Assembly (NCBI GenBank): GCA_947381435.1
Contig: CANCVE010000018.1
Span: forward strand, 1-52,462
DNA length: 52,462 nucleotides
From: Chitinophagaceae bacterium
GTDB taxonomy: Bacteria; Bacteroidota; Bacteroidia; Chitinophagales; Chitinophagaceae
Direction of reading: 5' to 3'
Shown here: positions 1-52,462 of the stretch, one piece after another
Position numbering within the stretch: position 1 is the first letter of the stretch
Layout: each line of letters opens with the position of its first letter
The notes under the pieces: model-generated
Databases searched by the model: none
What the model saw: the letters and a program-made list of their open reading frames with translations, nothing else
Told to the model about the DNA's origin: nothing
Program-made: the position numbers and the translations under genes

Positions 1-135
1 AGTGCACAACATGAAAGAATCAATGGAAACATCCAGTCCCTAATAGCAAAGGCAAGAGGATTTGTAAATTTTGAACGGTTTAGGATTAATGTGATGTTCT
101 ATTATGGGAAAATTAATATCCCACACAAGATTTAG
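1..135 (+). CDS. C-terminal end of an ISL3-like transposase (cut by window edge)
   Basis: An open frame enters from the left edge in frame 1 and ends at the TAG at 133-135, giving 44 residues. The tail contains ERINGNIQSLIAKARGFVNF followed by ERFRINVMFYYG, which resembles the end of ISL3-family DDE transposases, where a basic 'KARGFRNFxNFRxRxxFxxG' segment closes the protein. Only the tail is visible, so the catalytic residues cannot be checked. The 106 bases between its stop and the next gene probably hold the right end of the element, but I could not define an inverted repeat without the left end. The family call is from pattern memory. Confidence 0.6.
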   Translation, partial: SAQHERINGNIQSLIAKARGFVNFERFRINVMFYYGKINIPHKI

Positions 136-241
136 AATAACCAAATAAAGAAACACCCATAGTCAAATATTTGTAATACCCAAAGTTGAGTCAGTCTTTC
201 CCGCAGTTGAGAAAATCATTCCCACGGTTGCACCTCCTACC

Positions 242-3200
242 CTACCGTTTTACAACTTTATAGGTAAATATTGCTTCACCTTGCTTGATTTTGCATATAT
301 AAATTCCAGCAGGTAACAAGCTTATGTCTAGCTTAAATTGACTTGCAGTTATGTTTTTACGAGCTGCACATTCTTTACCTAATGCATTGTAGAGCGAAAT
401 CTGTTGCAAGGGTTTATTGTTTTTTGCTACTACCAAAAGAAGGTTACTTGCAGGATTGGGACTGATGCTAAACGCCGCTTCTGAGATTATAGCTACTTGT
501 TTTACATCAGAATAAACAGTTTCACCATTTGTACTTACTAGTTTTAATCGGTAGTAGGTGACTCCAACAGTCGGCTGCAAATCGGTAAATGTGTAGACAT
601 GGTTAGATGATTTATTGCCTGCCTCTACATTGCCCAAAGAAATAAATGTTACGCCATCGGTACTCTTTTCTACAATATAGTTGCTACTGTTAGTTTCAGT
701 AGCCGACGTCCAGTTTAATAATACTTTATTATTGGCAACTGCTTCTGCGATAAATGATTGTAAATTGATTGGTAAAACATCTGGAACATTTGCTTCTAAA
801 CTTAAATAGTCGTACATCAAATGGCTTACCCAGCCAGAACCAGAAGGCATACCAAGCGTAATGGTATTTTTTCCAGCCACAAAACGGGTCATTGGTATCA
901 GCGTTTGTTTAGTGCTATACAATGCAAAATTAGTCTGGCGCAGAAAAGCATTACCATCCCCATAATCGGGATAGTAGGTTACGAATGCCTTGGTTTCATT
1001 ATTAACAAACACTTGCTGCTGTGCATGGTCATTACTCGCATAAGCAATAGTTAATCGAGCATTTCCTTTAGTTGAAAATCCTTTAGGGAGTGTAAAATTT
1101 ATACGCCACAACCAATTGTTTCCCGGATTAGGAATAGCAGCCGTATCCGGATATCTGGTATGGGCGTAGCAAAGCTTCTTAGCATAATCGCCATCAGCAA
1201 TATTGTACTCAATAGGATTAGGGAATGAATCTCTGAATTTAAACTGAATATTACCTTCGCAGTAATCAAAATCGCCCAATTTAAATTCGTCAGCCATCCT
1301 ATTTGGCGTACCTATTTCCCATACCATCCTACCAATGCTTCTATCCACTTTCTTGGTTAAAGTACCCACATTGGTAATTCCACCGGAAGTTACAATTACC
1401 TTGTCTTGCCTAAACTCTCCAACTACTCCATCCACATAAGCAAACAAGGAATAAGTACCCGGACGCACATTGGTGATGGTAAAGTTGCCTAGCGAATCTG
1501 CTTTCGTCCAGTATTGATAATCTTTACATTCCAATTGAAAACTTGTCTTTCCATCGGCCAGATTGGTAACACCCACCCAAGCACCTGCGCCTGTTACAGA
1601 GGGTTTTAAAGAATCTGCCACTTTAAAAATTCCTGATATGTTGCCGCGTTGTTCAGCATGAGGATATGCAAGGGTATCTTTTACCCAGGCATAAGGCCAT
1701 TGCTTGCTTTCAACTTCTTGGCGCTGTCTTGCCGCCAACCAGTTACTATCGCCTGTAGAATTATTTGTAATCAGCAAAAGGTAAGGACCAAACACTTTCT
1801 TCCAGCTAGTTAACGTATCTGCTGTTAGTCCGCCCTGACCATAATGAACCCCATTCATACATTGGTGAATGATGCCCGCTGCTGCATTTAGATCATGAAA
1901 GGTGGGGCCAGTATTATAATATTCGCAATTGGCATTTACACACCAAGAACCAATTTTGTTTTTGTTACTTGCATGCCCCCAAACTGGATGTTCCCAAAAT
2001 TTAAGGCTGTACTCATATTTACCATCAAACTTACCCGCCCTTACGCCTGTGGTTAGTTTAATAATTTCTTGCGGGCCTCCACTACCTACTCCTTTACCAT
2101 AATCGTATCCTGATGGCATTTGCCAACTCCGCAATGAATCTGTATAAATTCTTTCGCAAAGGTTTACCCCATTTGTAGAAGCAATCCACCATACTTGTCT
2201 CCAGCTACCTAAGTCGAAATTAGGGTAGCTTGGTTTATGTTCAAGCTTACTGTAGACGTAAACTCCCATATCATTTCGTTTGATGGCATAATGAAATTCT
2301 GCATCGCAAGGAGTAGCATGACCAATGGATGGCGTGTATGGTCGCTTGATAACAATATGAGCAAAATCGGTTGTGTCTTCTACAATCGAAAATATTCCAC
2401 CAAATATGGTTTCAAAACCAGCTGAAGTTGTAAAATCGTGGTACATGTATTTATGGGTAGCAGTGGGGCTATTTGAAACAGTTTCTACATTGCCATAACG
2501 ATAAGACAACACATTGGCAGAGTTTTTATCAATAACACAAGTCACTTTACCTGTACTGAGTACCACCGAGTCAGGGTACTCCCTAATCATACTATTACTA
2601 TTAAATGGCAATTGAGCCGTGGTGGTTTTTGATGTAGCATTGTAGGTTATGGATAGTATCTTTCCCTGTGGACAGGTTAATTGTCCATTAGCCACCAATG
2701 CATTCAATTGTGCAGTATCATTACCACCAATCTTTAAGAAACCGATACCTTCAATGAATATTTTTGCACTATCACCAATGTTTAGCGACCCACCAATACT
2801 TACTCCTGCACCAGAAATATTCAGACTAGCTTGCAACCCTGTTCCACTTGCCAAGAATAAATTAGTCCCTACATTTATAGAACCTCCATTTGCATTTATA
2901 ACGGCACTACTACCAGCAGTACCTGTAGCAAAATACATAGCAGCCTTAGAGGTTAGCTTACCACCCAACATATTTATTGTAACCTGACCATTGATGCCAC
3001 TAAAAACATTTCCTCTACAATTAAAATCAGCACCAGAGAGTATTTCGATGGTACCATTAAGTGAATCTATATTAGCAGGATAAACTGTTCCTGCTACGGT
3101 AAATTGTGCACCTGATTGAGTATTTAATCTAGATGGTCGATAGGAAATAGCCGAACTGCCCCCTGCCAAATAGCAATAATTAGGATTACCCGAACCAATG

Positions 3201-3406
3201 TTTAAGGTGGTAGTAGCTATGTTACTAAATTTGATAGTAGTATCGCTCCAATTGGTTACTTTAAAATAGTCGGTACTGGTACCGCCCACCCAATTTACAG
3301 TTTGGGCAATTAGCTTGCTATTATTGAACCAAGTTAACAACAGAATTACGCTTACTGCTACTAATTTATTCAATTGACCTTTTTGTGCAAATTGGATAGG
3401 TATCAT
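242..3406 (-). CDS. Secreted rhamnogalacturonan lyase-like protein (PL4) with T9SS sorting domain
   Basis: 1054 residues. An N-terminal hydrophobic segment (about residues 12-35, ending ...SKLIAQT) looks like a signal peptide. Residues about 45-250 are low-complexity beta-repeat sequence. Residues about 280-880 resemble polysaccharide lyase family 4: a lyase-like core, a fibronectin-like segment starting at GNISGIFKVADS (about 589) with NVRPGTYSLFAYVDGVVGEF, and a CBM-like domain starting at VWEIGTPNRMADEFKLGDFD (about 694) and ending near HLMYDYLSLE. A fibronectin-like domain (about 880-975) and a C-terminal type A sorting domain (SPNPASN ... LPAGIYICKIKQGE) follow. The family cleaves pectic rhamnogalacturonan outside the cell, and the tail implies export by T9SS. 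No SusC/SusD pair or other pectin gene is adjacent, so it is an orphan here. The PL4 call is strong by domain order; substrate is inferred. Confidence 0.78.
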   Translation of the reverse strand: MIPIQFAQKGQLNKLVAVSVILLLTWFNNSKLIAQTVNWVGGTSTDYFKVTNWSDTTIKFSNIATTTLNIGSGNPNYCYLAGGSSAISYRPSRLNTQSGAQFTVAGTVYPANIDSLNGTIEILSGADFNCRGNVFSGINGQVTINMLGGKLTSKAAMYFATGTAGSSAVINANGGSINVGTNLFLASGTGLQASLNISGAGVSIGGSLNIGDSAKIFIEGIGFLKIGGNDTAQLNALVANGQLTCPQGKILSITYNATSKTTTAQLPFNSNSMIREYPDSVVLSTGKVTCVIDKNSANVLSYRYGNVETVSNSPTATHKYMYHDFTTSAGFETIFGGIFSIVEDTTDFAHIVIKRPYTPSIGHATPCDAEFHYAIKRNDMGVYVYSKLEHKPSYPNFDLGSWRQVWWIASTNGVNLCERIYTDSLRSWQMPSGYDYGKGVGSGGPQEIIKLTTGVRAGKFDGKYEYSLKFWEHPVWGHASNKNKIGSWCVNANCEYYNTGPTFHDLNAAAGIIHQCMNGVHYGQGGLTADTLTSWKKVFGPYLLLITNNSTGDSNWLAARQRQEVESKQWPYAWVKDTLAYPHAEQRGNISGIFKVADSLKPSVTGAGAWVGVTNLADGKTSFQLECKDYQYWTKADSLGNFTITNVRPGTYSLFAYVDGVVGEFRQDKVIVTSGGITNVGTLTKKVDRSIGRMVWEIGTPNRMADEFKLGDFDYCEGNIQFKFRDSFPNPIEYNIADGDYAKKLCYAHTRYPDTAAIPNPGNNWLWRINFTLPKGFSTKGNARLTIAYASNDHAQQQVFVNNETKAFVTYYPDYGDGNAFLRQTNFALYSTKQTLIPMTRFVAGKNTITLGMPSGSGWVSHLMYDYLSLEANVPDVLPINLQSFIAEAVANNKVLLNWTSATETNSSNYIVEKSTDGVTFISLGNVEAGNKSSNHVYTFTDLQPTVGVTYYRLKLVSTNGETVYSDVKQVAIISEAAFSISPNPASNLLLVVAKNNKPLQQISLYNALGKECAARKNITASQFKLDISLLPAGIYICKIKQGEAIFTYKVVKR

Positions 3407-3711
3407 TATTAGTTATTTTATCTATGATTAAATGATCTGAATGAAAGCTTTGATTTATCTATTATGACAGCCTTGTGCCATCACTATATCGTAAACCTAA
3501 CGATGTTGAGTAAAACAAGTCAATCAATAATTCAATAGCTTTAATTAGGCTAGCCAATAAATCATCTTTACTTAATTCCAACATTTATAAATTATCAGTC
3601 AACTGCAAGTCTCTCATTCGTGTAGAAAATGAATCTGAATCGTCAAACTTTATCAACATTGACAAAAATAAGGAGATAGGTTTAATAGGAAGTAAATAAA
3701 TGTAGAAGGGT

Positions 3712-3795
3712 GCATAAAAGATTTTCGCTTTTAAGACGCATTGATATGCGTCTCTACATTCGCAACATAATTTATAAAGCGAAAAACTTTTATGC
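3712..3795. repeat. Nested palindromic element (MITE- or REP-like)
   Basis: Outer arms at 3712-3732 (gcataaaagattttcgcttt) and 3776-3795 (aaagcgaaaaacttttatgc) are near-perfect reverse complements. Inside lies a second 8-bp hairpin, agacgcat at 3734-3741 and atgcgtct at 3746-3753, with a 4-base loop. The whole 84-bp block can fold on itself and codes for nothing I can see. It lies in the 525-base gap between the two minus-strand T9SS genes. Short palindromes of this kind are common dispersed repeats; mobility is not shown. Confidence 0.6.
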
Positions 3796-3844
3796 GCCCA
3801 TTTAGAATAGACAATTTAGAATTTACAGATCAGGACTTAAAACA

Positions 3845-3874
3845 AAAGAGGCATCCTTTTCAGAATGCCTCTTT
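3845..3874 (-). terminator. Rho-independent terminator of the PKD gene
   Basis: A 10-bp perfect stem (aaagaggcat / atgcctcttt) with a 10-base loop lies 58 bases downstream of the stop codon of the minus-strand PKD gene. Read on the minus strand it is followed by a T-rich tail (ttttgttttaag). The rest of the 3407-3931 gap holds the promoter side of the PL4-like gene and the nested palindrome; I see no further gene there. Confidence 0.7.
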
Positions 3875-3931
3875 AATATACTTTTAACCAGATTACTTGA
3901 ATAACTGTTTTAAATCAATGAAGTAAGTCTA

Positions 3932-6900
3932 TTAATTCTTTACAAACTTTTTAGTTCCTACTACTTTACCATCACCATTGTAAACACTTACTACATAAAC
4001 ACCTCTTGGCAATGCAGAAACATCAATCTTAGTAGAATTAGCAGTATTCACGATTCCTTTATTTGCCAATTGAGCTACACGTTTACCTTGTAGATTCAAT
4101 ATAACTACATTCAATACGCCCGTTTTGTCAAAGCGAGAACCCACGTTTAAAATATTAGAAACTGGATTCGGTGAAATGCCAATTACGATATCATTAGTAG
4201 GTAGCTTAATAACTTTTGTAGGTCTTGTAGTTCCGGATTTACGATAATTGTGCAAACTTGCACTAACCACATTATTTTCAAAAGTTCCAGTAACGGTTTC
4301 AGATATACCTAAGTCGCTTGTTAGGGTTAATGAATAATTTAATATCCAATCTACTGGATCTGAACCAAAGTAAGCGATATCAAGTGTACTTGAGTTAAAG
4401 TCTCCAATAAAAAAGTCTTGATTAGTTGATATATTATGTGCAGTCACGCTCCATAAATAGCTTGAAATGGAACCAGCTGCTATTGATGAATTTTGCGAAG
4501 CATCACTTGGATTGTATGCATTTACAAAAACATTTAAACCATTTCCATCATTAAACGTGGTATAATTTATAACTGCTTTTGGCGTAATCACTACATCAAT
4601 ACTTTTAGCGAGAACGTCTGTTAAACCACCAACTGTATTTGTTAGCGTTAGGGTTACTGTATGGTTACCACCCACCGAAAATACATGAGAAGGGTTTGCA
4701 TCGGTTGAGGTAAAACCATCATCAAATACCCACGAATAACTAAGTGTATTTGTACCATCTGCAATAATAGATGCATCAGTCACTTTAACAGTAGGATTAG
4801 TATGAATGTCCCCATTATAATCCAATCCAAGGGTAAATGAAGCCTTAGGTTTTACTTTAACATCAATGTTACCAGAAGTAATATCTGTTAAACCACTTAC
4901 AATATTTGTTACTGTAAGGCTAATGGTATGACTACCACCTGTTGAGAAAGTATGAGACGGATTTGCAATTATTGAAGTAAATCCATCATCAAATACCCAA
5001 GAATAGGTAAGAGTGTTTGAACCGTCGGAAATAGTAGACGCATCAGATACTTCAACTAATGGAACAGAGTAAGCATCGCCTTGATAATTTAATGATGAAC
5101 TAAAGGAAGCCTTTGGCTTAATATCAACAGAAACAGATTTGGTAACCTGATCTGTTAAACCTCCGCTTATGTTTGTAACTGAAAGAGTAATCGTATGTGT
5201 TCCACCTGTGGTAAATGTATGTACAGGATGCGAATCGGTAGAAGTAAACCCATCATCAAATGTCCATGAATAGAAGAAAGACTGCGTACCATCAGCGATA
5301 GAAGAATTATCCGCTAGTTTGATTAATGGATTTGAATATGTATTATTAAAATAATCAGCAATCACACTAAAATCAGCCTTTGGCTTAATCTTTATGACAA
5401 CCGAACTTGAAGCTACATCTGTGACACCTTGATTGTTATTTGTAACAGTTAATGTAACAGTATGATTACCCGCAGCAGTAAATGTGTGAGAAGGGCTAGT
5501 GGCGGAAGTAGTAAATCCATCGTCAAATACCCACGCATAGCTCAGATTGCCATTTACATCGGCTACACTAGAAGTGTTTGTTAGTTCGACGATTGGGTTT
5601 GCATAAGCATCACCATTAAAGTTTAAGTTAGTAGTAAAACTTGCTTTTGGTTTGATGCTAACCGTAAACGTACTTGTTACCACATCTTGCAGACCTCCAT
5701 TTTGATTAGTCGCAGTTAATGTTACAGTAAAAGATCCTCCTGCAGTATATACATGGCTAGGGCTTGTAGCTGTAGATGAACCACCATCTCCAAAGTTCCA
5801 ACTGTAAGTTAGGTTACCTGCCAAGTCCGCAACAGTAGAGTTATTGGTAAAAGTATAACTAGGTTGAGCAAATACATCTGGAGAAAAAACAGGACTGCCC
5901 ACAGAGAAAGAAGCGTGAGGCTTAATCTTAATGGTAACTACTTTAGAGAATATATCTTGCAGACCGCTAATTAGGTTGGTAACAGTTAATGTAATTGTGA
6001 AGTCGCCACCTGAAGCATATAAATGTGCTCCCGGACTCTTTACACCAGAAGAATTACCATCACCAAAATCCCAAGCATAATGAAGGGCATTCACCGTGGC
6101 AGCAGTATCGGTAGAACTACTACTGTTAGTAAATGAAATAGCAGGATTATTGCTTGAATTAGTGCTAAATAAAGCTTTCGGCTTAATACTTACTGTTACA
6201 CTTTGTGATGTAGTATCTTTCAATCCACCATTTGCATTAGTAACAATTAATTGAACGGTGTAAGTACCGCTGCCTTTAAAAATGTGTGTTGGGTTTGTTG
6301 AAGAGGAAGTATATCCATCACCAAAACTCCAAGCATATTGAAAATTAGGGCAAGCATCATTTGCAGTTGTTCCATTTGTGAAAGTATAAGTAGGGCGTGC
6401 AAATGCATCTGGGGTGTAGTTAGGATTGCTTATAACAAAAGCGGCCTTTGGCTTCACCTTTATTACCACAACAGCACTTGTAGTATTAAAACATGGCACT
6501 TCACTCGTAATGGTCAAAGATAAATTATATGAACCACCGCATGTATAATGATGTACTGCAGGGTTTTGCAAAGCGGAAGTAGCTCCATCACTATAGCTCC
6601 AATTCCAGTTAGTTAAGATTGCTCCATAATCATAAGAATTGTTAGTTACGGATACAGCAGGATTTGAATAAACATCTCCACCATAATCTATCGAATAATC
6701 AAATTTAGCATGAGGATCACTCAATTTAACTATGGAAGTGAAGCTATCGACACAGCCTTTATCTGAAGTTACTTTCAACTTCACTGGATAAGTGCCTGCG
6801 GTATCGAATATAATTCTTGGATTAATATAATCCACACTATCACCATCTCTATAAGTTACGGCAGTAGTACCAAAACTCCAACCGTAATGCATCTTTCCTT

Positions 6901-8845
6901 TTGCCAAGGTAGAACTACTCATGTATGAGAAATCAATTCCAGGAGCAAAGCATTTCTTAACACCGTTTGATATATCAGTTAATGCTGTGTTCAGGTAAAG
7001 TATATAAGAAGCAGTTGGTAGATGATACAAATCAATAGTCTGAGTTGTTGCAACTGATTCAACGGCATTAAAAACAGTTAACTTTACTAAATAAGTACCT
7101 GCAGCAGTATATGCATGAGATGGTTGAAAAGTATTTGAAGTAGTACCATCGCCAAAATCCCATAAATAGTTTATATCAGCACCGGTACTAGATGTATTTA
7201 CAAAACTGTAACTGTTGGCATTGGTGTAGCAAATTCCTGATTGACCAGTTAAGCTAAATGAGGCAGAAAGGGATGCACCAAAAGAATAATTATTAGTTAC
7301 ATTACTTAAACATCCATTATCAGATGTAGCAACTAGCGTGACATCATAAGAACCGGGTGCAACTGTTTCGCTAAAATTGTTGGTGGCCGACGCATTGCCA
7401 GAAGTTGATGACCAACTGTATGAAATAATAGAGCCACTAGAAATAGAAGACGTATTAGTGAAGCTATAGGCAGTACCAATGTGCGAAGTACTAAATGATA
7501 CCTGTGGCTGTGGATATACAAAAACAGACTGACTAACGGAAGCTGTACCTACTGACGAAGTAACTGTTAAAGTAACAATATGATTGCCCGCTGTACCAAA
7601 CGAATGAGCAGGGGAAGCAACGTTACTACTTACACCATCACCAAAATCCCAAGTGTAAACAATATTAGCCCCACTTAAGGTTGAAGTATTTGTGAACTGA
7701 TAGCTGTTATTAAGCAAACATTTAGGCGCATCTGTAGTAAACGAAGCTACATTAGGACTCACGTTTGTTGTAACCGATTTTGCAATACTGCTAGTACAAC
7801 CTGCATCAGAAGTAACAGATAGCGTAACAGGATATACACCAGAAGTGGCATAAGTATGTTGTAAACTTTGTTGGGCAGAAGTAGTATTATCACCCAAAGA
7901 CCATTGATAATTTGAAATATAGCCAGTTGTAATGGTACTTGCAGAGGTCAAACTAGCTATATTGGTATTTAAGTCGATTGTGAAATCAGCAACTGGTTGA
8001 GGGTTGATTGTAATGTTCTGAACAGCCAACGAACTCTCAGTACCTCTAACTACTTTTAAAGTAATTGTATAGCTACCAAGGGTTGTGTATGAATGACTGG
8101 CATCATAAGTAGATGCAGTATTTCCATCGCCAAAATCCCAAGTGTACACTTCACCATTTCCTTTATCGGATGAATTCGTTAAAACAAAAGAATTTCCGCT
8201 CAAACACTGTGTAGTAGCATTGGCAGCAAAAGAACTATTTACAGTCGAACCAGTAAGGGTAACGGTAACATTTTGCGTTGCTGTGTTTACACAACCTTTA
8301 TCGGAAGTGACTGTTAGAGTTACGGGGTAAACACCAGCAGTGGAATATGTTTTACTAGGATTGCTTGATACATCGCCCGAGCCATCACCAAAACCCCAAG
8401 CATAACTACTTATGTAACCAGAAGTAACAGAAGATTGACTTAAAAAAGTGTATGAATTACCAATGGTAGTACCTGTAAGAACGCTAAAAGATACTGCAGG
8501 AGTAGGGTAAACATAAATTGTCTGGTCGTAATCCGTTGCGTTAGTACCATCTGAAGTTGTAAGATGTACTTTGTAAATTCCAGCAACCAAATAAGTATGC
8601 GAGGGATTAGCATTTGTACTACTAGAGGCATCGCCAAAATCCCAACTGTATGTCAGGTTACCCACTGGATTGTTTACCGCAAACGTAAAACTATTGCTAG
8701 CTAAACAATTACCAATTTGTACACCATTTGCTGGTAGACTACCATTAACGGTAATTTGAGAATTTGCTTTATTAAAACATAATAAAAGCGATAAAAACAA
8801 AAAGCTTTTCAATAATCTTTGACCTTGAAGTAATAAATGTTGCAT
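3932..8845 (-). CDS. Giant secreted multi-PKD-domain protein with T9SS sorting domain
   Basis: 1637 residues. A hydrophobic leader (LLKSFLFLSLLLCF, then NKANSQ) is followed by about 16-17 tandem PKD-like immunoglobulin folds up to about residue 1500. They are recognisable from recurring motifs such as YSWDFGD, YTWDFGDG, YAWVFDDGFT followed by SxNPSHxF and a xxHTVTLTVTN strand. The last four units share the variant FDDGFT and are much more alike than the first ten, suggesting recent internal duplication. The C-terminus (SPNPVSNILNV ... LPRGVYVVSVYNGDGKVV) is a type A sorting domain, so the protein is probably exported by T9SS and anchored or released at the surface. PKD arrays serve as spacers or binding modules; no catalytic domain is visible. 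Function beyond a surface or adhesion role is unknown. Confidence 0.85.
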   Translation of the reverse strand: MQHLLLQGQRLLKSFLFLSLLLCFNKANSQITVNGSLPANGVQIGNCLASNSFTFAVNNPVGNLTYSWDFGDASSSTNANPSHTYLVAGIYKVHLTTSDGTNATDYDQTIYVYPTPAVSFSVLTGTTIGNSYTFLSQSSVTSGYISSYAWGFGDGSGDVSSNPSKTYSTAGVYPVTLTVTSDKGCVNTATQNVTVTLTGSTVNSSFAANATTQCLSGNSFVLTNSSDKGNGEVYTWDFGDGNTASTYDASHSYTTLGSYTITLKVVRGTESSLAVQNITINPQPVADFTIDLNTNIASLTSASTITTGYISNYQWSLGDNTTSAQQSLQHTYATSGVYPVTLSVTSDAGCTSSIAKSVTTNVSPNVASFTTDAPKCLLNNSYQFTNTSTLSGANIVYTWDFGDGVSSNVASPAHSFGTAGNHIVTLTVTSSVGTASVSQSVFVYPQPQVSFSTSHIGTAYSFTNTSSISSGSIISYSWSSTSGNASATNNFSETVAPGSYDVTLVATSDNGCLSNVTNNYSFGASLSASFSLTGQSGICYTNANSYSFVNTSSTGADINYLWDFGDGTTSNTFQPSHAYTAAGTYLVKLTVFNAVESVATTQTIDLYHLPTASYILYLNTALTDISNGVKKCFAPGIDFSYMSSSTLAKGKMHYGWSFGTTAVTYRDGDSVDYINPRIIFDTAGTYPVKLKVTSDKGCVDSFTSIVKLSDPHAKFDYSIDYGGDVYSNPAVSVTNNSYDYGAILTNWNWSYSDGATSALQNPAVHHYTCGGSYNLSLTITSEVPCFNTTSAVVVIKVKPKAAFVISNPNYTPDAFARPTYTFTNGTTANDACPNFQYAWSFGDGYTSSSTNPTHIFKGSGTYTVQLIVTNANGGLKDTTSQSVTVSIKPKALFSTNSSNNPAISFTNSSSSTDTAATVNALHYAWDFGDGNSSGVKSPGAHLYASGGDFTITLTVTNLISGLQDIFSKVVTIKIKPHASFSVGSPVFSPDVFAQPSYTFTNNSTVADLAGNLTYSWNFGDGGSSTATSPSHVYTAGGSFTVTLTATNQNGGLQDVVTSTFTVSIKPKASFTTNLNFNGDAYANPIVELTNTSSVADVNGNLSYAWVFDDGFTTSATSPSHTFTAAGNHTVTLTVTNNNQGVTDVASSSVVIKIKPKADFSVIADYFNNTYSNPLIKLADNSSIADGTQSFFYSWTFDDGFTSTDSHPVHTFTTGGTHTITLSVTNISGGLTDQVTKSVSVDIKPKASFSSSLNYQGDAYSVPLVEVSDASTISDGSNTLTYSWVFDDGFTSIIANPSHTFSTGGSHTISLTVTNIVSGLTDITSGNIDVKVKPKASFTLGLDYNGDIHTNPTVKVTDASIIADGTNTLSYSWVFDDGFTSTDANPSHVFSVGGNHTVTLTLTNTVGGLTDVLAKSIDVVITPKAVINYTTFNDGNGLNVFVNAYNPSDASQNSSIAAGSISSYLWSVTAHNISTNQDFFIGDFNSSTLDIAYFGSDPVDWILNYSLTLTSDLGISETVTGTFENNVVSASLHNYRKSGTTRPTKVIKLPTNDIVIGISPNPVSNILNVGSRFDKTGVLNVVILNLQGKRVAQLANKGIVNTANSTKIDVSALPRGVYVVSVYNGDGKVVGTKKFVKN

Positions 8846-9312
8846 TCAATTTTGTGTTAAGGGTTAATCGTAAAAGGTATTTTCAAACGTGTTTCAGGGG
8901 CAAAAGTGCAAGCAGCAAAGGTATATTTACACAGTATCGAAAAAGCAAAGAATCATCTATATTACTACATTTCTAGTAATCAATTTCATGACAATGATAG
9001 TAAATGTTTTTAATATTAATAAAAATTTATTTTGTTCGCGAATTATTGTCATTAAATAGCAATTTAGCTATCGAAAAACCACAACTATAAAATAAATAAA
9101 ATCTAACTAATTTAGAGTTAGTAAAATCCTACTCTTGATATGTAAACTTTTACAATTTTTAAACAAGGACAATTAATAATTATCTCCATATTGAATTAAA
9201 TAAATAATACTTTAAACTATTTAACAAATATTTTCATCCCCACATATCAAACAAACACTTTACATTTATTCTTGCAATTAATACCGATTGCATTAACACA
9301 CTTATCACCAAC
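8846..9312. other. Divergent intergenic region, no gene seen
   Basis: 467 very AT-rich bases separate the start codons of the minus-strand PKD gene and the plus-strand alpha-2-macroglobulin gene, so both promoters should lie here. I could not assign a convincing -33/-7 pair. No RNA gene, terminator hairpin or ORF of interest was seen. Confidence 0.5.
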
Positions 9313-12300
9313 ATGACTACCTACCGTCAAACACCGTCAACCAAAACAGCCTGGCTATTCTCAGCCGCTTGTTTGTTACTTTCAATCTTGTTTTCTGGAT
9401 GTCATAAGAAGCATAAGCTAATTGAAATAGATCCTGCATTCAGTAAGTACATAGAAGCGTACACTTCGGGTACTATCTCCAAAAAGAGTGCTGTACGTAT
9501 TCAGTTGGCAGGTGATGCCAAGACAACTCATACTCTCAATGAGCCAATAGATAAGGAACTATTTACTTTTAATCCTAAAGTAGAAGGAAAAGCCTATTGG
9601 ATTGATGCCCGCACCATAGAGTTCAGGCCTACAAAGGAGATGCAGACGGATATGCTGTATGAAGTATCCTTTAAACTAGATGAAGTGCTAAATGTGCCAA
9701 GTAACTTCAGTAAGTTTCAGTTTAATATAGAAACCATCAAACCATCTTTTGAGGTAACCGATAATGGATTGAGGGCTATTGGCAAAACTTCTATGAGCTT
9801 TTCTGGACAAATATTGACTGCTGACGTTCAGGAAAGTGCTGAGGTGGAAAAGCTATTGACGGCATCAATGGGTGGTCAGAGACTAACAATTAGCTGGCAA
9901 CACAATGAGGCTAACAAAACACACGGATTTGTGATTAATAACATTGCTCGTACACAAGCAGCCCAGACCTTACAGATACAATGGGATGGAGCACCACTGA
10001 ACATCAAAATAAAAGATGCTAAAGAGATAGCTGTGCCAGCCATTGGCGATTTTAAGGTGATGGATGTAAAAGTGGTGCAAGATGATGAACAATATGCTTT
10101 GGTTCAGTTCAGCGATCCTATTTCTATTGGTCAATCATTGGATGGATTGATTGTTTTAAGTGGTCAAGAAGCATTGAGTTATACTATTTTGGGAAGCGAG
10201 ATAAAGGTTTATGCAGCTAATAAACTAGATGGCAACTTAACTGCAACGGTTAATGAAGGCATTCAAAATGAGTGGGGCGAGAAGCTGGGCAAAGGATATA
10301 CAAGTAATATCTTCTTTGAGAATAGACTGCCTTCCGTTACCATCGCTGGCAAAGGCGTGATATTGCCCAATAGTGGTGGTAAGATAGTTCTGCCTTTTGA
10401 TGCCGTAAACCTTAAAGCGGTGGATGTATCTATCATAAAGGTTTATGAAAACAATATCCCACAGTTTCTTCAAAGCAACAATATAAATGGCGGTGAAGAC
10501 CTTCGTAAAGTAGCTAAGCCATTGGTACAAGCAACGCTAAAACTAGATGATGACAAGAGTCTTAACCTGAGTAGAAAGAACCGTTTCTCGTTGAGTCTCG
10601 ATAAATATATACGTACAGAACCGGGCGCTATCTATCGGGTTGCAATTACTTTCAGACCTGAATATTCGCTATATACTTGCAACAAAGTAAATGTTCCCAA
10701 AGACGAGGAGGTGAATGAAGATTATTACGGTAATGACAATAACAATGTAGATGATGATGAGGAGTTTTGGAGGCGTTACAATGATAGCTATCCTTATGGT
10801 TACAACTGGGAGCAACGCGATAACCCTTGCAATAAAGCGTATTATAATAGTGAGAGATTTGCTAGCAGAAACATTCTTTCTACCAATATTGGGCTGACAG
10901 CCAAGCGTGGTAGCGATGGCAAACTGTTTGTTGCGGTAAACAATATCCTTACTACCGAACCGATGAAGGATGTGGAGTTGCAGGTAATGGATTACCAACA
11001 ACAAGTAATTGGCAAAGGAACAAGTGGCGATGATGGTATAGCTTTAATGGACATTAAACGCAAACCTTATCTCTTGGTAGCCAAGAAAGTAAGTGAAAAG
11101 AGTTATTTAAAACTGGATGATGGAAGCTCGTTATCACTCTCCAAGTTTGATGTATCAGGTGCGGAAGTAAAGGATGGTATCAAGGCCTTTGTATTTGGCG
11201 AAAGAGGTGTTTGGCGTCCGGGCGATACCTTGTTCTTGGGTTGTATCGTAGAGGATAAAAACAATAAACTACCTGCAGGGCATCCGATAGAAATGCAAAT
11301 AATCTCTCCTCTCAATCAATTATATAAACGTATTGTTCAGCCCAATGCGGCAGATGGATTTAACCTGTTTAAAACAGTTACTGATGCAGAAGCTCCTACC
11401 GGAAATTGGATATGTAGGGTGAAGATTGGGGCTGCCACTTTTGATAAGAAGATAAAGATTGAAACTGTAATGCCCAACCGCTTAAAGATTGCCTTGAACT
11501 TTGCGGGACTAAAAGCATTGGGTAAGAATACAACTACCCAAGGAGAACTATCGGCTTGCTGGTTATTTGGGGCAAAGGCACAGAATCTAAAGGCTAAGGT
11601 GGATGCACAACTGTACAAAGTGAAGACCAAGTTTGATGGTTTTGGTTCTTATCAATTCGATAATCCTACTTCGGCGTTTACGGCACAGAGTAAAACTATA
11701 TTTGATGGCAAGTTAAGTGCGGATGGTACGGCGAGCATCAATCCCTCCTTCGATGCCGGTACCGATGCGCCAGGTATGTTGTTGGCTAATCTGGTGATAA
11801 AAGTGTTTGAGGCAGGTGGCAATTTCAGTATAGACAATATATCCCTCCCTTACCATCCTTACACCTCTTATGCGGGTGTTCATGTACCGGAAGCAAAGGA
11901 TAATTGGGGCTATCTGCAAAGCGGACAAACCCATAAGTTTGATTTAGTGGATGTAAATACGGATGGTCAGTTGGTGAATGGAAGCAATAATCTGGAGGTT
12001 ACACTATATAAGATACAGTGGCGTTGGTGGTGGGATAATAGTGGTGATGGATTGAGCAACTTTACACAAGATAATTACAATAAACTAATCACCAAGGCAA
12101 CTATTGAAACAAGTAATGGCAAGGGCGCCTTTACCGCCAACTTCAAGACGAGCGATTGGGGACGCTATCTGATATTAGTAAAGGATACCAGAAGCGGGCA
12201 TACTACCGGGCAAACCTTTTATGTTGATGATGATGAATGGCGTAGTCGGGGTAACAATGATGATGCTTCTGCCGCAACGATGCTATCCTTTACGGCAGAT

Positions 12301-14886
12301 AAAACCAAGTATAAGGTAGGCGATAAGGCAACACTCACCATCCCGACTGGTAAGAATGGCAGGGCATTAATCAGCATAGAAAATGGTAGTAAGGTACTAA
12401 AGACTTTCTGGGCAAATACTACCGAAGGGCAGACCAAGTTCACGTTTGACATAGAGAAAGAGATGACGCCGAATGTGTATGTAAACGTGAGTACCATCCA
12501 ACCACATGCACAGACCATCAACGATTTACCGATAAGAATGTATGGCGTTTTGTCCTTATTGGTAGAGGATAAGAATACGATACTGAAACCCGTTATCAGG
12601 ATGGCGGATGTGATAAAACCTGAGCAAATTACATCAGTAACGGTGAGTGAAAATAGTGGCAAGCCGATGAGTTATGTGGTGGCAATTGTAGATGAAGGAC
12701 TGTTGGATTTGACCCACTTTAAAACCCCCGACCCGCACGATTACTTCTATGCAAAAGAGGCATTGATGGTGAAGAGTTGGGATGTGTACGACTATGTAAT
12801 TGGTGCGTACAGTGGCGAACTGCAACGGATATTAACCATTGGTGGTGATGCCGAAGCCGCGGCTGCAAAGGCAAGAAAGGCGAATCGGTTTAAGCCTGTG
12901 GTGCGCTTTATGGGGCCATTTAAATCGAGCGGTGGTAGCCAAACACATACTTTTAGTCTGCCTCCGTACATGGGTAGTGTGCGGGTGATGGTGATAGCTG
13001 GCGGCAATGGTGCTTATGGTATGGCAGAAAAAGCCGTGAAGGTGAAAAAGCCTTTGATGATGTTGGCAACCATGCCGAGGGTGTTGGGATTATCCGAATC
13101 GTTTAAGATTCCGGTTACCGTGTTTGCCACCGATAGTAAGATTAAGACCGTAAATCTTAGTCTGCAAACCAATCCTTTTATCTCTGCGGCTTCTTCGCAA
13201 ACCATTACGTTTAATAAACCTGATGAGCAGACTGTTTACTTTAATGCAACCGTTAAGAACAATACAGGTATTGGTAAAGTTCGGATTGTTGCAACAAGTG
13301 GTGATGAAAAAGCAGTCTATGAAACAGAGATAGACATACGCAATCCCAATCCGGTTATTACCCGTGTAAGTGAGGCCACCTTACAGCCCGGTCAACAATA
13401 TAATACATCTGTTGCGATGATTGGAGAGGATAAAAGCAGTAAGGCTACCCTGGAAATATCCTCCATTCCTGCTATCAATCTGGACAAACGTTTGGATTAT
13501 CTGATTAGTTATCCTTATGGCTGCATCGAGCAAACTACTTCTGCCGTGTTCCCTCAATTAGCATTAAATAATCTGATGGAATTGAGTGATGAACGTAAAC
13601 GTCAGATAGACATGAATGTAAAGGCGGCCATCATTAAAATACAAAACTTCCAGCAAACAGATGGCGGCTTTAGCTACTGGCCGGGCTTTGAATCGGCAGG
13701 AAGTGATGAATGGGGTTCTAACTATGCGGGTCATTTCTTGATTGAAGCTTCTGCCAAAGGCTATATTGTGCCTACTTATCTGCTGCAACAATGGAAGGGT
13801 TATGAACGCAAGAAAGCAGCTGAATGGAATATGACCACACCGCCTTATTACGGTTCCGACCTGATGCAAGCATACCGTTTATACTTATTGGCACTGACTA
13901 AATCGGCTGATCTTGGCGCTATGAACCGATTGAAAGAATATAAATTTCTAACGATAGAAGGTAAGTGGCGTTTGGCTGCTGCATATTACCTGATAGGCCA
14001 GAATCAGGTGGCGTTGAACCTTATCAGTGGCTTACCTAAAACCTTTAGCAGGCATCCTTTACCGGGCATTACGTTTGGCAGTGACCTACGCGATGAAGCG
14101 ATGGCATTAGAAACATTGACCGTAATGGGCAGACAAGGTGAGGCGACTGAACTGGTAAAGACCGTTGCCAACAACTTAGCACAAGAACAATGGTTCAGTA
14201 CCCAAACAACGGCGTATGCCTTGCTGGCAATTGCCAAATACTGTGGTAGCAATAAGGGCGATAAGAAGTTGATTGTAAATGGAACCGTTTCGGGTAAACC
14301 TTTAAGTCTCAATAGCAATAGTTCCATCTCTCAAACCGCCATTGTTTGGCAAGGGGGCAAAGGCAGTGTGCAATTGAGTAACAAGGGCAATAACGTATTG
14401 TATGTGCGGGTAATTAATAAGGGGCGACCTGTCAGTACTTCTCCTACCCCGATAGTGAATAACCCCAATATATTGCAGGTATCTGCCAGTTATACCTCTA
14501 CAAGTGGACAAGCCATTGACATAACCAAACTGAAACAAGGCACTGATTTCGTGGCTAAGGTGACCATCAAGAACCCTGGCACGAGGGGATTGTATAGTAA
14601 GATGGCATTAACGCAGGTGTTCCCGAGTGGATGGGAGATATTGAACACACGATTGTTTAATAGTGAGGGACAATTTAAGTCGTCGCCGAGCGATTATATG
14701 GACATAAAAGATGACAGGGTGAACCAATACTTCGACATCAAACAGGGCGAAACACTTACCTATTATGTACAATTGAATGCTGCCTATCTGGGCAAATACT
14801 TCTGGCCGGGAGTGTATTGCGAAGCTATGTACGACAATACCATCAGCGGCGGCGTAGGAGGTAAATGGGTGGAAGTGGTTGAATAG
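9313..14886 (+). CDS. Alpha-2-macroglobulin family lipoprotein (YfhM-like) with intact thioester motif
   Basis: 1857 residues. The leader AWLFSAACLLLSILFSGC gives a lipobox-like site with Cys30, so membrane anchoring is likely. Macroglobulin-type domains fill the N-terminal part; the A2M-type core includes FVFGERGVWRPGDTLFLGC (about residue 630) and IVDEGLLDLTHFKTPDP (about 1130). The thioester motif is at residues 1402-1407, YGCIEQ, with Cys1404 and Gln1407 both present. An alpha-helical thioester-domain region follows (FQQTDGGFSYWPG). Bacterial homologues are thought to trap attacking proteases in the periplasm and are usually paired with penicillin-binding protein 1C. Here pbpC lies 8 kb downstream on the same strand, separated by an accessory island. 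The first residues (TYRQTPSTK) are encoded by accgtcaaacaccgtcaacc at 9323-9342, a fragment of repeat C. Confidence 0.9.
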   Translation: MTTYRQTPSTKTAWLFSAACLLLSILFSGCHKKHKLIEIDPAFSKYIEAYTSGTISKKSAVRIQLAGDAKTTHTLNEPIDKELFTFNPKVEGKAYWIDARTIEFRPTKEMQTDMLYEVSFKLDEVLNVPSNFSKFQFNIETIKPSFEVTDNGLRAIGKTSMSFSGQILTADVQESAEVEKLLTASMGGQRLTISWQHNEANKTHGFVINNIARTQAAQTLQIQWDGAPLNIKIKDAKEIAVPAIGDFKVMDVKVVQDDEQYALVQFSDPISIGQSLDGLIVLSGQEALSYTILGSEIKVYAANKLDGNLTATVNEGIQNEWGEKLGKGYTSNIFFENRLPSVTIAGKGVILPNSGGKIVLPFDAVNLKAVDVSIIKVYENNIPQFLQSNNINGGEDLRKVAKPLVQATLKLDDDKSLNLSRKNRFSLSLDKYIRTEPGAIYRVAITFRPEYSLYTCNKVNVPKDEEVNEDYYGNDNNNVDDDEEFWRRYNDSYPYGYNWEQRDNPCNKAYYNSERFASRNILSTNIGLTAKRGSDGKLFVAVNNILTTEPMKDVELQVMDYQQQVIGKGTSGDDGIALMDIKRKPYLLVAKKVSEKSYLKLDDGSSLSLSKFDVSGAEVKDGIKAFVFGERGVWRPGDTLFLGCIVEDKNNKLPAGHPIEMQIISPLNQLYKRIVQPNAADGFNLFKTVTDAEAPTGNWICRVKIGAATFDKKIKIETVMPNRLKIALNFAGLKALGKNTTTQGELSACWLFGAKAQNLKAKVDAQLYKVKTKFDGFGSYQFDNPTSAFTAQSKTIFDGKLSADGTASINPSFDAGTDAPGMLLANLVIKVFEAGGNFSIDNISLPYHPYTSYAGVHVPEAKDNWGYLQSGQTHKFDLVDVNTDGQLVNGSNNLEVTLYKIQWRWWWDNSGDGLSNFTQDNYNKLITKATIETSNGKGAFTANFKTSDWGRYLILVKDTRSGHTTGQTFYVDDDEWRSRGNNDDASAATMLSFTADKTKYKVGDKATLTIPTGKNGRALISIENGSKVLKTFWANTTEGQTKFTFDIEKEMTPNVYVNVSTIQPHAQTINDLPIRMYGVLSLLVEDKNTILKPVIRMADVIKPEQITSVTVSENSGKPMSYVVAIVDEGLLDLTHFKTPDPHDYFYAKEALMVKSWDVYDYVIGAYSGELQRILTIGGDAEAAAAKARKANRFKPVVRFMGPFKSSGGSQTHTFSLPPYMGSVRVMVIAGGNGAYGMAEKAVKVKKPLMMLATMPRVLGLSESFKIPVTVFATDSKIKTVNLSLQTNPFISAASSQTITFNKPDEQTVYFNATVKNNTGIGKVRIVATSGDEKAVYETEIDIRNPNPVITRVSEATLQPGQQYNTSVAMIGEDKSSKATLEISSIPAINLDKRLDYLISYPYGCIEQTTSAVFPQLALNNLMELSDERKRQIDMNVKAAIIKIQNFQQTDGGFSYWPGFESAGSDEWGSNYAGHFLIEASAKGYIVPTYLLQQWKGYERKKAAEWNMTTPPYYGSDLMQAYRLYLLALTKSADLGAMNRLKEYKFLTIEGKWRLAAAYYLIGQNQVALNLISGLPKTFSRHPLPGITFGSDLRDEAMALETLTVMGRQGEATELVKTVANNLAQEQWFSTQTTAYALLAIAKYCGSNKGDKKLIVNGTVSGKPLSLNSNSSISQTAIVWQGGKGSVQLSNKGNNVLYVRVINKGRPVSTSPTPIVNNPNILQVSASYTSTSGQAIDITKLKQGTDFVAKVTIKNPGTRGLYSKMALTQVFPSGWEILNTRLFNSEGQFKSSPSDYMDIKDDRVNQYFDIKQGETLTYYVQLNAAYLGKYFWPGVYCEAMYDNTISGGVGGKWVEVVE

Positions 14887-14893
14887 GGTTTCC

Positions 14894-14931
14894 TTACGGT
14901 CAACAATCCCCAAAAGGGTTGTTGACCGTAA
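14894..14931. repeat. Repeat C palindrome after the A2M gene
   Basis: The arms ttacggtcaacaa (14894-14906) and ttgttgaccgtaa (14919-14931) are perfect complements, extended by ccc/ggg with one bulged t and an aaaa loop. It begins 8 bases after the A2M stop codon, so it may act as a terminator, although no strong T tract follows. A degenerate version sits just before pbpC (22881-22911), and the same accgtcaac unit recurs inside pbpC. Confidence 0.75.
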
Positions 14932-14953
14932 CTTTAAACTAAAACTTATTATT

Positions 14954-15580
14954 ATGAGATATTGTTTGTTGCTCCTTGTATATGTTGCCTTATTTTCTTG
15001 TGCAGTGAATAAGGAGAGGAAATGGGCAAATGTTACAATTGACAAAAGCCTAAATAAAGATTGGAATATGAATTACAGGGAAAAAGAAGACACAAATATT
15101 GTAATGCGTAATGAAATATACAACCAATCACAGCTTAAAACTATTCATGTAAGCTATTTTAAGCTTGGGAGAAGAGACAAGGAGCATTGGATTGAAAATG
15201 AATCAATAAATAACTGTCAGGTGTCAATACCTAAGTCGGATTCCTTAGTGATAAGAATTGGATATGATTTTATTGGTTTGGGAGGAAGTGGTTTTGTTAT
15301 CCATTTTAAAAATAGGAAGTTCTATGTTTTACCCTATGAACATTATAGTTGTGGCTCTAGTTCAATGTGGCCTAGACCTGAATATAAAATAAGAGTTCAA
15401 GAATTAGTATTAGATAAACCCAGCTATAATATTGGTGATAGTTTGTATGGCAGGGTTTATTTCCATATTACTGAAACAAAAAAGTATCTAAAGGAATTAG
15501 GGCATTATGGCAAAAAGAAAAATGAACATTATGCTTCTGGGAATTTTAGGGCAATAGTAAAAGATAACTTGTTTTGGTAA
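14954..15580 (+). CDS. Putative small lipoprotein of unknown function
   Basis: 208 residues from the ATG at 14954. A longer frame opens at 14879 but overlaps the A2M stop and reads through repeat C, so I prefer the internal start. From there the protein begins MRYCLLLLVYVALFSC, a short lipoprotein signal ending in a lipobox (LFSC, Cys16). The rest is hydrophilic and mixed alpha/beta, with a GSGFVIHF segment near the middle and NIGDSLYGRVYFHITE near the end, which could be a beta-sandwich strand pair. I do not recognise a family. It follows the A2M gene by 67 bases and may be co-transcribed with it or be the first gene of the island. Confidence 0.65.
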   Translation: MRYCLLLLVYVALFSCAVNKERKWANVTIDKSLNKDWNMNYREKEDTNIVMRNEIYNQSQLKTIHVSYFKLGRRDKEHWIENESINNCQVSIPKSDSLVIRIGYDFIGLGGSGFVIHFKNRKFYVLPYEHYSCGSSSMWPRPEYKIRVQELVLDKPSYNIGDSLYGRVYFHITETKKYLKELGHYGKKKNEHYASGNFRAIVKDNLFW

Positions 15581-15657
15581 AGATGCTTTCCTCATGGTAA
15601 AAAACTCGCGGTGATAATTGACCATATTTGTAAAGGCCCCTAAATTTTTACCCACTC

Positions 15658-16010
15658 AATTTTGTGCTAATTAGTCAGTCCCCGAAATCGGGGACACCTT
15701 AATTTGTACAAATTATAGGCATGGTAAAAACTGGGACACGTTAATTGGTACAAATGAGAGGCTAGCCAATTCGGGGACACGTTAATTGACACAAATTATA
15801 GTCTCTCTCAAAATTGGGAGGCACTAATTTATGCTAATTAGTCAGTCCCAGAAAAAAGAGACACTATAATTTGTGCATTTTAGTGCCTCCACGGAATTAT
15901 GGAGCCTCATTTTGCCACAAACCAGGGTGTCCCCGAAAATAGATACCCATTAATTGGTACAAATTAGGGATGTTTAGAAATGTTGGCACGCATAATTTAT
16001 TGCAAAATGG
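15658..16010. repeat. Phased array of about nine degenerate 41-42 bp units with palindromic cores
   Basis: AT-rich cores related to the perfect 16-bp palindrome taatttgtacaaatta (15700-15715) start at about 15658, 15700, 15741, 15782, 15824, 15866, 15908, 15950 and 15992, that is every 41-42 bases. Between cores lie short GC-richer segments, several of which form their own hairpins with different sequences: gtccccga/tcggggac at 15678-15695, ctctc/gggag near 15806-15820, and cctcc/ggag near 15886-15904. Many units begin gggacac just before the core. There is no long ORF. Unit-to-unit identity is low, so this is an old satellite or a multi-site protein-binding region, not a CRISPR array. It fills most of the 15581-16428 gap. 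Confidence 0.75.
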
Positions 16011-16239
16011 GTGGTGCGGAAAAAGGAGGGTGTTGATTTTGGATAAATTAATGGAGAATTTATTTTGGGATGGGAATGAATGGTTGTGGAATAGTATGGA
16101 TATTTATGAGCGATAAAGTAATTTGTCTGATTGACGAGGAAGCTGACTGTGTTACTCGCTGTTGTTTGGTCTTCTTGACCAACAACTGTAAAGGCATAAG
16201 AACTATATTTGAAAAATTAAACTTCCTATTCATTGTTGC

Positions 16240-16297
16240 TGGTAGCGAAACCACACGTCGAAGACGATGCGGTAGCCCTAGTAGATGTTAGCGAGTG
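16240..16297 (-). repeat. Degenerate, inverted copy of repeat A
   Basis: Read on the minus strand this stretch gives ctcgctaacatctactaggg, then ctaccgcatcgtcttcgacg and tgtggtttcgctacc. It follows the same order as the repeat A copy at 21457-21575 (tcgctactatctactagggc, tgccgcaagtg, cttgtgggttcgctaagg). It lies upstream of the DUF3293 gene. A short frame crosses this segment (16070-16291) but shows no protein-like features, so I do not annotate it. Confidence 0.5.
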
Positions 16298-16428
16298 TGG
16301 TGGGGCGGGGAGCAAGTTTTTAATACTCGCCGTTGTAGTGTCTTTTGAGTTATTGTTGATTAATTATAAAATAGAAGTAATATTTGTGGGACGGAAAGGG
16401 ATTTAAGCACTCAATTAAGTAATGGAAT

Positions 16429-16857
16429 ATGAATAAAGAAGAATTGTTAGAAGCGTATTCACAAACAGAATATATAATACCAGCGTTAGAGATAACCATA
16501 AGAATTGGTGAAACTAATAGTCAATTAGATACACTACAAGAGAAGGAACATTCAACTTATTGGGCATTTGTTACAGCAGAAAATCCAAAGTCTATGTCTC
16601 TATCTGATGCAGAAAACTTGCAAAGAACCAATGAGTTTAAGGAGCGATTAGATAAGCTAGGGAAAACCTATTTTGAAGGGTATGGGCAAGGGGCTTCTGA
16701 TTGGAAGCCAGAGCAATCATTCTTAATACTAAACACAACAAAGCAAGACGCAATAGAACAGTTTGGTATTCCTTTTCAGCAAAATGCTATTGTTATAGGA
16801 ATGAAAGCTAAAGAAGCGGAGTTATGTATTGTGGAGGAGGTCTTTTACGAAAGTTGA
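16429..16857 (+). CDS. DUF3293 domain protein
   Basis: 142 residues, nearly all DUF3293-like: an N-terminal helix and strand (LLEAYSQTEYIIP), WAFVTAENPKSMSLSDAENL at about residues 44-63, GYGQGASDWKPEQSFLIL (about 84-101) and the C-terminal FGIPFQQNAIVIG (about 112-124). These correspond to the family's 'ITAxNPxS..L', 'G.d..g.W.E.SfLv' and 'fgQnAiv' blocks. The function of the family is unknown; it is cytosolic and short. It stands alone between the satellite array and the DGR-like locus with no obvious partner gene. The family call is from pattern memory. Confidence 0.75.
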   Translation: MNKEELLEAYSQTEYIIPALEITIRIGETNSQLDTLQEKEHSTYWAFVTAENPKSMSLSDAENLQRTNEFKERLDKLGKTYFEGYGQGASDWKPEQSFLILNTTKQDAIEQFGIPFQQNAIVIGMKAKEAELCIVEEVFYES

Positions 16858-16910
16858 GGTCTGAATTAAAGCTACAATAGATATCCACTCTCTTTTTATT
16901 TTCGCCGATG

Positions 16911-16997
16911 TTGGTGTTCTTCACAACATTTATAAAACGCAAGTCCTATATCTGAAAAGTTAAATTGATACAAATTGCTGTTGGTGAAGAACACCAA
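16911..16997. repeat. 14-bp perfect inverted repeat just upstream of the template-like fragment
   Basis: The arms ttggtgttcttcac (16911-16924) and gtgaagaacaccaa (16984-16997) are perfect reverse complements with a 59-base loop. The right arm ends 11 bases before the DGR template-like fragment. The loop also contains gttaaattgatacaaatt (16959-16976), which resembles the core of the 42-bp array upstream. The rest of the 16858-17331 gap has no gene. Confidence 0.65.
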
Positions 16998-17008
16998 AAA
17001 CGGCAGAA

Positions 17009-17057
17009 ACACCCCTAGCAATAGGAACAACAACCTAGGTTTTCGGTTGGTTTCTCC
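17009..17057 (+). other. DGR template-repeat-like fragment (or a decayed second variable region)
   Basis: This 49-base segment matches 17969-18017, in the 3' end of the downstream gene, at an offset of exactly 960 bp. Four positions differ (17023, 17029, 17030, 17032). At all four the upstream copy has A and the downstream copy has G; 13 of the 49 bases here are A. In frame it reads TPSNRNNNLGFRLVSP, with the run of AAC (Asn) codons typical of DGR templates. Identity ends abruptly on both sides: 17058 onward diverges, and 17001-17008 shows non-A differences, so the 5' part of a usual ~100-bp template is missing or decayed. A paralogous gene remnant is the main alternative. Confidence 0.6.
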
Positions 17058-17264
17058 CGAGCTTAAAAGGGTGGATGGATGTCCCCATACTGTTAAACCG
17101 GTCATTGTCCTTCCACCGTAACAAGTGGCAAATTTTTACCCACAGCTCGGTATCAGTAGGCAAAAATGCCGAAAGTTCCGGTGCTGTTCTAAGGTAGGAT
17201 TAAATGATTTAAATAAAAGTATGATTGATGGATATTTTCGTTTACACAACTGGATGGGAAACAT

Positions 17265-17293
17265 ATTTGACAACTTTTTGAAAGTTGTCAAAT
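17265..17293. promoter_or_regulatory. 13-bp perfect inverted repeat before the DGR target-like gene
   Basis: The arms atttgacaacttt (17265-17277) and aaagttgtcaaat (17281-17293) flank the 3-base centre ttg. The element ends 38 bases before the ATG at 17332. No T tract follows on either strand, so a terminator is less likely than an operator or an RNA hairpin in the 5' leader. The binding factor is unknown. Confidence 0.5.
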
Positions 17294-17331
17294 CGTGATA
17301 ACAATGTTTTCTTAATCTTAAAAAATAAACA

Positions 17332-18024
17332 ATGAGCAAAAAAATAGTTTTTCTTTTTCTTTTGATGGATGTATTTTATGTATCCACTAATGCGCAATCT
17401 TACCCCACGATGGTGCATGTGCAAGGCGGCAGTTTTAGCATGGGTGCCGATGATGACAATGCAGGAACAACGATGACCGTGAAATCTTTCAGCATTGCAC
17501 AGACAGAAACTACCGTACTTCAATGGAAAACATTTTGCAATGAAACTGGGCATAGTATGCCCGAAGCCCCTAGTTGGGGATGGATAGACAGCCACCCCAT
17601 TGTTAACGTAAGCTGGGACGATGCGGTGGCTTATTGCGATTGGCTGAGTGACAAAACTAGTAAGATATATAGACTACCTACCGAGGTGGAGTGGGAATAT
17701 GCCGCCCGTGGCGGCAGCCAAAGCAAAGGGTTTAAATACAGTGGCGGGCAGAGTTTGGATAATGTGGGCTGGTACACCGATAATAGTGGTAGCCAAACCC
17801 ACCCAGTGGCCCAGAAAAGAGCCAATGAATTAGGGCTGTACGACATGAGCGGAAATGTAGAGGAGTGGTGCAAGGATTGGTATAACGGTTCTCATAGCCG
17901 CAGAGTGTGCCGTGGGGGCAGTTGGTTCTACTCAGCGGCTTTCTGCCTTTTGGCTTTCCGCTACTTCTACACCCCTAGCAATGGGAACGGCGACCTAGGT
18001 TTTCGGTTGGTTTCTCCTAGCTAG
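17332..18024 (+). CDS. FGE/SUMF1-fold secreted protein, probable DGR target (variable protein)
   Basis: 230 residues. A signal peptide (IVFLFLLMDVFYVSTNAQS) precedes a formylglycine-generating-enzyme fold: MVHVQGGSFSMGADDD (about 27-42), IAQTETTVLQW, PIVNVSWDDAVAYCDWLS, YRLPTEVEWEYAARGG, YDMSGNVEEWCKDW, RVCRGGSW (192-198) and GFRLVSP (223-229). The region after GGSW (199-221) reads FYSAAFCLLAFRYFYTPSNG then NGD: F, Y, A, G and D codons mostly keep a C in the third position, as expected when AAC codons are mutated at adenines. The active-site pattern GGSWxCxxxxC of true FGE is not met; only the second Cys (205) is present, so sulfatase maturation is unlikely. DGR targets commonly use this C-type-lectin-like fold to display variable ligand-binding residues. 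No reverse transcriptase is encoded in the window. Confidence 0.75.
   Translation: MSKKIVFLFLLMDVFYVSTNAQSYPTMVHVQGGSFSMGADDDNAGTTMTVKSFSIAQTETTVLQWKTFCNETGHSMPEAPSWGWIDSHPIVNVSWDDAVAYCDWLSDKTSKIYRLPTEVEWEYAARGGSQSKGFKYSGGQSLDNVGWYTDNSGSQTHPVAQKRANELGLYDMSGNVEEWCKDWYNGSHSRRVCRGGSWFYSAAFCLLAFRYFYTPSNGNGDLGFRLVSPS
17911..18017 (+). other. Putative DGR variable region (VR)
   Basis: This is the 3' end of the FGE-fold gene, codons 194-229. Codons ttc, tac, gct, ttc, ttc, tac, ttc, tac, ggc and gac stand where template AAC codons would be expected. The invariant 3' segment ctaggttttcggttggtttc, continuing to 18017, is shared with 17009-17057 and would serve as the initiation-of-mutagenic-homology-like end. 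The stop codon follows at 18022-18024. Confidence 0.6.
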
Positions 18025-18095
18025 TGCGCGTGACTCTCTACAATCTACAAGGGCTAGTGCTCAGCTAGTGCGCGTGACTCGCTACAATCTACAAG
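18019..18095. repeat. 33-bp direct repeat at the end of the target gene
   Basis: Two copies, 18019-18051 and 18063-18095, differ at one base. Each begins agctagtgcgcgtgactc and ends ctacaatctacaag. The first copy overlaps the stop codon of the FGE-fold gene. The same start (gctagttcgcgtcattcgct) leads into the repeat A copy at 21457, so these may be 5' portions of repeat A that lost the rest. Confidence 0.65.
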
Positions 18096-18195
18096 ATTCT
18101 GTGTTAATGACCAAAAGATTTTTCTTTACTTTGCCTCTCCAAGGCAACCTTAAGTTAGCCTGTTTAGTGGGGCAGTTTTATATTGCCCCCTAATT

Positions 18196-18855
18196 TTATT
18201 CTTGCACAACAACCTCCATTACATCTTCTTCCATTTTCGTTTGTACCTTTTTGAAGTATTCCTTGTCATACTCTTTTTTTGTCTTGAATACTGTATATAC
18301 CATTTCCAATAATTTCCTTTGTACTGCCACGGCTGCTTTCATCTTGATGCCATGTTTGGACACTAGCCTGACAAATATTGCCTTGAATCTTTCATCATGT
18401 CTGATGGCTGACAGTGCTGGTAAGTGCATTGCCCTTCTCAAATGCTTGTTACCCTTCTTCGAGATGGATGGCTTTCCCTTTACCGAAGTACCCGATTGTT
18501 TTTCCCTCACATCAAGCCCTGCATAGCTTGCCAATTGTTTCTTGTTTCGTATCAGTTCAAACCCGTTTGTCTCCCCAAGTATGGTGGCTGCTGTCAACAG
18601 TCCAATCCCTGTAATAGAACAAATCAACAGCACTATAGCTTGCGTTTCAGTGTCTGTTCTTATTAATTCGGACACCTCTACCATGATTTCCTTCAGTTGT
18701 TTGCCTATCAACTCAAGCCTGGCCGTCCCTCTTTTGATACTTTTTTTGTTCGGTTTTGCACCAGCCTTTTCTGCATGCAACTGGTTCTTTATCACTACAC
18801 TTTCATCCATCAACTGTCCCCCCCCGCTGCCGCACGTCAAATCAGGTTGTTGCAC
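18196..18855 (-). pseudogene. Truncated IS110-family transposase (Transposase_20 half only)
   Basis: 219 codons, of which the first ~13 (MQQPDLTCGSGGG) are translated from repeat A and are not transposase. The rest carries the C-terminal IS110 domain: LICSITGIGLLTAATILGE (helix-hairpin-helix), SYAGLDVREKQSGTSVKGKP, SISKKGNKHLRRAMHLPA and a final RKLLEMVYTVFK. The serine-containing QSGTS block is intact. The N-terminal DEDD nuclease half that full-length (over 300 aa) members need is missing, replaced abruptly by the repeat near 18821. A small hairpin-forming ggggca/tgcccc segment (about 18169-18190) lies just past its 3' end. The protein is almost certainly inactive. Confidence 0.8.
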
Positions 18856-18950
18856 GGACTTGCTGCTGCCGCAAGTGTGACACTTGTGGGTTCGCTAAGG
18901 TTACTCGCCAATTGTTTTGTAACATCATTTCTTTCGTTAGCTATTTATTG
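18821..18950 (+). repeat. Repeat A, copy 1
   Basis: About 130 bases beginning ccgctgccgcacgtcaaatc. It contains the perfect palindrome caagtgtgacacttg (18872-18886), then gggttcgctaaggttactcg, and ends ttcgttagctatttatt. It abuts the broken IS110 gene on the left and the HigBA module on the right. Copies 2 (19755-19884), 3 (20495-20620) and 4 (21489-21575) have the same order and orientation. Confidence 0.85.
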
Positions 18951-19003
18951 TTAAAGGCCCATTCTAGATTATTTATTTAGTAGGAGCTGATATAAATAAT
19001 CTG

Positions 19004-19027
19004 AATGTAACATTTAAGTTACATTTG
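19004..19027 (+). promoter_or_regulatory. HigBA promoter with overlapping operator-like palindrome
   Basis: TACATTTG at 19020-19027 matches the Bacteroidota -7 consensus TAnnTTTG. It overlaps the right arm of an 8-bp inverted repeat, aatgtaac (19004-19011) and gttacatt (19018-19025), with a 6-base spacer. The start codon is at 19033, so the transcript would be nearly leaderless. The arrangement fits autorepression by the antitoxin, which is an inference. Confidence 0.5.
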
Positions 19028-19032
19028 CCTGA

Positions 19033-19386
19033 ATGAAAGTAAGAAAGGTTATTGCATACAAACAATACTTCGAGACCTTCTTACTCCAACAACCAACAAA
19101 GGTTCAGGATAAGATATTCAAGATAATTGAAGCAATAGAAACCTTGGAAAGAGTTCCTGCAAATTATCTAAAGTCGCTGGTTGGTGTAAAAGATTTATAT
19201 GAGGTAAGGATACAATTGGGGTCTAATATATGGCGCGTATTTTGTTTTTTTGATGAAGATAAACTAGTGATCCTTCTGAATGGTTTTCAGAAAAAGACAC
19301 AGAAAACACCAAAGGATGAAATTAGTAAAGCCGAAAAGTTGATGAAGGAATACTTTAAAGAAAAAAATAGTAATAATGGAAACTAA
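19033..19386 (+). CDS. HigB-type (RelE superfamily) toxin
   Basis: 117 residues. It shows the phage-Gp49/HigB pattern: FLLQQPTKVQDKIFKIIEAI (about 18-37), YLKSLVGVKDLYEVRIQLGS (about 45-64), IWRVFCFFDEDKLVILLNGF and a lysine-rich tail (KKTQKTPKDEISKAEKLM). The family consists of ribosome-dependent mRNA interferases. It overlaps the downstream antitoxin by 11 bases, in the toxin-first order typical of higBA. It forms the first cassette of the array, between repeat A copies 1 and 2. Confidence 0.85.
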   Translation: MKVRKVIAYKQYFETFLLQQPTKVQDKIFKIIEAIETLERVPANYLKSLVGVKDLYEVRIQLGSNIWRVFCFFDEDKLVILLNGFQKKTQKTPKDEISKAEKLMKEYFKEKNSNNGN

Positions 19387-19669
19387 AAGTTGGACTGAAA
19401 TTAAAGATACTGTTTATGGTACTAGAGGAACAGCTAGACGCGATAATCTGGACAGGGATTTTGAAAGCTTTAAAATTGGCTTGCAATTAAAGAAAGCCCG
19501 GGAAGAAAAAAAACTTACACAAGCAGAACTAGCAAAAATGCTTGAGAAAAAACGTGAATTCATTTCACGGATTGAAAATAATAATAGTAACCTTACACTT
19601 AAAACACTATTTGAAATAGTTGAAAAAGGGCTTGGCGGCAAAGTAAATATTCAAATTGAAATTGGGTAG
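19376..19669 (+). CDS. HigA-type antitoxin, XRE helix-turn-helix
   Basis: 97 residues. An N-terminal extension (METKSWTEIKDTVYGTRGTA, then RRDNLDRDF) precedes a Cro/C1 HTH: GLQLKKAREEKKLTQAELAK, then KKREFISRIENNNSNLTLKT and LFEIVEKGLGGKVNIQIEI. This is the usual layout for antitoxins of Gp49-like HigB toxins: DNA binding by the HTH and neutralisation in part by the N-terminus. The 11-base overlap with the toxin implies coupled translation. It should repress its own promoter, where a palindrome overlaps the -7 box. Confidence 0.87.
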   Translation: METKSWTEIKDTVYGTRGTARRDNLDRDFESFKIGLQLKKAREEKKLTQAELAKMLEKKREFISRIENNNSNLTLKTLFEIVEKGLGGKVNIQIEIG

Positions 19670-19684
19670 CATATTTAAGATATC

Positions 19685-19884
19685 ACCCGCTGCCGCACGT
19701 AAAATCAGGTTGTTAAACGGACTTACTGCTACCGCGAGTGTGTCACTTGTGGTTTCCCCGCTGCCGCACGTCAAATCAAGTTGCTGCACGGACTTGCTGC
19801 TGCCGCAAGTGTGACACTTGTGGGTTCGCTAAGGTTACTCGCCAAATGTTTTGTAACATCATTTCTTTCGTTAGCTATTTATTA
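19685..19884 (+). repeat. Repeat A, copy 2 (one partial plus one full unit in tandem)
   Basis: A partial unit (19685-19754, cgctgccgcacgtaaaatca to cttgtggttt) is followed directly by a full unit (19755-19884) ending ttcgttagctatttatt. The partial unit has diverged (taaacggacttactgctacc). The block starts 15 bases after the HigA stop codon and ends 55 bases before the DUF4258 start. Confidence 0.85.
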
Positions 19885-19939
19885 TGGATAAGCCATACGG
19901 TAGGCACTTATCCAAAAAGTATGGCTATATTTACAAGTA

Positions 19940-20239
19940 ATGGATAATGAATCAGCCGTAAAGTGCGAAAATTTTCAGTATAGTTCTCATGCTGTCAAAC
20001 GAATGCTTGAGAAACAAATAACCACTTTTGAAGTACAACAAACTGCTGAGCTTGGTGAGGTAATACAGCAATACGAAGATGATAAACCGTTTCCTAGTGA
20101 ATTAATACTTAACTTTATTGCTTATAGACCTATTCATGTGGTTTTTGCACAAAACAAAAGCATAAAAGAGTGCATAATCATAACATGTTACGTTCCAAGT
20201 GAGATGATTTGGAACAATGATTTTAAAACAAAAAGATAG
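19940..20239 (+). CDS. DUF4258 protein, probable toxin-like partner
   Basis: 99 residues. The pattern YSSHAVKRMLEKQITTFEVQ (about 14-33), then EVIQQYEDDKPFPSELILNF and RPIHVVFAQNKSIKECIIIT, with C-terminal TCYVPSEMIWNNDF, is that of DUF4258, a RelE-like-sized family. The protein is small and is followed after 3 bases by a YgiT-type zinc-finger gene, the partner expected for an MqsRA-like pair. Toxicity has not been shown for this gene; the role is inferred from size, pairing and location in the array. TATATTTAC about 12 bases before the ATG may be its -7 box. Confidence 0.7.
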   Translation: MDNESAVKCENFQYSSHAVKRMLEKQITTFEVQQTAELGEVIQQYEDDKPFPSELILNFIAYRPIHVVFAQNKSIKECIIITCYVPSEMIWNNDFKTKR

Positions 20240-20242
20240 TTT

Positions 20243-20461
20243 ATGAAATGTGTAATCTGCAGAACTGGTGAGTGCTCAAAGGGGACAACAAACTTTACTC
20301 ATATATTAAATGGTAAACTAGTAGTAGTTAAGAATGTAGAAGCGAACATTTGTAATAACTGCGGAGAAGCTTATTTTGATAGTGATACAGTTAATTACAT
20401 CCAAAAGAAAACAGAAGAAGTAATGGCAATTAATGAACAAGTGGAACTTTTTACCGTTTAA
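20243..20461 (+). CDS. YgiT-type zinc-finger protein, probable antitoxin partner
   Basis: 72 residues with two CxxC knuckles, C3-V-I-C6 and C37-N-N-C40, about 30 residues apart, as in the N-terminal zinc domain of MqsA/YgiT. GKLVVVKNVEANICNNCGEA is the conserved second half. The C-terminal HTH of full MqsA is absent; the protein ends soon after the domain (VMAINEQVELFTV). It lies 3 bases after the DUF4258 gene and 33 bases before repeat A copy 3. Pairing of DUF4258 with YgiT fingers is recurrent in bacterial genomes, to my knowledge; function remains inferred. Confidence 0.75.
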   Translation: MKCVICRTGECSKGTTNFTHILNGKLVVVKNVEANICNNCGEAYFDSDTVNYIQKKTEEVMAINEQVELFTV

Positions 20462-20494
20462 AAACAAAGTATTTATTAGTCCGCTTGTTCGCGT

Positions 20495-20620
20495 CCCCCG
20501 CTGCCGCACGTCAAATCAGGGTGCTGCAAGGACTCGCTGCTACCGCATGTTTGACACTTGTGGATTCGCTAAGGTTACTTACCAATATTTTTTAACATCA
20601 TTTCTTTAGTTAGTTATTTC
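20495..20620 (+). repeat. Repeat A, copy 3 (most diverged full copy)
   Basis: Begins ccccgctgccgcacgtcaaa and ends ttagttagttatttc. The central palindrome is degraded (catgtttgacacttg) and the 3' half reads gattcgctaaggttacttac. The preceding bases (ccgcttgttcgcgtc) match the 5' lead-in of copy 4. The following ~140 bases up to the HEPN gene hold no ORF. Confidence 0.8.
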
Positions 20621-20759
20621 ACCACACGAGCTCATCAATATTCTTTTTAATGTGTTATTCGATAATTGGAACATTAGTAAAAGCAAATTTCTTTTATATG
20701 AATGTAAAACCTCATTTTGATATACAATAAACCACCTATATTTATTTCAAATACTAAAA

Positions 20760-21158
20760 ATGGGTGAGGATATAGATGTAGATAAAATTTACAACCATTG
20801 GATGGTCACTTCTGATAAAGATGCAGAAACAATGATACACTTGTTTGATACAAACGATTATCATTGGTCGCTATTTATCGGTCATATTGTTTTGGAAAGA
20901 TTATTGAAGGCGACTGTTGTAATGAAAACAGCTAATCATGCGCCCTTTACACACGATTTATCGAAGTTGGCAAAGCTTTCAGATTTGCCATTTTCTGAAG
21001 AGTACTTGGATTGGCTAGATACTATTTCAACTTTTAATATGAATGCCAGATACGATAGCTATAAAGAAGAGTTTTATAAAAAATGTACATTTGTGTTTAC
21101 AAAAGAATGGATTGAGAAAATAAAAGAATTACAATCATGGATAAAAATGAAGCAATAA
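20760..21158 (+). CDS. HEPN domain protein of a HEPN/MNT pair
   Basis: 132 residues, mostly helical. WSLFIGHIVLERLLKATVVM (about 36-55), ANHAPFTHDLSKLAKLSDLP (about 58-77) and FNMNARYDSYKEEFYKK (about 92-108) are typical of small HEPN proteins next to MNT nucleotidyltransferases. In characterised HepT/MntA pairs the HEPN protein is an RNase whose RX4-6H motif is blocked by the MNT partner. I find no arginine followed by histidine at that spacing here, so either the catalytic motif differs or the protein is a non-nuclease member. The gene overlaps the MNT gene by 22 bases. Confidence 0.75.
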   Translation: MGEDIDVDKIYNHWMVTSDKDAETMIHLFDTNDYHWSLFIGHIVLERLLKATVVMKTANHAPFTHDLSKLAKLSDLPFSEEYLDWLDTISTFNMNARYDSYKEEFYKKCTFVFTKEWIEKIKELQSWIKMKQ

Positions 21159-21457
21159 CAATTGCCCGAGCCTATATAGATTTGATAGGTAATAAATACG
21201 AAATAAAAGAGACTTTTTTATTTGGTTCTTATGCAAAAGGCACCAACCATCAAGATAGTGATATTGATATTGCTGTGATTGTAAAAGATAATGTTGATAT
21301 TATTGATACACAAATAGAATTGATGAAACTGAGGAGAAAGATAGATTTAAGGATAGAACCACATCCATTTAAAGAAGCTGATTTTAACAGAAGTAATCCA
21401 GTTGCAAACGAAATATTGAAATACGGCATTGCTATTAACGCAAACATTTTTGCATAG
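21137..21457 (+). CDS. MNT-type minimal nucleotidyltransferase
   Basis: 106 residues. The core motif FLFGSYAKGTNHQDSDIDIA has Gly30-Ser31 and the metal-binding pair Asp42/Asp44, the GS-X10-DxD pattern of DNA polymerase-beta-like nucleotidyltransferases. The C-terminal half (ELMKLRRKIDLRIEPHPFKE, then FNRSNPVANEILKYGI) is the usual short extension. MNT proteins can AMPylate or otherwise silence their HEPN partner. The start overlaps the HEPN gene by 22 bases, and the stop codon touches the 5' lead-in of repeat A copy 4, so this gene pair is a cassette bounded by copies 3 and 4. Confidence 0.85.
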   Translation: MDKNEAITIARAYIDLIGNKYEIKETFLFGSYAKGTNHQDSDIDIAVIVKDNVDIIDTQIELMKLRRKIDLRIEPHPFKEADFNRSNPVANEILKYGIAINANIFA

Positions 21458-21575
21458 CTAGTTCGCGTCATTCGCTACTATCTACTAGGGCTGCCGCAAG
21501 TGTGACACTTGTGGGTTCGCTAAGGTTACTCGCCAATTGTTTTGTAACATCATTTGTTTAGTTAGCTATTTATTA
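21457..21575 (+). repeat. Repeat A, copy 4, with alternative 5' lead-in
   Basis: The lead-in gctagttcgcgtcattcgct, then actatctactagg, replaces the ccgctgccgcacg block of the other copies. From 21489 it is nearly identical to copy 1: gctgccgcaagtgtgacac, gggttcgctaaggttactcg and ttagttagctatttatta. The lead-in is close to the 33-bp direct repeats at 18019-18095. Confidence 0.8.
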
Positions 21576-21675
21576 TCGAAATCTATACGTGAGGACTCCT
21601 ATAGGAGTAGCAAAGATTTAATAAAGGAAATTATAAGGAGAAGAATATAAAGTGATTCCAAAAGTCATTAGAAAC

Positions 21676-21683
21676 TATATTTG
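21676..21683 (+). promoter_or_regulatory. -7 promoter box of the PemK module
   Basis: TATATTTG matches TAnnTTTG and ends 19 bases before the ATG at 21703. No clear -33 TTG at the usual distance was found. Confidence 0.4.
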
Positions 21684-21702
21684 TAAATAATTAATCACAG
21701 TT

Positions 21703-21900
21703 ATGCAAACATTGATAGTTGAAGTAGAATCATCCACCAAGGCAAAAGAATTAACTTCTATCCTTTCATCAATGAACTTTGTAAAAAAAGTATCGTTGAT
21801 AAACAAGCGAACACAACTAATTGATGCCTTACAGGAACATGAAACAATGAAAGCTGCCATTGTAAAAAACAAGAACAAGGCAATCAGTAAATACCTGTAA
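21703..21900 (+). CDS. Small putative antitoxin paired with a PemK-like toxin
   Basis: 65 residues, highly charged: MQTLIVEVESSTKAKELTSI, then LSSMNFVKKVSLINKRTQLI and a lysine-rich end (VKNKNKAISKYL). I recognise no named family. Its size, its position directly before a MazF/PemK-like gene and the TAATG junction (the last base of its stop codon is the first base of the next start) support an antitoxin role. It has its own -7 box. An alternative, a short leader peptide, seems less likely because the sequence is well structured. Confidence 0.6.
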   Translation: MQTLIVEVESSTKAKELTSILSSMNFVKKVSLINKRTQLIDALQEHETMKAAIVKNKNKAISKYL

Positions 21901-22232
21901 TGAAAATTAATCAACGTGATATTGTTGAAGTAAATTTTGAACTACCAAACGGCAATTTTAAAACTCATCCTGCTTTAGTGATTTCTAATCAACAGGTATT
22001 AGATGCAGAAGATATCTTTTATGCTGTGATGATTTCATCTAAAGAATATAATGATGAATTCACTTTTGAATTAAAGGATATAATGCTTACCAAGCCACTC
22101 TCTAAAAGATCATTTGTAAAATGCCAATTATTGCAATCCTATTCCATCAATGAAGTTATCTCAAAGATATCAACAGTCAAACCCCCTTACTTTGAGCAGA
22201 TAAAACAAACAATTTTCGATACCGTTTTTTGA
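21900..22232 (+). CDS. PemK/MazF-family toxin-like protein
   Basis: 110 residues. The N-terminal beta-barrel signature INQRDIVEVNFELPNGNFKT is followed by HPALVISNQ (about 22-30), FYAVMISS and a late strand KRSFVKCQLLQSYSINEVIS, the order seen in PemK/MazF endoribonucleases. The 'HPALVISN' block corresponds to the conserved 'RPaLVlS' of the family. It is translationally coupled to the preceding small gene. Activity is inferred from the family. Confidence 0.78.
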   Translation: MKINQRDIVEVNFELPNGNFKTHPALVISNQQVLDAEDIFYAVMISSKEYNDEFTFELKDIMLTKPLSKRSFVKCQLLQSYSINEVISKISTVKPPYFEQIKQTIFDTVF

Positions 22233-22303
22233 TTGTTGCAAATATATCCGATACATAGACATGAAGCAAATTGGCACTACAATACTGAATTCCTTTTTAT
22301 ACA

Positions 22304-22311
22304 TACCTTTG
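22304..22311 (+). promoter_or_regulatory. -7 promoter box of the ParE module
   Basis: TACCTTTG matches TAnnTTTG and ends 25 bases before the ATG at 22337. There is no repeat A copy between the PemK module and this one, only about 100 bases of AT-rich spacer. Confidence 0.45.
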
Positions 22312-22336
22312 AAAAGAATAAAATAAAACAACAAGA

Positions 22337-22573
22337 ATGAACCTTCAATATAATTACGATAATACAGGTAACCCAATTGGCGTGTTTATACCGATTGATG
22401 AATGGAATAAGCTAAAAAATAAATATAAGGAGTTGGCACAAGAAGAACTTCCATTGTGGCAAGAAGATATTCTAAACAAACGTTTGGAGTTGCTTGCAAA
22501 TAATCCATCTGAGGTTTGTAGTCTGGATAGTTTTTTAACCGAGATAGAAGCGTTCACTAATGAAAACGTATAA
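22337..22573 (+). CDS. Putative antitoxin of a ParE-type module
   Basis: 78 residues. The N-terminal strand-rich segment MNLQYNYDNTGNPIGVFIPI with DEWNKLKNKYKEL (about 22-34) resembles small Bacteroidota antitoxins whose 'P.d.W..l' segment precedes a helical toxin-binding tail. The last 14 bases overlap the toxin start, so the two are coupled. No helix-turn-helix is evident. Confidence 0.7.
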   Translation: MNLQYNYDNTGNPIGVFIPIDEWNKLKNKYKELAQEELPLWQEDILNKRLELLANNPSEVCSLDSFLTEIEAFTNENV

Positions 22574-22862
22574 GGTTGTGGTGCTTAACATAGCCAAAGT
22601 GGATGTAAAAGAAGCCCATCAATGGTATGATGCACAACTAAAAGGTTTGGGCAAAAGATTTGCAGATGATATGAAAACTACTTTACTTGATGTAGCAAAT
22701 AACCCTACCTCATTTGCAATACGAAGACTAAACTTAAGATTGGCTAACTTTAAAACATTCCCTTATGCAGCCCATTACTTTATAAATGCTGAAATTGATA
22801 CTGTATTTATCATTGCTATACTACATACAAAGAGACATCCTGACACCTCTTCTAATCGATAA
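22560..22862 (+). CDS. ParE/RelE-family toxin
   Basis: 100 residues. KVVVLNIAKVDVKEAHQWYD (about 5-24), LGKRFADDMKTTLLDVANNP (about 30-49) and FKTFPYAAHYFINAEIDTVF (about 62-81), then IIAILHTKRHPD, follow the ParE order (helical hairpin, central sheet with 'FPY.v.Y', C-terminal 'v...H..r.p'). The family poisons gyrase or cleaves mRNA depending on the member. It is the last gene before the repeat C remnant and pbpC, and forms the right end of the cassette array. Confidence 0.85.
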   Translation: MKTYKVVVLNIAKVDVKEAHQWYDAQLKGLGKRFADDMKTTLLDVANNPTSFAIRRLNLRLANFKTFPYAAHYFINAEIDTVFIIAILHTKRHPDTSSNR

Positions 22863-22880
22863 CGCATAACATACTAGTTA

Positions 22881-22911
22881 TGGTCAACAACCCTTTGAAG
22901 GTAGTTGGCCG
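22881..22911. repeat. Degenerate repeat C palindrome before pbpC
   Basis: tggtcaacaaccctt (22881-22895) and aaggtagttggccg (22898-22911) form an imperfect hairpin. The sequence is related to the perfect one after the A2M stop (14894-14931). It ends 18 bases before the pbpC start codon. Confidence 0.6.
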
Positions 22912-22929
22912 TTTACATAAACTCTCCCA

Positions 22930-25398
22930 ATGCACAAACCCAACCTCAATTTCAAACAATGGTCACTCAAAAAGAAAACCTTTATAGGTGTTTCTTTGGT
23001 ATTGCTGTTGTGGTTTTGTTTGTTGCTTCCCTCCAGGTTATTCAACGCCCCCACTTCTTTTGTTATCACCGATAGTAAGGGCAATCTCCTCAACGCCTGT
23101 ATAGCTGCTGATGGTCAGTGGCGGTTTCCTTATAATGCTGATGTTCCGGATAAGTTTGCTAAGTGCATTACCACTTTTGAGGATAAACGCTTTTACTATC
23201 ATCCCGGTGTAGATCCAATAGCGATGTGCAGGGCTATCTGGCAAAATAGCCGCAACAGACGTACCGTGAGTGGAGGCAGTACGCTTACCATGCAAACGGT
23301 AAGGCTGTTTAAAGCACACGCCCATAGAAGCCTCTGGAATAAACTAACCGAAAGTATTATTGCCATCAGGTTGGAATGTAGCTTTCGAAAGAAATCGATA
23401 TTGGCTTTATATGCTTCTAATGCGCCATTTGGTAGTAATGTGGTAGGATTGGATGCTGCGGCATGGCGTTACTATGGTAGAGATGCCCATCAGCTTAGTT
23501 GGGGCGAGATGGCTGCATTGGCAGTGTTGCCCAATGCGCCTGCATTGGTGCATCCTGGAAAGAACAGGGAGACCTTATTGCGCAAGCGAAATGAATTAAT
23601 TGAAAAGCTTTTGGCAAATAAAACCATCGACAAAACCACCGCTTACTTAGCCAAACTAGAACCTTTACCCGGAGAACCAAAGACATTACCACAATTTGCA
23701 CCTCATTTGTTAGAACGGTTTAAGAAAGAATATCCTGCAATTAGTAAGGAGGACGGAGTGAGTACCAGTATTCGGACTACGATAGATGGCAACTTACAGC
23801 AAACAATTAATAACATCATTCTGCAACACCATGAGCAACTTAAAGGCAACCAAATTAACAATGCCGCCGCAATGGTGGTGGAGATAGAAACAGGAAATAT
23901 ACTGGCATATATTGGCAATGTATCTGAATCTGCCAATCCTGAAATGGAGAGTAATGTAGATGTAATTAGTTCTGTACGTAGCCCCGGTAGTACCTTAAAA
24001 CCATTATTATTTGCCAGCTTACTAACTGAAGGAACTCTGTTGCCGCGGCAATTAGTACCCGACATTCCCACGCAGATTGGCGGATATTCACCACAAAACT
24101 TCGATTTGGGTTATGATGGGGCAGTGCCGGCAAACAAAGCATTGAGCCGTAGCTTGAATATACCTGCTGTGCGCATGTTGCAACAGTATAAGTATCAACG
24201 ATTTTATGAAGTACTCAATCAATGTGGCATTACTACCCTTACTCGTCCTGCCGACTTTTATGGTATGAGTATGATATTGGGAGGATGCGAAATATCCCCT
24301 TTCGAATTGGCGGGCGTATACACCAGCATGGCAAGAATGTATACCCATGAAGCAAAAAACAAAGGTGCATGGAAAGGAGATGATTGGTTTATGCCGCACT
24401 ATGCGCTTTCCGTTGACCGTCAACCGTTGACCGCCAACCGTTTACCGTCAACCGATGACCGCAACAAAGGACTCGCTTCGGTTAACGGTAATCGGTCAAC
24501 GGTCAACGATAATCCTCTTTTCAACTATCCCGCCCTTTGGCACACTTTAAATGCGATGAATGAAGTGATGCGACCAGGGGAAGAAGGCTTATGGAATATG
24601 TTTTCATCGGCACAAAGAATTGCATGGAAAACGGGTACCAGCTTTGGCTTTAGGGATGGATGGGCTATAGGCATCACCCCTAAATATTGTGTGGTAGTTT
24701 GGGTAGGTAACACAACAGGAGTGGGCAGACCTGAACTTACGGGCATTAATACCGCAGGGCCAATCATGTTCGATATATTTAGGGTATTGCCCAAGAGTGC
24801 GTGGTTTCAACCTCCCAACACTGGCTTCAACTATATTGCTGTCTGTAGGCAATCTGGCTATAAGGCATCTGTTGATTGTGGTGCTACTGATACCATTATG
24901 GTATCCGAATCGGCAAAGAATGCCCCGGTTTGTCCTTATTGTAGAAAGATTAATCTGGATAGAACAGGAACTTACCGCGTTAATGATAACTGCGAAAGCC
25001 CTTCTGATATGCAGCATCCTTCTTGGTTTGTATTGCCACCTACCATTGAATATTACTACCGTGAAAAACATCCAGACTATAAACAATTGCCACCCTACAA
25101 ACCTGGTTGCACAATGGTATCTGCTAAAATGTTGGATGTTATTTATCCTGAAGAAGATGCAAAGATTTATGTGCCAATAGAAGCAAGTGGCGAAAAAGGA
25201 AAGACGGTATTTACGGCAACACATCGTAATAATATGGCAAAGCTATTCTGGCATTTGGATAATAACTTTATCGGCACCACACAACAGTTTCATCAGTTGG
25301 CACTCAATCCTACACAAGGAAAACATACGCTTACAGTAATTGATGAAGAGGGGAATACCATTACCAGAAACTTTGAAATACTTGCAAAGGATAAATAG
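22930..25398 (+). CDS. pbpC: Penicillin-binding protein 1C (bifunctional peptidoglycan synthase)
   Basis: 822 residues. A single membrane anchor (TFIGVSLVLLLWFCLLLPS, about 17-35) is followed by the glycosyltransferase-51 domain with its catalytic FEDKRFYYHPGVDPIA (Glu84) and SGGSTLTMQTVRLF. The transpeptidase domain has SxxK at Ser354-Lys357 (RSPGSTLKP), SRSLNIP and WKTGTSFGFRDGW. The C-terminal BiPBP_C domain begins near CTMVSAKMLDVIYPEEDAKI. PBP1C polymerises and crosslinks glycan strands in the periplasm. A 34-residue insertion at about 494-527 in the transpeptidase domain is translated from a palindromic repeat and is absent from the general family pattern. The expected operon partner, the A2M gene, is 8 kb upstream. 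Confidence 0.92.
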   Translation: MHKPNLNFKQWSLKKKTFIGVSLVLLLWFCLLLPSRLFNAPTSFVITDSKGNLLNACIAADGQWRFPYNADVPDKFAKCITTFEDKRFYYHPGVDPIAMCRAIWQNSRNRRTVSGGSTLTMQTVRLFKAHAHRSLWNKLTESIIAIRLECSFRKKSILALYASNAPFGSNVVGLDAAAWRYYGRDAHQLSWGEMAALAVLPNAPALVHPGKNRETLLRKRNELIEKLLANKTIDKTTAYLAKLEPLPGEPKTLPQFAPHLLERFKKEYPAISKEDGVSTSIRTTIDGNLQQTINNIILQHHEQLKGNQINNAAAMVVEIETGNILAYIGNVSESANPEMESNVDVISSVRSPGSTLKPLLFASLLTEGTLLPRQLVPDIPTQIGGYSPQNFDLGYDGAVPANKALSRSLNIPAVRMLQQYKYQRFYEVLNQCGITTLTRPADFYGMSMILGGCEISPFELAGVYTSMARMYTHEAKNKGAWKGDDWFMPHYALSVDRQPLTANRLPSTDDRNKGLASVNGNRSTVNDNPLFNYPALWHTLNAMNEVMRPGEEGLWNMFSSAQRIAWKTGTSFGFRDGWAIGITPKYCVVVWVGNTTGVGRPELTGINTAGPIMFDIFRVLPKSAWFQPPNTGFNYIAVCRQSGYKASVDCGATDTIMVSESAKNAPVCPYCRKINLDRTGTYRVNDNCESPSDMQHPSWFVLPPTIEYYYREKHPDYKQLPPYKPGCTMVSAKMLDVIYPEEDAKIYVPIEASGEKGKTVFTATHRNNMAKLFWHLDNNFIGTTQQFHQLALNPTQGKHTLTVIDEEGNTITRNFEILAKDK
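24409..24510. repeat. Repeat C palindrome inside the pbpC coding sequence
   Basis: A dense run of accgtcaac/gttgaccg units. Left arm cgttgaccgccaaccgttta, then ccgtcaaccg (24425-24454), and right arm cggttaacggtaatcggtca, then acggtcaacg (24479-24508), are complementary at most positions around a ~24-base loop. It is translated in frame as residues about 494-527 (SVDRQPLTANRLPSTDDRN...) with no stop codon. Confidence 0.85.
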
Positions 25399-25599
25399 TT
25401 ATAAGTAAGTAAGACACTGCATTGAAATGCAAGTTGCTCATTATAATTTGACTAGAGTCCTAAGATTATTGCAAACGGGCATACTTCATTTACTTGTTTA
25501 ATCTTCAAAAACATCGTCTAATGCCAAGTTCTATCCAATTATTTTAGAATTAATATCAGATAGGAAGTAGATTTTCGAGGGATTGATAATCGCAACCCT

Positions 25600-25607
25600 T
25601 AGTTTTG
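25600..25607 (+). promoter_or_regulatory. Putative -7 box of the ABC-F gene
   Basis: TAGTTTTG fits TAnnTTTG and ends 27 bases before the ATG at 25635. TTG at 25583-25585 is 14 bases upstream, shorter than usual for a -33 element. The 25399-25634 gap shows nothing else. Confidence 0.35.
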
Positions 25608-25631
25608 CGCCCACAAAATAAATTTATTTAA

Positions 25632-27260
<1,629 letters not shown>

Positions 27261-27305
27261 TTATTTCTACTTCTCTAAAATAAAGAGAGAACCATATTTA
27301 AAAGC

Positions 27306-27343
27306 AAATAGGCTGTCCCACAAAGACAGCCTATTTGTTTTTA
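27306..27343 (+). terminator. Rho-independent terminator of the ABC-F gene
   Basis: A 12-bp perfect stem aaataggctgtc / gacagcctattt with a 7-base loop, followed by gttttt. It lies 45 bases after the stop codon. The remaining ~130 bases to the convergent recF stop show nothing else. Confidence 0.85.
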
Positions 27344-27475
27344 ATACCTCAAAATAAAGTAACCAATCTTACTAAACTAAATAGAAGCATTGAGTAGTAG
27401 TTGCAAGTGCTAAACAGGTCAGTTAGTATATAAGTCGAGTCTATTTTAACTATAATCTATTGCTTACATTGTTAA

Positions 27476-28561
27476 TTATGTAAGATCTACTAACTGATAA
27501 GACACTCCTATTGCATTCAATTGTTGTTGAAGCCTAGCCGAATGTGTATCAGTAATAAAAACCTGTCCATCATCATTGCTACACACCCAATGTAACAAAT
27601 TGTGCATACGCTGCTCGTCCAGTTTTTCAAAAACATCATCTAGCAATAATATTGGCGCAAACCCTTTTTTTGTCTTCAATGTTTGCCATTCTGCAAGCTT
27701 CAAAGCAAAAAGTAAACTCTTTCTTTGTCCTTGCGAGGCATCATTTTTAAACGCCGTATCGCCCATTTTAATTTCTAAATCATCTTTATGTATTCCAATG
27801 GTAGTGCGTTGAAGTATCATATCCTTTTGTCTGGAAAACTGCAATAATTGTAGCATTTTGCCATTTTGCAAATCACTATCATACACGATGGAAACATTAT
27901 CACCTTTACCGGCAATCCGAGCATAAAACTGCAAAACAAGCAATATAAATTCGCTTAAAAAGGCGGTTCGTTGCTGGTATATGGCAGTTCCTTTTTGGCT
28001 AAGCTGTTCATTTATTATTTGTAATAATGCCTCATTAATTTGCCCGCTTTCCGCAGCCTGCTTCAATAAGCTGTTCCGTTGTTGTAATATCTTGGTATAA
28101 TCTATCAAATCTTGCAAATAGTTACTATCTATTTGCGATAAAATCGTATCAACAAACTTCCTTCTTTCCTCACTAGCTCCCACCACCATTGCCACATCGT
28201 CTGGCGCGATCATCACACACGGAAGCTTGCCTATATGTTCACTAAACTTCTTATAATCATCTCCATTTACACTAAATTCCTTTTTATTATTCTCTCTCAG
28301 AATAGATATTACTTCTTGCTGCTCATCATTCAATAAAAAATTTCCTTTTAGCCGCATCCCCAGCAAACCATGATGCACATTTTGGCTATCGCTTCTGGTA
28401 AAATAACTCTTAGTAAACCCTAGATAATAAATAGCATCAAGTAAGGATGTCTTTCCACTTCCATTCAGACCACAAATGCCCACTACTTTCGAAGTAAATG
28501 AAAAGTCTTGCTGTACATAGTTTCTAAACTGTACCAACGATATTTTTTGTAGATGAAGCAT
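27476..28561 (-). CDS. recF: DNA replication/repair protein RecF
   Basis: 361 residues from the ATG at 28561. A longer frame reaches 28693, but MLHLQKISLVQFRNY is the conserved RecF start and the extra 44 residues look non-native. Walker A GLNGSGKT is at 31-38. YYLGFTKSYFTRSD, IAPDDVAMVVGASEERRKFV, ASQGQRKSLLFALKLAEW (signature) and ILLLDDVFEKLDEQR (Walker B) follow. RecF is an SMC-like ATPase that helps load RecA at gaps with RecO and RecR. It is convergent with the ABC-F gene and follows the galU operon; no dnaA or dnaN is adjacent. Confidence 0.93.
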   Translation of the reverse strand: MLHLQKISLVQFRNYVQQDFSFTSKVVGICGLNGSGKTSLLDAIYYLGFTKSYFTRSDSQNVHHGLLGMRLKGNFLLNDEQQEVISILRENNKKEFSVNGDDYKKFSEHIGKLPCVMIAPDDVAMVVGASEERRKFVDTILSQIDSNYLQDLIDYTKILQQRNSLLKQAAESGQINEALLQIINEQLSQKGTAIYQQRTAFLSEFILLVLQFYARIAGKGDNVSIVYDSDLQNGKMLQLLQFSRQKDMILQRTTIGIHKDDLEIKMGDTAFKNDASQGQRKSLLFALKLAEWQTLKTKKGFAPILLLDDVFEKLDEQRMHNLLHWVCSNDDGQVFITDTHSARLQQQLNAIGVSYQLVDLT

Positions 28562-28691
28562 TGCTGGCAAAGTAAGGGTATTATGGATTGTAATTAGCAC
28601 CGAAATACCTTCCCTCACATTAAGGTTATACAGCAATTGTTTGCAGCTAAGTAGTATCAATTGCCTGTCATGCTTCAAAATATTAGTCAAC

Positions 28692-28732
28692 AAAAAAAGC
28701 GGCCAACCATTGTATTATCAATGATTAGCCGC
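28692..28732 (-). terminator. Rho-independent terminator of the galU operon
   Basis: On the minus strand gcggctaatcattg and caatggttggccgc pair over 14 positions, two of them T-G wobbles, with a 6-base loop, and ttttttt follows. The wobble pairs hold only for the minus-strand transcript, which confirms the direction. It starts 21 bases after the galU stop codon. Confidence 0.85.
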
Positions 28733-28753
28733 CTCATTAGTATAAATTTAAGT

Positions 28754-29626
28754 TTACTTACCCTCGTGTTGTGCAATAATCTCTTTCATAAAGGCAAGTA
28801 CCTTCGATGAAAATTCTTTACGTTTTAGAGCATATTCTATCGTTGTTTTAATAAAGTCTAGCTTATTGCCAATATCATAACGCTTACCTTCAAAAGTCTG
28901 TGCATAGATGGCCTCTTTTTTCAGCAATTCAACCAATGCATCTGTAAGCTGCAACTCATTATTCTTTCCTTTAGGCGTTTTTTCTAGTGCTTTATAAATG
29001 CCCGGGGTAAGAATATACCTACCAGCAATAGCCAGATTTGAAGGTGCAGTTTCTATACTTGGCTTCTCAATTAATGCATTCAAACGCATCAACTTTTCAT
29101 TTAACTCCTCCCCTCCTACTATTCCATAACGCGAAACTTTATCGCGAGGCACTTCTTCCACTGCAATAACAGAACTTTCGTATTGATCATAAATATCAAT
29201 CAATTGTTGTGTTACAGGAATCACAGAATCTATAATGGTGTCGCCAAGCAACACTGCAAATGGCTCATTGCCCGTATGCTGACGTGCATAATAGATAGCA
29301 TCACCCAATCCATTTATTTCTTTCTGTCTGATAAAATGAATATTAGCAAGGTTTGATAAGTTTCTGACCTCATCATACATAGCGTCTTCTTTATCCTTAA
29401 TGCGCTCCTCAAGCTCGAAGTTTCTATCAAAATGATCTTCAATGGCACGCTTCCCTCTCCCAGAAATGATCAAAATATCTTCAATACCAGAATCTACCGC
29501 TTCCTGAACCACATATTGTATGGTTGGTGTATCAATAATGGGCAACATCTCTTTTGGAGAAGCCTTCGTTGCCGGAAGAAAACGTGTACCCAATCCCGCT
29601 GCGGGGATGACTGCTTTTTTTACCAT
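28754..29626 (-). CDS. galU: UTP-glucose-1-phosphate uridylyltransferase family (GalU-like)
   Basis: 290 residues. The nucleotide-binding start KKAVIPAAGLGTRFLPATKA (3-22) with PKEMLPIIDTPTIQYVVQEA is characteristic; further blocks are DILIISGRGKRAIEDHFD, FAVLLGDTIIDS and YDIGNKLDFIKTTIEYALK. It makes UDP-glucose from UTP and glucose-1-phosphate in the cytosol, or a related UDP-sugar. It starts only 5 bases after the stop of a GHMP kinase that resembles glucuronokinase, so its substrate could instead be glucuronate-1-phosphate. Strict GalU specificity cannot be read from sequence. Confidence 0.88.
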   Translation of the reverse strand: MVKKAVIPAAGLGTRFLPATKASPKEMLPIIDTPTIQYVVQEAVDSGIEDILIISGRGKRAIEDHFDRNFELEERIKDKEDAMYDEVRNLSNLANIHFIRQKEINGLGDAIYYARQHTGNEPFAVLLGDTIIDSVIPVTQQLIDIYDQYESSVIAVEEVPRDKVSRYGIVGGEELNEKLMRLNALIEKPSIETAPSNLAIAGRYILTPGIYKALEKTPKGKNNELQLTDALVELLKKEAIYAQTFEGKRYDIGNKLDFIKTTIEYALKRKEFSSKVLAFMKEIIAQHEGK

Positions 29627-29631
29627 TTTTA

Positions 29632-30624
29632 TTAAATTATATAAGGTTTTACTACTCTTGCCTGAATGTTACGAAGTGCATAAACCAAACGCTGCAACAT
29701 TTCATTGTCTTTATAAATACCAATGATTGCTCCACCGCTACCTGTAAAGGATGCCGATGCGCCACAACGTCGGGCAGTTTCTACTAGTTCATTATTACTA
29801 TCGGAGATAGCCATAATCTTTCTTCTGTTATTAAAATTCTCATTAATCAATTCTCCTAGCAAACCAAAATCAGCATCTATTAAGGCTTGCTTTCCTTTAT
29901 CAGCCAATGAAGCAATATCGCCAAGGGTATCAATTACATGCTTATCTCCCTTTTCGTACCTCGTTTTTATGTCGTTTAATACTTTTCCAGATACTTTACT
30001 AAGATTGGTTTTATAGGCAATATAAAACTGAGGAAGACTTTGCAAAGGAATACGCTCATAAATACCATACCCTTTTTCATCCAGATGTTTCTTATTGAAG
30101 TCCATATAAACACAACCTTCATAAGCCTGAATAACACGGTCTTGCAAGCCCGCCGTAATACCCAATTCTTTTACCTCTGCCTCTAAAGCAATGGTTGGCA
30201 ATATTTCTAACGGAATATCAACCTCATAAAATTGCATCAAGCCCTTTAAAGTTGCAATAATAATTGCACTAGAACCAGCCAAGCCAACCTGACGGGGAAT
30301 GTTTGAATGATATCTGATGGTAAAGTTTTTGCTGGAAAGCCTGATGTTATTATCATCACAATAGTCGCAGAACTTCTTAATGGCAGCTTTAATAATGGGG
30401 ATACCACCATTGTAGCCTGTAGCCATCACTGTCTCTTTCAGCTCGTATATATTTTTAAAGTCGTTAGAATCCGACTCTTGCGGGGTTATTTGTAAGAACG
30501 GAGATTGATAAATCAGAATTTTTGCAGCAAAGTTTTTTACTATTAAACTGATTGTTTTTCCATTATATCCATCCGAAGGATTTCCTAAAAGCCCAGCACG
30601 GGCGTACGCTATTGAATCTATCAT
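29632..30624 (-). CDS. GHMP-family sugar kinase, glucuronokinase-like
   Basis: 330 residues. The N-terminal ARAGLLGNPSDGYNGKTISL (about 8-27) closely resembles the start of plant glucuronokinase and related GHMP kinases. The phosphate-binding loop is PRQVGLAGSSAIIIATLKGL (about 111-130), and the C-terminal GHMP motif is RRCGASASFTGSGGAIIGIY. These kinases phosphorylate the anomeric carbon of a sugar acid or sugar in the cytosol. It is the first gene of a two-gene operon with a UDP-sugar pyrophosphorylase-like gene, which fits a salvage route from free glucuronate to UDP-glucuronate. Substrate is inferred; other sugar-1-kinases are possible. Confidence 0.75.
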   Translation of the reverse strand: MIDSIAYARAGLLGNPSDGYNGKTISLIVKNFAAKILIYQSPFLQITPQESDSNDFKNIYELKETVMATGYNGGIPIIKAAIKKFCDYCDDNNIRLSSKNFTIRYHSNIPRQVGLAGSSAIIIATLKGLMQFYEVDIPLEILPTIALEAEVKELGITAGLQDRVIQAYEGCVYMDFNKKHLDEKGYGIYERIPLQSLPQFYIAYKTNLSKVSGKVLNDIKTRYEKGDKHVIDTLGDIASLADKGKQALIDADFGLLGELINENFNNRRKIMAISDSNNELVETARRCGASASFTGSGGAIIGIYKDNEMLQRLVYALRNIQARVVKPYII

Positions 30625-30979
30625 TAAGCAGGAATAAATTTAATACGAGTATTTATTTTTTATTAGCCGGTAAAGGGTAAAAGTAAATAAATAATTAATA
30701 CATATTTAAAAAGAAGCGTCAAACTAACCAACAATATTACTTTTAATATCAAATATTTTAACAAAATGAAGCCCAACCAAAATCTATAACGTTTTAGTTG
30801 ATTGTGACTGATATATATATTGCAACAATTGCCAGTTTTTCTTCGGTGAATAAGTGTATTTTCTAGAATTTATGTTTAATCTTTCTACTGAAAAGAAAAA
30901 ATTTCATTATCAATTCTCTCAATTATGAAATAGATACAACCTATTCTTCCTAGTTGTGTTAGTATACCAAATAACAATT
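30625..30979. other. Divergent intergenic region, no gene seen
   Basis: 355 AT-rich bases separate the glucuronokinase-like gene (minus) and the SRPBCC gene (plus). Promoters for both are expected here, but I could not assign boxes with confidence. No hairpin or repeat stands out. Confidence 0.5.
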
Positions 30980-31450
30980 ATGAGCAAAGTTTATTCACTC
31001 AAAACCATTCAAAACATACCTGTTTCTTTGGATACTGCTTGGGATTTTTTTAGTAATCCTGCCAACCTGAAAGAAATAACACCTTCCAATCTGGGCTTTA
31101 AGATAATAAGTAAATACCACGGCAATAAGATGTATCCGGGGCAGATAATAGAATATACGGTATCGCCATTATTGGGAATACCGATGTATTGGATGACCGA
31201 AATAACCCACGTTAAGGATAGAGAATATTTTATTGATGAGCAACGTTTTGGCCCCTATACTATGTGGCATCACCAACATCATTTCAAAGAGATAAAGGGC
31301 GGCGTAGAAATGACAGATATTGTTCATTATAAGGTTCCACTTAGTATTCTGGGAGACATTGCAAACGTGATTTTAGTAAAAGCACAATTAAATAAGATTT
31401 TCTCTCATCGCTTCACAGCGGTAGAAGCAAGATTTGGAAAATTTGTTTAG
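30980..31450 (+). CDS. SRPBCC-family (START-like) ligand-binding protein
   Basis: 156 residues from the ATG at 30980 (MSKVYSLKTIQNIPVSLDTA). A frame opening 24 bases earlier adds a non-conserved MLVYQITI. DTAWDFFSNPANLKEITPSN (about 18-37), then IEYTVSPLLGIPMYWMTEIT and FGPYTMWHHQHHFKEIKGGV with ITDIVHY-like MTDIVHYKVP, follow the pattern of the SRPBCC family often annotated as 'cell division inhibitor' or coenzyme Q-binding-like. The fold forms a hydrophobic ligand cavity; the ligand is unknown. It is a single gene divergent from the sugar-kinase operon. Confidence 0.8.
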   Translation: MSKVYSLKTIQNIPVSLDTAWDFFSNPANLKEITPSNLGFKIISKYHGNKMYPGQIIEYTVSPLLGIPMYWMTEITHVKDREYFIDEQRFGPYTMWHHQHHFKEIKGGVEMTDIVHYKVPLSILGDIANVILVKAQLNKIFSHRFTAVEARFGKFV

Positions 31451-31650
31451 TACCTGTTTAGATTTTTTGTTTAAAAAGATTTTTATTAAAGGAAAACTCT
31501 GCGCGATGCCATAAATAAATGTTTTTAGCCTCGGAATTTCAGCGCGATGCTATAAGCAAAGAATTCTAGCCTAGTATCAATATGATATTAATTGAAGCAA
31601 GTGAATGTAACAACAAAATACCAGAATATGAAAAAGAATGAAACGAAGAA

Positions 31651-32409
31651 TTAAGCCGATATAGCGTGGTGTTTTCCTAACAACATATAAGATCTGCTTT
31701 GCTCAATTGCATCCATAACTTGTTCTAAAATCACCTCATTTGGGGCATCGTAATCGATAACCATTGGTGGCTTAAAGCGAACAGTCAATATGGAACCTTT
31801 CTTTTTAAACGTTAATCCTTTCTTGGTAAAAGCACGCCAAAAACCATTTATTACCACAGGAACTACAATGGGCTTAGTAGTTTTTATGATAAATGCAGTC
31901 CCTTTTCTACCCGGTGCAAATGGCTTAGTAGTACCTTGTGGAAACGTAATAACCCAACTAGTGTTTAGGGCTTCTTCTATTTTTCTTGTATCTGAAGGGT
32001 CAAGACCACGCCTTACTTCTTTGCCCTCAGCTCGCCATGTTCGTTTAACAGTAAGTGCCCCAGCCAAAATAAACAGCCGGCTTATCCAGCTTCCACGCAT
32101 CGTTTCTTCTGCTGCTACGTAGTATAGGTTTGTAATGGGAAATAGTAGGTAATAGGGTAAACCTAGTTTATTTTCTTTACGCCATCTCACTGCACAAAAA
32201 ATATGAATAAAAGCCATTACATCCGCAAAATACGTTTGGTGGTTACTCACAAATAGTACATTATGCTTAGGTAAGTTTTTTATATTTTCAGTACCAGTAA
32301 TTTTTATCTTATTTATAATTGCTAACCCCGGATAGGTGATAAAACCCACTAGGGTATAAATAAGAGACCTCACTATTTTAAAATGCTTGAGCTTATCTGT
32401 AAAATTCAT
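31651..32409 (-). CDS. PlsC-type 1-acylglycerol-3-phosphate acyltransferase family protein
   Basis: 252 residues. Motif I is FVSNHQTYFADVMAF (about 49-63), in which five residues separate His and Asp instead of the usual four of NHX4D. Motif III-like TFPQGTTKPFAPGRKGTAFI (about 154-173) corresponds to FPEGTR. A later PIVVPVVINGFWRAF matches motif IV. Hydrophobic stretches near the N-terminus suggest membrane association. The family acylates lysophosphatidate or related acceptors in the inner membrane. The spacing variation needs checking against homologues. It is a single gene, convergent with the SRPBCC gene; the 200-base gap holds two short gcgcgatgc(c/t)ataa copies. Confidence 0.8.
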   Translation of the reverse strand: MNFTDKLKHFKIVRSLIYTLVGFITYPGLAIINKIKITGTENIKNLPKHNVLFVSNHQTYFADVMAFIHIFCAVRWRKENKLGLPYYLLFPITNLYYVAAEETMRGSWISRLFILAGALTVKRTWRAEGKEVRRGLDPSDTRKIEEALNTSWVITFPQGTTKPFAPGRKGTAFIIKTTKPIVVPVVINGFWRAFTKKGLTFKKKGSILTVRFKPPMVIDYDAPNEVILEQVMDAIEQSRSYMLLGKHHAISA

Positions 32410-32620
32410 AAGTTATTAGCGTTACTAGTTTATACTTAATCTAATTAAAACCTATTAACAAAGTATAAGAATGCGCAATATAGGGGAATGAGATGAAAAA
32501 AATCCTTTGAAAAGTCATTTTAAGCGAATTACAGCTTGATTACAACCCTCTTTGTCAAAGCAAATTTTATGGCAATAGAGTGTTGTAATTGAGGCAACAA
32601 TTAACAGAAATTACATAAAG

Positions 32621-32658
32621 AAGGCTGCCCCAAAATACATTATTGAGACAGCCGCTTT
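32621..32658 (-). terminator. Rho-independent terminator of the giant T9SS gene
   Basis: On the minus strand ggctgtctc and ggggcagcc pair over 9 positions with wobble pairs, followed by a T-rich stretch (ttctttatg). It lies 35 bases beyond the stop codon at 32693. The wobbles fit only the minus-strand transcript. Confidence 0.7.
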
Positions 32659-32692
32659 CTCTAAAACAAAAACACAAATAATCAAAAAACAA

Positions 32693-35600
32693 CTATTCTT
32701 TAATAAACTTATCTACCAATTTGTTACCCATTGCATCAGTTAATTCAACCATATAAACTCCAGCTGCTAGTTTAGCTACATCTAAAGAGATAGCATTACC
32801 TGTATAAGTAACGTTTGATTTGCTAAATGCAACAGTACCAGCCGTAGTACTAATTTTTACAAAGCAAGTACTACCAATCAATATACTTTTAGACGTAATG
32901 TTTAATTTCTTTTGAACTGGATTAGGGTAAATAGTTAATCCAACAAATTTTGAATCGTGGGTAACTACAGTTGCAATTGCACTATATTTATAAGCCCCAT
33001 CAAAGCCCAAAGATTTAATACGATAATAAAGTTTAGCTGCACCTACAGAAACACTTAAGTCTTGTGCATTATAACTACTTTTACCCTTTGCCGCAACAGT
33101 ATTTACGATTGTAAAATGTACGCCATCTGTACTTCTTTCAATAATGTATGAAGCTATAGATTGCTCATTAGCAACTTGCCATTCTACTGCAACACCATTT
33201 GCTTTTTGAGTAGCATTGATACTAACGAAGTTTACTGCCAATGGATATGCACCACTCAAGATGATTTTAAATCGTTTTGTTCCTTTACTAGCCGAATCGC
33301 TTGTAACATTGAAACTATAAGATGAATTCTGACGAACATCTGAAGTAACACCTAAATAGTTATCTACCAATGTAATACTTTGTAAGGAATCAATTGATTC
33401 TAACTGACTAAATCCTAAAGTATAAGACCCCGCTTTTATGGCAACACCCAATTGTGTAGTATCTGCTGAAACTGAAAGTGGATGTGTCGCTATGGCCAAC
33501 TTATTAACTCCCTTGAATGTAACTAAAGCTTGACTAGAGAGACTTAACGAAGTAGCATCCCATTCATTAACATACTCTTTAGATCCAAAGCTATTATATC
33601 TAACTAAAGCTTCATCCAAACGAGTATTTGTATTATTGTATAATCCAACCCTAATCATCTTGTCAGATTTTACACCAAAGTAATTGGTATTAGGTACAAC
33701 CCCTGAACATTTATGACTTTCATGGAATGTAACGCTTCCATTAGTATTTGCCTCCACAAAGAATGCTTGCCCACTAGCAATGTAGTCTCCATTTGTATTA
33801 TCAAATCCAGAAGCTCCATTCACAATAGCCCCGTTAGCATAAGTAGTAAAGTTTCCAGAACCAAATGGACTAAAAGACCACATTTTATTATTAATAATGC
33901 TATTGCTAGCCTGTAATGCTGTGAAGCTAATTTGACTAGGATATGGATTAGACAATAATGTAAACTTGTGAACCGTTTTATCATTTAATGCTACTGCCAA
34001 ATCGCCAGTAGTAACGGTGCCTGATGCACTCAATGTAACTGCTTCGGGAGCCATTGGAGAAGTATTGGTTAACTGATTAGAACAATTTGTGTTTCCACTA
34101 TTTCTGTCACCTCGAATGTTTACTGAATAACCAGTTCCGGGTGTAAGACTAACGCCAGTATTAGCAATACTTACATAATGGCTATTATTTGTAGTTGTAG
34201 CCGCGTAAGTCAATATTGAATTTGCATTATTAATTGTTGCATCAAATCCGTTGCTATTATACTTGTCTGTAGTTCCACCATTACCGGAGGTACTGCCACA
34301 AGGTGTTCCTCCAGTTCCTGAACCTGTAACATAAATTTGTTGTTGCCAAGCATTACGCACAGTTTGAGTAACAGGACTACCAATAAAGCTAAACCTACGA
34401 CTAGCCTTTGAAGAAATATACCTTTCTACTGTTACATTTCCGGAAATTGATCCTAATACTTGGTCAATTCTGGCTGTCCCATTAACATCAGATTTTAGTG
34501 TAAGATTACCTCCTGTTGTTAAATTAGCAATACTACCAATAGTTACAACACCAGGAGTGCTACCACCCACAATATTAAGTTGTGTACCCAAGGTAGCAGT
34601 AGAGCTGCTATTCAACGTTAGATTTTTGATAGAGTTGTAGCCCGAAGTAAAGTTAAGTGTACCTGCTGTGCCTCCAATCGTTAAACTTGAAGCTGATGTG
34701 GATGTAATAGTACCACTTCCAGAAACAACACCATTGATAGTAAGCGATTGACCATTTAAACCAATAGCAGTTCCGCTAGCAAGACTCAGGTTATTAATAC
34801 TAGAGGTAGCCGTAAGTAGTGGCAAATAGGTGGTACCAGTTCCTATGGAAACATTGGTACTACTAATTGGTGTAGAATAACTTTGCCAGTTAGTGACAGC
34901 ATTAAAATCTGTACTCGCAATACCTATCCAAACTCCCGCAGTACCGGCATTAACTGTTAAGCTACCAGTATTGTAAGTAATATTATAAGCACCACTTACA
35001 CCAGAAGAGAATACAGCAGCACTTGGAGTAATTGTATAAGTTCCAGGCACATCTGTAACTGGAGAGTTACCATTACCAGTATTACTATTTGTTAATGTAA
35101 CACTGCTTATGTTATCAGAGCCAGCTAAACCACTTACAGAATATGATGCTGCCAATGGTGACAATGCAGCGCCATAAGTTTTACTTTGTGCAGATGCAGT
35201 AATTGTAAGCGGAATAGCTGTTTCCACTAAAGAAACATCGTTAGAAAGATAGGTGCTTGCAGTGTAAGAGGAAGATGTAGTGTAGGTTGGAGAACTGAAA
35301 CTGGTTGCATTAGCATTTGTTGTTACACTTGCCCCATCTCTTCTAATAATTTTCACTGTTCCTGTTGGTGTTGCACCTCCATTATTTAAACCAATGGTAT
35401 AGGCATAACCAGTCTGATATTGTATGATATTGTAGTAACGGGTTCCAAATCTACTAAAACTAACATCTGAAGGAATTGTACCAGGGAAACTAGCTTCAAA
35501 TTGCTCAATTACGGCAGCATTACCAGCATTGGCTGATGAGTATGCAAAAGTTACTGGACGATAATTACCCCCTTTACCTATTGGGAAAGTAACTGCAGAA

Positions 35601-38600
35601 GTTGTTGTAGCAGAAATTCCAAGCGGACCACTTACATAGCTAGCTGCGCCCCCAGCATTTGTAACAGAAGCGGCAGATAATACATCAGTATTTGTAGTTG
35701 TAACAATCACTCCACTATTTAAACTTAGTATACCATAAATAAGTACAGTAGAACCAGCTGATTTCCATGTAACACTATTCGCAGGATTTGGCAATGCCAT
35801 CACTAGGTTACCCATACAAGTAGTAACTGGTCCTAATGAGAGTCCATTGTTTACAATAACTCCAGAACCAGGGAACCTAGTAGTATTATTAGTAACCTCA
35901 AGGGAGATGGTGCTATTTGTTGCGATAGTAGGTATTGCATAAGCATTTAATGTACTACCACTACTTGCGCTATATGTACCTGTAAATCGAACAGTGGAAG
36001 AAGCATCCAATTGTAGGGTACCAGAAGTCATATTGAATGCAGGAATCGATTGTGTGATTGCACCTACTTCAAATTTACCACCAGCAACTAAAACAGTACC
36101 GCTCATGGTTAAAGCAGTACGAAGTATCATAGAACCACTATTTACAGTAATATTATTTAAAGAAGTAGTTCCGCTGAAATAAACAGACCCAACTGTTCCT
36201 TGAATGGTAAGGTTTGATGTAGTAGACCCTACAAGAGAATTGGTAGCTGAACAAGTAAGTGTGCTGCTTAAGGTTAAAGTGTTACTACCTATAGAAAGCT
36301 TTCCAGCAGTTAATGTTACCGCACCACTTACTGTTGGGCTACTATTTAAGTTATAAGTATTAGTACCAGAATTAATAGTTAAGCCATTTATAGCAGTAAA
36401 ATTTGGCAAAGTAAAGGGCCCAGTACCAGTACAATTTAATACAAGACTAGATGAAGAAGTAGTAGTTAAATTATTCACTGTTCCTGCAATGTAAGGACCA
36501 GACAATGTAAGCGTGTTACTTCCCACAGCAAAAGTACCTGCTGTTAAGGTCAAGGTTCCACTTATTGTCGGGCTACTATTTAAGTTGTAAGCCTGTCCAC
36601 TTGTATTTAAGGTAAGGTTATTAATTGCCGTAAAATTAGGCAATGTAAATGGTCCAGAACCAGTGCAATTTAATAACAGACTAGAGGAAGAGGTTGTGGT
36701 TAGGTTATTGGCAGTTCCTGCAATATAAGAACCAGACAATGTGAGTGAGTTACTTCCAATTGCAAAAGTACCAGCTGTTAGAGTTAAGGTTCCTGCAATC
36801 GTTTTACTACTATTTAATGTTACGTTAGTTGAATTCTGTACCGTAATATTTGTTGGTGAGCTTGAAGTCGGCCATTCATAATCAGTAGTAGAATATGGAC
36901 CACCAGTATTATAAATCAAAGTCCCCGAAGAATAACTAGCTGCTTTATTAGAGGACGCAGAAGCCCCGTTAGTGGCATTACTACTTTGAATATATCCACC
37001 ACTATTTATCTGCAAAGTCCCTGCAACAGTAAAACTGCCAAATTTACAAAGGATACCACTACTTAGTATTAAAGTGCCATTTACAGTAATGTTATAAAAT
37101 TTATTACCATCATCTGAAGTTGTAGTAGATGTACCAGTAAATGTGGTGGTACTCCCACTATTAATGGCTAAAGACAAATCATTTGGAGAATTATCTGCTC
37201 CATAAATAAACCCATTGGTATTTGCCACACTAACACTTTGTAATGTACCGCTCATTGTAATTACCCTTCCCGCTCCAGATGGTTGAACTCTTCCTTGTGT
37301 AACAGTTAAATTACCAGATACACTAAAACTATTAGATATAGTAGCAATATTACTATTACTGGCCAGGCTAATTTCTAAATTCTGAAAAGCTCCTGTACCA
37401 CTTATTCCAGCACTACTTCCCGTAAGTTTAATTTTACCTGAACCAGTACTTGAGTGTGTGCCATTATTAACCACACTTGCACCAGAAACAGATAGCGTAT
37501 TTCCTCCATCAGAAAGTGTTGCGCCAGAAGCAATATTCAGTGTACTGCTTACCGTAATATTGTTTGCAAGTGAAACAGTATTTGATGTACTACTAATATA
37601 CAAGTAAGAAAAATTATTTGAAGTTCCGCTACTAGTGTTTAATGCGCTACCTGAAATTGTTTGTGCAGATGAACCATTAAAAAACACTGCCCTTCCATTA
37701 TTATTAAATGTACCGATATTGGTAAAACTACCCTTTAGATACAAATCTCCTGCATAGCTACTAACCAAATTGCCAAGTAATAATGTTCCGGTAGTATTCA
37801 CACTAACGTTACCTACAACAGTAAGCGGATATGGAGTTGTTGATTCATTCATTTGCAAAGAACATGAAGGGCCAGAGGAAGACCCAATAGTCAAAATACC
37901 ACCCATTTGTAGTGCAGCAACATTATTAATATTCAAAACGCAACCAACTGAACTACTACCTATAGTAACATTATTAGGATAGCCTGCAGAACTACTATTT
38001 GTTGTACCAGCAATCCATTCATAAGTACGGCTGTATGGAGACCCTGTTGTGGTTGAAGCATTGTAGAATAAGGTAGAAGATGTTCCATAATATGGCGCAT
38101 TTACACCAACACCCCCGCTGGTATTAATAGTAAGTGTACCATTAATTGTAGGTGCAGTATTAAGATTTACCACACCACTTAAACTTAAAAGATTATTGAA
38201 AGTGATTGGATTACTTCCTCCTACATTTCCTGTTCCACTAAAACTAACAGTACCTCCACTAAATAAGGTACCATTTGTATTATTTGTCAAAGTTCCACCT
38301 GAAGCTATCGTTAATGTTCCTGCCGACATGGCTAATGTTCCATTATTAGTTACTGTAGTTGCCGTTAATGAACCTGATGAACTAAAGGTTAAACTACTAC
38401 TACCATTTATAGTTAGCGTTGTTACAGCATTTGATACTGAACCTGTTACTGTTACTGCATTTGCGATAGTAACATTTACAATTGCAGTAGGTACAGAATT
38501 ACCAAGCCAAGTAGTTCCTGTATTCCAATCGGTAGATGCAGTGGAGATGTATCCTAAGTCTGCATAACTACTACTAGAAATACCAGTGCCAATTGGATTT

Positions 38601-41374
38601 GTAATTGAAATTGTACCACTTAAACCAGCTATGGCAACAAATGTTATTTGAGTACTAGTATTTGAAGCTATAGTAACTGGCGTTCCGCCTACAGACAATG
38701 CCGTTGCTCCACCTAAATTAGTACCAGTAATTGTTACTGTTGTTCCCACATATCCAGAAGTTGTAGTGCCATTATTATTGGCGGTGGTGAAACTAGTAAT
38801 TATCGGAAGGGCAGACACTGCCATTACAAAATAACCTAACGAGCCAACTGTTGAGGTAGAAATCAAAGTGTTACTTGCAATCAAATTACTGCCAATTGTT
38901 CCTCCAAAAGATGTAAACGAAGTTGTAGTTGCACTGTTTGCAATTGCAGTATTAGAACCTAATGCTGCTTTGGCTAACAATATTGTTCCAGAAGTAAAAG
39001 TACCTGTATTGGAAGCAATCCAATATTCAGAGTGACTAATTCCAGATAAATTTGACCCATAACTAGCAGAAACATTCACATCTGCTGCGTATGCCTGAAC
39101 TGTAACAATAGGTGATGTTCCTATTGGGCTACTTATAGAAAAAGGTAAATAGGTAGTACCAACACCAACGGGGAATATATAATTTGAAGCCGATGAGTTT
39201 GGCAGACTCCATGTAAGAGGTCCGTTTATAAATGTAGAAGCGCTAAAACTTGTTGTTGCAGAAATTGCACTAATAGCAGTGTTGGTCACTGACAATTTGT
39301 TGATGCTAGTTGTTGTTAGGATACCACTCGTTAATGTCAAGGTATTTGTAATAGAAACAGGACTGTTTAAAGAAACACCACCGCTAGTATTGTTAATTAT
39401 CAAATAAGGGAAAGACTCATTTGTTGAATTTGTGTTTGAAATTGTTTGTGCAAGACTTCCATTCATAAACAAAGCCCTACCATTTGCATTAAATGTTCCA
39501 CCCCCATGACTCCAGTTACCTCCAACATAAATATCCCCGCCAGATTGATTTCCCAACGACAAATTCCCATTTGCTGTAACATTTCCGCCAATAGTTAATG
39601 CACCTGTGGATAATGGTGCCCCATAATCCATATAAAATGCAGAACCAGCATCAATTGTAAAATTTCCAGCAATTGTTCTTGCAGGAGAAGAAGAACCGTT
39701 TGGAAAATTTAAGGTCGTATTATTACTAATCTGTACACTTTGTGGCAAACCAGCGGTAGTACCAACTGTACCAGTTGTAGCACTCCATTCGTTAGATCTA
39801 CCATAAGTCGTTCCTGTATTGTACTTCAGTAAAGAACTAGTACCATATTTCGGTGCAGCACTTACACTACCACCGCTAAGTGTGAAAGTGCCATTAATTG
39901 TTGGCACAGTAGTAAGTGTCAGTGTCCCTGTTGTTAAACCTAGGTTATTGAATGTGATTGCATCTGTTCCATTAATTGTACCTGCCCCATTAAAGCTAAC
40001 TGTTCCTCCACCAAATGAGGTACCATTAGTATTGTTTGTAAATGTTCCACCCGAGGCTATTGTTAATGTTCCTGCCGACATTGCTAATGTACCACCATTG
40101 GTAACGGTAGTTGCCGTTAATGCCCCAGTAGAACTAAAAGTTAAGCTACTTCCACTATTAATAGTTAGTGTATTTACAGCGTTTGATACGGAACCAGTTA
40201 CAGTTACTGCATTTGCGATGGTTACATTTGCACTTGCAGTTGGTATAGAATTACCAAGCCATGTAGTTCCAGTATTCCAATCAGTAGATGCAGTAGAGAT
40301 ATACCCTAATATAGTATAAGATACTCCGGAAGTTAGGTTTCCAGCAGTAGTTAAGGCAACCAAACCAGTTGTAGCCGAAGATGGTATTACCACATCAACT
40401 TCAGTAGAACTAATATATGTGGCAGAAATAGAAGAACCTCCATTAAACGTTACAGTATTGATGCCACTAGAAAAACTTGTACCTATAATTTGTAAAGTTT
40501 GTCCTATGTAACCATTAGTAGAAGTAGTTCCACTTACTTTAAAAGAAGTTATTGTAGGATAAGGTAGCCATTGAGCATACAAAGTAGTATTAGCAGTAAA
40601 AGTTACATTTCCAGAATTAGCATAAGAAGCACCTGATCCATTAGCCGCAGTATTCCAACCATTAAATGTGTAACTTGTGTAAGTAAATGCGTTTGAATTT
40701 AAAGCAGTTGCAGTATTGTAATTTACATTTTGAGTTGACATTGAGCCAGATCCTCCATTAGCGTTAAATGTAACAGTCGGATTTACGTTGAATGTAGCAG
40801 TAACTGCGGCATTATTTACCTGATTATATGATCCACAATTATACCTCATTTGACCATAGGGATAAATCTTTAAATTATAGACACCAGGAGTTAATCCGCT
40901 TAATAAATCTACACTTGACGCATCCCAACCCACTTTTCTATTAGTACCACTTGACGATTGTACATCCTGAACCGAACAAGCACTACCATACCCTCCAACA
41001 TTAAAAGAGCCAGTTACAGAACCGGGCTCTGATGTACCATTTAACCATATTTTGTATTGAATCTGGCCAGAAACAAAGTCAGCATTATCAGTCCAACCCA
41101 CAATTGCCATCCCATTTAGCGTTAATGAATTTAGATTACCAAGATTTGTACCGCTAAAGGTTGGTGCTCCCTGAATACCATACCATCCTGTACCCCCATC
41201 ATTCCCCCATCCACCATCATAAACTTTATAAATGGTTTTTGCGCCTCCGTTCAATTGTAAAATAACACCAGCATTACCGTTTGCGGCACCATTAGCATAA
41301 AGCCTAGAAGTAATACAAGTAAGCAAAATAACAAGCGCAAGATTTGCGAGTACAATCTGTGTAAACTTTTTCAT
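32693..41374 (-). CDS. Giant repetitive T9SS-exported surface protein (InlB-B, TIG, MBG domains)
   Basis: 2893 residues. A signal peptide (IVLANLALVILLTCITSRLYA) precedes a domain of unknown type, an InlB B-repeat-like unit (VTFNANGGSGSMSTQNVNYN ... TTLYAQW, about 204-270) and IPT/TIG-like units (about 275-355 and 858-935). Most of the length is serine/threonine/asparagine-rich beta-helix-like sequence built on units such as GTLTLTAGTFAIGSNSLTLS. An MBG-type domain (TITASAQSKTYGAALSPLAA, about 2053-2140), a fibronectin-like domain (about 2708-2805) and a type A sorting domain (IYPNPVQKKLNI ... LAAGVYMVELTDAMGNKLVD) finish it. A ~130-residue block starting GYISTASTDWNTGTTWLGNS is duplicated almost unchanged. 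It is probably an adhesin or gliding-related surface filament. No enzyme domain is visible. Confidence 0.82.
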   Translation of the reverse strand: MKKFTQIVLANLALVILLTCITSRLYANGAANGNAGVILQLNGGAKTIYKVYDGGWGNDGGTGWYGIQGAPTFSGTNLGNLNSLTLNGMAIVGWTDNADFVSGQIQYKIWLNGTSEPGSVTGSFNVGGYGSACSVQDVQSSSGTNRKVGWDASSVDLLSGLTPGVYNLKIYPYGQMRYNCGSYNQVNNAAVTATFNVNPTVTFNANGGSGSMSTQNVNYNTATALNSNAFTYTSYTFNGWNTAANGSGASYANSGNVTFTANTTLYAQWLPYPTITSFKVSGTTSTNGYIGQTLQIIGTSFSSGINTVTFNGGSSISATYISSTEVDVVIPSSATTGLVALTTAGNLTSGVSYTILGYISTASTDWNTGTTWLGNSIPTASANVTIANAVTVTGSVSNAVNTLTINSGSSLTFSSTGALTATTVTNGGTLAMSAGTLTIASGGTFTNNTNGTSFGGGTVSFNGAGTINGTDAITFNNLGLTTGTLTLTTVPTINGTFTLSGGSVSAAPKYGTSSLLKYNTGTTYGRSNEWSATTGTVGTTAGLPQSVQISNNTTLNFPNGSSSPARTIAGNFTIDAGSAFYMDYGAPLSTGALTIGGNVTANGNLSLGNQSGGDIYVGGNWSHGGGTFNANGRALFMNGSLAQTISNTNSTNESFPYLIINNTSGGVSLNSPVSITNTLTLTSGILTTTSINKLSVTNTAISAISATTSFSASTFINGPLTWSLPNSSASNYIFPVGVGTTYLPFSISSPIGTSPIVTVQAYAADVNVSASYGSNLSGISHSEYWIASNTGTFTSGTILLAKAALGSNTAIANSATTTSFTSFGGTIGSNLIASNTLISTSTVGSLGYFVMAVSALPIITSFTTANNNGTTTSGYVGTTVTITGTNLGGATALSVGGTPVTIASNTSTQITFVAIAGLSGTISITNPIGTGISSSSYADLGYISTASTDWNTGTTWLGNSVPTAIVNVTIANAVTVTGSVSNAVTTLTINGSSSLTFSSSGSLTATTVTNNGTLAMSAGTLTIASGGTLTNNTNGTLFSGGTVSFSGTGNVGGSNPITFNNLLSLSGVVNLNTAPTINGTLTINTSGGVGVNAPYYGTSSTLFYNASTTTGSPYSRTYEWIAGTTNSSSAGYPNNVTIGSSSVGCVLNINNVAALQMGGILTIGSSSGPSCSLQMNESTTPYPLTVVGNVSVNTTGTLLLGNLVSSYAGDLYLKGSFTNIGTFNNNGRAVFFNGSSAQTISGSALNTSSGTSNNFSYLYISSTSNTVSLANNITVSSTLNIASGATLSDGGNTLSVSGASVVNNGTHSSTGSGKIKLTGSSAGISGTGAFQNLEISLASNSNIATISNSFSVSGNLTVTQGRVQPSGAGRVITMSGTLQSVSVANTNGFIYGADNSPNDLSLAINSGSTTTFTGTSTTTSDDGNKFYNITVNGTLILSSGILCKFGSFTVAGTLQINSGGYIQSSNATNGASASSNKAASYSSGTLIYNTGGPYSTTDYEWPTSSSPTNITVQNSTNVTLNSSKTIAGTLTLTAGTFAIGSNSLTLSGSYIAGTANNLTTTSSSSLLLNCTGSGPFTLPNFTAINNLTLNTSGQAYNLNSSPTISGTLTLTAGTFAVGSNTLTLSGPYIAGTVNNLTTTSSSSLVLNCTGTGPFTLPNFTAINGLTINSGTNTYNLNSSPTVSGAVTLTAGKLSIGSNTLTLSSTLTCSATNSLVGSTTSNLTIQGTVGSVYFSGTTSLNNITVNSGSMILRTALTMSGTVLVAGGKFEVGAITQSIPAFNMTSGTLQLDASSTVRFTGTYSASSGSTLNAYAIPTIATNSTISLEVTNNTTRFPGSGVIVNNGLSLGPVTTCMGNLVMALPNPANSVTWKSAGSTVLIYGILSLNSGVIVTTTNTDVLSAASVTNAGGAASYVSGPLGISATTTSAVTFPIGKGGNYRPVTFAYSSANAGNAAVIEQFEASFPGTIPSDVSFSRFGTRYYNIIQYQTGYAYTIGLNNGGATPTGTVKIIRRDGASVTTNANATSFSSPTYTTSSSYTASTYLSNDVSLVETAIPLTITASAQSKTYGAALSPLAASYSVSGLAGSDNISSVTLTNSNTGNGNSPVTDVPGTYTITPSAAVFSSGVSGAYNITYNTGSLTVNAGTAGVWIGIASTDFNAVTNWQSYSTPISSTNVSIGTGTTYLPLLTATSSINNLSLASGTAIGLNGQSLTINGVVSGSGTITSTSASSLTIGGTAGTLNFTSGYNSIKNLTLNSSSTATLGTQLNIVGGSTPGVVTIGSIANLTTGGNLTLKSDVNGTARIDQVLGSISGNVTVERYISSKASRRFSFIGSPVTQTVRNAWQQQIYVTGSGTGGTPCGSTSGNGGTTDKYNSNGFDATINNANSILTYAATTTNNSHYVSIANTGVSLTPGTGYSVNIRGDRNSGNTNCSNQLTNTSPMAPEAVTLSASGTVTTGDLAVALNDKTVHKFTLLSNPYPSQISFTALQASNSIINNKMWSFSPFGSGNFTTYANGAIVNGASGFDNTNGDYIASGQAFFVEANTNGSVTFHESHKCSGVVPNTNYFGVKSDKMIRVGLYNNTNTRLDEALVRYNSFGSKEYVNEWDATSLSLSSQALVTFKGVNKLAIATHPLSVSADTTQLGVAIKAGSYTLGFSQLESIDSLQSITLVDNYLGVTSDVRQNSSYSFNVTSDSASKGTKRFKIILSGAYPLAVNFVSINATQKANGVAVEWQVANEQSIASYIIERSTDGVHFTIVNTVAAKGKSSYNAQDLSVSVGAAKLYYRIKSLGFDGAYKYSAIATVVTHDSKFVGLTIYPNPVQKKLNITSKSILIGSTCFVKISTTAGTVAFSKSNVTYTGNAISLDVAKLAAGVYMVELTDAMGNKLVDKFIKE

Positions 41375-41696
41375 ATGTTAAATTTGTGATCATATAAGGG
41401 TGCCATACAATCAACAGCACCACTTTTTGTAATGATTATTTTTTATTGTAGTATATCGTTAGCAAGCAAATAAATCCAATTGACAATTTTATTTCATTTT
41501 CAAAACAAGCTGTGTAAAAGATACACATTAATTGTCAAAAGTAGAATATTTCATTTACATTTCATAAATAATTAATCTATTTTGAAAGATACCAGTGAAA
41601 AAATTCTCTTATACATTCATTCTGAACTAAATAGACGCTAAAAAACAAATTAATGAAGTCAACTACCTTAGTTTTGAAAAGCAAATAATACATAAA
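41375..41696. promoter_or_regulatory. Divergent promoter region; -7 box of the HMA-AraC gene at 41669-41676
   Basis: 322 bases separate the giant T9SS gene (minus) and the regulator (plus). TAGTTTTG at 41669-41676 fits TAnnTTTG and ends 20 bases before the ATG. I see no RNA gene or repeat here. Confidence 0.4.
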
Positions 41697-42272
41697 ATGA
41701 CAATCTATATAAAAAATATGGTATGCCTTCGTTGCAAGATGGCTATTGAAACGGTACTACAAGAAGTAGGCATTAACTATGAAAGCGTAGATTTGGGAGA
41801 GGTAATACTAAAAGATACCCCAACCGAAAAGCTTATTTCTGCCTTTAAAGATCGTATTGAAGCAATTGGCTTTGAGCTATTGGATGACCAAAAGAAAACG
41901 ATGATAGAAAAAACCAAAACCTCTTTGAGAGAATTGGTACAAGGAGGCGAAATTGATGAGCATTTTTCTCTTACAGAATATGTTACTAAGCATATCTACA
42001 GGGAATACTCTACAGTATCTAAACTTTTTACGCAACTTGAAGGTATCACATTAGAACAGTTTTTCATTCTTCAAAAGATAGAAAAAACCAAGGAATGGTT
42101 GGCTTATAATGAATACTCACTCTCCGAAATATCTTATAAATTAGGTTACAGTAGTATGGCATACTTAAGCAACCAGTTTAAAAAGATAACAGGACTAACC
42201 CCTTCCGCTTTCAAAGCAAATCATGCGGGACTAAGAAAAGGTATTGACGATGTAATCCAAACTACTAAATAA
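41697..42272 (+). CDS. AraC-family regulator with an N-terminal HMA-like metal-binding domain
   Basis: 191 residues. The N-terminal ~65 residues (IYIKNMVCLRCKMAIETVLQ) have the HMA beta-alpha-beta pattern with Cys10-L-R-Cys13 where heavy-metal-associated domains carry MxCxxC. After a linker (KTMIEKTKTSLRELVQGGEI), the C-terminal ~100 residues form an AraC DNA-binding domain: FSLTEYVTKHIYREYSTVSK (first HTH), QFFILQKIEKTKEWLAYNEY, and SLSEISYKLGYSSMAYLSNQ with FKKITGLTPSAFK (second HTH). Such fusions occur in Bacteroidota and may sense a soft metal or a redox state. No metal-transport gene is adjacent, so the regulon is unknown. Confidence 0.8.
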   Translation: MTIYIKNMVCLRCKMAIETVLQEVGINYESVDLGEVILKDTPTEKLISAFKDRIEAIGFELLDDQKKTMIEKTKTSLRELVQGGEIDEHFSLTEYVTKHIYREYSTVSKLFTQLEGITLEQFFILQKIEKTKEWLAYNEYSLSEISYKLGYSSMAYLSNQFKKITGLTPSAFKANHAGLRKGIDDVIQTTK

Positions 42273-42346
42273 GGGGCTGCTATTTTACTAGAGCTACTTA
42301 CAAAGCATTGTTCTCTCACTCAAACCATTGATAAGCAAACGAGTTC

Positions 42347-43066
42347 TTATCTTCTTTTTGATGATGGACTAGAAGTTACAAATGGCAAATTATTCGAAAT
42401 GTAATAATTAAATGTGTCAAACAATTTATCGGCATTATTACTACTCGAATATCCCCTTATTTCCCTTGCATATCTCCAAACCTCCTTACCAGTATTATCC
42501 ACAATACGCATAGCATAAGTGGTATTATTCATTTTATCCCTTTTAGCACTCGATACGCCAATTGTATTAGATACCATGGCATCTACCAGATCTTCTGTAA
42601 TTACATCACCTAATTTATAGTCAGGATTACTCATCTTAATTTCGCAGTACGCAATGGCATCAACACCCAAATATTTACACAAAGCACCCGCATTCAACCC
42701 TAATAAAGCATCAAATGAAAGTTTGGTTTTCCGCAACAACGAATCAGTTTTAGTTACCTCCAAAATACTAACACTTTGATGCTTTATGTTTTTGGGCAAC
42801 CAATCACTTAATTTCTGTTGCATTAAGTACGACTTCTTTATTGTCGCTCCTTTTTCCATATCGGCAGTAGTATCCGTTTTAGCCCCATTTCTACCAACAA
42901 ACAACCTAAAAGGCATGATGGCAATTGTTTTTATGCTGTCATTGTAGTCATCTAAATTGCTTTTATAATCTTGTCCATAAGTATCAACGTTTGATAAAAA
43001 TACAATTACTATCAAACAGTAAAGAATCAGCTTGTTAAACATTGGCATTTTGTTTATATATATCAT
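42347..43066 (-). CDS. Exported protein of unknown function
   Basis: 239 residues. A hydrophobic leader (KLILYCLIVIVFLSNVDTYG) after a short basic start suggests a signal peptide; Met7 is an alternative start. The mature part has a strand KTIAIMPFRLFVG, a helix-rich middle (LMQQKLSDWLPKNIKHQSVS) and AGALCKYLGVDAIAYCEIKM, then YAMRIVDNTGKEVWRYAREI. The 'IAIMPF ... L...gvDai..g.i' order is reminiscent of periplasmic proteins that share the GNA1162/CsgG-like alpha-beta fold, but identity is too weak to name it. It converges with the HMA-AraC regulator. Confidence 0.65.
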   Translation of the reverse strand: MIYINKMPMFNKLILYCLIVIVFLSNVDTYGQDYKSNLDDYNDSIKTIAIMPFRLFVGRNGAKTDTTADMEKGATIKKSYLMQQKLSDWLPKNIKHQSVSILEVTKTDSLLRKTKLSFDALLGLNAGALCKYLGVDAIAYCEIKMSNPDYKLGDVITEDLVDAMVSNTIGVSSAKRDKMNNTTYAMRIVDNTGKEVWRYAREIRGYSSSNNADKLFDTFNYYISNNLPFVTSSPSSKRR

Positions 43067-43148
43067 CAGTTAATGACAACTACAAATAAACTTATTAATT
43101 TGAGTTTACACCAAACATTTATTCCAATTTTCTCTCCTTTTATTCTCC

Positions 43149-43220
43149 ACACAAAGACGCTAAGTCAAGTTTCTTTTTTCTTTTTTCTTTGTGCACCTTG
43201 TTGTCTTAGTGTCTTTGTGG
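43149..43220. repeat. Imperfect inverted repeat around a pyrimidine tract
   Basis: cacaaagacgctaag (from 43149) and cttagtgtctttgtgg (ending 43220) are complementary apart from one or two positions and flank a ttctttttt-rich tract. It lies between the unknown exported gene and rarA (divergent). The arms resemble a dispersed Bacteroidota repeat; it could also overlap promoter elements. Confidence 0.5.
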
Positions 43221-43307
43221 CATAATAAATCATAAATTAATAGCAATCCCCCTCACCTATCGCATTTGTTTTATCTATACCTTGCGGTTTACCTAAAATA
43301 ACTCATT

Positions 43308-44579
43308 TTGAACAATAATATACCGCTTGCCGAGAGGATGCGCCCACGCACATTGGATGATTTGGTTGGTCAGGGACATCTTACTGGCGCAGGAAGTATC
43401 CTCCGATCTTCTATTTTACAAGGAAACTTACCTTCCATTATTCTTTGGGGACCGCCCGGTGTTGGCAAAACTACCATTGCCAATATCATTGCGCAAGCCA
43501 TTAATGTTCCCTACTTTCAGCTAAGTGCCATCAGTAGTGGCGTTAAAGATGTTCGCGATGTAATAGCGCAGGCTAGCCAAACCAATAAGGCAATACTTTT
43601 TATAGATGAAATTCATCGGTTCAACAAAGGGCAGCAGGATGCATTGTTAGGTGCTGTAGAAAAGGGCGTCATCACACTCATTGGCGCCACTACCGAAAAC
43701 CCTTCCTTCGAAGTTAATAGTGCCTTACTAAGTCGTGCGCAAGTATATATCTTGAAATCGTTGCAAGAGGAAGACCTTATTAAACTACTTCATCAGGCAA
43801 TAGAAAAAGACGAAAAACTACAGCAGTACCAGATAGACTTAAAAGAAACGGCTGCCTTGGTAAAGATAAGCGGTGGCGATGCCCGCAAACTGATGAACCT
43901 GCTAGAACTAGTAGTACAAACTGCTGGAGCGAAGGATAAAAAGATAACTATTACCGATGATGCAGTGATGCGTATAGCCCAACAGAAGATTGCACTCTAC
44001 GATAAATCGGGCGAGCAACACTACGACCTCATTTCGGCCTTCATTAAAAGCATGAGGGGCAGCGATCCCAATGGTGCAGTGTATTGGCTGGCGCGAATGA
44101 TAGAAGGTGGCGAAGATGTACAGTTTATTGCCCGAAGGATGCTTATATTTTCTAGTGAAGATATAGGTAATGCCAACCCTAATGCCTTACTATTAGCCAA
44201 TGCAACATTTGAAGCCGTTAGCAAGATTGGCTATCCCGAAAGCCGAATTATTCTCTCGCAGTGTGCCACTTATCTGGCTTCTTCTGCTAAGAGTAATGCC
44301 GCTTATGAGGCAATAGGCAATGCCCTGCAAACGGTGCAACAAACGGGCGACTTACCCGTACCCCTGCACATTCGTAATGCCCCAACAAGGTTAATGAAAG
44401 ATATAGGCTATGGTAAAAACTACCAATACTCGCACCTTGGCGAAGGCAACTTTATAGAGCAAGAATACCTGCCCGATACACTAAAAGGCACCACCTTCTA
44501 CAAGCCCGGCAACAATGCAAGAGAAAATGAGCTGCGCAAGTTTTTGAAAGATAGATGGAAGGAGAAATATGGATACTAG
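43308..44579 (+). CDS. rarA: Replication-associated recombination protein A (RarA/MgsA AAA+ ATPase)
   Basis: 423 residues. PLAERMRPRTLDDLVGQGHL (6-25) is the family start. Walker A is GPPGVGKT (48-55), Walker B ILFIDEIHRFNKGQQDALLG, sensor 1 IGATTENPSFEVN and sensor 2 SGGDARKLMNLLE. The C-terminal half (KSMRGSDPNGAVYWLARMIE, EDIGNANPNALLLA) is the tetramerisation/MgsA_C region. The protein acts at stalled replication forks with RecA and SSB in the cytosol. Its start codon is TTG (43308); no upstream in-frame ATG gives a better start. It is a single gene with a long gap after it. Confidence 0.93.
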   Translation: MNNNIPLAERMRPRTLDDLVGQGHLTGAGSILRSSILQGNLPSIILWGPPGVGKTTIANIIAQAINVPYFQLSAISSGVKDVRDVIAQASQTNKAILFIDEIHRFNKGQQDALLGAVEKGVITLIGATTENPSFEVNSALLSRAQVYILKSLQEEDLIKLLHQAIEKDEKLQQYQIDLKETAALVKISGGDARKLMNLLELVVQTAGAKDKKITITDDAVMRIAQQKIALYDKSGEQHYDLISAFIKSMRGSDPNGAVYWLARMIEGGEDVQFIARRMLIFSSEDIGNANPNALLLANATFEAVSKIGYPESRIILSQCATYLASSAKSNAAYEAIGNALQTVQQTGDLPVPLHIRNAPTRLMKDIGYGKNYQYSHLGEGNFIEQEYLPDTLKGTTFYKPGNNARENELRKFLKDRWKEKYGY

Positions 44580-44656
44580 TTTAGTTATGAGATATGAGTT
44601 ATTAGATTTTAGTTAATGAACCGCATTAAATTTCAAGTTATTTTAAAGACGTTCTC

Positions 44657-44897
44657 AAGTTCACAGTAAATGACAAAAAGTTCATTTCGATAATCACGAT
44701 AATTGTCACCCAGAGCTTGTCGAAGGGCAAAGAGCATAAATTATCACTATCTATATTCAACAATTTCCAAACTTGTCATTAGCAGCCTGATTGTCACCCA
44801 GAAACATTAATTAGAGAATCTAAAGTTTATAGTAAATGACAAATAGTTCATTTCGAAAATCAACCTGATTGTCACCCTGAGCTTGTCGAAGGGCAAA
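44657..44897. repeat. Two 75-bp direct repeats in the gap after rarA
   Basis: Copies at 44657-44731 and 44823-44897 share aagtt(c/t)a(c/t)agtaaatgac, (a/t)agttcatttcgataatc-like sequence and the 3' block gagcttgtcgaagggcaaa. The last part resembles the very common dispersed sequence ctgagcttgtcgaagggc found in many genomes. The 44580-45152 gap contains no gene; the repeats and the start of repeat B are all I see. Confidence 0.7.
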
Positions 44898-45067
44898 TGG
44901 GCTAAATTATCCACCCAGTTTACCACTGGCAGGTTACAAAATGCGCAATAGCCGCTTCGCCAGTTTTATATTTACCAGACATATTTCCTTTTTGGTGCAG
45001 GGTACAGGTTATATTGCTTTTGGGCTGTCTTATTCTTTTTTGGTTTAGTTATTTGATGCTTTAACCT

Positions 45068-45135
45068 AGGCGAATTCCAGTTACAAACTGGTTCTACTAG
45101 TACACACAAGTCATCCTACGGAAGAATGCGCGAGT
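45068..45135 (+). repeat. Repeat B, copy 1
   Basis: taggcgaattccagttacaa, then actggttctactagtacaca and caagtcatcctacggaagaa. It contains the hairpin ccagtt/aactgg. It lies 18 bases beyond the VapC stop codon. A near-identical direct copy is at 46211 and an inverted copy at 50697. Confidence 0.8.
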
Positions 45136-45152
45136 GGACTAGCTGTGGGAAG

Positions 45153-45554
45153 CTAACTATATAATTTCAGCCCGCTTATAAACTTGTAATCTTTTGTATT
45201 AAACGTAAATAACGGGATGCTTGATAATAAGCAATCTGCTGCGATGATGGCATCTGGAATCTTGAGTGAATGGCTTTTAGAATATTTCAGAATCAGGTTA
45301 AAAGCCATTTCACCAACCGATGAGGATAGTTCTATACTTTCAAAACTCTCTATTTGGTATAGCAACCTAGTCACTTCGTTTTTATTCTTAGAACCCTGTA
45401 TAAGTTCCATTTTTGTAATTACAGAAAGCATCAATTTTATGTCTTTATCCTCTAGTTTTTGAAGGGATGCCAATACTTCAAGATGTTTGGGCTTGGTGTT
45501 ATCCAATAACTCGATTAGTACGTCTGTGTCAATAACTATTTGTTTCGGTTCCAT
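45153..45554 (-). CDS. vapC: PIN-domain toxin (VapC-like)
   Basis: 133 residues. The PIN start IVIDTDVLIELLDNTKPKH places acidic residues Asp9 and Asp11. VITKMELIQGSKNKNE carries the conserved Glu. SHSLKIPDAIIAADCLLSS and PLFTFNTKDYKFI provide the later acidic cluster and C-terminal motif. VapC proteins cleave tRNA or rRNA when released from VapB. The start overlaps the upstream antitoxin by 19 bases. The module sits between repeat B copy 1 and the tRNA/repeat A region. Confidence 0.88.
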   Translation of the reverse strand: MEPKQIVIDTDVLIELLDNTKPKHLEVLASLQKLEDKDIKLMLSVITKMELIQGSKNKNEVTRLLYQIESFESIELSSSVGEMAFNLILKYSKSHSLKIPDAIIAADCLLSSIPLFTFNTKDYKFISGLKLYS

Positions 45555-45811
45555 GCTTCTCCACGTATTTTTTCGGCGTGAAGGTTAAGATTGGTCAATG
45601 AGCCAGCCATTTCTGCAATTTTCTGCTTGTTCGAAGCTTTTTTAATAAGCACATCGTTTATAGTATAGGAGTCGTTCAATAGCGATGAGGCAGGTTTATT
45701 GTCCTCAACCAAAGCCTCTTCAACAACAATTTCCACCTTCTTCCCATAAGTTTCTTTGGGAAACTTATAAACAGGCTGCTGTTCGCTCGGAAAAACTATT
45801 TCTCTGTACAT
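45536..45811 (-). CDS. Putative VapB-type antitoxin
   Basis: 91 residues. MYREIVFPSEQQPVYKFPKE (start) and YGKKVEIVVEE form the small beta-rich N-terminal DNA-binding-like part; the C-terminus (MAGSLTNLNLHAEKIRGEAW) is the flexible toxin-binding part. I do not recognise a named VapB family. The call rests on size, the 19-base overlap with the PIN gene and its own promoter box. Confidence 0.75.
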   Translation of the reverse strand: MYREIVFPSEQQPVYKFPKETYGKKVEIVVEEALVEDNKPASSLLNDSYTINDVLIKKASNKQKIAEMAGSLTNLNLHAEKIRGEAWNRNK

Positions 45812-45830
45812 TATTAAATAAATTTAATTA

Positions 45831-45838
45831 CAAAGATA
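45831..45838 (-). promoter_or_regulatory. -7 promoter box of the vapBC operon
   Basis: On the minus strand TATCTTTG fits TAnnTTTG and ends 19 bases before the antitoxin ATG at 45811. A -33 element at standard spacing is not clear. Confidence 0.45.
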
Positions 45839-45910
45839 TACAAACAATAACCATTAAGTTATTGGACAAAAAGATGTTGCTGTTACAGAGGCTTTTCAAA
45901 TTAAATCATC

Positions 45911-45980
45911 GGCCAATATCTTAGCGAAGCCACGCGTTACAGACAGTGCGGTAGCAGCAAAGTTGACGCGGATTAGCTGG
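45911..45980 (-). repeat. Degenerate inverted copy of repeat A beside the tRNA
   Basis: Read on the minus strand: gctaatccgcgtcaactttg, ctgctaccgcactgtctgta, acgcgtggcttcgctaagat, attggcc. The order (gctgctaccgc, central hairpin region, gtgg.ttcgctaag) is that of repeat A, but with a different central hairpin (actgtctgtaa). It lies between the vapB promoter and tRNA-Thr. Confidence 0.55.
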
Positions 45981-46000
45981 GAGATAGAAATTGGCTGAAG

Positions 46001-46074
46001 AGCCGCCTACAGGAATCGAACCCGTGACCAATTGTTTACGAAACAAACACTCTAACCAACTGAGCTAAGGCGGC
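46001..46074 (-). tRNA. tRNA-Thr (anticodon CGT)
   Basis: 74 bases on the minus strand. The acceptor stem gccgcct/aggcggc is perfect, the D arm is gctcagttggttagagt, the anticodon loop ttcgtaa has CGT at positions 34-36, and the T arm is acgggttcgattcctgt. The anticodon stem is tttgt/acaat with a mismatch at 27-43. There is no encoded CCA. It lies within accessory DNA, between the vapBC module and the Gabija-like operon, so it may mark an integration hot spot. Confidence 0.95.
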
Positions 46075-46210
46075 TTACGAACTAGGATAATTAAAAAGTA
46101 AAGATACAATGGGTTGTGTACTGAAAAATAAAAAGTCCTTGCCTTTGTTTGGGAATATTTAGGAAGGTATGCTTCACAGAATACACAATTGCAGGAAATG
46201 GGGTACTACC

Positions 46211-46279
46211 TTAGCGAATTCCACTTACAAATTGGTTCGACTAGTACACACAAGTCATCCTACGGAAGACTTACGCGAG
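46211..46279 (+). repeat. Repeat B, copy 2
   Basis: ttagcgaattccacttacaa, then attggttcgactagtacaca and caagtcatcctacggaagac. It is a direct copy of 45068-45135 with few changes. The right side (ttacgcgagg) leads into the long palindrome at 46285. Confidence 0.8.
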
Positions 46280-46284
46280 GGGAC

Positions 46285-46317
46285 AAAGCTGACAGGTCTT
46301 AAAGACCTGTCAGCTTT
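46285..46317. repeat. 33-bp perfect palindrome downstream of the Gabija-like operon
   Basis: aaagctgacaggtctt (46285-46300) and aagacctgtcagcttt (46302-46317) are perfect complements around a single a. It could be a bidirectional terminator-type hairpin, although T tracts are weak, or a dispersed palindromic repeat. The rest of 46318-46512 holds nothing I can identify except gctagtg fragments related to the repeat A lead-in. Confidence 0.75.
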
Positions 46318-46512
46318 CACAACGGCAACAATTAGATGACTTTATCCCTATGCTTTATATAGTACTAACCCATAAAAGGACTCATAAGCTAGCATCCCGA
46401 TTTTCGTAGTGTATTTAATGGTTGGTAATTTATTAAACTCTCCGAAATTCACAGGCTAGTGAACGGCTATCGCCGAACATTTGTGCTAGTGGGGAGTATT
46501 TGACAAATCTTC

Positions 46513-48408
46513 TTAACTTATTTCTACCTCTCCATTTTCAAACCACCCTTCACTTAAAACTGTTTCTTTAACTTTTTCAGGATTGCTTGTATAAGCAACA
46601 ATTGCCAAACTCTTTTTAGCCCTACTACAAGTAACATAAAAAAGTCGCTTAGTTCTTTCTGGCGTAGAGTCTTTACCATCTTTTATATTGTTATTATCAT
46701 TATCAGAAAACTCCTTTGCTCCAAATAATTTTTCATAACTAAACTGATTCCCCCCAGCTTCTTCATCATCAAGAATAACCATTACTCTATCAAACTCCAA
46801 CCCTTTTATGCCTTGGTGGGTGCCATAAGGAGAGGAATCAGAGATATATTCAAAATATTTTTCAATTTGTGTAAATGGCGACTTCAATACTTCTTTCCAA
46901 GCAGATAACTTAGCAGTCTCTTTTTCTTCATCTTCCTCTTCGTCAGTTTCAATTTCTTCATTTTTTTCATTTGATACGATTCCTATAGCTTTTAATAGAA
47001 TATCAGGAATACTAAATAATTTTGAAGTATATACAGAATCCAAAATTAGAGAAAGGGCAGGAATTTTACCATCCTCCCAAAGTTTGTCCAATTCATTTAT
47101 ACCATCGTTAGCTTGCTTCAATATGGCAAATTGATTTTTCTTTGTTTTGAGTTCTTTTTTATCAAGTAAAGGAGAATATTGAGCGATGATTCGAGAAACT
47201 TCTAATTCATCCTTAATTTTCATTGCTTTTATTAACGGCAATATTCGATTAGTAAAAAAAGCAATTCCTTGTAATGACCCATCCAACAATCCTGTTTTAT
47301 AGCTTTCAACACGACATAAGGGAAGAAATAAACTATCGAAGCCCATTCGCTTAGCCGCCATAAGATGTTCTAAGGTTAGCGTTTTTACAATTTTATTTGT
47401 CTCAGACCAATTTTCATCTTGTGTAATAGTTTTCATTTTTTTACAAACTTCTATTTCAAAGGCTTGCTTGTCAGTCGTATTTACATCTGCGATAAATAAT
47501 CTAACAAATCCTTCAATCTGACTTTCTAGTGTTTTTTGTTCTTTTCCGTCCACATCAAGTCTTATTTTATTAATTAATTTTACCACCCTCTTGGGGCATC
47601 TAAAATTCATTTTCTTTTCAGGCTTTACCCAATCTTCATTCAAGTCCTCACCAAGTTTCTCTTTCCCTCCTGGAAAAATACGTTGCATCATATCTCCAAA
47701 TAGGCCAATAGCAAAGCTTTTTTTATGGTTGACTTGAACTTCAAAAAAAGATGTAATCAAATTCTTGTTCGTATCTTGACTTTCATCAATTAAAAGGAAT
47801 GGATATTTCTTAATTAATATTTGCTGCATTAAAGGTTTTGTCGAAATAAATGAAGCACCTATTTTCAAAACATCTGTATGATTTAATGAATCTTTGCCCC
47901 TGTTGTTTCCGTTAGGACTGTAGGTAAATTTAATTACCTCGTCAAGTTTTTCTAAACGTTCTCTTTTTGAAATTATATCTCTTGTTCTTTTAATTGCAGC
48001 TGCAGAATTCGCATGACCACCTATTTGTTTTAATTCCAACTCTGTGATTGCCGCTTGAATATCTTGGACAAGCCACTCTTTAATATCAACTGTAAAAGGT
48101 TCTATTAATTCCCATATGAAACTATGAATTGTTGAAACCTTAAATAGTGAATCAAACCCTAAACGGTGTTTAATTTCATCGCTCGCAGCATTTGTGTAAG
48201 TAATTATTGCCACTTGCTGTTTATGCATTCGTAAATGCGCTCCTTTATCAATTTTCAATCTTCGTAAGACTTCAACAAGTGACCTTGTTTTGCCCGAACC
48301 TGCACCAGCAAAAAGAAAAAAACTTTTAGGGTTTTCCAAATTAAGACAACTATAAATTTCATCATCAACATTAAGATCTAAGTTGTCCTTCGATTTATTT
48401 AAAGTCAT
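46513..48408 (-). CDS. UvrD/Rep-like superfamily 1 helicase, GajB-like
   Basis: 631 residues. Motifs in order: Walker A FLFAGAGSGKT (about 31-41), motif Ia AIITYTNAASDEIKHR, Walker B PFLLIDESQDTNKN, motif III GLFGDMMQRIFPGG, motif V THQGIKGLEFDRVMVI (about 550) and motif VI LFYVTCSRAKKSLAIV. A glutamate-rich linker (NEEIETDEEEDEEKE) interrupts the second half. It begins 5 bases after the stop of an OLD-family nuclease gene, the gajA-gajB order of the Gabija anti-phage system, in which GajB is proposed to sense or process DNA ends for GajA. The protein is larger than the ~500 residues usual for GajB. A general repair helicase is a less likely alternative given the pairing. Confidence 0.8.
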   Translation of the reverse strand: MTLNKSKDNLDLNVDDEIYSCLNLENPKSFFLFAGAGSGKTRSLVEVLRRLKIDKGAHLRMHKQQVAIITYTNAASDEIKHRLGFDSLFKVSTIHSFIWELIEPFTVDIKEWLVQDIQAAITELELKQIGGHANSAAAIKRTRDIISKRERLEKLDEVIKFTYSPNGNNRGKDSLNHTDVLKIGASFISTKPLMQQILIKKYPFLLIDESQDTNKNLITSFFEVQVNHKKSFAIGLFGDMMQRIFPGGKEKLGEDLNEDWVKPEKKMNFRCPKRVVKLINKIRLDVDGKEQKTLESQIEGFVRLFIADVNTTDKQAFEIEVCKKMKTITQDENWSETNKIVKTLTLEHLMAAKRMGFDSLFLPLCRVESYKTGLLDGSLQGIAFFTNRILPLIKAMKIKDELEVSRIIAQYSPLLDKKELKTKKNQFAILKQANDGINELDKLWEDGKIPALSLILDSVYTSKLFSIPDILLKAIGIVSNEKNEEIETDEEEDEEKETAKLSAWKEVLKSPFTQIEKYFEYISDSSPYGTHQGIKGLEFDRVMVILDDEEAGGNQFSYEKLFGAKEFSDNDNNNIKDGKDSTPERTKRLFYVTCSRAKKSLAIVAYTSNPEKVKETVLSEGWFENGEVEIS

Positions 48409-48413
48409 TTTTA

Positions 48414-50657
48414 TTATTTTACTGATGATTTATTTACTATTTGTAACTTTTCTTGAAGCCATTTAAGTCCTTCATCAATATAACCTGGAACTTTTAATTC
48501 TACAGGGTCAATTGAATACATGACATCTAGTGCAAATTTTGCTTTATCCCCTTTATCTATTGCATCAAACATTTCTTTACTTGCTACTTCAATACTAGAC
48601 GTAGTATTAAGAATCGCTTCTCTTAGTTTTTTTATTAATCCCGTCCCGCTGGTCGTATTAAAAAGAGTCAGATTCTCAAATACTAAAGCATCTTCGAAAG
48701 TATAGGGTATAGCTTCTACCTTATTTCCGTTAAATTGAATTTTTAGAGGAAATTGATAGGCAACACGGATTGAAAGATCACTAGAACATTTTTCACTCGC
48801 TGTTGCGTCTAAAACTTCATCTAGTAAGTCTTTTTTTGGTATCCATGTTTTCAAGGTGTCATTTCCAGTTTTAAACCCTTTTCCCCTAGAAGGTGGCACT
48901 TTTGGCCAAGTGATATTACCTGTAGTTGGATGAGCTTTTTGCTCAATTGAATCTAAATCTGTAATAATTAATGTAAATACTCCCAACCTTTCTATTAAAG
49001 GTTTTAAAGTATGGGCATGACTTCCACCGATTTCCAAAATTGTGATATGAGAGATTGCTAAATCCTTAAAATTATTTTGAATAAAGTGAGGCAATAGCAT
49101 TCTTTCTGCTGGTCCTTCAACCATAATTACAGCATCAGCAAAAAATATATCGCAATGTGTTGTTTTCAAGTATCTAATTGCAAATTTTCTAGTTTCTTCT
49201 TCCGCTGTAACAGTTTTTTTTCCAAAAACTTCTGAAAGATTGACAACTTTTGAAGTTGGAATGCTAACTGTATCCTTAGCAAACTCTCTTTTAAAATACC
49301 TCAAACAATTAAAGTCGACCTTATGTACAATATGACTTGAGTGTGTACTAACAATCAATTGTGTGGAAAAGGGTGAATCGGCTTTTAAAATAAATGAATT
49401 ATTCCTTAGTATTTCGTAAGCTTTGGCAATAAAAACCTGCTGTGCTTGTGGGTGCAAATGCGCTTCTGGTTCCTCTATTAATACAAGATGTATAAGTTCA
49501 AATTCTTCTTCGCCTTCTGGCAAATTATTTCTCGTAGCACTTTTACCAACCTTCATCCATTCATCTCTAAAGCGAATGAGTTTAAATGCCATTGAAATAT
49601 AGTTTTGATACCCTAATCCATTATATTTTTCTGGCAAAAAAAGTTTAACATCATGATTTGACTCCTCATCATTAAGCTGATAAGTAATAGCAGATTCATG
49701 TTCAATATTGTTTATTGGGTTGACTTTAGTTGAAATACTGATTCTAGGGCTACCCAATCCTGGATAATTTAAGCCTTCAAGTTCTTTAAAAGAAGGCCCA
49801 AAACTATTTTTAAGTCTACTATCAAATTCATTTTTTGAACTCTCAATAGATTTTATAACTTCTAAATCCGAAGGTGATGGGTTTTCCTTTGGATCCAAGT
49901 GTTTTGCATAGTAATCAGAGAGTTGGCTTGAAAGTCTACCATGATTTTGGTTTTCAGTATTGACATCAGAAAAACCTCTTTGTGCATCAATACTATTTAC
50001 TTTAATAAGCCCCTTGAAAGGTTTGTTATCTAAAGGGACACTATTAGTTGATAGCTTTTGAAAAGAAATATTTTTGGCAGGATCCAATTTATAAGCAGAG
50101 ATTGAAAAATGAGTATTTAACTTACTTTCAAAAAAATCCATGAGTGAATGAGGCCATAGTTTTAAATCTTTGTGGTCAGCTGATGAATTTTTAGTATTAC
50201 TTGCCTTAAGAAAATATTCAGTAAATTCTTGATACAATGTCACTAAATCCCTGGGTTCAAATCGAAGCCTAACACCAAGTAATCCTCCCGTCCAACCCAA
50301 TGAGGGAAGCAATTTAGTGACATGATAAACCTCATCTTCCTTTACATCGATCCAAACATCAATTTGAGGTAAATAATCTTCCCAAATTCCAATAGTCAGG
50401 TCTGCCTTTTTATTATCTGGATCATTTGCTGCTTCAACCCAATCGTTCCCTATCTTATTAATAGCAGCCCAATTGGATAATGTAAACTCACGTGTTGTAA
50501 ATTGTTTATCTTCTTTTAAAAAATAAATAAGTGCATTCATAGCAGTTGTTTTTCCGCTATTGTTTGCACCAACAAATAGAGTCTCTTTTTCGGAAATTTC
50601 TATTCTACAAGCTTTTAATCTTCTAAAATTCTGGATGTCAATAAATGAAATTTTCAT
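48414..50657 (-). CDS. OLD-family ATP-dependent endonuclease (AAA + TOPRIM), GajA-like
   Basis: 747 residues from the ATG at 50657 (MKISFIDIQNFRRLKACRIE). The frame is open to 50744, but those 29 codons are largely repeat B and intergenic sequence. Walker A GANNSGKT is at 30-37. The ATPase signature/Walker B region includes LVLIEEPEAHLHPQAQQVFI, followed by LIVSTHSSHIVHKVDF. The TOPRIM nuclease domain shows AVIMVEGPAERMLLPHFIQN (EGxxE), ILEIGGSHAHTL and LIITDLDSI. In Gabija, GajA nicks or cleaves DNA when nucleotide levels fall during infection. It is longer than typical GajA (under 600 residues), with extra C-terminal sequence after TOPRIM. It is the first gene of the operon, next to inverted repeat B and an IS3 element. 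Confidence 0.8.
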   Translation of the reverse strand: MKISFIDIQNFRRLKACRIEISEKETLFVGANNSGKTTAMNALIYFLKEDKQFTTREFTLSNWAAINKIGNDWVEAANDPDNKKADLTIGIWEDYLPQIDVWIDVKEDEVYHVTKLLPSLGWTGGLLGVRLRFEPRDLVTLYQEFTEYFLKASNTKNSSADHKDLKLWPHSLMDFFESKLNTHFSISAYKLDPAKNISFQKLSTNSVPLDNKPFKGLIKVNSIDAQRGFSDVNTENQNHGRLSSQLSDYYAKHLDPKENPSPSDLEVIKSIESSKNEFDSRLKNSFGPSFKELEGLNYPGLGSPRISISTKVNPINNIEHESAITYQLNDEESNHDVKLFLPEKYNGLGYQNYISMAFKLIRFRDEWMKVGKSATRNNLPEGEEEFELIHLVLIEEPEAHLHPQAQQVFIAKAYEILRNNSFILKADSPFSTQLIVSTHSSHIVHKVDFNCLRYFKREFAKDTVSIPTSKVVNLSEVFGKKTVTAEEETRKFAIRYLKTTHCDIFFADAVIMVEGPAERMLLPHFIQNNFKDLAISHITILEIGGSHAHTLKPLIERLGVFTLIITDLDSIEQKAHPTTGNITWPKVPPSRGKGFKTGNDTLKTWIPKKDLLDEVLDATASEKCSSDLSIRVAYQFPLKIQFNGNKVEAIPYTFEDALVFENLTLFNTTSGTGLIKKLREAILNTTSSIEVASKEMFDAIDKGDKAKFALDVMYSIDPVELKVPGYIDEGLKWLQEKLQIVNKSSVK

Positions 50658-50696
50658 ATCAATTTTAAATTGTTTTAGGTATAAACTATAGCTCCT

Positions 50697-50760
50697 TTTG
50701 TGCAAGTCTTCCGTTGGATGACTTGCGTGTAACAGTCGAACCAATTTGTAACTGGTTCAC
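50697..50760 (-). repeat. Repeat B, copy 3 (inverted)
   Basis: Read on the minus strand: gtgaaccagttacaaattgg, ttcgactgttacacgcaagt, catccaacggaagacttgca. It matches copies 1 and 2 in reverse orientation. It lies 40 bases upstream of the gajA-like start codon, so copies 2 and 3 bracket the operon as inverted repeats about 4.4 kb apart. Confidence 0.8.
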
Positions 50761-51016
50761 TCAAATAAAATTTCAGGAAAAGAAGATTCTCTCGGACAGA
50801 TTTTCAATGGACGCTTCTTCTACCAATGCAGTAAAGATGGGGAAATATTTGACAAAAAAGTGATACGAGATGAAAAATAATTTATTCAATCCACCTCCTA
50901 CCTCCTCCAAGCAGAAGAACAGTAAGATAATAGCGGAGATATAAGCGTAAATGGATGTCAAAACCCCACATTATCCGCACCCCTATTTCTCCATCCAAAT
51001 CCAAAAATCTAAACCT
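50761..51016. other. Spacer between the Gabija-like operon and the IS3 element
   Basis: No convincing gene. A 62-codon minus-strand frame (50773-50961) begins with a hydrophobic stretch but lacks any family feature or partner. ggggaaatatttgacaaa (50838-50855) resembles ggggagtatttgacaaa (46491-46507) on the other side of the operon. Confidence 0.4.
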
Positions 51017-51067
51017 TGTCTTGTCCTAAAATAGGTTTACACTTTAAAAAATTAAAAAGGTGTAAAA

Positions 51068-51472
51068 ATGGAGAAGAAAATCATTCAAAAAGCGGGGCGT
51101 TATTTTACAGACAGGGAGCGCCATGAAATGATTAAGGAGTACCTGTCAAGTGGCTGTACAAAAGAAGCCATTTGGGAGAAGTACACTGGACAATCAGAAC
51201 ACGGCACATTAATAAAATGGATGCGTCAGTTAGGTTATATCAAAACTGTTAAGCAAACAATAGCTACTATTGCTTCCAATACAGAAGAGATGCCAAAGAA
51301 GGAATTATCGGAACAGGAATTTGAGAAGCTTCAATTGGAGAAGCGGATTGCCGAGTTGGAAAAGCAGTTGAAGGAAGCAGAGCTGAAGGCCATTGCGTTT
51401 TCGACGATGGTCGATATTGCGGAGAAGGAGTTCAAGATTCCGATCAGAAAAAAGTACAATACCAAACCATAG
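51068..51472 (+). CDS. IS3 transposase OrfA (helix-turn-helix)
   Basis: 134 residues. The N-terminal DNA-binding part contains FTDRERHEMIKEYLSSGCTK and EAIWEKYTGQSEHGTLIKWM (HTH pattern). The C-terminal SEQEFEKLQLEKRIAELEKQ with LKEAELKAIAF is a leucine-zipper-like coiled coil used for multimerisation in IS3 elements. Its reading frame ends 5 bases before orfB starts. A slippery site near the 3' end would fuse it to OrfB. Confidence 0.88.
   Translation: MEKKIIQKAGRYFTDRERHEMIKEYLSSGCTKEAIWEKYTGQSEHGTLIKWMRQLGYIKTVKQTIATIASNTEEMPKKELSEQEFEKLQLEKRIAELEKQLKEAELKAIAFSTMVDIAEKEFKIPIRKKYNTKP
51448..51454 (+). other. Probable programmed -1 frameshift site (A AAA AAG)
   Basis: The heptamer aaaaaag is in the correct phase: the orfA codons are ag(a) aaa aag, so a -1 slip moves ribosomes into the orfB frame. 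No stop codon lies in that frame between here and the orfB ATG. IS3-family elements make the active OrfAB transposase this way. Confidence 0.75.
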
Positions 51473-51477
51473 CGGCA

Positions 51478-52398
51478 ATGAAAGACAGTTTTCAACACAT
51501 AGGATTGGCCAGGCTATGTGGATGGTTTGGTATCAGCAGACAGGCTTATTATCAGAATGGCTGGGAAGGAGTCTCCACCACAGCCGAGGAAGAATTGGTA
51601 TTACAAAAGGTACTGGGTATCCGTAAACAACATCGCAGGATAGGTACAAGAAAGCTGTATGAGATGATGCATTCCTTTATGGTGGAACACAATATAAAGA
51701 TGGGGCGTGATGCACTGTTTACGCTGCTTTCAGCCAATGGATTGCTGATACGCAAGCGTAAAAGGAGGATGCAGACCACCAATTCACAGCATTGGCTCAG
51801 GCGGTATCCCAACCTTATCCGGGACTTTATCCCTACATCCATCAACCAGCTTTGGGTGAGTGACATTACCTATTGGAAGGTGGGTGACAGGTATGTGTAC
51901 ATCAGTTTCATCACCGATGCTTTCAGCCATAAGATAGTGGGCTATTTTGTGTCAGAGACATTGGAGGCAGCCGGAAGTATCGAAGCGTTGCGTATGGCTC
52001 TCTCTGCCTTGGGGGCCGAGAGCCATACACAACTCACCCACCATAGTGACAGGGGGATACAGTATTGTAGCCAACAGTATGTAAAGCTGTTGCAGGATTA
52101 TGACATTCAGATCAGCATGACAGAGAATGGTGACCCACTGGAGAATGCCATGGCAGAAAGAATAAATGGCATCATGAAAGAGGAATATCTAGAACCCTAT
52201 CAGGTGGATAATATTGAGGATGCAAAGGCATTGTTAAGGGATGTGGTGGATTTGTACAATGCCGAAAGGCCGCACATGAGTATCGGAAATGCCACACCAA
52301 ATGAAGTACATCAATCAAATCAACCCATTAAAACAGAAAGATTATGGAAGAATTATTATCGAAAAAAACCTACTATTGTAAACCAATTGCAGGATTAA
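51478..52398 (+). CDS. IS3 transposase OrfB (rve integrase core, DDE)
   Basis: 306 residues. The HTH_21-like segment (RRIGTRKLYEMMHSFMVEHN, IKMGRDALFTLLSANGLLIR) precedes the rve catalytic core. The triad is Asp129 (QLWVSDITYW), Asp191 (THHSDRGIQYCS) and Glu227 (AMAERINGIMKEEYL); 35 residues separate the second Asp and the Glu, as expected for DDE(35). The C-terminus (VVDLYNAERPHMSIGNATPN) is the usual 'YN..RPH..L...TP' tail. It is likely made mainly as an OrfAB fusion through the upstream frameshift site. Confidence 0.92.
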   Translation: MKDSFQHIGLARLCGWFGISRQAYYQNGWEGVSTTAEEELVLQKVLGIRKQHRRIGTRKLYEMMHSFMVEHNIKMGRDALFTLLSANGLLIRKRKRRMQTTNSQHWLRRYPNLIRDFIPTSINQLWVSDITYWKVGDRYVYISFITDAFSHKIVGYFVSETLEAAGSIEALRMALSALGAESHTQLTHHSDRGIQYCSQQYVKLLQDYDIQISMTENGDPLENAMAERINGIMKEEYLEPYQVDNIEDAKALLRDVVDLYNAERPHMSIGNATPNEVHQSNQPIKTERLWKNYYRKKPTIVNQLQD

Positions 52399-52462
52399 AA
52401 ACACCTGTAAACTTATTACAGGATTAGCTAACAAACATGTAAACTTTTTTTAGGACGAGACA

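Follow-up and report, generated by a model that had tools for sequence, protein, structure and literature searches.

The question raised by this locus is whether a gene bearing the marks of adenine-directed mutagenesis is still being diversified by a diversity-generating retroelement (DGR), is what is left of one, or never belonged to one. The window, by which we mean the whole 52,462-nucleotide stretch of Chitinophagaceae contig CANCVE010000018.1 analysed here, contains a short sequence that recurs at the 3′ end of a gene lying downstream of it, and three features are needed at the outset:

17008-17057, plus strand: putative 3′ half of a DGR template repeat (TR), reading NTPSNRNNNLGFRLVSP, with the 5′ half missing
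17332-18024, plus strand: target gene, an intact open reading frame of 230 amino acids with an FGE-sulfatase (C-type-lectin-like) domain
17911-18017, plus strand: putative target-gene variable region (VR), running from RGGSW to where the TR homology stops

The positions and the A-to-G pattern of this repeat pair, from which the original prediction was drawn, are borne out. Segments 17009-17057 and 17969-18017 are identical at 45/49 bases, each of the four differences being an A upstream and a G downstream, and the pair was recovered independently in a repeat search of the window (family D4, 49 nt, spacing 960, 92%). The description of the differences as exclusively A-to-G holds for these 49 bp and fails when the comparison is extended by one base, as 17008/17968 is a fifth difference with A upstream and T downstream, beyond which the match ends; the copies diverge immediately 3′ of 17057/18017. 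Over the 50 bp the TR fragment and the VR share 45 identities, 5/5 differences fall at a template A, and 0/36 non-A template positions differ. The upstream copy contains 13 A's in 49 bases, and the probability that 4/4 differences fall on A by chance is 0.0034, close to the earlier figure of about 1 in 200, or 0.00094 for 5/5 with the extra base; both values leave the free choice of base and direction out of the calculation. A chance repeat with a chance A-bias draws some support from this latitude, and also from a control in which 2 of 13 window diagonals with a 42–46/49 repeat pair confine all their mismatches to A on one side, the second being a pair of dispersed repeats (18823/19686). Because another repeat pair in the window shows the same bias, the A-bias alone is no proof of a DGR. 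Against coincidence stand a 92% match across 49 bases where a gene related to DGR targets has its 3′ end, the template codons, the recurrence of the fragment pattern in a complete DGR and the stem-loop match (see below), and we regard a chance origin as scarcely credible.

The TR fragment carries template-type AAC codons at places where the templates of related complete DGRs have AAC. The idea that the upstream piece could be a second variable region is therefore unsupported. The best reading takes the piece for the 3′ half of a DGR template and the tail of the gene for the VR of a DGR. A pattern derived from the fragment (AGGAACAACAAC plus degenerate codons) matches in 2/396 genomes of the order, once in the window itself and once in the template of a complete DGR in genome G621; the pattern is narrow, G100 and G128 being among the 396 genomes and yet having templates that do not fit it. 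Fragment DNA patterns had 0 matches in genome_contigs and 0 in viral_contigs. In the G621 DGR (L213/L218) the template has bAvd (PF22296) and RVT_1 (PF00078) genes next to it, and the VR has 79 matches, 17 mismatches at A and 0 others over 96 nt. Comparable figures (match/A-mismatch/other) are seen for the DGRs with FGE-type targets in G128 (89/13/0 over 102 nt, with a reverse transcriptase [RT] of 368 aa), G100 (66/13/1 over 80 nt, in the order target, RT, template), G086 (85/11/3 over 99 nt) and L146 (76/23/0 over 99 nt, RT of 356 aa), the last lying on a contig labelled Cloacimonadota, with a 112-aa open reading frame in the position of Avd. The template 3′ ends of these four resemble the NTPSNRNNNLGFRL of the window, and the G086 template and the window fragment have a 20-base run, AGCAATAGGAACAACAACCT, in common. 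We also note that the RT frame beside the FGE target in G086 (L066:816-1316, contig C20) is only 212 aa long (166 from ATG) and continues in frame into the template, possibly reflecting a truncated RT or an assembly edge. According to PMC3521204, truncated RTs occur in DGRs, the order of DGR cassettes varies, and several targets are possible.

The target protein has the FGE/C-type-lectin-like fold attributed to it, with an FGE-sulfatase domain (PF03781) at residues 24-227 (E 1.4e-50). Among solved structures its sequence is closest to that of Treponema denticola variable protein 1 (PDB 2y3c, E 1.1e-29; the runner-up is at E 9.7e-19), which we take to be a DGR target. Such a domain with a VR at its C-terminus is the arrangement looked for in DGR targets of this fold. 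The N-terminus is hydrophobic and was read as a signal peptide by eye, without a predictor. The tail was aligned with five reference templates (G128, G100, L146, G086 and G621), an Asn position being one with Asn in at least 4/5. At the 12 Asn positions the target reads F, Y, S, F, F, Y, F, Y, N, N, G and D, and 10 of the 12 codons end in C, compared to 50/193 before the tail (binomial P 5e-5) and 5/21 among the other tail codons, so the run of C-ending codons reported after GGSW is as described. Two residues count against a DGR: tail residue 8 is TCA and not NNC, and tail residue 13 is Leu (CTT), where 5/5 reference templates encode Arg. The short stretch preceding the tail is 13 residues long, within the 5–34 range of the 49 distinct stretches that the window and the fetched loci provide.

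The nearest whole-protein relatives (57–58% identity) show no sign of a DGR, which counts against a relic. One of them, in G078 (58%), was considered as an intact source and rejected; it has a VR-like tail without a second copy, and the sole RVT_1 match of that genome reads LPQGTPTSTHIANL and is presumably retron-like. The target gene is absent from the 12 other genus members at E 1e-30, and protein searches of phages and plasmids (25 and 628 records) yielded no match that reached 60% identity. In an AlphaFold2 model of the target (11-sequence alignment) the tail is poorly modelled, with residues 173-222 at pLDDT <50, whereas the relative L021 is well folded on the same 11 sequences (mean 78.8). 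A damaged protein is possible on this account, and the poor tail model may indicate either a damaged fold or merely an unusual tail.

To the right of the TR fragment, and between it and the target gene, lies a further feature:

17138-17193, plus strand: putative stem-loop like those 3′ of templates in other DGRs (AGUA...GAA core), matched by covariance model R1

The model derives from 80 viral DGR-type RT loci, the best 80 of >515 relatives. Together with eight others these make 88 RT loci, in 76 of which TR/VR pairs were called by our own script with hand-set thresholds. A recurring AGUA...GAA core inside a stem is seen 3′ of the templates, and in our view resembles the bulged-G (loop E) motif. 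Of 58 candidate loci (a subset of the 76 with a called template), 20 went into R1, the window being excluded; these 20 were selected by visual inspection for a stem and a GTAG/GAA core, after the script had already kept the longest-stem candidate per locus. Standard pairs make up 89.1% of the 220 pair cells of the R1 alignment, 70 cells are changed on both sides, and a covariation score of 0.867 compares with 0.257 in shuffles and ≤0.255 when slid, all of these figures being inflated toward structure because the loci were chosen by stem. When held-out loci were searched, 22/68 matched at E≤5 (56/68 have a called template), although the 22 include some that nearly duplicate one another or a training locus (L239, L240, L242). 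The covarying stem-loop is found 3′ of templates in both RT-TR and TR-RT orders (L146, L218, L219-L298).

R1 has a single match in the window at E≤10, that at 17138-17193 (17.5 bits, E 0.025), and a larger model, R2, scores the same stem-loop lower (14.7 bits, E 0.19). Elsewhere R2 gave two matches at E≤10 in 81 other loci (1.18 Mb) and none in five RT-bearing loci, three of which (L064, L066 and L114) have called templates. The window stem-loop starts 81 nt 3′ of the TR fragment on the right strand and at the usual spacing; it is 184 nt from the inferred template start, against 179–250 nt between template-stretch start and match start in 28 loci with a called template, the starting point being defined differently in the two cases. 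A scan of the genome itself, with 150/279 candidates scored, does not list the window match and places a site on contig C39 at 16.2 bits (E 7.3). The stem-loop thus supports a DGR through its position, the match not being significant genome-wide. The 181 nt from 17030 are no more stable than shuffled sequences (z -0.29), and so the claim rests on the covariance model and the position, and not on folding energy.

Two explanations of the repeat can now be compared. If the upstream piece were the remnant of an ordinary FGE paralogue, and no DGR had ever been present here, it would be in keeping with the naturally variable surface positions of FGE tails, and several close relatives do have similar tails without a detectable template. 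This would leave unexplained the template-like AAC codons of the piece, the DGR-type stem-loop 3′ of it, and a 45/49 match to the VR when such a tail is seen in none of the other FGE genes of the genome. We have set it aside on the template codons, the pattern matches and the stem-loop, and consider it very improbable. The originally proposed DGR target cassette is supported by the likeness of the template peptide to those of complete DGRs, by the stem-loop at its usual spacing, and by the best solved match.

It had been left undecided whether the RT of this cassette acts from elsewhere in the genome or has been lost, and a genome search for a DGR-type RT and for a full template of ~100 bp had been proposed. 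The genome is a draft of 4.88 Mb in 231 contigs and 98.23% complete. It contains no RVT_1 (PF00078) match above the cut-off, the one weak match lying in an open reading frame read as anthranilate-synthase-like, and no match to a DGR-RT alignment; a tblastn search of the window with two DGR RTs found nothing significant (best E 1.1). No further template copy was found in the genome, and only the 3′ 50 bp of a ~100-bp template are present. These results favour the loss of the RT and disfavour its action from elsewhere. None of eight window proteins scanned around the locus shows an Avd or HRDC accessory gene. The DGR-RT alignment does match in 4/13 genus genomes, all four among the 12 other members; two of these matches read QGGVISPLL, which we assume to be of the group II intron type, and two read IPIGPDTSH and IPVGPVLSD. 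DGR RTs carry an SQ motif (IGxxxSQ), and all four matches are without it.

A live remote target is one alternative: an RT and full template in an unassembled part of the genome would still diversify the gene, and the local fragment would be a leftover. The draft state of the assembly accommodates this, and with 231 contigs the absence of an RT is not final; the lack of any non-A difference at 36 positions is also in keeping with it, and DGRs acting on remote targets are known (PMC7517822). However, 4.88 Mb without an RVT_1, DGR-RT or second-template match, and four genus RT matches (QGGVISPLL or IP(I/V)GPxxS) that lack the SQ motif, make it improbable. Of the features of an active DGR, the locus shows VR differences at template A's (5/5 over 50 bp), but neither a DGR RT nor a ~100-bp template was found in the draft genome; what is seen, a VR-bearing target and a recognisable template piece with no RT found, corresponds to a DGR relic.

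The surroundings of the locus indicate how the template may have been broken, and include the following features:

16897-17006, no strand assigned: dispersed repeat with inverted ends, adjoining the broken 5′ TR edge; copies on C50 (72%) and C139 (74%) of the same genome
18012-18095, no strand assigned: dispersed repeat starting at the 3′ VR end and supplying the stop codon region; copies on C76, C1, C40 and C2
18196-18855, minus strand: IS110-type transposase remnant with the C-terminal Transposase_20 (PF02371, E 5.5e-25) and no other domain

To the left of the first repeat is a DUF3293 gene common to G001 at 93%, with the similarity extending up to 16879. No template 5′ half was seen left of the 16897-17006 repeat, and a clean insertion into the template therefore fails as an explanation; a deletion, or the arrival of an already truncated piece, explains the break. 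The second repeat holds an internal direct repeat (D5), and 3′ of it are the transposase remnant and then toxin-antitoxin genes. The stretch from the macroglobulin gene (9313-14886) to about 22300 differs among genomes G000, G001 and G010, and both flanks are conserved at 89–95% with same-genus genomes; because the flanks are syntenic at this level, the contig belongs to the genome.

The break at the edge of a dispersed repeat in a fragmented genome could also arise from misassembly, the junction at 17007 bringing together a repeat and a template piece from separate places. The other copies found of the repeat are only 72–74% identical, and a search with 77 bases spanning the junction gave no second good match in the genome (next E 0.3), both of which argue against a false join within the genome; we judge a misassembly still less probable than an ordinary paralogue.

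Several other features of this region can be recorded. The IS110-type transposase frame begins inside a dispersed repeat at ~18821, as if its N-terminal part had been replaced. This 70–128 nt repeat occurs in window segment 18822-22862 at 18822, 19685, 19756, 20496 and ~21490, with gene units between the copies (Gp49/HTH, DUF4258, HEPN/nucleotidyltransferase, then PemK-like and ParE-like toxins), such that the segment looks like a repeat-delimited array of toxin-antitoxin cassettes. Further copies are on other contigs of the genome, and many are in same-genus genomes. Short repeats with ~42 and 84 bp spacing (families D2 and D3) lie at 15661-15966, between the macroglobulin operon and the DUF3293 gene. 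GldJ/K-like proteins were noted in the genome by reading, and a Por secretion tail in the domain scan, both of which fit an origin in Bacteroidota.

Taken together, these observations make it highly probable that the locus is an inactivated DGR relic with a frozen lectin-fold variable gene. That it is DGR-derived we hold with high confidence, and it is very probably inactive. Still present are the variable gene, the template in its 3′ half, and a putative stem-loop resembling those downstream of DGR templates. In the past, a DGR RT would have copied the template RNA, misreading template adenines, and the cDNA would have taken the place of the 3′ end of the FGE-fold target, giving the F/Y-rich VR. 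A rearrangement with its edge at the 16897-17006 repeat would have removed or left behind the remaining DGR parts, with the consequence that the VR would no longer change and the cell would keep a single variant; the target protein of today is thus presumably a fixed, probably exported, ligand-binding protein. Either the RT was lost at the locus, or the target arrived in the repeat-rich island without it. In PMC3521204, inactivated DGRs with differences at A only are taken to be recently broken, and by that argument the 0 differences at 36 non-A positions, few as these positions are, suggest a recent inactivation.

A more elaborate version of the relic reading, to which we give only limited credence, is that the locus is a domesticated DGR product, in which a useful binder and a template stub were kept, the mutating machinery was shed, and the frozen gene came to reside as one unit in a repeat-delimited island whose other contents are toxin-antitoxin genes. 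Were this so, binders made by DGRs would be passed on ready-made, with no mutator alongside, and template stubs lacking an RT would be the signature. The locus itself leaves the picture of how DGRs work unchanged. RT-first surveys miss targets distant from an RT, as PMC8144416 says of its own method, and our analysis suggests that a template stub with a downstream stem-loop could point to dead or split DGRs; it would then be possible to ask how frequently diversified binders become fixed once the mutator is gone.

Two further observations concern other loci. In a Planctomyces MAG, L137:7032-7298 is a VR-like tail copy with 6 A-mismatches and 8 others relative to one at 10556; after it comes an R2 match (24.8 bits, 7247-7298), and this is perhaps another decayed DGR. 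The viral contigs L050 and L051 carry a row of three FGE-type genes whose VR-like tails all differ, and a script scan found no template within 10.5 kb.

Comparison with known systems places the locus as follows. First, the complete DGR of G621 has its own Avd, its own RT and a whole template, all three of which the window is without; its template ends NTPDNRNNNLGFRL where that of the window ends NTPSNRNNNLGFRL, and a stem-loop lies downstream of it, as the putative one does here. Secondly, Treponema denticola variable protein 1 (PDB 2y3c) can be aligned through the target tail, the alignment covering only about the domain. Thirdly, the Rfam RT-14 RNA (RF02921) overlaps the stem-loop stretch in 3/11 DGR loci scanned, but window stretch 16950-17340 has no RF02921 match even at E≤10, and Rfam gave nothing relevant in the window; the AGUA/GAA stem-loop may belong to a wider RNA family known in part as RT-14. 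PMC12875486 describes a spacer 3′ of the template that folds and recruits RT and Avd. Finally, all3226, as presented in PMC7517822, is likewise a target with a TR-VR remnant and no RT gene nearby; it is a cyanobacterial paralogue, unlike the window gene. Removal of the machinery once a good variant had been selected is suggested there for an RT-less TR-VR remnant, and since such a remnant has already been reported, the window represents a further case of a known kind.
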